Of a stretch of DNA of 33,684 nucleotides, positions 1 to 33,684 are shown one piece after another (the stretch's first letter is position 1; each line of letters begins with the position of its first letter). The notes under the pieces are model-generated. The model was not told the DNA's origin. It searched no databases and saw nothing but the letters and a program-made list of their open reading frames with translations. Source of the stretch: Alphaproteobacteria bacterium (GTDB lineage Bacteria > Pseudomonadota > Alphaproteobacteria > Elsterales > Elsteraceae). The DNA lies in NCBI GenBank assembly GCA_013298565.1, contig JAAFIC010000032.1, forward strand, positions 1 to 33,684, written 5' to 3'. Both the position numbers and the translations under genes were made by a program.

Positions 1-2
1 TG

Positions 3-2318
3 CCCGGTTGGGCGCATCTTACGGGGCTTATTCTCTTTGCGGCGGTGAGCCTTGCCGTTGGTTGGCGGGGCGTGCGCGGGTTCCGCTGGCCCGATGCGGC
101 GGCGGTAGATCGGCGCATCGAAACTGCCTCCGGCCTCAGTCATCGCCCGCTTACTACCTTGCAGGACGCGCCTGCGGGGGGGAATGCCGTTACGGTCTCC
201 CTCTGGCAGGTTCACCGCGCGCGAGTGCTTGCTTCCCTCACGCAGCTTCGCACGGGTATTCCGGCGCGGGGAGCCTATGAGGTCGATCCGTTTGGGCTGC
301 GCGCCCTTGTTATCTCGGCGTTGATCGTTGGGTTCTTTGCGGCGGGGCCGGATCGGGCGGAGCGGTTGCGCGCGGCTTTCGTGCCGCAGTTCGAGACAGC
401 CGCTAGCGTTCCACCCTCGATGGATGTGTGGGCAACGCCGCCCGCCTATACCAATCTGCCGCCGTTAGCCCTGTCGCGGCTGCCAGAGGGGGAGGCGATT
501 GCGCTGCCGGGCGGCACGCAGATTTCCGTTCAGCTTTCCGGCTATCAGAACCGCAAGGCTCCCAGCCTTAGCGCGCCGGGAGTGCCGGAAACCCCGCTAA
601 CACACCAAAGCGAGGGCGTGTGGCAGGGGGAGGCGGTTTTGCCCGTTCTCCCTGACGCGCAAGAGGGGCGATTGGCGCTGCTCAACCGGGCGTGGACCGT
701 GCGGGTGCTGCCCGATGCTGTGCCGCAGATCAGCTTTAGCGACCGCCCCGGCGCAACCCCGCGCCAGTCCTTACGCCTGCCCTGGGGTGCCGAGGATGAT
801 TATGGCATCGAGAGCGTGCGCGCCGAAATTCGCTTGTCGGACCGCAATACTGCACCGTTTTCGCTGTCGCTGTCCGCCCCCAGCCGCAAAGTGGCGCGCG
901 GCGCGAGTTTGCACGATCTAACCGATCATCCGTGGGCGGGGCTTACCGTCTCGATCACGCTGATTGCGCGCGATGGGCGCGGGCAGGAGGGCCGTTCGGA
1001 GCCGGAGGTATTGGTGCTTCCGGCGCGGGAGTTCACGCACCCGGTCGCCAAAGCCATCATCGACTTGCGCCGCGCGCTAACGGACGAGCCTGATAGCGCC
1101 CCAGAAGTGGCCCGCGCGCTGGAAAAGCTGGCGCTGCGCCCGCAGAATTTCAGCCATGATACACTGGTCTTCCTGGGGTTGATGAGCGCCCGCGCGCGGC
1201 TGATTTTCGATGAAAAGACCGAGGATCATGCCCCCGTGGTTCGCACGCTGTGGGATTTGGCGCTGCGGCTGGAAGAGGGCGACCTAAGCGTGCTAGAGCG
1301 CGATTTGCGCCAGGCGCAACAGGCCGTGCAGGAGGGGCTGGAGCAGGATCTGACCGATCCCGAAATGCAGCAGCGCCTGGACGCGATGCAACAAGCGCTC
1401 GACCGTTACATGCAGGCGCTCACCCGCCGCGCAATTGAAAACTCCCAACGTGCCGATAAACCGCGCCGCCCGCGCGATCCTAACGCCCACACGGTCACGA
1501 GCCGCGATATTCAGCAGATGATGGATAAAGCTCGGGAGCTTGCCCGCCAAGGCCAAAAGGAACAGGCGCAAGCCTTGCTCGATCAATTGCGCGAGTTGAT
1601 GGAACAGCTTGCCAATGCCGAGCCGGAGTTGGCGGACGGTGACGAGAGCGAGGCGGCGGACGATAGTGGTGATCCGACCAGCCAAGCCTTGCAAAACCTG
1701 CAAGACCTCGCCCGCCAGCAGCGCAGCCTGATGGATCGCGGCCTTCAACAAAACCGCCAGCGTGGCCAAAGGGGCCAGCAGGGCGAACCCCAGCAAGGGG
1801 AGGGCGATATGGCGGGCGAGCAGGAAAGCCTGCGCCGCCGCTTAGGCGACATCATGCGCCAGTTGGGGGAGACCAATGGCGGGATACCCCAAGGGCTTGG
1901 ACGGGCGGAACAGGCGATGCGCGACGCGCTTTCCCGTCTTCAACAAGGGCGACCCGGCGGGGCGGCAGGACAGCAGCAGCAGGCGCTCGATCAATTGCGC
2001 GACGCGATGCGCGGGCTGGCCGATCAACAGCGCCAGCAGGCAGGCGAAGGTCAGGGCAGCGGCCAAGGCCGCCCGCGCGGGGGCCAACGCCCCGGCGAGC
2101 AAACCACGACCGGCCAAACCCGCGACCCGCTAGGCCGCGACCGGCCGGACCAACGCCCCGGCAGCGGGTTGGGCAATGACGACCGCGTGCGGGTTCCCGA
2201 CGACAGCGCCGTTGAGCGCGCCCGTACAATCTTCGACGATCTGCGCCGCAGAGCCGCCGACCCCAACCGCCCGGCACTGGAGCGCGAGTATATCGACCGA
2301 TTGCTGCGAGGGTTTTAG
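3..2318 (+). CDS. TIGR02302/DUF4175 family protein (5' end outside window)
   Basis: The frame is open to the left edge, so this is the C-terminal 771 residues of a larger protein. The first visible residues form a hydrophobic membrane segment, and a second hydrophobic stretch lies near residue 110. A periplasmic-looking middle part follows, then about 300 residues of Gln/Arg/Glu-rich, coiled-coil-like sequence that becomes low complexity (Gly, Gln, Arg repeats) before a short folded tail. This layout is that of the alphaproteobacterial TIGR02302 family (DUF4175), whose function is not established. The stop codon lies inside a 16-bp inverted repeat shared with the convergent downstream gene. 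Family assignment is by recognition of architecture and tail sequence; the biochemical role is unknown. Confidence 0.85.
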   Translation, partial: PGWAHLTGLILFAAVSLAVGWRGVRGFRWPDAAAVDRRIETASGLSHRPLTTLQDAPAGGNAVTVSLWQVHRARVLASLTQLRTGIPARGAYEVDPFGLRALVISALIVGFFAAGPDRAERLRAAFVPQFETAASVPPSMDVWATPPAYTNLPPLALSRLPEGEAIALPGGTQISVQLSGYQNRKAPSLSAPGVPETPLTHQSEGVWQGEAVLPVLPDAQEGRLALLNRAWTVRVLPDAVPQISFSDRPGATPRQSLRLPWGAEDDYGIESVRAEIRLSDRNTAPFSLSLSAPSRKVARGASLHDLTDHPWAGLTVSITLIARDGRGQEGRSEPEVLVLPAREFTHPVAKAIIDLRRALTDEPDSAPEVARALEKLALRPQNFSHDTLVFLGLMSARARLIFDEKTEDHAPVVRTLWDLALRLEEGDLSVLERDLRQAQQAVQEGLEQDLTDPEMQQRLDAMQQALDRYMQALTRRAIENSQRADKPRRPRDPNAHTVTSRDIQQMMDKARELARQGQKEQAQALLDQLRELMEQLANAEPELADGDESEAADDSGDPTSQALQNLQDLARQQRSLMDRGLQQNRQRGQRGQQGEPQQGEGDMAGEQESLRRRLGDIMRQLGETNGGIPQGLGRAEQAMRDALSRLQQGRPGGAAGQQQQALDQLRDAMRGLADQQRQQAGEGQGSGQGRPRGGQRPGEQTTTGQTRDPLGRDRPDQRPGSGLGNDDRVRVPDDSAVERARTIFDDLRRRAADPNRPALEREYIDRLLRGF

Positions 2319-2355
2319 AGCGTCTTGCGTCAACCTTTACGCAAGACGCTCTAAG
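2314..2355. terminator. Bidirectional hairpin between convergent genes
   Basis: Arms TTAGAGCGTCTTGCGT and its exact reverse complement surround an 8-nt loop (2331-2338). The 16-bp stem holds the TAG stops of both flanking genes at mirror-image positions (2316-2318 plus, 2351-2353 minus). Neither side has a long T run, so intrinsic termination is inferred from position and stem stability only. Confidence 0.6.
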
Positions 2356-3481
2356 GCTTCTTCCCCAAAGGCGCGAGGCGCAGCACTCGCCCTTCTGGCG
2401 AATCAGTTAGCAGATAAATCAGCCCATCGGGGCCTTGACGCACGTCGCGAATGCGCTCGCCCACGTCCTGCATCAACCGCTCTTCACCAAGGATCGTGTC
2501 GCCCTTTACGGTAAGCCGGACGAGCGCGCCGAACTTTAGCGAGCCAGTGAAGAGGCTGCCGGTCCAGCCGGGATAAGCCGTGCCTGTGTAGAAGAGCAAG
2601 CCGGAGGGGGCAATCGACGGATCCCAATAATATAACGGCTGCTCCATACCGGGGGCGTGCGTGCCGATGCCGATCTTCGATCCGTTGTAATCCTTGCCAT
2701 AGGTAATCACGGGCCAACCATAGTTTTTGCCGGCTTGCGGGTGGTTCAATTCGTCGCCGCCCTGCGCGCCGTGTTCGATGGTCCAAAGCGCGCCCGTTTC
2801 GGGGTGGAGCGCCGCGCCTTGCACATTGCGGTGGCCGTAAGACCAGATTTCCGGTTTAGCGTCCGACCGGGTGAGAAACGGGTTATCGTTCGGGGGGGAG
2901 CCATCACGGCGCAAACGCACGATCTTGCCCAAGGTTGTGGTTAAATCCTGAGCGCTCTCCCGGTAGGAATAGCGATCCCCCAGCGTGACGAACAACGATC
3001 CATCGCGGGCGAACACCAGCCGCGCGCCAAAATGCCCGGTTCCGTTGACCTTTGGGGACTGGCGAAAAATCACCCGCACATCTTCCAGCCCGCGCGGCTC
3101 CAGCGTCGCCCGCGCTACCGCCGTCCCGGCACCGCCCGGCCCGCCTTCGCTATAACTGAGGTAAATTAAACGGTTGGTAGAGAAGTTTGGGTCCAGCGCT
3201 ACATCAAGCAAGCCGCCCTGTCCCCGTGCCACAACAGGCGGCACGCCCGCCAGCGGCTCCGATAGGCGCCCATCGCGCGCCACAATCCGCAGCCGCCCTG
3301 GTCGCTCCGTCACTAGGAGGCGACCATCGGGCAAGAAGGCGAGACCCCAAGGGTTTTCGAGGCCCTTGGCGACCGTCACGATTTCGGCAATGCCAGGAAT
3401 CTTGGGCAGCGTGCCTTGCGCCTGCGCCGCCAGCGTGCCGACGGTAAAGGCCAGGATGAGTAGGGTTAATCGCACTTGCAT
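2351..3481 (-). CDS. Secreted PQQ-dependent aldose sugar dehydrogenase family protein
   Basis: A 376-residue protein with an N-terminal signal peptide ending near TLAAQAQG, followed by a six-bladed beta-propeller of the soluble glucose/aldose dehydrogenase family (YliI-like). Recognisable blocks are GLENPWGLAFLPDGRLLVTE, HFGARLVFARDGSLFVTLGD, SYGHRNVQGAALHP and GAQGGDELN; these surround the PQQ site in this family. It would oxidise aldoses in the periplasm using PQQ, but no PQQ synthesis genes are in the window. The ATG at 3481 is preferred because it begins the signal peptide directly; an in-frame TTG at 3505 would add eight polar residues. The C-terminal codons and stop run into the shared hairpin. 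Substrate is not predictable. Confidence 0.85.
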   Translation of the reverse strand: MQVRLTLLILAFTVGTLAAQAQGTLPKIPGIAEIVTVAKGLENPWGLAFLPDGRLLVTERPGRLRIVARDGRLSEPLAGVPPVVARGQGGLLDVALDPNFSTNRLIYLSYSEGGPGGAGTAVARATLEPRGLEDVRVIFRQSPKVNGTGHFGARLVFARDGSLFVTLGDRYSYRESAQDLTTTLGKIVRLRRDGSPPNDNPFLTRSDAKPEIWSYGHRNVQGAALHPETGALWTIEHGAQGGDELNHPQAGKNYGWPVITYGKDYNGSKIGIGTHAPGMEQPLYYWDPSIAPSGLLFYTGTAYPGWTGSLFTGSLKFGALVRLTVKGDTILGEERLMQDVGERIRDVRQGPDGLIYLLTDSPEGRVLRLAPLGKKP

Positions 3482-3542
3482 CCCCCAACCATAGCCGCAG
3501 TTCAACTCCCGTGGTAACTTATCGAATAACCTTTTCGAGCAT

Positions 3543-6112
<2,570 letters not shown>

Positions 6113-6222
6113 GCCATCTCCCAAAACGATTGAAACCGTGGAACCCCTACCCATTTGTGCAGGCCGGTAAACCCGACTCTTGCAGACGCTTAATGTTAAC
6201 CCAATGACCTTCGCCCCTATTT

Positions 6223-7164
6223 TTAACGAGGGGCCTTGCGGAACGAAGGGTGCCAGAACGTGACCCGCCGCTCGATGAGCGTGATCGTGCCGTAGGCGAC
6301 CGAACCGACCACACTCGCAACAGCAATCGTCGCCCACACAACATCCACATTCATACGAGCGACTTCGGTAGAAATACGAAAGCCCATGCCGACAATCGGC
6401 GTGCCGAAAAACTCTGCCACGATAGCGCCAATCAAGGCCAGAGTGGCGTTCAGTTTTAGCGCGTTGAAGATCATCGGTGCCGCTACTGGCAAGCGTAAGG
6501 CGAGCAGAGTTTGACCGTAATGCGCGCCATAAGACCTCATTAAATCCCGCTGCATCCGGTCTGTTCCCTGCAAGCCGGCCAGCGTGGAAATCAGCATGGG
6601 AAAGAAGGTCATCACCACGATCACCGCCGCTTTTGAGGGCCAGTCAAAACCGAACCACATCACCATGATTGGCGCAATCCCAACAATAGGAATAGCGCTA
6701 ACAAGGTTCCCCAGCGGTAGCAACCCGCGCTGCAAGAACGGCGAGCGGTCCACCAGCAGGGCAATGATGAAAGCCGCGCCATTGCCAAGCAGATAGCCCG
6801 CAATCACCGATTTTAGCACCGTCTGCTGAAAATCGGCCCAAAGCACTGGAGCTTGTACAACCAGCGCTAACCCGATAGCGCTCGGTGCAGGCAGCAGCAC
6901 TTTCGGCACGCCAAAGCCGCGCACGGCAACTTCCCAAACATAGAGAATTGTTAGCCCGAATAGCGCTGGAACGATAATCCCATAGCGCGCTTCCAGCCTG
7001 GGGTTCCGCACAATAATATTCATGACCGTAACGGTGCTGAAAATAAAGGCGGCAATCAGACCGACAGCAGGCAACTGTGTGAAAGGCTCGTTCCTAAGAA
7101 AGACTTGGTATAACCCCAGCCCAATTACAAAAATGGGGAGATAGAGATAGAGTTGCTTATTCAT
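6223..7164 (-). CDS. ABC transporter permease, component 2 (pyrimidine-type)
   Basis: A 313-residue inner-membrane permease of the BPD/TauC-SsuC type with about six hydrophobic segments. The cytoplasmic coupling loop that contacts the ATPase is the region around GTDRMQRDLMRSYGAH. Its ATG overlaps the stop of the preceding permease as ATGA (7161-7164), which fixes the start and implies translational coupling; a longer upstream frame is only overlap with the other permease. Together with the other permease it probably makes a heterodimeric channel. Annotated pyrimidine ABC importers in comparable clusters also have two transmembrane components. Confidence 0.87.
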   Translation of the reverse strand: MNKQLYLYLPIFVIGLGLYQVFLRNEPFTQLPAVGLIAAFIFSTVTVMNIIVRNPRLEARYGIIVPALFGLTILYVWEVAVRGFGVPKVLLPAPSAIGLALVVQAPVLWADFQQTVLKSVIAGYLLGNGAAFIIALLVDRSPFLQRGLLPLGNLVSAIPIVGIAPIMVMWFGFDWPSKAAVIVVMTFFPMLISTLAGLQGTDRMQRDLMRSYGAHYGQTLLALRLPVAAPMIFNALKLNATLALIGAIVAEFFGTPIVGMGFRISTEVARMNVDVVWATIAVASVVGSVAYGTITLIERRVTFWHPSFRKAPR

Positions 7165-8072
7165 CCCCGCCCTCCTGCCGCTTTCGGTACGGCCTGATAC
7201 CGAAGGGTAATGCGCTCCACCAGCCCAATCAACCCGACCAATCCCATGCCGAGCACTGCCGATACGACCAGGGCGGACCAAATCTGAATCGTCTGCCCGT
7301 AGTAAGACCCCGCCAATAGCCGCGCGCCAAGCCCCGCCTGTGCGCCCGTCGGAAGCTCGCCAACAATCGCACCGACAAGGGCAATCGAAATCGCCACTTT
7401 CAAGCTGGTGAACAGAAACGGCATGGCCGCGGGCCAGCGCAGTTTCCAAAAAAGCTGAATCGGACTGGCCGAATAGGTCCGCATCAAATCGAGCTGCAAT
7501 GGATCGGGCGAGCGCAGGCCCTTTACCAACCCAATCGTGATGGGAAAGAAGCAGAGATACATCGCGATCACTGCTTTCGGCAGCAGCCCCGTTAGCCCGA
7601 TATTGCCGAGCACGACCACGATCATCGGCGCAATCGCTAAAATCGGTACGGTTTGAGAGGCGATGACCCAGGGCATCAGCGATTTTTCAAGCGTGCGGAC
7701 ATGAACAATACCGAGCGCCAAAATCCCGCCCAGCAACACCCCTAGCCCAAAGCCCGACGCCATCGCCGACCCCGTAACCCAAGTGTGGAACAACAGATTG
7801 CGCGGGCTATCGAGCCGACCGGAGAAACTTTTGGCAAGATCGGCGTAAATCTGTTGCGGCGCGGGCAACAGGGGGCGCTCCTGGCTCCAAGCCGCCGTCA
7901 CCAACTCGCCCGTGCTATAATCAGTTTTGCCGTCGCGTTGCCAGCGGTCGATAATCTGCGGGGCATTCAGCCACACGGCCCCACCCAACCACGCCACCGC
8001 GAGAACGGCGAGAACAAACAGCAGCGGCAAGGCCCGCGTGAGGATGGCGGGGGGCCTAATCATCCTTGCCAT
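7161..8072 (-). CDS. ABC transporter permease, component 1 (pyrimidine-type)
   Basis: A 303-residue inner-membrane permease, homologous in layout to the next gene. It has an N-terminal hydrophobic anchor, a periplasmic stretch of about 60 residues (residues 35-95), then five or six hydrophobic helices and the coupling loop near DPLQLDLMRTYSAS. The chosen start at 8072 overlaps the ATPase gene by 17 bp and has GGCGGGG upstream; Met4 (8063) is possible. It is coupled to the following permease through an ATGA overlap. Its role is membrane passage of the ligand delivered by the NMT1-like binding protein. Confidence 0.87.
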   Translation of the reverse strand: MARMIRPPAILTRALPLLFVLAVLAVAWLGGAVWLNAPQIIDRWQRDGKTDYSTGELVTAAWSQERPLLPAPQQIYADLAKSFSGRLDSPRNLLFHTWVTGSAMASGFGLGVLLGGILALGIVHVRTLEKSLMPWVIASQTVPILAIAPMIVVVLGNIGLTGLLPKAVIAMYLCFFPITIGLVKGLRSPDPLQLDLMRTYSASPIQLFWKLRWPAAMPFLFTSLKVAISIALVGAIVGELPTGAQAGLGARLLAGSYYGQTIQIWSALVVSAVLGMGLVGLIGLVERITLRYQAVPKAAGGRG

Positions 8073-8901
8073 GCCCCGCCAGCAACCCTTGCCGAACCCG
8101 GTGCGCCACGTCCAAAAACGCTTGGGAATCGCGGGTCTCTGCCGAACGGTCGCGCGGCAAAGGGCTGTCGATGATGTCGATAATCCGCCCTGGCCGCGCG
8201 CTCATGATGACGATTTTGGTGGAGAGATAGACCGCTTCCGAAATCGAATGCGTGACGAAAATCACGGTTTTATGGGTCTTCTTCCACAGGCTCAGAAGCT
8301 CGTCGTTCAGCCGGTCGCGGGTGATTTCATCGAGCGCGCCGAACGGCTCATCCATCAGCAGCAAATCGGGATCGAAGCTGAGGGCGCGGGCAATCGACAC
8401 GCGCTGCTGCATCCCGCCCGAAAGCTGCCACGGGTATTTACGCTCGAACCCGGTTAGCCCCACCAATTCCAACGCTGCCCGCGCCCGTTCGCGCTGATCG
8501 GCCTTCGGCAGCCCCATGATTTCGAGCGGTAGCATCACATTCCGCGCAACCGAGCGCCACGGGTAGAGCGTGGGCGCTTGAAATACGTAGCCGTAGGCGC
8601 GATCTCGCCGTGCCTGTTCAGGGCTTCCACCGTTCACGAGCGCTGTGCCAGCGGTTGGATGTTCAAGATCGGCCACAACCCGCATAAGTGTGGTCTTACC
8701 ACACCCCGAAGGCCCGATAAAGGACACGAAATCGCCCTTATTGATCGTAAGATTGACATTGGCGAGCGCCGTAACCGGATGGTCAGCGGTTTGATAGACC
8801 AAAGACAGATCGGTAATCTCTACCACCGCCTGCGCGCCCGCCGTTTTGGGGAAGCCGCTGGCAACCCCATTCATATCATCCATCCGCACCACCTTTTGCA
8901 T
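8056..8901 (-). CDS. ABC transporter ATP-binding protein (pyrimidine-type)
   Basis: A 281-residue ATPase of the NitT/TauT class that powers the importer encoded just downstream. Visible motifs: Walker A GPSGCGKTT, Q-loop in YGYVFQAPTLYPW, signature LSGGMQQRVSIARAL, Walker B LLLMDEPFGALDE and the switch histidine in FVTHS. The first 20 or so residues are less conserved, so Met7 (8883) could be the true start. It lies 30 bp after the small membrane-protein gene on the same strand, consistent with one long transcript from the amidohydrolase end of the island. Confidence 0.9.
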   Translation of the reverse strand: MQKVVRMDDMNGVASGFPKTAGAQAVVEITDLSLVYQTADHPVTALANVNLTINKGDFVSFIGPSGCGKTTLMRVVADLEHPTAGTALVNGGSPEQARRDRAYGYVFQAPTLYPWRSVARNVMLPLEIMGLPKADQRERARAALELVGLTGFERKYPWQLSGGMQQRVSIARALSFDPDLLLMDEPFGALDEITRDRLNDELLSLWKKTHKTVIFVTHSISEAVYLSTKIVIMSARPGRIIDIIDSPLPRDRSAETRDSQAFLDVAHRVRQGLLAGHGKDD

Positions 8902-8931
8902 TCCCGCTGCGCTCTCCGTATGAAATTCATG

Positions 8932-9198
8932 CTATTTGCGGACCAAGTAGCCGATAATGCCGCCCACAGCCCCCGACAGAACCGACATCGCCCATTTTTT
9001 CTCTTCCGCAGCAACCTCGGAAGAAACGAGAGTTCTGTAGCAAATCCACATCATCAGGCAGACAAACCCGATAGCGACCAGGAATAGCGCCACGTCCTTA
9101 AACAAGCGGACATTGCGGTCAGCACCAGTCTCAATCGGTGTCACGCTAACCGAGTAACGATGGTCCGGTGGAGCCTTGGTGAGGTCAAGAATGCTCAT
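8932..9198 (-). CDS. Small two-helix membrane protein of unknown function
   Basis: An 88-residue protein that I do not recognise. A soluble N-terminal region of about 35 residues is followed by a membrane helix at about 36-56 (VALFLVAIGFVCLMMWICY), a charged linker (EVAAEEKKW) and a second, Gly-rich helix at about 69-85 ending in LVRK. Its ATG overlaps the stop of the ribbon-helix-helix gene as ATGA, so the two are almost certainly translated together. It stands 30 bp ahead of the ABC ATPase gene. Possible roles are a partner or target of the RHH protein, or an accessory to the importer; sequence alone does not decide. Confidence 0.75.
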   Translation of the reverse strand: MSILDLTKAPPDHRYSVSVTPIETGADRNVRLFKDVALFLVAIGFVCLMMWICYRTLVSSEVAAEEKKWAMSVLSGAVGGIIGYLVRK

Positions 9199-9401
9199 AA
9201 TCCGACAATCATCGTATCTAACTTACTTGGATCAGACGCTAACCCCAGGCGCAAACCTCGGCTTTCGCCATCGCGAGCGGCGATATAAAGCTGAAGGGCT
9301 TTTCGCAAAATTTCGCTCTTTGTTGTATGCGTTTCGCTCGCAGCACGATCGATGTCGCGGTTGAGGTCATCGGATAAAACGACATTCAGACGCACACTCA
9401 T
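9195..9401 (-). CDS. Ribbon-helix-helix (CopG/Arc-like) DNA-binding protein
   Basis: A 68-residue protein. Residues 1-45 fit the ribbon-helix-helix pattern: beta strand SVRLNVVLSDD, helix NRDIDRAASET, then TKSEILRKALQLYIAA. A 20-residue tail ends in DTMIVGL. Such proteins bind DNA as dimers through the paired strands and act as repressors or antitoxins. The ATG at 9401 has GGAGG 5 nt upstream, which decides against longer starts at 9413 and 9440. It is coupled by ATGA to the small membrane protein. A possible promoter lies just upstream, so the pair may be transcribed separately inside the pyrimidine island. Target unknown. Confidence 0.8.
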   Translation of the reverse strand: MSVRLNVVLSDDLNRDIDRAASETHTTKSEILRKALQLYIAARDGESRGLRLGLASDPSKLDTMIVGL

Positions 9402-9431
9402 GGTACCCTCCATATGTAAAAACTGCGTCGT

Positions 9432-9460
9432 ATTTTGCACCGTTTTTCCTCATCCCTCAA
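9432..9460 (-). promoter_or_regulatory. Possible promoter for the RHH/membrane-protein pair
   Basis: On the minus strand TTGAGG (9460-9455), a 17-nt spacer and CAAAAT (9437-9432) each match four of six sigma-70 consensus positions. It is about 31 bp upstream of the RHH start and ends where preA ends. Weak evidence on its own. Confidence 0.3.
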
Positions 9461-9468
9461 GGCGCTCC

Positions 9469-10743
9469 TTATTCCGCCGCCACTTTCGCCATTGGATTAT
9501 TCGGGTGCGTCGTCCAATTCGCATAGGGCCGGTCGGTATCGACGGCTTCCATCGTGATGCACTCCGGCACGGGGCAGGCGATCATGCAGAGGTTGCAGCC
9601 AACGCAGTCTGCATCTACCACGTCGAAATAGCGCTTGCCGTCCTTCTCCTTGGTAATCGCCTGGTGGGAGGTATCCTCGCAAACGATATGGCAGCGGCCA
9701 CAGGAGATGCAGAGATCCTGATTAATCCGCGCCTTTAGATCGTGATTGATGTTCAGATACTGCCAGTCCGTCACGTTCGGGACGGCCTTGCCAACGAAAT
9801 CATCGAGCGTGGCGTAGCCTTGACTATCCATCCAATTGGACAGCCCGTCGATCATGTCTTCAACGATCTTAAAGCCATAGACCATTGCCGCCGTGCAAAC
9901 CTGAACCGAGCCTGACCCCAGCGCCATAAACTCCGCTGCGTCCCGCCAGGTTGTGATCCCGCCGATGCCAGAAATCGGCATTCCGCGTGTATCCAGCGTT
10001 CGGGCAATTTCCGCCACCATGTTCAGCGCAATCGGCTTCACCGCCGGGCCGCAGTAACCGCCGTGAGTGCCTTTGCCATCGACAACCGGTTCTGGGGCCA
10101 TTTTATCGAGATTGACGCTCATGATCGAGTTGATCGTATTGATGAGCGACACCGCATCGGCCCCGCCCGCTTTCGCCGCCCGTGCCGGGCCGAGAATATT
10201 GGAGATATTGGGCGTTAGCTTCACGATAACCGGCATCCGCGTGTACTGCTTGCACCAGCGCGTGACCATTTCGACATACTCAGGCACTTGACCCACGGCC
10301 GCGCCCATGCCGCGTTCGGACATACCGTGCGGGCAACCGAAGTTCAGCTCGATACCATCCGCGCCAGTTTCTTCCACCAGCGGCAGAATGTTTTTCCACG
10401 AGTCTTCGGAGCACGGCACCATCAGCGACACAACCAAGGCGCGGTCGGGCCAATCGCGCTTTACTTCCTTGATTTCACGTAAGTTTATGGCGAGGGGCCG
10501 ATCAGTAATCAGCTCGATATTATTGAAACCCATCACCCGGCGATTGCCATCGTGCCACGCACCATAGCGGGAGGTGACGTTGACCACGGGCGGATCTTCC
10601 CCCAGCGTCTTCCACACAACACCGCCCCAACCCGCTTGAAAGGCGCGGATCACATTATAAGCCTTATCCGTCGGCGGGGCCGAGGCCAGCCAGAAGGGGT
10701 TCGGCGATTTGATTCCGGCAAAATTGGTCCGCAAGTCAGCCAT
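9469..10743 (-). CDS. preA: NAD-dependent dihydropyrimidine dehydrogenase, subunit PreA
   Basis: A 424-residue flavin/iron-sulfur subunit that reduces uracil and thymine to 5,6-dihydropyrimidines with PreT. The N-terminal part is an FMN TIM barrel of the dihydroorotate dehydrogenase type; the catalytic cysteine is Cys137 in NFGCPHGMSERGMG. The C-terminal part carries two 4Fe-4S motifs, CISCGRCHIVC and CVGCNLCMIACPVPEC, as in E. coli PreA. The start has GGGAG 8 nt upstream. It follows preT by 12 bp, as expected for a two-subunit enzyme. Direction in vivo is taken as catabolic because dihydropyrimidinase and the amidohydrolase are in the same cluster. Confidence 0.95.
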   Translation of the reverse strand: MADLRTNFAGIKSPNPFWLASAPPTDKAYNVIRAFQAGWGGVVWKTLGEDPPVVNVTSRYGAWHDGNRRVMGFNNIELITDRPLAINLREIKEVKRDWPDRALVVSLMVPCSEDSWKNILPLVEETGADGIELNFGCPHGMSERGMGAAVGQVPEYVEMVTRWCKQYTRMPVIVKLTPNISNILGPARAAKAGGADAVSLINTINSIMSVNLDKMAPEPVVDGKGTHGGYCGPAVKPIALNMVAEIARTLDTRGMPISGIGGITTWRDAAEFMALGSGSVQVCTAAMVYGFKIVEDMIDGLSNWMDSQGYATLDDFVGKAVPNVTDWQYLNINHDLKARINQDLCISCGRCHIVCEDTSHQAITKEKDGKRYFDVVDADCVGCNLCMIACPVPECITMEAVDTDRPYANWTTHPNNPMAKVAAE

Positions 10744-10755
10744 GATAAAATCTCC

Positions 10756-12087
10756 CTAAGCCGTAAGCGTGGCGTGGATCGAGAGCGCGGCTTGCTTGCC
10801 GTCTTCGACCGAGGCCACCGTGAGATCCTGCCCGCCCGCCACGCAGTCGCCGCCTGCCCACACTTTCGGCAAGGAGGTCCGCCGTTCGGCATCGACCTGG
10901 ATGCGCCCCTTTTCAAGCGCAAGGCCGGAAAATTCCGGTGCGGCATAGGTTTGGCCAATGGCTTTGAAGATTTGATCCGCCGCCAAGGTAAAAGTCTCGC
11001 CCGTCCCCGTTACGGCCCCGCCTTTGAGCGTCGTGTACTCGAAGGTAATGCCGCTGGCCGCGCCATTGACTGCCTCAACTTTTACGGGTTTTGCCCAATG
11101 TTTGATTTTCACCCCGTTGGTCTGTGCCCAATCTTGCTCCACGGGGGTAGCCGTCATGGTTTCCACACCGCGCCGATAGACGAGGGTGACATCTTCCGCG
11201 CCGAGGCGCTTGGCCTGCGTTGCGGCGTCAATAGCGGTATTGCCGCCGCCGATCACCACCACGCGCCGCCCAATGGGAAGCCCGGTTAGGTCCGCCGTCT
11301 GGCGCAGTTTGGCAATGAAATCAACAGCGTTTTCCACGCCCGGCAACTCTTCGCCCGGCGCGTTCAGGGCGTTCACTCCGGTAAGGCCAAGACCGAGGAA
11401 GACCGCATCGAAACCCTTGGCAAGATCATCCAACGACCCATCGCGCCCCAGCATCCAATCGGTCACGACCGTGATACCGCCGATAGCGAGAATATAATCT
11501 ATTTCCTGTTGAGCGAAATCATGGGGGGTTTTGTAGGCCGCAATCCCATATTCGTTCAACCCGCCCAGCTTGGCGCGGCCTTCATAAACCGTTACGTCAT
11601 GGCCAAGCGTGGCGAGTTTATGGGCCGCCGATAACCCCGCAGGGCCGCCGCCAACAACCGCCACGCGCTTACCCGTAAGGGGGGCGCGGGTGAAAATCTG
11701 CACGCCCTGATCGAACAGCCAATCGGTCGCGCGCCGTTGCAGCGCGCCGATCTGCACGGCCTTATCTTCATAGGTATTCCGCACGCAGGCTTGCTCGCAC
11801 AGAATTTCGGTCGGGCAAACGCGGGCGCACATGCCGCCCATGATGTTCGCCGATAGAATATCGGTGGCCGAGCCTTTGAGGTTGCCCGTGCCGATTTTCC
11901 GAATGAAGCTCGGAATATCAATGCCCGTCGGGCAGGCCGTGATGCACGGTGCATCGTAACAGAACAGGCAGCGATCCGCCTCGACCAGCGCTTGCGCGGG
12001 GGTCAGCGGTGGGTGCGCGTCGCCGAAATTCTCAGCAAGAACCCCCGGCGACAGGCGGCCTGCGGTAATATCCACTAAATCCTTCAT
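10756..12087 (-). CDS. preT: NAD-dependent dihydropyrimidine dehydrogenase, subunit PreT
   Basis: A 443-residue FAD/NAD(P) oxidoreductase with an N-terminal iron-sulfur domain, resembling GltD and the N-terminal half of eukaryotic dihydropyrimidine dehydrogenase. Cys-rich motifs: CLFCYDAPCITACPTGID and CARVCPTEILCEQAC. FAD-binding GGGPAGLSAA near residue 146 and NAD-binding GGGNTAIDAA follow. It passes electrons from NADH to PreA. The ATG at 12087 has a strong GGAGGGG 4 nt upstream. It lies 12 bp before preA and 68 bp after the amidohydrolase gene. Confidence 0.95.
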   Translation of the reverse strand: MKDLVDITAGRLSPGVLAENFGDAHPPLTPAQALVEADRCLFCYDAPCITACPTGIDIPSFIRKIGTGNLKGSATDILSANIMGGMCARVCPTEILCEQACVRNTYEDKAVQIGALQRRATDWLFDQGVQIFTRAPLTGKRVAVVGGGPAGLSAAHKLATLGHDVTVYEGRAKLGGLNEYGIAAYKTPHDFAQQEIDYILAIGGITVVTDWMLGRDGSLDDLAKGFDAVFLGLGLTGVNALNAPGEELPGVENAVDFIAKLRQTADLTGLPIGRRVVVIGGGNTAIDAATQAKRLGAEDVTLVYRRGVETMTATPVEQDWAQTNGVKIKHWAKPVKVEAVNGAASGITFEYTTLKGGAVTGTGETFTLAADQIFKAIGQTYAAPEFSGLALEKGRIQVDAERRTSLPKVWAGGDCVAGGQDLTVASVEDGKQAALSIHATLTA

Positions 12088-12155
12088 GAACCCCTCCGTC
12101 TTCCGCTTCAGCAGAATGACCGCGAACCCGATTGATGTTTTTTGTAATTCTTGAG

Positions 12156-13409
12156 TTATGCCGACGCCGCTTCGACCATAGCGTGCAGCAATACATTGCA
12201 GCCCGCCGCACAGTCCGAAGCCGTGGCGTTTTCTACTTCGTTATGGCTAATGCCATCTTCGCAGGGAATGAAGATCATCCCCGTGGGCGCAACGCGGTTG
12301 ATGTAGCAGGCGTCATGCCCAGCACCGCTGACAATCTCCATGCTGGAAAAACCTAAACGCTGCGTGGCGTTCCGCACTGCGCCGACGCATTTTTCGTGGA
12401 AAGTCACGACGGGCGAATGCCAAATCTGCACAAGATCGACCGTTAGCCCATGTTCAGCCGCGATTTTATCGACCGACGCGCGCATCTCTGCATCCATTGC
12501 CGTAAGGGCGGCTTCGTTCGGATTGCGGAAGTCGATCGTGAAGAAAATCTTGCCGGGAATGGTATTGCGCGAGTTTGGCGTGACGTTCAGCAAGCCCACC
12601 GTTGCGCGGCCAAAGGGCCTGTGCGACAGACCAATGCGGTTGACCTCCACGACCATTTTTGCGGCACCAACGAGGGCATCGCGACGAATTTCCATGGGCG
12701 TCGGCCCCGCGTGGGCTTCTTGCCCCGTCAGCGTCACTTCGTACCAGCGCTGCCCTTGAGCATGTGTCACCACGCCGATGGTTTTGGTTTCGGCTTCCAG
12801 AATCGGGCCTTGCTCGATATGCGCCTCGAAATAGGCCCCAACGGCACGCCCACCGACTGGCACATCGCCCGCATAACCGATGCGCTGCAATTCTTCGCCC
12901 ATCGTTTTGCCATCGAGATCGGCGCGCGACAGGCCGTACTCCAGATCGAACACCCCTGCGAACACGCCCGAGGCCACCATTGCCGGGGCAAAACGGCTAC
13001 CCTCTTCATTTGTCCAAACGGCCACTTCCACGGGAGCTTCGGTCTCGATACCGAAGTCGTTCAAGGTGCGAACAACTTCTAGCCCCGCCAGCACACCATA
13101 GACGCCATCGAATCTGCCGCCCGTCGGTTGGCTATCCAAATGGCTGCCGGTCATCACCGGCGGTAAATCATTATTCTTCCCCGCACGCCGCGCGAAGATA
13201 TTGCCCATTTTATCGACGGAGATCGTGCAGCCCGCGTCCCGGCACCATTGGGCAAAAAGATCACGGCCCGCGCGGTCGAGATCAGTGAGGGCGAGACGGC
13301 AAACGCCGCCCTTCTCTGTCGCGCCGATTTTGGCCATGTCCATCAGGCTTTGCCACAGGCGGCCCTCGTTAACGGCCATGTTCGAGCGATCTTTTGCGTT
13401 CTCTGCCAC
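12156..13409 (-). CDS. Zn-dependent amidohydrolase, N-carbamoyl-beta-alanine / N-carbamoyl amino acid type
   Basis: A 417-residue M20-family hydrolase that would release beta-alanine (or 3-aminoisobutyrate), ammonia and CO2 from the ureido acid made by dihydropyrimidinase, closing the pathway. Metal-site blocks: TGSHLDSQPTGGRFDG (His90, Asp101), WTNEEGSRF, EAHIEQGP, and GHDACYINRVAPTGMIFIP near the C-terminus. Allantoate amidohydrolases and L-carbamoylases share this fold; the neighbours favour beta-ureidopropionase activity. Initiation is at GTG 13409, supported by GGGAG 7 nt upstream; the later ATG at 13379 lacks such a site. It is the first gene after the putative RutR operator and a roughly 130-nt leader. 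Confidence 0.92.
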   Translation of the reverse strand: MAENAKDRSNMAVNEGRLWQSLMDMAKIGATEKGGVCRLALTDLDRAGRDLFAQWCRDAGCTISVDKMGNIFARRAGKNNDLPPVMTGSHLDSQPTGGRFDGVYGVLAGLEVVRTLNDFGIETEAPVEVAVWTNEEGSRFAPAMVASGVFAGVFDLEYGLSRADLDGKTMGEELQRIGYAGDVPVGGRAVGAYFEAHIEQGPILEAETKTIGVVTHAQGQRWYEVTLTGQEAHAGPTPMEIRRDALVGAAKMVVEVNRIGLSHRPFGRATVGLLNVTPNSRNTIPGKIFFTIDFRNPNEAALTAMDAEMRASVDKIAAEHGLTVDLVQIWHSPVVTFHEKCVGAVRNATQRLGFSSMEIVSGAGHDACYINRVAPTGMIFIPCEDGISHNEVENATASDCAAGCNVLLHAMVEAASA

Positions 13410-13434
13410 GGGTTTGCTCCCTGCCTCAATCCCA

Positions 13435-13540
13435 AACTGTGCAGGAGGGCAGACGGGCAGAACTCACCCGTTCGGGGCAATGCCCCGCTGTCCACGCTCC
13501 CACTCGAAACCCTCGGTCGGCGACGCGAGTCTAACGCCCG
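13435..13540 (-). other. Leader of the pyrimidine catabolic operon with two stable hairpins
   Basis: Between the putative promoter and the amidohydrolase GTG, the minus strand can form CGGGGC-ATT-GCCCCG (13487-13473) and, immediately after, ACGGG-N9-CCCGT (13471-13453). No T run follows either. It matches no riboswitch class that I recognise; it may be a structured 5' UTR or chance GC-rich pairing. Confidence 0.3.
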
Positions 13541-13541
13541 C

Positions 13542-13570
13542 ATTTTACCGACATGTCCTGTTGAGCAAAA
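13542..13570 (-). promoter_or_regulatory. Putative promoter of the pyrimidine catabolic operon
   Basis: The minus-strand -10 candidate TAAAAT (13547-13542, five of six matches) is preceded at 17 nt by a poor -35, TTTTGC. An alternative is TTGACC (13599-13594), inside the RutR-like operator, as -35 with TCTGCT as a weak -10. Either arrangement places the operator at or just upstream of the promoter. Confidence 0.35.
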
Positions 13571-13583
13571 AGCAGACCAGTTT

Positions 13584-13599
13584 CTGACCAAACGGTCAA
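13584..13599. promoter_or_regulatory. RutR-like operator
   Basis: CTGACCAAACGGTCAA contains perfect inverted arms TGACC and GGTCA separated by 4 nt. It matches the E. coli RutR consensus TTGACCANNTGGTCAA at 12 of 14 defined positions. It overlaps the stop codon of the rutR-like gene (13596-13598) and lies about 175 bp before the amidohydrolase start. Binding is inferred, but the adjacent gene encodes a close RutR relative. Confidence 0.75.
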
Positions 13600-14318
13600 G
13601 AGAGTGTTTTGGGGGATTTCACTAAGCCGCCGAGAACCATTTGCGTTAGCACCTGCGCCGCCTGCTCGAAATCCGCTGCTTCCAGTGCCTCTTTTCGCAG
13701 CAGAATGGTGATTTGAGTGGCAAAGTCTGAATAATGCTGCGTCGTCGCCCAAATGCTGAAGAGCAGGTGGCGCGGATCGACGGGCGCGAGTTCCCCGCGA
13801 TCAATCCAGCCTTGGATAATCGCGGCCTTGGTATCAACCCAAGCAAGCAGCCGTTCTTCCAAATGTTCGCGGATGAGTGGCGCACCGTTCAAAATTTCGT
13901 TGGCCCAAACCTTCGATGCCTGGGGCCGCACACGCGAATAATGCAGCTTGGCGCGAATATAGGCTTCCAGGGCCGCGCGCGGCGAATCCCGCAGATCGAA
14001 AGTTGCTGCCGACAGCCATTCCTCCAGAATATCTTTCAAAATACGCAGGTAGAGCGCCTCTTTCGTACTGAAGTAATAGTGAATATTAGCCTTGGGTATC
14101 CCAACCCGTTCGGCAATTTTCGCCATCGTCGCCCCGTGCAGCCCGTAGGTGGCGAAAACCTCTTCGGCCACCACCAGAATTTCGGCCTCCGAGCGGGCGC
14201 GCCCCCGCCGCCCAGGGGCAAGGTGATGACCGGGGGGAGGCTGATGGGCAGCGGCAGCACCGAGTGTCGGGACAGCCGAGGACTGAGGGGGAGGGCGGTT
14301 ATCCATGCCCATAATCAT
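13596..14318 (-). CDS. rutR: TetR-family regulator, RutR-like
   Basis: A 240-residue repressor. About 40 Pro/Gly-rich N-terminal residues precede a TetR helix-turn-helix (AKIAERVGIPKANIHYYFST KEAL region). The ligand domain closely follows E. coli RutR: KLHYSRVRPQASKVWANEIL, GAPLIREHLEERL and SIWATTQHYSDFATQI correspond to its RLKLEVSRDYPQAS, GAPLL and MIWASTQHYADFA segments. RutR binds uracil and then leaves DNA. Here the neighbours are the reductive pathway instead of the rut oxygenase genes. No clear ribosome site exists for the ATG at 14318; Met3 (14312) or Met5 (14306) are possible. It sits 45 bp after the aconitase-X small subunit. Confidence 0.85.
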   Translation of the reverse strand: MIMGMDNRPPPQSSAVPTLGAAAAHQPPPGHHLAPGRRGRARSEAEILVVAEEVFATYGLHGATMAKIAERVGIPKANIHYYFSTKEALYLRILKDILEEWLSAATFDLRDSPRAALEAYIRAKLHYSRVRPQASKVWANEILNGAPLIREHLEERLLAWVDTKAAIIQGWIDRGELAPVDPRHLLFSIWATTQHYSDFATQITILLRKEALEAADFEQAAQVLTQMVLGGLVKSPKTLS

Positions 14319-14363
14319 TTCACAGGGAAGGCGGGTACGGCAATTGTATCGGTAAGAATTCCA

Positions 14364-14777
14364 TTATCGGGTAAGGATAACCTGCGCTATCGCCCCGGTC
14401 GTGACCAGCCTGAGCTGATCTCCGGTGATAATCCCCGCAATCTCCGCAACCACAATCGGGCAGCGCAGCCCATAAAGCGCTTCCGCCACCAGCGCCGCCA
14501 CGGTTAAAATTGGGTCGGGTCGCGCCAGAAGAATTCCCACCGGCCCCGTCCCAAGGCGCAAACATTCCGCCAGCACGGAGGAGGATGAGGAAGAGCCGCG
14601 CCCGCACGGCATTACCAGCATCCGCCCCGCAACGCTCTGCCCGACTTGCGGATGGGAGTGGTCGATGATTACCCCGGTCGCCACTGCCACGCCGCCCCAA
14701 AAGCTCAGGGGATCGGTCAACACCAGCGCCGCGCCAGCAGCGTCCCCGCCCGCATAGACCTGTCCAGTACGGATCAT
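14364..14777 (-). CDS. Aconitase-X swivel domain subunit (DUF126)
   Basis: A 137-residue protein of the DUF126 family, the small swivelling subunit of aconitase-X type dehydratases. The family hallmark MPCGRGSSSSSSVLAE is present near residues 56-71, with GVIIDHSHPQVGQSV before it; the serine-rich loop contributes to the active site. The ATG overlaps the stop of the large-subunit gene as ATGA (14774-14777). Two separate subunits are the archaeal and one of the bacterial arrangements; other bacteria have a fused chain. Known substrates in the family are cis-3-hydroxy-L-proline and, in archaea, mevalonate 5-phosphate. Confidence 0.9.
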   Translation of the reverse strand: MIRTGQVYAGGDAAGAALVLTDPLSFWGGVAVATGVIIDHSHPQVGQSVAGRMLVMPCGRGSSSSSSVLAECLRLGTGPVGILLARPDPILTVAALVAEALYGLRCPIVVAEIAGIITGDQLRLVTTGAIAQVILTR

Positions 14778-16024
14778 CCGCGCACCACGCGCCCGATCGC
14801 GGCTGAGGCGATGCAGTCTTCGAGCGCGCCGAACGCCACCTTCACCCCCAAATTACCCGGTGCGTAATGCGCCCATTTACCGGAGTTGGTCATCACGACG
14901 CCATCAAGCCGTTCGAGAATTGCGGTGATGTAGGTGCAGGTATCGGCGACCGGAATCAGCCCGAAACGATCTAAGCCCGCAAGCGCGCCTGACGCCTCCA
15001 ATGCCTGCAAAGTCTCCCGCCCGGTATTAACATAAATCGGTATGCCCCTATCGGGGGCCGCTGCCCGCAGCAGTGAAATCAGCCGATCCCATTCCGCCCG
15101 CGAGAAATGGGGCGTGCCGAGGCAGATTGCGCTGATCGCCACCCCATCCGGCACGGTCGAGAGCTGCGCCAGCGCGTCTGCCACCTGGGCGGGGGTAATC
15201 TCGATAGCTTCCGCAGGCACCCGCCCGCCGAACGCCGCCGCCAGCGTTGAGGCTTCGGGGGTTAGGCCGACCGCGTGAAACAGCCCAACCGCGCCCGAGG
15301 AGGCTGCCGCCGCCCCCAGCGCTTTCAGTTGATCCTCATCGCGCGGCGGCAGCAGCCCCTCGATCACCGGAACGCGCTCGCCGCTTCGCGTGCCGATAAT
15401 GAGACCCACTGCGATGAACAGCGCATCGGTCGGCTCCAGCGAGGCCGGAAAGCCCGTCAGCCGAAACAGAATCTCGCCACGCCGATTTTCATCAAGGTGC
15501 AGCCCCCAGGCCGGTGCCCTCCCCGTGAGCGCGCAGCAGAGATCAATGAAATCGCCGTAGCGGTTCGTACGCGCCCCGATCACCGAATTGGCGAAAACGA
15601 TGGCGTTGGATTCACCCCAAGCGATTTGCTCGCCAAACTTTGGCCGATAGAGGGTTTGATAGGGCGCACAGGTGAAGCTCGCAACGCAGCCCAACGCCTC
15701 ATGGGCCTGCATTAACCGCCGCGCCGGGGTTTGCTCCTCTGGCGATAGCCGCACCAATTCCGGGTGGATCAGATCGAGCGAACCGACGTTCAGCGTCGTC
15801 AGCACGCGCGCTCTGCCCCCACCCGCAACGAGCTTCTCCACGAAATCGAGGCTGACTTGCCCGTGATAGAGACACCCATCAATATGGGCGCCGGAAATAT
15901 CAAGCAACGCTTGTGCGCCCAACGCTTCAGAGAAGGCGGTGAGTATCTGCATCGCGAAGGCCGCAGCGGCCCCGGCGTCACCGTTCCGCATCGCCAGATC
16001 AGCGGGTGTCAGATGCAAAGCCAT
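14774..16024 (-). CDS. Aconitase-X catalytic subunit (DUF521)
   Basis: A 416-residue member of the AcnX catalytic family, forming a hydro-lyase with the small subunit encoded next. Characteristic stretches: SGAHIDGCLYHG (Cys51), ASFTCAPYQTL (Cys119), GESNAIVFANSVIGARTNR, SAICLGTPHFS, VADTCTYIT and the C-terminal TNSGKWAHYAPGNLG. Conserved cysteines in this family hold an iron-sulfur cluster. Bacterial homologues studied so far dehydrate cis-3-hydroxy-L-proline, but no proline-racemase-like, ketimine reductase or hydroxyproline transporter gene is nearby. The genes lie between a bactofilin gene and rutR on one strand. No strong ribosome site was seen for the ATG at 16024. Confidence 0.9.
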   Translation of the reverse strand: MALHLTPADLAMRNGDAGAAAAFAMQILTAFSEALGAQALLDISGAHIDGCLYHGQVSLDFVEKLVAGGGRARVLTTLNVGSLDLIHPELVRLSPEEQTPARRLMQAHEALGCVASFTCAPYQTLYRPKFGEQIAWGESNAIVFANSVIGARTNRYGDFIDLCCALTGRAPAWGLHLDENRRGEILFRLTGFPASLEPTDALFIAVGLIIGTRSGERVPVIEGLLPPRDEDQLKALGAAAASSGAVGLFHAVGLTPEASTLAAAFGGRVPAEAIEITPAQVADALAQLSTVPDGVAISAICLGTPHFSRAEWDRLISLLRAAAPDRGIPIYVNTGRETLQALEASGALAGLDRFGLIPVADTCTYITAILERLDGVVMTNSGKWAHYAPGNLGVKVAFGALEDCIASAAIGRVVRG

Positions 16025-16060
16025 GTGTGGCTAATCGGTCCCGAATCTCCCATCCCTGGT

Positions 16061-16747
16061 TTAGCCCTGAATAATATCGACCTCGCCGATAATTGTGCCG
16101 CCCAGGTCCACTTCCAGCTTGCGGTAGCGTACGCGGCCCTTGATCTGACCCGTGGCGCGCACGATAAGTTTTTCGCGCACCGTAAGATCGCCCTCATAAT
16201 GTCCGGCGATTTCGGCTACATCAATTTCGGCATTGCCCTTGAAGAAACCGCCATCGGCCACTTCGATCACTCGGCCCCCGATAAGCGAGGCATCGACCCG
16301 GCCCTCGACCGTGAGAATATCGCAGGAGTTGATCTCTCCAGACAGGCTGATATCGCGGCCCACGGTGAGGCGCTTGCCTTCAATCTCGGGCCGCGCACCA
16401 GGAGAGGGCATGGCTGGAACAGCGGCGCGGCGCGGGGATTGACCGGGTACACTTAAAGTCTGCCCCATCGGTGCGGCAGCAGCGGAAGGGGTCGGATAGT
16501 CTGGCATTTTTCGGATACCCTCGGATTTCGGCGGAAAGAGAGGCGTCGCGGGTTTGCGCGCGGACGCAGAAGGTGCAAGGACAGATGCGGCAAGGGTCGG
16601 CGGGGCCGCCTCGGGCTGAACGGCTGGTTCGGCAGCGTCTAAGACCGGGGTTAATTCCGGCAAAGAATCTGCAACCTCAAGGACTTCAGTTTCCGGCGAC
16701 AGCTCGTCCCCCGATGAGTTTCCCTTTTTGGGACGACGAAAAATCAC
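16061..16747 (-). CDS. Bactofilin family cytoskeletal protein
   Basis: A 228-residue protein. The first 125 residues or so are Pro/Ala-rich and probably disordered; the C-terminal 100 form the bactofilin (DUF583) beta-helix, seen as repeating short strands such as LTVGRDISLSGEI, LTVEGRVDASLIGG, FKGNAEIDVAEIAG and LTVREKLIVRATGQIKG. Bactofilins polymerise without nucleotide and help place cell-wall or envelope enzymes. I prefer initiation at GTG 16747 (protein begins MIFRRPKKG), with AAGGGA 9 nt upstream; the longer frame to 16915 overlaps the upstream gene and has no bactofilin character. No M23 peptidase, a common partner, is adjacent. Confidence 0.85.
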   Translation of the reverse strand: MIFRRPKKGNSSGDELSPETEVLEVADSLPELTPVLDAAEPAVQPEAAPPTLAASVLAPSASARKPATPLFPPKSEGIRKMPDYPTPSAAAAPMGQTLSVPGQSPRRAAVPAMPSPGARPEIEGKRLTVGRDISLSGEINSCDILTVEGRVDASLIGGRVIEVADGGFFKGNAEIDVAEIAGHYEGDLTVREKLIVRATGQIKGRVRYRKLEVDLGGTIIGEVDIIQG

Positions 16748-16788
16748 GATTGACGGTCCCTTCCCCCATAATAACGGCGCGCGTACCC

Positions 16789-17460
16789 CTAAAAGGCCCC
16801 GCGCTGCCGCAGACGCTCGAACAAATGGATCATAAAGGCGGTTGCGATAATTGGCACCAACAGATTGAGAAAAGGTACCGTGCCTAAAAACGCGAGCACT
16901 GTTCCTGCTGCCCAAATCTGCCCTCGCTCCCGCCGAGCGACTGCCTGAACGGTCGCTAACGGCAAGCGGCGCAAGGCGATGGACTGAAAATTATCCCGCC
17001 CCAGTAAATAGCCGTTCGCCGCATAAAACAACAGCGGCGCAATCGGCCCGGCCAGCAGGTAAAGCGGAAGAATGGCAAGATTAAGCAGCAAACCCTTCCC
17101 CAATAGGGCAAGCGCGCCGCGCACTTCTTCGGTCAGCGGAATATTGCGCGGCGCGGGCAAGGCCGGATAATGCCGCGCTTCCACCGCCGCCGCGATCCTA
17201 TCGGTAAACAGCGAGGTGAGCGCGATAACGGCGATGGGGAACAGCAGCCAGGCCCCCGTGAGGCTTAGAATGCCGCTAAGAAAGCCAATCAGCCAATCAG
17301 CCCACCCCAACCCGGTAACGCCGAGCGCCCCGACGCCAAGCGCGACCAGCACGCTCAAAACGATAAACACCGCAAGCGCGGCAAGCACCGACTGAATAAG
17401 GACATGCCTGATCTTCGGATCGGGCAATTGGCGAAAAGCCAACAGAAGGGCTGAAATCAC
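16789..17460 (-). CDS. EI24-domain (CysZ-like) integral membrane protein
   Basis: A 223-residue inner-membrane protein with about four long hydrophobic segments, a charged loop around PAPRNIPLTEEVRG, and the sequence APLLFYAANGYLLGRDNFQ, characteristic of the EI24/CysZ family (compare the YLLGR-type motif). E. coli CysZ is a sulfate transporter; most alphaproteobacterial EI24 proteins have no tested function, so the sulfate role is not assumed. It is the first gene of a minus-strand run that continues through the bactofilin, aconitase-X genes and rutR, with gaps of 36-45 bp. Confidence 0.85.
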   Translation of the reverse strand: MISALLLAFRQLPDPKIRHVLIQSVLAALAVFIVLSVLVALGVGALGVTGLGWADWLIGFLSGILSLTGAWLLFPIAVIALTSLFTDRIAAAVEARHYPALPAPRNIPLTEEVRGALALLGKGLLLNLAILPLYLLAGPIAPLLFYAANGYLLGRDNFQSIALRRLPLATVQAVARRERGQIWAAGTVLAFLGTVPFLNLLVPIIATAFMIHLFERLRQRGAF

Positions 17461-17581
17461 GTCACTTTATCCCGCACTGCACAAGGGTCGAAAAACAGCA
17501 GTTTGCCGTTGCCTTAAGACAATGGCGATCCTGAGTTCAAGATAAAAGAGGCCACGCGCGCCCGCCCTGCGTGAGAAGCGG

Positions 17582-17609
17582 TTGCAAGGGCAAGTTTCGT
17601 CGCTATACT
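17582..17609 (+). promoter_or_regulatory. Promoter candidate upstream of adenosine kinase
   Basis: TTGCAA, a 16-nt spacer and TATACT match sigma-70 hexamers well. The predicted start near 17616 is only a few bases before a terminator-like hairpin. Confidence 0.5.
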
Positions 17610-17622
17610 CGCGCCGCAACAA

Positions 17623-17643
17623 CCCGGCCCTGCCGGGCTTTTT
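17623..17643 (+). terminator. Terminator-like hairpin in the adenosine kinase leader
   Basis: CCCGGC-CCT-GCCGGG followed by CTTTTT is a textbook intrinsic terminator on the plus strand. There is no plus-strand gene before it within the 160 bp intergenic stretch, so it would terminate or cap the transcript from the promoter at 17582-17609. Confidence 0.6.
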
Positions 17644-17711
17644 GATTTATGCTGACTGATTTTTGAGCCTCTCGGCTCGCAGGTTGGCGCGGGCTTGGGC
17701 GGAGGAATGGG

Positions 17712-18752
17712 ATGGGCGGTGCGCCATTGGAAGTCGTCGGGATGGGCAATGCCATTGTCGATATCTTGGCCCGCGTGGATGATGGCTTTCTGGAGCACGC
17801 GGGTCTCGTCAAAGGCTCGATGACCCTGGTCGATGCCGGGCAATCCGCCCGTATTTACGATCTCCTGCCGCCTGCGGTGGAAATCTCCGGCGGCTCGGCG
17901 GGCAATACCATTGCCGGCGTCGCCTCCTTGGGCGGGCGTGCCGCTTATATCGGTAAAGTGAAGGCCGACCCGTTGGGCGAGATCTTCCGCCACGATATGC
18001 TGGCGACCGGCGCACGCTTCGTGACGCCTGCCGCGCAAGACGGCCCGGCGACGGCGCGCAGTCTGATTCTGGTAACGCCTGACGCGCAACGCACGATGGT
18101 AACTTTCCTAGGTGCCTGCGTAACCCTCGGCCCGGATGATCTGGACCGGGAAGCGATTGGTGCCGCCGCGATTACCTACATGGAAGGCTATCTGTTCGAT
18201 CCGCCCTTAGCGCAAAAAGCCTTTTATGACGCCGCTGCCCACGCCCACGCGAACGGTCGCCGGGTAGCACTCACCCTGTCCGATAGTTTTTGCGTTCACC
18301 GCCACGGCAGCGCCTTTCGCGATTTGATCGAGAATCACGTCGATATTCTCTTCGCCAACGAAGCCGAACTGCTGGCGCTAACCTTGGAGAGCGACTTCGA
18401 TCACGCGGTTGCTGCCCTGAAGGGTAAGGTTGGCGTTGCCGCCTGTACCCGCTCCGAAAAAGGCTCGGTGGTGCTGATGGGCGAGGCGATTGAAGCCGTC
18501 CCCGCGCACCCAGTGGCACATGTGGTCGATACCACCGGCGCGGGCGATCTTTATGCCTTGGGCTTTCTGCTCGGTCTTGCCCGCGATCTTTCTGCCGCTG
18601 ATTGCGCCCGCCTGGGCGGCCTGTGTGCCGCCGAAGTGATTTCGCACATCGGCGCGCGCCCAGAAGCTAGTTTGAAAAGTCTCGCCATAGCGGAACTGCC
18701 GCATCTGGCCGCCGCCCTTACCCTCGATCACGCCCCCACTCCTACCTCGTGA
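17712..18752 (+). CDS. Adenosine kinase (PfkB family)
   Basis: A 346-residue ribokinase-fold sugar/nucleoside kinase. The opening VVGMGNAIVDILARVDD, the substrate segment SGGSAGNTIAGVASLGG and the C-terminal PfkB signature DTTGAGDLYALGFLLGL (catalytic Asp) identify the family. The overall pattern is that of alphaproteobacterial adenosine kinases, which phosphorylate adenosine to AMP with ATP. GGAGGA lies just upstream of ATG 17712. Its stop overlaps a possible GTG start of typA, so the two are likely cotranscribed. Other PfkB nucleoside or sugar substrates cannot be excluded from sequence. Confidence 0.87.
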   Translation: MGGAPLEVVGMGNAIVDILARVDDGFLEHAGLVKGSMTLVDAGQSARIYDLLPPAVEISGGSAGNTIAGVASLGGRAAYIGKVKADPLGEIFRHDMLATGARFVTPAAQDGPATARSLILVTPDAQRTMVTFLGACVTLGPDDLDREAIGAAAITYMEGYLFDPPLAQKAFYDAAAHAHANGRRVALTLSDSFCVHRHGSAFRDLIENHVDILFANEAELLALTLESDFDHAVAALKGKVGVAACTRSEKGSVVLMGEAIEAVPAHPVAHVVDTTGAGDLYALGFLLGLARDLSAADCARLGGLCAAEVISHIGARPEASLKSLAIAELPHLAAALTLDHAPTPTS

Positions 18753-18763
18753 GATCCTTCCCT

Positions 18764-20590
18764 ATGGAACGCCGTAACCTCGCTATTATCGCCCACGTCG
18801 ATCACGGGAAGACCACCCTTGTCGATAAGCTTCTCGCCCAGTCCGGCACCTTCCGCGCCAACCAGCAAGTTGCCGAGCGCGCGATGGATAGCAACGACCT
18901 GGAACGCGAACGCGGCATTACCATTCTCGCCAAATGTACCTCGGTGGAATGGAAGGGCGTGCGCCTGAACATTGTCGATACCCCCGGCCACGCCGATTTC
19001 GGTGGGGAAGTGGAGCGTATTCTCTCGATGGTCGATGGCGTGGTCGTGCTGGTCGATGCCGCCGAAGGCCCGATGCCGCAAACCAAGTTCGTAACCGGCA
19101 AGGCCCTGCGCCTCGGCCTGCGCCCCATCGTCATCATCAATAAGGTGGACCGGCCCGACGCGCGCGCCCATGAAGTGCACGATATGGTGTTCGACCTGTT
19201 CGCCTCGCTAGATGCGACCGACGAGCAGTTGGACTTTCCAACCCTCTTCGCATCGGGCCGCAACGGTTGGGCCGTCACCGATCTCGAGCAATCGCCGGGC
19301 AAAGACCTGGAGCCGCTGTTCGATCTGATCGTGAAGCACATCCCGGCACCAACCGTGAAGCCGAATGCCCCCTTCGCGATGCTGGCAACTTTGATTCATG
19401 CCGATCCGTACCTTGGCCGCGTGCTCACGGGCCGCGTCACCTCGGGAACCGGTAAGCTGAACATGGCCGTGAAAGCCATGAACCGTCAGGGCGAAACCAT
19501 CGAGCAGGGCCGCCTATCCAAGCTCATGGCCTTCCGGGGCCTGGAGCGCGTGCCGGTTGAAGAAGTGGAAGCGGGCGACATCATCTCCATCGCCGGTCTC
19601 ACCACCGCAACCGTGGCCGATACTATCTGCGCGCCCGATTGCTTCGAGCCAATCGCCGCCCAACCGATTGACCCGCCGACCCTCGCCATGAGCTTCTCGG
19701 TGAACGATTCGCCGCTGGCAGGCCGCGAAGGCGATAAGGTGACGAGCCGCATGATCCGCGACCGGCTGATGCAAGAAGGCGAAGGTAACGTCGCCATCCG
19801 CATCACCGAAGCCGACTCGAAGGATGCGTTTGAAGTGGCCGGGCGTGGTGAGCTTCAGTTGGGCGTGCTCATCGAAACCATGCGCCGCGAAGGCTTCGAG
19901 CTGTCCATCTCGCGCCCGCGCGTGCTGTTCAAAACCGATGAAGCCACGGGCGAACGGCTGGAGCCGCAAGAAGAAGTCGTTATCGACGTTGATGAAGATT
20001 ATGCTGGCGTTGTTGTGGAAAAGCTCGGCAGCCGTCGCGGCGAAATGACCGAAATGCGCCCCAGCGGCGGCGGGAAAACCCGTATGGTCTTCCTCGTTCC
20101 GTCGCGCGGCCTCATCGGCTACCAGGGCGAATTTATGACCGATACGCGCGGCACAGGCGTTATGGCCAAGGTGTTCCACTCCTATGTTCCGCATAAGGGC
20201 ACCATCCCGGAACGGCGCAACGGCGTGCTTATTTCCAACGGCCAAGGCTCCGCCGTCGCCTACGCGCTGTGGAACCTTGAAGATCGCGGCCCGATGTTCA
20301 TCGAACCCGGCGTCGATATTTACGAAGGCATGATTATCGGCGAACATACCCGCGATAACGACCTGGAAGTAAACGCACTGCGCGCCAAGCAGCTCACCAA
20401 CGTCCGCGCCTCGGGTAAGGACGAAGCCGTTCGCCTCACCCCGCCGCGCCAAATGAGCCTGGAACAAGCCATCAGCTACATCGGCAACGACGAGTTGGTG
20501 GAAGTCACCCCAAAAGCCATCCGTCTCCGCAAAAAGCAGTTGGACCCCAACGACCGCAAGCGCGCGACGAAGCAAAAAGAAGACGCTTAA
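18764..20590 (+). CDS. typA: Translational GTPase TypA/BipA
   Basis: A 608-residue ribosome-associated GTPase needed for ribosome assembly and stress growth in other bacteria. G motifs: AHVDHGKTT (G1), the switch region at [17 protein letters not shown] (G3) and NKVD (G4). The EF-G-like domains III and V and the TypA-specific C-terminal domain follow ([17 protein letters not shown], then the basic tail ending in [15 protein letters not shown]). Length matches the family. ATG 18764 gives the usual N-terminus [15 protein letters not shown]; an in-frame GTG at 18749 overlaps the previous stop as GTGA and could also serve, but has no ribosome site. Confidence 0.96.
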
Positions 20591-20675
20591 TCCGACGATC
20601 GCAAGACCGGAGGCAAGCGCGACTGCGTGCCCGAGCTTATGCGAGGGAAAAGCCCCAGTGGCGCTTGAACGCACT

Positions 20676-20707
20676 AAAGCTGCGTGCGATTAATCGCACG
20701 CAGCTTT
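20676..20707. repeat. 32-bp perfect palindrome
   Basis: AAAGCTGCGTGCGATT is followed directly by its exact reverse complement, with no loop, 85 bp after the typA stop and 130 bp before the aminotransferase start. It could be a terminator stem (TTT at the end, no long T run) or a protein-binding site. The rest of the 246-bp gap shows no gene. Confidence 0.7.
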
Positions 20708-20749
20708 GCATTGTCCTGACGTCAATTTCCTGGATTGCGCTCGCCTTAA

Positions 20750-22042
<1,293 letters not shown>

Positions 22043-22052
22043 ACTCACTCAC

Positions 22053-22105
22053 CTTCCCCTTGCCGCACAGGCGATTCCGCGCGAGACTGCTATGGCAAGG
22101 GGAGG
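22053..22105 (+). promoter_or_regulatory. Inverted repeat that would cover the nucleotidyltransferase ribosome site
   Basis: CTTCCCCTTGCC (22053-22064) pairs with GGCAAGGGGAGG (22094-22105) over 12 bp with one wobble. The right arm includes GGGGAGG, the ribosome-binding site of the gene starting at 22111. It might block translation, or act as a terminator for the aminotransferase gene. Confidence 0.45.
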
Positions 22106-22110
22106 ATGCG

Positions 22111-22401
22111 ATGAAGCCATCTGCTGCGCTAAACCATCATCGTGTCGCTGTGCGCGAAGTCGTTAGCCGTTTTCGGGTAACAAACCCGCGTGTTTTCGGC
22201 TCGGTCCTGACGGGTACCGATACAGACATCAGCGATCTCGATTTACTGGTCGATCCCCTCCCAGGTGCGACGCTCTTCGATCTCGGCGGGCTTCAGGAGG
22301 AGCTTCAGCATCTTCTCGGCGTTCGGGTCGATGTGCTCACCCCCGGCGGCTTACCAAACAAGATGCGCGCCGCCGTTCTTGCCGACGCGATGCCAGTGTG
22401 A
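22111..22401 (+). CDS. MNT-type nucleotidyltransferase (MntA-like antitoxin), orphan
   Basis: A 96-residue minimal nucleotidyltransferase. The catalytic pattern GS-x10-DxD is intact: Gly30-Ser31, then Asp42-Leu-Asp44 within ISDLDLLVD. ELQHLLGVRVDVLTPGGL follows, as in MntA-like proteins. These usually sit directly before a HEPN (DUF86) toxin and silence it by adding AMP. Here the next frame begins GTG overlapping the stop (GTGA) and reads SLTRLADYLDHI, like the beginning of a HEPN protein, but is then lost. The start at 22111 has a strong GGGGAGGA 5 nt upstream. It may be a relic or may act on another partner. Confidence 0.85.
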   Translation: MKPSAALNHHRVAVREVVSRFRVTNPRVFGSVLTGTDTDISDLDLLVDPLPGATLFDLGGLQEELQHLLGVRVDVLTPGGLPNKMRAAVLADAMPV

Positions 22402-22437
22402 GCCTTACGCGACTGGCTGATTATCTCGATCATATAT
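22398..22437 (+). pseudogene. Remnant of a HEPN (DUF86) toxin gene
   Basis: A GTG start overlapping the nucleotidyltransferase stop as GTGA opens a frame whose first 12 residues (SLTRLADYLDHI) resemble the N-terminal helix of DUF86 HEPN proteins. From about 22437 the frame only mirrors the antisense lipoprotein gene, so at least 100 residues, including the RX4-6H RNase motif, are missing. The assignment rests on few residues plus gene order. Confidence 0.45.
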
Positions 22438-22444
22438 GCTCAGA

Positions 22445-22912
22445 TTACTTCTTCCCCAACTGCGTCGTCAGCCAATTTGTAAACGCGGGCGCGTTCATAT
22501 CATTCTGCAACCCCGTGAGCATTTTGGCGATGGGGGCACGGTCGCTGCTTTCGGAACAGGAAGTGCTGCGTTGCCCGGCTTGCGACTGGCGTTCCGCCTT
22601 ATAGGCCCCCAGGAACCAGCCTTGCGCGAGGCTTGGGAGGGCAGGCAAGAGGCCGTCGATATCGCTCACGCGCTTATCGAGGTCTTTGGTCGGCAGGGAG
22701 CAGGTTTCCGATGCCTCGGCAATGCGGGCGGCCATGAGGGCGAGCGCGCGCAGATCACTTACCCCGGCCATCGCCAAACCATTCACCTGAACGATTGAGG
22801 GGGCGGTCGCGGAGTTTGTCTTAGCCACGTCCGATCCCGCTTGTTGGCAAGCGGCCAGTGTAAGGGCCGCAACAATCGGCAGAACCAGGGAAAGCGCGCG
22901 GGGGTAGAGCAA
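22445..22912 (-). CDS. Putative lipoprotein of unknown function
   Basis: A 155-residue protein with an N-terminal signal segment (SLVLPIVAALTLAACQQ) ending in a lipobox LAAC, so it should be lipidated at Cys22. The rest is a small soluble domain with about four cysteines and several Ala-rich helices; I do not recognise the family. Initiation is at TTG 22912, supported by AGGAG 6 nt upstream; no in-frame ATG gives an intact signal peptide. Its 3' end abuts the HEPN remnant and its 5' end faces the suf operon divergently. Confidence 0.75.
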   Translation of the reverse strand: MLYPRALSLVLPIVAALTLAACQQAGSDVAKTNSATAPSIVQVNGLAMAGVSDLRALALMAARIAEASETCSLPTKDLDKRVSDIDGLLPALPSLAQGWFLGAYKAERQSQAGQRSTSCSESSDRAPIAKMLTGLQNDMNAPAFTNWLTTQLGKK

Positions 22913-22994
22913 AATTCACTCCTGTTTCAGCAGATAGACACCCCATCTATACCCGCTGCGGCGCGGGCTGCAAAGCCCGATGCGTTACAAGCGC

Positions 22995-23022
22995 TTGACG
23001 ATTGCGGGGCAGGCTCTCTAAT
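22995..23022 (+). promoter_or_regulatory. Promoter of the suf operon
   Basis: TTGACG, a 16-nt spacer and TCTAAT match sigma-70 hexamers at five of six positions each. The start point would fall within the adjacent IscR-like operator. Confidence 0.65.
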
Positions 23023-23045
23023 AAAGGACTGAATTAGTCCTATAT
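23021..23045. promoter_or_regulatory. IscR/Rrf2 type-1-like operator
   Basis: The core GACTGAATTAGTC (23027-23039) fits the E. coli IscR type-1 core GACTRWWWYAGTC at every position. The outer ATA (23021-23023) and TAT (23043-23045) are also at the expected distance; the three bases between on each side do not fit. The site overlaps the end of the -10 and the probable start point, suited to repression by the Rrf2 protein encoded just downstream. Confidence 0.75.
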
Positions 23046-23090
23046 AGGAAGAGGCGGGGCATTCTGTCCCGATGGGAAGGAAGATGGGCC

Positions 23091-23597
23091 GTGATCATCG
23101 TCAGCAAAATGGCCGATTATGCCGTCGTTTTGGCGGTTCACCTGGGGCATCTGGGCCAGATGGGCGCGGCCCACGCGAGCACCGCTGATGTGTCGGAAGC
23201 AACCAAACTGCCGACAGCGACTGTTGCGAAGGTTCTAAAAGCCCTGGGCCGGGCCGGACTTGTGATCGCCGCGCGCGGCTCAGGTGGCGGCTATCGGCTG
23301 GCGCGGCAACCGAAGGACGTGACGGTCGCCGATGTGATTGCCGCCGTCGATGGCCCGCTGGCCATGACTGAATGCGCGGGCGATAGCGATCATGAGTCCT
23401 GCACCCATCTGTCTTACTGCGCGACGAAGCCCCATTGGGCGCGCGTTACTCTGGCCGTTCAGGCTGCGCTGGGGGCGGTAACGCTCGCAGATATGATGGC
23501 CCCGCCGTTTATGGCCCCCGTTATAGGCCCCGTTATAGCCCCTGAGCCGCGCCTTGCCGTGGCCGCCCCCCTTTCGCTTGGAGCCGACGCCCCATGA
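23091..23597 (+). CDS. Rrf2-family iron-sulfur regulator of the SUF operon (IscR/SufR-like)
   Basis: A 168-residue regulator. The N-terminal winged helix-turn-helix has [15 protein letters not shown], a recognition helix around [16 protein letters not shown] and the wing [11 protein letters not shown]. Three cysteines, Cys95-x8-Cys104-x5-Cys110, can ligate an iron-sulfur cluster as in IscR (where the spacings are shorter). The Pro/Ala-rich tail after residue 137 is probably unstructured. Initiation is at GTG 23091 with AAGGAAG upstream; the ATG at 23084 is out of frame. It overlaps sufB as ATGA, and an IscR-like operator precedes it, so it likely controls its own operon according to cluster supply. 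Confidence 0.9.
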
Positions 23598-25057
23598 CCA
23601 CGCTCGATATGCCCTCTGCCGTGGATGCTGCGGTTGCCGATCAGCCCTACAAATACGGGTTCGTCACCGATATTGAGGCGGACGAAGCGCCGTTTGGGTT
23701 GGACGAAAATATCGTGCGCTTCATCTCGGCCAAGAAGAACGAACCGGCGTGGCTGTTGGACTGGCGGCTAAAAGCCTTCCGCGTTTGGCTGGAGATGACC
23801 CCGCCGACCTGGGCAAAGCTGAATGTGCCGGACATTGATTTCCAAGCCCTGCGCTATTACTCCGCCCCGAAAGTGGCGTCTGGCCCGAAGTCGTTAGACG
23901 AGGTTGATCCCGAACTGCTGCGGACTTACGAAAAACTCGGCATTCCCTTGAAGGAACAGGCGTGGCTCGCGGGCGTACCCGGCGTTGCGGTGGATGCCGT
24001 GTTTGATAGCGTATCGGTAGCGACCACCTTTAAGGACAAGCTTAAGGAAGATGGCGTGATCTTCTGCTCCTTCGGCGAGGCAGTGCAAGAACACCCCGAT
24101 TTAGTGCAGAAGTATTTAGGCTCGGTCGTGCCGGTAGCGGATAATTATTATTCGGCGCTCAACTCGGCGGTATTCTCGGATGGCTCTTTCGTGTTCATCC
24201 CCAAGGGCGTGCGCTGCCCGATGGAGCTTTCGACTTATTTCCGCATTAACGCTAAAGGCACGGGGCAGTTCGAGCGCACGCTGATTATCGCTGAAGACGA
24301 TAGTTATGTGTCCTACCTCGAAGGTTGCACGGCCCCGCAGCGGGATGAAAACCAGCTTCACGCTGCTGTTGTTGAGTTGGTCGCGATGAATAGGGCGCAG
24401 ATCAAGTATTCGACCGTGCAGAATTGGTATCCGGGCGATGCTAACGGCAAAGGTGGGATTTATAACTTCGTCACCAAGCGCGGCGCGTGTCGCGGTGTGA
24501 AGTCGAAAATTTCGTGGACGCAGGTTGAAACCGGCTCGGCAATTACCTGGAAATACCCCTCCTGCCTGTTGCAGGGCGACGAGTCGATCGGGGAGTTCTA
24601 CTCGGTCGCGATTGCCAATAATTATCAGCAAGCCGATACAGGCACTAAGATGATTCACATTGGCAAGAACACGCGCTCCACAATCATCTCTAAGGGAATT
24701 TCGGCAGGTCACGGCCAGAATACTTATCGCGGTGCTGTAAAAATTCTGCCGAAAGCTAAGAACGCGCGCAATTTCACTCAGTGCGACTCGCTGCTGATTG
24801 GCGATAAATGCGGCGCGCACACAGTGCCCTACATTGACGTGCGAACACCGACAGCGACGCTGGAGCATGAGGCGACTACCTCCAAAATCAGCGACGATCA
24901 ACTGTTCTACTGCCAGCAGCGCGGCTTATCGGCAGAAGACGCGCTGTCCTTGATCGTCAATGGGTTCGCGAAGGAAGTGCTGAAAGAACTGCCGATGGAG
25001 TTTGCTGTGGAAGCGCAAAAACTCCTCGCTATTAGCCTCGAAGGCTCGGTCGGTTAA
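23594..25057 (+). CDS. sufB: Fe-S cluster assembly scaffold SufB
   Basis: A 487-residue SufB, the scaffold on which the SufBCD complex builds iron-sulfur clusters in the cytoplasm. Family blocks include [60 protein letters not shown] and the C-terminal [13 protein letters not shown], whose cysteine receives sulfur and binds the nascent cluster. Length matches the family. It begins with an ATGA overlap with the Rrf2 gene. A 63-bp gap separates it from sufC. Confidence 0.97.
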
Positions 25058-25120
25058 CGTCACAATAAGGCGGCAGCGGCGATCAACGCCGCGCCGAAGA
25101 TTCTCAGAAGGGTTCTAACC

Positions 25121-25882
25121 ATGTTGCAGATCAATGATCTTTGGGTAGAAGTTGAGGGCGATGAAGGCCCGCGCGAAATCTTGCGCGGCCTGTCGCTCAT
25201 CGTGAAGCCGGGGGAAGTCCACGCGATTATGGGGCCGAACGGCTCGGGTAAAAGCACGCTCGCCAATGTCATTGCGGGCCGCGATGGGTACACCGTGACT
25301 AAGGGCAGCGTAATCTATAAGGGGCAGGATGTTCTGGCCCAGGATGCAGACGTGCGGGCGCGGAACGGCATTTTTCTGGCGTTCCAGTATCCGGTCGAAA
25401 TTCCCGGTGTGAATAATATGTACTTCCTGCGGACGGCTTTGAACGCCAAGCGCCGCCATAACGGCCTGCCGGATTTGGATGCGGGGGCGTTTTTGAAGCT
25501 GGTGCGCGCGCAACTCAAAAAGCTCGACCTGAAGGACGATCTGCTGCAACGCCCGGTCAATGTTGGCTTCTCCGGCGGCGAGAAGAAGCGCAACGAGATT
25601 TTCCATATGTCAATCTTGGAGCCTGACCTTTGTGTGCTCGACGAGACCGATTCGGGCCTCGATATTGATGCACTCAAGGCGGTATCGGATGGGGTGAATG
25701 CCCTGCGGTCGCCAGAACGCGCCTTTGTGCTCATTACCCATTACCAGCGCCTTCTCAGCCATATTCAGCCGGACGCGGTGCATGTGCTCTCGGGTGGAAA
25801 AATCGTGCGGAGCGGCGATGCCAGCTTGGCGGCGGAGTTGGAGCGCGATGGGTATGCGTTTCTTGAGAAGGACGCCGCGTAA
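25121..25882 (+). CDS. sufC: Fe-S cluster assembly ATPase SufC
   Basis: A 253-residue ABC-type ATPase of the SufBCD complex; its ATP-driven dimerisation reshapes SufB-SufD during cluster assembly. Walker A GPNGSGKST (residues 39-47), Q-loop region IFLAFQYPVEIPG, signature FSGGEKKRNEI, Walker B CVLDETDSGLD and switch histidine in LITHYQRLL are all present. AAGGG lies 8 nt upstream of the ATG. The stop is immediately followed by the sufD ATG. Confidence 0.97.
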   Translation: MLQINDLWVEVEGDEGPREILRGLSLIVKPGEVHAIMGPNGSGKSTLANVIAGRDGYTVTKGSVIYKGQDVLAQDADVRARNGIFLAFQYPVEIPGVNNMYFLRTALNAKRRHNGLPDLDAGAFLKLVRAQLKKLDLKDDLLQRPVNVGFSGGEKKRNEIFHMSILEPDLCVLDETDSGLDIDALKAVSDGVNALRSPERAFVLITHYQRLLSHIQPDAVHVLSGGKIVRSGDASLAAELERDGYAFLEKDAA

Positions 25883-27160
25883 ATGAGTGCCGTCGCCGCC
25901 TATGTCGCGGCCTTTGCGCCGATTGCGGGGGAGCCTGATTGGTGGCTGGCCCAGCGCCGGGCTGCGCTTAAAACTTTCGAGCGCGCGGGTTTTCCGAGCG
26001 CGCGGGAAGAGTTTTGGCGTCTCACCGACCTAAAGCCGATCTTGACGCAAACCTTCCTGCCGCCGCACACAGTGGATGGCGCGAAGGCGGCAAGATTGGT
26101 GGGCGAGGCGGCAGCCTTGGTGCCGGGCGCGTGGCGCTTCGTACTGGTCGATGGCGGTTTTGCGCCAGCGTTGTCGGACCTAGAGGGGCTGCCAGATGGC
26201 ATTACTCTGGTCGCAACCCACACTCGTCCGCGCGCCGTTGAGCCGTTAACGGCGCTGCTGCCCGATGGGATTGCCGCGCTGGGAGTGGCTTTCGCCCGCG
26301 ATGGTCTCGTGCTGCGCGTTTCGGCGGGATTGGTGCTGGAAAAGCCCATTCATCTGATTTCGGTGCAGACCGAAGCCGGGTGCGGCACGCATCTTCTCTC
26401 CCGTATTGATCTTGAAGGCGGCGCGCAGGCCAACGTGATCGAAACCTATGTTGGCGGGGAGGGGGCGTTCCTAAACGGCGCGGCCCATATCAACCTTGGT
26501 ATGGGGGCGCACCTTACGCACGGGTTGTTCGTGCGTTCGGAGGCGACGGCGCAGATTTTCTTGCGCGTTTCGGCCCGTGTGGAGAAGGGCGCGCGCTATT
26601 CAGCCGTGCCGATCCTCTTGGGCGCGCAACAAAGCCGCGTCGATCTCGCGATTGATCTTGCCGAAGATCATGCGGAAGCCGACGTGCAGGGGTTGTACCT
26701 GCTCAACGGCACTCAGCGGGGGCAGTTGCTGACCGAAATAACCCACGATGGCTATGCCACGCGCACGCGGGAAGGTGTGAAGGGCGTTGTTGATGAGACC
26801 GCTCACGGTATCTTCCAAGGCAAAATCGCCGTTACCGAACGTGGTCAGAAGACCGACGCGCAGATGCAAAGCCGCGTGCTGTTACTCTCGGAAACCGCGC
26901 GGGCGGATACTAAGCCTGAGCTTGAAATCTACGCCGACGATGTAAAATGCAGCCACGGGGCCACGGTAGGCGATATCGACGCGGCGGCGCTGTTTTATCT
27001 TATGGCACGCGGCCTAACCCGCGCCGATGCACGCCGCCTGCTGCTGCGGGCATTTTTGGAAGAAGTCGCCGATCAGATCGAAGCGCCGTGCGTGCAACAG
27101 GCGGTTCGCACGCTCTTGGCCACGGCTCTCGGGGTCTCGGCACAGGAGGTGGCAGCATGA
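25883..27160 (+). CDS. sufD: Fe-S cluster assembly protein SufD
   Basis: A 425-residue SufD, partner of SufB. The N-terminal helical region contains SAREEFWRLTDLKP; the C-terminal part carries the beta-helix and the family block KCSHGATVGDID with its conserved histidine, thought to help bind iron or the cluster, followed by LFYLMARGLTRADARRLLL. It starts directly after sufC and its stop overlaps sufS as ATGA. All three SufBCD components are therefore contiguous. Confidence 0.95.
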   Translation: MSAVAAYVAAFAPIAGEPDWWLAQRRAALKTFERAGFPSAREEFWRLTDLKPILTQTFLPPHTVDGAKAARLVGEAAALVPGAWRFVLVDGGFAPALSDLEGLPDGITLVATHTRPRAVEPLTALLPDGIAALGVAFARDGLVLRVSAGLVLEKPIHLISVQTEAGCGTHLLSRIDLEGGAQANVIETYVGGEGAFLNGAAHINLGMGAHLTHGLFVRSEATAQIFLRVSARVEKGARYSAVPILLGAQQSRVDLAIDLAEDHAEADVQGLYLLNGTQRGQLLTEITHDGYATRTREGVKGVVDETAHGIFQGKIAVTERGQKTDAQMQSRVLLLSETARADTKPELEIYADDVKCSHGATVGDIDAAALFYLMARGLTRADARRLLLRAFLEEVADQIEAPCVQQAVRTLLATALGVSAQEVAA

Positions 27161-28401
27161 GTCTCGTTCTACACAATCGCCCGCACCCCAAGGCGGATTT
27201 TCCGATTTTCGATCCTGCGGGGCCGAATGCCGGGCTAACCTATCTCGATAGCGGCGCTTCGGCGCAAAAGCCTACTCAGGTCATCGAGGCGGTGAGCCGT
27301 TTCTATGCCACCGGCTACGCCAATATCCATCGCGGCGTCTACAAGCTCTCCGCAACCGCGACCGACGCTTACGAAGGCGTGCGGGCGCAGGTGGCGACGT
27401 TTCTAAATGCCGCTTCGGAGCAGGAAATAATCTTCGTGCGCGGCGCCACCGAGGGGCTGAACCTGATTGCCCATTCCTGGGGCCAGACCCATTTGCAGGC
27501 GGGCGATGCGGTGCTGATTACGGCGCTAGAGCATCACGCCAATATCGTGCCGTGGCAGATTTTGCGCGATCAAAAGGGCATTGAGTTGCGGGTCGCCGCT
27601 TTGGCGGAAGATGGCGGCGTGGACCGGGCCGATTTCACGGCAAAGCTGGCAGACGGCAAGGTAAAGCTCGCCACCTTCACCCATATCGCCAATGCTACCG
27701 GGGCCGTGCTGCCGGTTGCCGAATTGACGGCGGAAGCGAAAGCCGCAGGGGCGTTGGTGGCGATTGACGGCTGCCAGGCTGTCGCCCACCGCCCGGTCGA
27801 TGTACAGGCGCTGGGGTGTGATTTCTATGTGTTTTCCGCGCACAAGCTCTATGGGCCGACGGGGATTGGTATTCTCTACGGTCGTCTTGCCGTGTTGGAA
27901 ACCATGCAGCCCTATCAGACCGGCGGCGATATGGTCGCCACGGTCCGCTTCGACAAAACCGAGTTTCTCGATCCGCCGCAACGGTTCGAGGCTGGAACCC
28001 CCGATATTGCCGGAGTGATCGGCCTGGGGGCCGCCATCGACTATGTGGGGTCGCTCGGCTGGCCCTGGATCGAGGCCCATGAAAAGGCACTGCTGGCCTA
28101 CGGCGAGGCCGTTTTGGCGAAAGTTCCGGGGCTGACCCTGCTACCCGCCGGGCCGCATCGTTCGGGCATTTTCTCCTTCACGGTGGACGGCGTGCATCCC
28201 CATGATTTGGGGACGATCCTCGATCACCATAACGTCGCCATTCGCGCGGGCAGCCACTGCGCGCAACCGCTGTTGAACGAATTTGGGCTGACCGCGACCG
28301 TGCGGGCCTCCCTGGGCCTCTATAACGAACCCGAAGATTTCGACCGTTTGGCCGAGGCCGTTCGCGCCGCCCAACGCATGTTCACGCCGAAACGCGCTTG
28401 A
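27157..28401 (+). CDS. sufS: Cysteine desulfurase SufS
   Basis: A 414-residue PLP enzyme that removes sulfur from cysteine and carries it as a persulfide. The PLP lysine is Lys230 in FSAHKLYGPTG and the persulfide cysteine is Cys368 in IRAGSHCAQPL. Other blocks are YLDSGASAQKP, NIHRGVYKLS, RGATEGLNLIA and TALEHHANIVPW. AGGAGGT stands upstream of ATG 27157, which overlaps the sufD stop; longer upstream frames are shadow of sufD. It would deliver sulfur to the SufU-like protein encoded next. Confidence 0.96.
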   Translation: MSLVLHNRPHPKADFPIFDPAGPNAGLTYLDSGASAQKPTQVIEAVSRFYATGYANIHRGVYKLSATATDAYEGVRAQVATFLNAASEQEIIFVRGATEGLNLIAHSWGQTHLQAGDAVLITALEHHANIVPWQILRDQKGIELRVAALAEDGGVDRADFTAKLADGKVKLATFTHIANATGAVLPVAELTAEAKAAGALVAIDGCQAVAHRPVDVQALGCDFYVFSAHKLYGPTGIGILYGRLAVLETMQPYQTGGDMVATVRFDKTEFLDPPQRFEAGTPDIAGVIGLGAAIDYVGSLGWPWIEAHEKALLAYGEAVLAKVPGLTLLPAGPHRSGIFSFTVDGVHPHDLGTILDHHNVAIRAGSHCAQPLLNEFGLTATVRASLGLYNEPEDFDRLAEAVRAAQRMFTPKRA

Positions 28402-28410
28402 GGCCGAGGC

Positions 28411-28833
28411 ATGAGTGAGGCGCTTTATTCCGATAAAATCCTGGCTCTGGCCGCGCGGAAGGTTGCGCGGTTACCGAAGCCGGATGTGACGGCGGTGCGG
28501 AACAATCCTCTGTGTGGGGACCGGGTAACACTCGATCTTGCTATCGCCGAGGGCATCGTAACGGCGGCAGGCGGGGAGGCGCGGGGCTGTGCCTTATGTT
28601 GCGCCGGGCTTGCCGTATTGTTGGACGATCTTCCGGGCCAAACCCTCGAAAGCCTTCCGGCACAGATTGAAACGGCACGTCGTTCGATTGCAATGGGGGT
28701 TTCCGGGCTTGCGGTAGTTCTATCTGTGCTTCAGGAGCGCCCCATCCCGCGCCCACGTCAAAAATGCGTGCTTCTTCCTCTGGAGGCGCTACAAGAGGCG
28801 CTTTCCTCCCTTTCGACCAATACGCACGAGTAA
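28411..28833 (+). CDS. sufU: SufU-type Fe-S assembly / sulfur-acceptor protein
   Basis: A 140-residue IscU-fold protein. Likely zinc or cluster ligands are Cys35 and Asp37 (NPLCGDRV), Cys60 (ARGCALCCAGLAV) and Cys119 (RQKCVLLPLEAL). The 59-residue distance between the second and third cysteines is close to B. subtilis SufU (62) and longer than IscU (about 43), favouring a SufU-type sulfur acceptor for SufS. Extra cysteines at 63 and 64 are unusual next to the middle ligand. It lies 9 bp after sufS. No SufE gene is seen, consistent with this protein taking SufE's role. Confidence 0.85.
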   Translation: MSEALYSDKILALAARKVARLPKPDVTAVRNNPLCGDRVTLDLAIAEGIVTAAGGEARGCALCCAGLAVLLDDLPGQTLESLPAQIETARRSIAMGVSGLAVVLSVLQERPIPRPRQKCVLLPLEALQEALSSLSTNTHE

Positions 28834-28838
28834 CCGGC

Positions 28839-29204
28839 ATGATGAACCCGCCGACCGAATTCGATCTTCATGCCCCAGACCCGCGACCGGAACCCCCGGT
28901 GAGCGATCTGGAAGATAAGGTATTGGAAGCCCTCCGCACAGTGTTCGACCCAGAAATCCCGGTTAACATTGTCGATCTCGGGCTGATCTACGATCTGCGC
29001 GTGCTGGAAGACCGGCGCGTGTTCATCGCTATGACGCTGACCGCGCCGAACTGCCCAGTGGCGGAAGAAATTCCTGTGCAAGTTGCCGATACGGTGAAGG
29101 CGGTTCCCGGCGTCGTCGATGCCACCGTCAGCCTCGTGTGGATGCCGCCGTGGACGCAAGACCGGATGAGTGAAGAAGCAAAGCTGCAACTCAACCTGTT
29201 TTAG
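28839..29204 (+). CDS. sufT: SUF-associated DUF59/MIP18 family protein SufT
   Basis: A 121-residue protein of the DUF59 (MIP18/PaaD-like) family, which aids iron-sulfur protein maturation. Blocks: LRTVFDPEIPVNIVDLGLIY, TLTAPNCPVAEEIP with the conserved cysteine, and VSLVWMPPWTQDRMSEEAK. The start at ATG 28839 is preferred to an earlier in-frame ATG (28764) inside sufU; Met2 (28842) is equivalent. It is the last gene of the operon here; no sufA-type carrier follows within the window. Confidence 0.9.
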   Translation: MMNPPTEFDLHAPDPRPEPPVSDLEDKVLEALRTVFDPEIPVNIVDLGLIYDLRVLEDRRVFIAMTLTAPNCPVAEEIPVQVADTVKAVPGVVDATVSLVWMPPWTQDRMSEEAKLQLNLF

Positions 29205-29375
29205 CGGAGACGTCCCGCAGGAGCGGGACAAGCTGAACCTTAGAGCATCGTGCGTCAACTATGACGCACGATGCTCTCGCTTTCTTTTAGCCCTCGCCGG
29301 GTGGGCGCATCCGCGCCCTTGGCCGCCGCCTCAATGGCGGCTTATAGAGCCGCGCCAGAGTTAAGGCGCGCGGCT
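29205..29375. other. Hairpin-rich intergenic stretch after the suf operon
   Basis: Five separate inverted repeats occur in 170 bp: stems at 29212-29229 (7 bp), 29242-29277 (16 bp), 29303-29318 (6 bp, GGGCGC-ATCC-GCGCCC), 29326-29340 (5 bp) and 29345-29378 (11 bp). No coding frame is evident. It probably holds terminators for the convergent genes and perhaps a small structured RNA. Confidence 0.6.
29242..29277 (+). terminator. Terminator hairpin of the suf operon
   Basis: AGAGCATCGTGCGTCA and its exact complement around a 4-nt loop, then a pyrimidine-rich tail including CTTTCTTTT. The arm is nearly the same as the hairpin arm at 2317-2333. Confidence 0.7.
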
Positions 29376-29378
29376 CTA
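29345..29378 (-). terminator. Hairpin containing the stop codon of the small minus-strand gene
   Basis: TAGAGCCGCGC and its exact complement surround a 12-nt loop. The right arm includes the TAG stop (29376-29378). Termination is inferred from position; there is no T run. Confidence 0.5.
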
Positions 29379-29594
29379 AGGCTTCGGCGACAGTAGCTTC
29401 GATAGGCGCTCGGTGGTTTCCAGCAGGCTATCGTCCATCAGGGTCGCATAAACCTCTGACCGGCTGGCATCTACCGCAATCAGTTGGGCCGAGGCGACCA
29501 TACAGGCCGACCGGCGAACTTCGGCTTGAAGATCCTGAATGGCTTGCGTCAGGTTGCGAATTTCAGACAGGATCGCATCGTTCATCTCGGTCAT
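29376..29594 (-). CDS. Small hypothetical protein
   Basis: A 72-residue, mainly helical soluble protein, not recognised. The pattern SEIRNLTQAIQDLQAEVRR suggests a short coiled coil; a Cys-Met-Val-Ala segment and the end RLSKLLSPKP follow. I chose ATG 29594, with a weak purine-rich sequence upstream; a GTG at 29621 and an ATG at 29585 are other options. It lies downstream of the membrane-protein gene with a 60-bp gap, possibly in the same transcript. Coding status is likely but not certain. Confidence 0.55.
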   Translation of the reverse strand: MTEMNDAILSEIRNLTQAIQDLQAEVRRSACMVASAQLIAVDASRSEVYATLMDDSLLETTERLSKLLSPKP

Positions 29595-29658
29595 GGTCAG
29601 CGGCTTTCTTTGGCGGGCCACGAAGGGCTATCCGGCGTACTATGAAGTGAGCTTGGGC

Positions 29659-31002
29659 TTAAAACAAGCGCAGCGCCGCATTCAGGAGCGAGAGACTGAT
29701 AATCATTCCCAAGCTGCCCAAGCCGACGAACAAAATATTACGGCTCAACAGCAACCGTTGCTGCGGCACGGCAAACATGAAGGTCGCGACGATCAACGTC
29801 ACGCCCGACGGCGAGACCATGACGGCGAACCCCCAGGCCGATTGAATGGCCTGGGTCATCACTATTTCGTCCAGCCCGCTTGCCGCCTGTCCCAGCACAC
29901 CAATCAGCACGGCTGCCGTAATCATCGGGTGAATGCCGATAATCCCGCCGCCGATCATGGCGACAAAAATCGCCGTGAGCACCAGCGGCACTGGCAGCCC
30001 GCCGATCAAGGGGGCGAGCGCCGCAATCAGCCCTGGCGAGCCTTCGATCAGCCGCCCGAGGCAGAGGGCGACCGTTATCAGCAAAACCTCGTCCGCCCCG
30101 CGCCCAAGGCCCCGCCACACGGTTTGCGTCACGCTTCGGCTCATCCGGGGGGCTTGCCACAGCAGGGCGATCACGGCGAGCGGTAGGGTTGCGACGACGA
30201 CGGCATCGAGCTTGCCGATCTTAGTAGTTGCGACCAGCAGAATCGTCGCCCCGGCAGCAATCCCACAGTGCGGCAGAATCGGGAGCGCGGCGCGTACCCC
30301 CGGCAGCAGGGAGCCGCCTTTCTCCAACCGCCACGCCAGCAGGAACGCCGCTGCCGCAAACGCTAGTCCCATCCCAAGATGCCCAAGACCATCGCTTCCC
30401 GGCAGATACTGCGTGCCGAAAGCCACCGAGACGGCAAAGGGCGACCAAAAGGCCGAAAAGCAAATTCCGCGCAAGCAGATCAACGCCATTTGTCGCCGCT
30501 CGTCCTCCGGCGCGTTATGCGGCAGCAGCGGCGCGAGCATAGCGTGCGCCCCTGTGGTTAGAATGCTGCCAAGGCCGGTTGAGAGCACAAGGGTGCCGGT
30601 ATCGCGCCCCTGGGCCGGAAGCTGCACAAAGGCCGCCCGCGCTCGCGCCATCGCCGGAAGCTCCCCCACGATCACGCGCAAAATCTGAAGCACGGGTAGA
30701 TAGGCGGCGAAAGTGAGGGCATCGGCCAGCCCCGCCCCAACAGCGCTGAGGGGAGCACCGCCGAGCAGCAGGGCCGCGCAGGCCGCGACCAGCATAGTGG
30801 CAATCGCCAGCGTTCGCCCCTTCACCAGTGGCAGTGCGGTTGCGACCAAAAGCAGCGCGGCACCAATCGCCAGCAGCGGCGGCAGGGTCAATCCCAAGGC
30901 GCGGCCCAGGGTGATGATGATGAAGCTCGCCAATAGCCCGCGATGCAGAAGAAGGCACAGGTGCCGTGCTCCTATCGGGCCAGACTTGCGGCTTGGTTCC
31001 AT
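29659..31002 (-). CDS. Polytopic membrane protein, possible transporter
   Basis: A 447-residue protein with about 11 or 12 hydrophobic helices and short basic loops. It has two loosely similar halves, each with a motif of polar residues between hydrophobic runs: FSAFWSPFAVSVAFG in the first and GIHPMITAAVLIGVLG with AVMVSPSGVTLIVATF in the second. This repeat of small and polar residues in broken helices recalls ion-transporter-superfamily permeases, but I cannot place it in a family. It faces the aminotransferase operon divergently across 120 bp. Substrate unknown. Confidence 0.7.
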   Translation of the reverse strand: MEPSRKSGPIGARHLCLLLHRGLLASFIIITLGRALGLTLPPLLAIGAALLLVATALPLVKGRTLAIATMLVAACAALLLGGAPLSAVGAGLADALTFAAYLPVLQILRVIVGELPAMARARAAFVQLPAQGRDTGTLVLSTGLGSILTTGAHAMLAPLLPHNAPEDERRQMALICLRGICFSAFWSPFAVSVAFGTQYLPGSDGLGHLGMGLAFAAAAFLLAWRLEKGGSLLPGVRAALPILPHCGIAAGATILLVATTKIGKLDAVVVATLPLAVIALLWQAPRMSRSVTQTVWRGLGRGADEVLLITVALCLGRLIEGSPGLIAALAPLIGGLPVPLVLTAIFVAMIGGGIIGIHPMITAAVLIGVLGQAASGLDEIVMTQAIQSAWGFAVMVSPSGVTLIVATFMFAVPQQRLLLSRNILFVGLGSLGMIISLSLLNAALRLF

Positions 31003-31122
31003 ACCGAAACTTCCCGTAACGAAATTTTAAGTGCGGGCGTGAAGCAAGTCACTATGATCTGCTCTGTCTTACAGGGCCGTGTAGGCTCTGCCTGTGTCGA
31101 TTGATTTTGTTTGGAAATACGA

Positions 31123-32256
31123 ATGTCCCTTGCTGCTCCGCTTCCCTTCATCGACCTTAAAGCACAGCGCCGCCGTCTTGGTCCGCAAATTGAGCAAGCC
31201 TTGGTGCGGGTTTTGGAGCATGGGGCCTTCATTATGGGGCCGGAAGTGCGCGACCTTGAAGCCCAACTGGCCGCCTACGCCGGGGTGAAGCACTGCATCT
31301 CCTGTGCTTCGGGTACGGACGCACTGATGATGGTGCTGATGGCGAAGGGCATCGGGCCGGGCGATGCAATCTTCTGCCCGTCCTTCACCTTCGCCGCGAC
31401 TGCGGAAGTGGTGGCGCTGTTGGGGGCCTCGCCGATTTTCGTCGATGTCTGCGCCGATGACTTCAATATTGATCCCGTCAGTCTGAAAGCCGCGCTTCCG
31501 GTGGCCGAGGCGGCGGGGCTAACACCGCGCGGGATTATTGCCGTCGATCTCTTCGGCCAACCCGCCGATTACCGCGCCCTCCAGCCGCTTGCCGACGCCA
31601 ACGGCCTGTGGATTCTGGCCGATGCCGCACAGAGCTTCGGTGCCAGTTACGATAACCGCCGCGTCGGCGCTGTGGGCGATTTTGCCACCACGTCCTTCTT
31701 TCCGGCCAAACCCTTGGGTTGCTATGGCGACGGCGGCGCGATTTTCACGAATGATGATGATTTTCGCGACGTGCTGCACTCGATCCGCGTTCACGGCCAG
31801 GGCCGCGATAAGTACGAAAACGTCCGCCTCGGTATCACGGGGCGGCTCGATACGATGCAGGCAGCAGTTTTGCTGCAAAAAATGACGATTTTCGACGATG
31901 AAATCGCCGCGCGCAACGCGGTGGCGGCGCGTTACGCAGCGGGTTTGCCGAAGGAGATGATCGTTCCCACACTGCTGGCGGGGCGCACCTCGGTGTGGGC
32001 GCAATATACGGTTCTGCTAGAGAACCGCGACGCTGTGCAGCAAAAGCTCCAGGCGGACGGCATTCCGACGATGGTCTATTACATGCGCCCGCTGCACACG
32101 CAGCCGCCGTACCAAAAGTACCCGCAGGTTCCTGGCGGACTGCCGGTCACGGATAGCCTATCGCAAAAAGTGTTGAGCCTACCCATGCACCCCTATTTGG
32201 ACACGCCGACGCAAGAGCGGATTCTGAGCGCGGCTCACCGGGCGGTCGCGGCATGA
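31123..32256 (+). CDS. DegT/DnrJ/EryC1 family sugar-nucleotide aminotransferase (GnnB-like)
   Basis: A 377-residue PLP aminotransferase of the sugar-nucleotide (WecE/ArnB-like) family. Blocks: PFIDLKAQRR, SCASGTDALMM, FTFAATAEVV, DLFGQPADY, ADAAQSFGASY and the PLP lysine Lys196 in SFFPAKPLGCYGDGGAI. The start ATG 31123 is preferred to an upstream TTG (31111). It overlaps the next gene as ATGA. With a GlcNAc 3-dehydrogenase-like partner it would add an amino group at C3 of a UDP-3-keto-GlcNAc, as GnnB does in making diamino sugar for lipid A, or WbpE in O-antigen synthesis. Confidence 0.88.
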   Translation: MSLAAPLPFIDLKAQRRRLGPQIEQALVRVLEHGAFIMGPEVRDLEAQLAAYAGVKHCISCASGTDALMMVLMAKGIGPGDAIFCPSFTFAATAEVVALLGASPIFVDVCADDFNIDPVSLKAALPVAEAAGLTPRGIIAVDLFGQPADYRALQPLADANGLWILADAAQSFGASYDNRRVGAVGDFATTSFFPAKPLGCYGDGGAIFTNDDDFRDVLHSIRVHGQGRDKYENVRLGITGRLDTMQAAVLLQKMTIFDDEIAARNAVAARYAAGLPKEMIVPTLLAGRTSVWAQYTVLLENRDAVQQKLQADGIPTMVYYMRPLHTQPPYQKYPQVPGGLPVTDSLSQKVLSLPMHPYLDTPTQERILSAAHRAVAA

Positions 32257-33215
32257 GCCTGTCGCCGCTCTCCGTCTCGGTCCTCGGCGCGGGCTTGATG
32301 GGCGGCAATCACGCCCGCACGTTGGCAAGCCTGCCGGGGGCGAGGCTCCACCGGATTTTCGATCCGCACGCGGAGCGCGCCGCAGTTCTGGCCGCGCAAA
32401 CGGGCGGGCAGGCAACCGCCGATCTCGACACGGCTTTGGCGGGCGCGGATGCCGTGGTGATTGCCGCTAGCTCCGCCGCTCATGCCAGCCTTGCTCAGGC
32501 CGTGATTGCGGCGGGCAAGCCGGTTCTCATCGAAAAGCCGTTCGCGGTTACGGCCCTCGAAGCCGAAGCCGTTATTGCCGCTGCCGAGCGGGCAGGCGTG
32601 CCAGTGGCAACGGGCCATGTGGAGCGTTTCAACCCGGCCTTCCTCGCTGCTCAAAAACTGCTCCAGGGCCGCCGGATTCTCGCGATTGATGGGCGGCGGT
32701 TGAATGTAGGCTCCAACCGCATCCTCGATACGGACGTGGTTATCGACTTGATGATCCACGACATCGACGCGGCGGTGGCCCTGATGGGCGGCGTGCCGGA
32801 GGGGTTGGTAGCGCAAGGCTTCGCGCTCGCTGAAGGCACGGCCAAGCGCGATCACGTGCTGGCGGCTTGGACGCAAGCCACGCCGTCGCCGGTTCGCGTC
32901 TCGATGCACGGCAGCCGCCTGGTCCCCGACCGTGTGCGCGAAACGCGGGTGCTGACAGAAGACGGGATGGTGGTTATCGACTTTCTCAATCGCACTGTTC
33001 AGGCCAGCGAGTGCCTCCTTCCCGATGGGCAAAGCGAAGGCCGCAGCTTGGTGCCCGTCGCGGTTCAACCGCACGAATCCCTCGCCGCCGAACTCACTCA
33101 GTTCCTGCACGGGCTTCGGCAGGGGCGGCCTGAAGACGTGGGCGTAACCGTGCAGGCGGCCTTGCCGGTTCTCAGCCTCGTTTGGGCCATTCAAAATCAG
33201 CTTTACGGGGTCTAA
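32253..33215 (+). CDS. Gfo/Idh/MocA family oxidoreductase (GnnA-like UDP-sugar 3-dehydrogenase)
   Basis: A 320-residue NAD(P)-dependent sugar dehydrogenase. The N-terminal Rossmann motif is VLGAGLMGGNHAR, the family EKP motif is in VLIEKPFAVT (Glu94-Pro96), and GHVERFNPAF (residues 121-130) is the pattern seen in UDP-GlcNAc 3-dehydrogenase-type members. It would oxidise C3 of a UDP-sugar so that the aminotransferase encoded before it, with which it overlaps by ATGA, can act. Its stop is immediately followed by the csaA-like ATG. Exact substrate is inferred from the pair. Confidence 0.87.
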   Translation: MSLSPLSVSVLGAGLMGGNHARTLASLPGARLHRIFDPHAERAAVLAAQTGGQATADLDTALAGADAVVIAASSAAHASLAQAVIAAGKPVLIEKPFAVTALEAEAVIAAAERAGVPVATGHVERFNPAFLAAQKLLQGRRILAIDGRRLNVGSNRILDTDVVIDLMIHDIDAAVALMGGVPEGLVAQGFALAEGTAKRDHVLAAWTQATPSPVRVSMHGSRLVPDRVRETRVLTEDGMVVIDFLNRTVQASECLLPDGQSEGRSLVPVAVQPHESLAAELTQFLHGLRQGRPEDVGVTVQAALPVLSLVWAIQNQLYGV

Positions 33216-33557
33216 ATGTCTGAAACCATTGCTTATGCCGATTTCGAGCGCGTCGATATCCGCGTTGGCACCATTATCGAAGCGTTGCCGTTCCCGGAAG
33301 CGCGCAAACCCGCCATTAAGCTGCGTGTCGATTTCGGCCCGGAGATCGGCGTGAAGAAATCCAGCGCGCAGATTACCTTACACTATCAGCCGGAAAGCCT
33401 AGTGGGGCGGCAGGTGGCCGCCGTGGTCAACTTTCCGCCACGCCAAATCGGCAAATGGCTCTCGGAAGTGCTGGTCTTAGGTTTCCCCGATGCCGATGAC
33501 GCGGTGGTTCTGGTTAGCCCCACGGTGCCCGTGCCCAATGGCGGCAAGCTCTTTTAA
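33216..33557 (+). CDS. csaA: CsaA-like tRNA-binding protein
   Basis: A 113-residue OB-fold protein of the CsaA type, related to the tRNA-binding domains of MetRS and PheRS beta chains. Recognisable blocks: DFERVDIRVGTIIEA, PAIKLRVDFGPEIGVKKSSA, VAAVVNFPPRQIGKWLSEVL and the C-terminal VPNGGKLF. CsaA binds tRNA or acts as a chaperone in B. subtilis. The ATG follows the previous stop directly, so it is probably translated with the sugar enzymes, though no functional link is evident. Confidence 0.93.
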   Translation: MSETIAYADFERVDIRVGTIIEALPFPEARKPAIKLRVDFGPEIGVKKSSAQITLHYQPESLVGRQVAAVVNFPPRQIGKWLSEVLVLGFPDADDAVVLVSPTVPVPNGGKLF

Positions 33558-33562
33558 CGGCG

Positions 33563-33597
33563 CATAAGGTGCTTGCGGTGTCCTTATGAAGATTTTT
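33563..33597 (+). terminator. Possible terminator after csaA
   Basis: CATAAGG and CCTTATG form a 7-bp stem with a 12-nt loop, followed shortly by ATTTTT. The remaining bases to the window edge show no recognisable gene. Confidence 0.45.
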
Positions 33598-33684
33598 GCA
33601 AAATGTTCTTGCGGGGTTTTTGGGTTGGGCTTATAAAGCGCTTCCCGACGACGCGGCGCTTGTGATTAAGTCACTGAGATTGCT

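Follow-up and report, generated by a model that had tools for sequence, protein, structure and literature searches.

The window analysed here, an entire contig (C53) of 33,684 bases from a 3.02-Mb alphaproteobacterial genome that is 97% complete, carries two overlapping genes, gnnB and gnnA, whose products very likely supply UDP-GlcNAc3N (UDP-2-acetamido-3-amino-2,3-dideoxyglucose) for lipid A biosynthesis. This GnnB-GnnA assignment, already proposed in the initial annotation, is supported rather than proved: sequence (with GnnA of Acidithiobacillus ferrooxidans, AfGnnA, as best match of known structure), predicted structure, phylogeny, genome content and residues of LpxA all point to a conversion of UDP-GlcNAc into UDP-GlcNAc3N. 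In the predicted order of reactions, GnnA would oxidise the 3-hydroxyl group of UDP-GlcNAc with NAD+, the 3-keto product would be transaminated by GnnB, and LpxA would then acylate the 3-amino group, placing amide linkages in lipid A where ester linkages would otherwise stand. The pathway is a known one and, as far as our searches reached, has not previously been described for this organism.

The gnnB-like gene (positions 31123–32256, + strand; 377 aa; DegT family, PF01041, 343 bits) is predicted to encode a UDP-sugar 3-aminotransferase; it starts with ATG, and an in-frame TTG lies upstream at 31111. The gnnA-like gene (32253–33215, + strand; 320 aa; Gfo/Idh/MocA family, GFO_IDH_MocA, 78 bits) is predicted to encode a UDP-GlcNAc 3-dehydrogenase, and its start codon overlaps the gnnB stop codon in the sequence ATGA (32253–32256, + strand). 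Open reading frames, Pfam matches and motif coordinates confirmed the arrangement given in the initial annotation, i.e. a sugar-nucleotide aminotransferase and a Gfo/Idh/MocA dehydrogenase with the GHVERFNP motif, joined by this overlap. In GnnB, the PLP-binding lysine K196 (SFFPAKPLG; codon 31708–31710, + strand) was located by alignment with the lysine of WbpE. The residues of GnnA that are invariant in a 40-sequence alignment (A3) include K95 of the EKP motif (codon 32535–32537), G121, E124 and N127 of GHVERFNP (residues 121–128; 32613–32636) and D165, H169 and D170 of DVVIDLMIHD (32733–32762), all encoded on the + strand.

The same pair is present in the congener G115, whose proteins are 90% (GnnB) and 84% (GnnA) identical to those of the window. 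Since the pairing, the gene order and the ATGA overlap are all conserved there, the arrangement is not a product of chance. In the fragmented assembly of G116, gnnB and gnnA are each split over frames. The window genome contains one close full-length copy of each gene, its other homologues being at most 36% identical, and plasmid records contain distant homologues only (all below 60% identity).

A csaA-like gene (33216–33557, + strand; NF007495 and TIGR02222 both over cut-off) follows gnnA with zero gap and is therefore likely to share one transcript with it. The gnnB-gnnA-csaA order recurs in G115, and we know of no role of csaA in the diaminoglucose pathway. The 125 bases that close the contig (33560–33684) recur with 100% identity in a second place in the genome (G000:C40:41372–41496), and the contigs of G115 and G116 likewise stop shortly 3′ of csaA; downstream of this gene the assemblies break at a repeat, perhaps the leader of an rRNA operon. 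Elsewhere in the window, a 447-aa membrane-like protein without a Pfam or NCBIfam match is encoded divergently from gnnB (29659–31002), and an ORF with a nucleotidyltransferase domain (21748–22401; PF01909) precedes one of 120 aa that matches no Pfam family (22436–22798); these two could be an MNT-HEPN-like pair. A search for inverted repeats around gnnB-gnnA revealed nothing of note, and Rfam gave no match in the window or in the loci of two congeners.

The best PDB sequence match of the dehydrogenase (119 bits) is 7bvj, titled UDP-N-acetylglucosamine 3-dehydrogenase GnnA from A. ferrooxidans, compared with 34 bits for 3q2k, the WlbA dehydrogenase by its entry title. An AlphaFold model built from 40 sequences (pLDDT 92.8) gave AfGnnA as the top hit in VIA-align (Z 38.7; 299 residues aligned with an rmsd of 1.8 and 31% identity), followed by the next protein at Z 35.6, with WlbA at 33.8, and 7bvj was also ranked first by Foldseek; over the two comparisons the identity to AfGnnA is only 30–31%. 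This margin is supporting and not decisive, because all the compared proteins share one fold. Both the EKP lysine and the DLMIHD motif are present in the window protein, and AfGnnA reads DVIMDLMIHD at the latter site. GHVERFNP alone is insufficient for the assignment, because AfGnnA itself reads GHIKRVHP at this position. The score against the archaeal UDP-GlcNAc 3-dehydrogenase model NF040723 was 132 bits, below its cut-off of 450.

The window genome contains lpxA, lpxB, lpxC, lpxD and lpxI (lpxA and lpxC over cut-off), including an lpxD-fabZ-lpxA-lpxI-lpxB cluster separate from gnnB-gnnA, which has no lpx genes beside it. Such a distance is normal in this class, since in phyllobacteria, Bradyrhizobium japonicum and Brucella melitensis gnnA and gnnB are described as neighbours located at a distance from the lpxA cluster (PMC5644692); papers on Phyllobacterium and Oligotropha assign these genes to diaminoglucose lipid A (PMC5644692; PMC7663294). 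At least 80 named loci with gnnA homologues, which do not constitute a census, were examined. Among the matches listed, gnnA and gnnB are adjacent in Bradyrhizobium, Rhodopseudomonas and their relatives, and gnnA lies inside lpxA/lpxI/lpxB clusters in Nitrospira, Acidobacteria, Verrucomicrobia, a Deltaproteobacterium and others; the order gnnA-gnnB-lpxB was found in at least two Nitrospirae loci. No lpx genes were found next to gnnA in three genomes of the same family as the window genome. In locus L223 (G119:C261), the same-family gnnA is placed between an acyl-CoA-ligase-like gene and lptD/lptG, and a similar acyl-CoA-ligase-like gene precedes gnnA in L224.

The co-occurrence of the two genes was examined with a GnnA profile over 116 genomes, including that of the window. 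With the threshold for GnnA-positive genomes at ≥243 bits, set after inspection of the gap down to 205 (G095) and 191 bits (G013), 27 of the 116 were positive. GnnB was detected at E≤1e-90 in 25 of these 27, compared with 16 of the 89 GnnA-negative genomes (Fisher 1.5e-12).

The initial annotation had named the specificity of LpxA as a check on its reading. By sequence comparison, the LpxA of the window genome fits the GnnA-linked pattern, with Gly, His and Arg at E. coli positions 142, 74 and 76 (Ala, Asp and Lys in E. coli itself). The underlying scan comprised 577 column-residue pairs in 89 alphaproteobacterial LpxAs (26 GnnA-positive, 63 GnnA-negative), representing 89 of the 95 genomes with an LpxA match; G030, G031, G062, G072, G084 and G098 (all GnnA-negative) and the second LpxA of G001 were left out, and the GnnA-positive G120 had no LpxA match. 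Gly at position 142, beside Gly143, was found in 25 of the 26 GnnA-positive versus 17 of the 63 GnnA-negative genomes (p=5.9e-10) and stood far ahead among the 577 tests, followed by residues at 104 and 74, and then 135 and 76. Weaker associations were observed for His74 (10 of 26 versus 3 of 63) and for Lys76, which is kept in 14 of the 26 GnnA-positive and 57 of the 63 GnnA-negative genomes. None of 2000 label shuffles was as extreme for Gly142, whose counts were 21/22 versus 14/60 with the window's own family reduced to the window genome. An independent-pairs test on the LpxA tree yielded 3 pairs only and had no power, so trait simulation on a quick, midpoint-rooted tree was used instead; results as extreme arose in 0, 2 and 5 of 5000 simulations for positions 142, 74 and 76, respectively. 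Among the Hyphomicrobiales gnnA-gnnB genomes reached via the named loci, Gly142 is present in 9 of 9 and Lys76 absent in 8 of 9. Two of the GnnA-negative genomes in which Gly142 occurs, G117 and G121, are fragmented assemblies of the window's family with GnnB but no GnnA match.

These marks are associations within Alphaproteobacteria, with no causation implied, and do not form a general rule, because the Gly142 mark fails outside this class (4 of 12 lpx-linked gnnA loci among the matches listed); of the same 12 listed loci, 7 lack Lys76, including those of three related Nitrospira. The LpxA of structure 6oss, presumably from the glucosamine organism Proteus, likewise carries Gly at position 142. 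The LpxA of Leptospira prefers the 3-amino sugar, and Gly143 is, we assume, the glycine of the oxyanion hole. The GlcNAc pocket of the E. coli enzyme is tabulated as Gln73, Asp74, Leu75, Lys76, His125, Gly143 and His144 (PMC7072397). The same table lists Ala138-Gly139 for P. aeruginosa and Asp69-Leu70-Gly71 for Leptospira, and therefore the Lys76 equivalent in the latter is Gly; the oxyanion hole is described there as the backbone amide of a conserved Gly.

We tentatively propose, at somewhat less than even probability, that in Alphaproteobacteria the sugar pocket of LpxA has repeatedly changed as gnnA was gained or lost, with Gly replacing Ala142 and with Lys76 and Asp74 often lost as well, and that these residues set the preference for UDP-GlcNAc3N over UDP-GlcNAc, so that the backbone type might be readable from lpxA alone within this class. 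The co-variation of LpxA with GnnA is the one less expected result here. Literature searches, which were more broadly aimed, found no paper connecting residue 142 of LpxA with diaminoglucose, and unreported status is not claimed. In the GnnA-positive genome G001, two lpxA-like genes lie close together (G001:C121:4390–5142 and 6107–6871), recalling lpxA/lpxA′ of Capnocytophaga canimorsus, which has a hybrid backbone (PMC3342949).

The presence of diaminoglucose in lipid A, predicted in the initial annotation, is the most likely outcome in view of the lpx genes, the LpxA residues and the example of Bradyrhizobium, which has the same pair and whose lipid A is described as a diaminoglucose disaccharide (PMC6102379). 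Because only one lpxA over cut-off is present, our first guess is a backbone of two diaminoglucoses. A less probable sub-case of the same explanation is a hybrid lipid A, in which LpxA would take both sugars to give a GlcN3N-GlcN backbone. Two other alphaproteobacteria, Granulibacter bethesdensis and Acetobacter pasteurianus, are described as having such lipid A (PMC8036547), but C. canimorsus, with its hybrid backbone, has two lpxA genes (PMC3342949) against the single one here, a difference that weighs weakly either way.

The main alternative of the initial annotation, an O-antigen role of a WbpB/WbpE-like pair, which we take to mean synthesis of UDP-GlcNAc3NAcA or another 3-amino sugar for O-antigen or exopolysaccharide, is disfavoured and appears improbable. 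The dehydrogenase tree argues against it. This tree comprised 79 rows (30 of the 109 collected were dropped), 17 redundant loci from Bradyrhizobium, Prochlorococcus and Flavobacterium having been removed beforehand and the window's own duplicate loci removed from both this tree and that of GnnB. Eight of the 9 dehydrogenases labelled as coming from WbpB/WbpD-type loci formed a separate clade (100/96), and the remaining one, whose locus combines both kinds, was of the GnnA type. The window GnnA falls outside the WbpB-like clade and groups only within its own family, with G115 and three further genomes (97/98); it is also placed outside the Bradyrhizobium GnnA clade and the clade uniting AfGnnA with lpx-linked genes (97/98), the backbone between clades being poorly supported. 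The GnnA-like proteins of G047 and G050, two genomes given the class of the window genome, cluster closely in this tree with locus L108, titled Alphaproteobacteria, in agreement with the placement of the window genome in that class. Moreover, no WbpD-like acetyltransferase was found in the 97% complete genome (best match 33% over a part, E 1.5e-9), and no polysaccharide gene product is among the 16 further proteins of the window that were scanned (they include SUF iron-sulphur assembly, pyrimidine-type catabolism and the membrane-like protein), on a contig that ends 469 bases 3′ of gnnA.

The aminotransferase provides the points in favour of an O-antigen role. The best PDB sequence match of GnnB is 4qgr (429 bits), which we take to be from Brucella, and WbpE is second (366 bits). 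4qgr is a DegT aminotransferase whose entry name gives no function; two features that it has in common with the window GnnB, namely an inserted segment and the region PLHxQ..YxxY, are different in WbpE. In the GnnB tree (65 rows), most alphaproteobacterial proteins were separated from WbpE (99/99), and the window GnnB grouped with G115, G035 and G121 (96/92) and, weakly, next to Bradyrhizobium (56/81). However, GnnB-like proteins 52–57% identical to that of the window adjoin WbpB-/WbpD-like genes in other alphaproteobacteria, and since the aminotransferases of such loci interleave with the window protein in this tree, GnnB alone is not diagnostic. GnnB identity was rejected as a test of function because the WbpB/WbpD-linked aminotransferases are equally similar; the His to Tyr change relative to WbpE in the sugar loop was likewise not diagnostic, Tyr being present also in WbpB-linked alphaproteobacterial homologues. 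In four alphaproteobacterial loci (L193, L196, L197 and L199), a WbpB-like dehydrogenase and a WbpD-like acetyltransferase are encoded in one open frame, with a WbpE-like gene directly 3′ of it in L193, L196 and L197. The other DegT proteins of the window genome are one PseC, scoring over cut-off, and two for which no assignment reached its cut-off.

It is least probable, and indeed very unlikely, that UDP-GlcNAc3N is made but used elsewhere (in a glycolipid, protein glycan or exopolysaccharide) with lipid A keeping glucosamine: archaea (L152, L154, L162) and picocyanobacteria (L106, L133) also carry GnnA-like genes, so not all such genes need serve lipid A, and Cochlodiniinecator combines an unpaired GnnA-like gene with an Ala142, Asp74, Lys76 LpxA, but the LpxA of the window genome carries the GnnA-linked residues. 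In L106, L119, L133, L148 and similar loci (Prochlorococcus/Synechococcus/Cyanobium), the GnnA-like gene is present and a GnnB-like gene is absent from the flanks seen.

The preferred reading, synthesis of UDP-GlcNAc3N for lipid A, constitutes a testable chemical prediction for this organism. LpxA residues that track gnnA would allow backbone chemistry to be predicted from genomes, and the three residues (74, 76 and 142) are candidates for the means by which LpxA discriminates between an amine and a hydroxyl. Lipid A of the diaminoglucose type, carrying amide-linked chains, is found in organisms that are reported to be weak immune stimulators, namely Bradyrhizobium and Granulibacter (PMC6102379; PMC8036547).

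Among known systems, WbpB/WbpE of the O-antigen UDP-GlcNAc3NAcA pathway belong to the same enzyme superfamilies and perform the same C3 chemistry as that predicted for the window pair, but differ in dehydrogenase clade and gene neighbourhood, and the window genome is without WbpD. GnnA/GnnB of A. ferrooxidans follow the same two-gene logic, with a Gfo/Idh dehydrogenase and a DegT aminotransferase; the A. ferrooxidans GnnA (structures 7bvj and 7bvk) has its fold and motifs in common with the window protein at an identity of about 30%. The A. ferrooxidans genes presumably lie beside lpxA, whereas the window pair is far from it. In Bradyrhizobium and Rhodopseudomonas the pair is likewise adjacent, but in the order gnnA-gnnB as opposed to gnnB-gnnA in the window; their GnnB proteins are 58–61% (59–61% for most Bradyrhizobium loci) and their GnnA proteins 38–40% identical to those described here, and their LpxAs (five Bradyrhizobium and one Rhodopseudomonas) have Gly142 without Lys76, as does the LpxA of the window genome.
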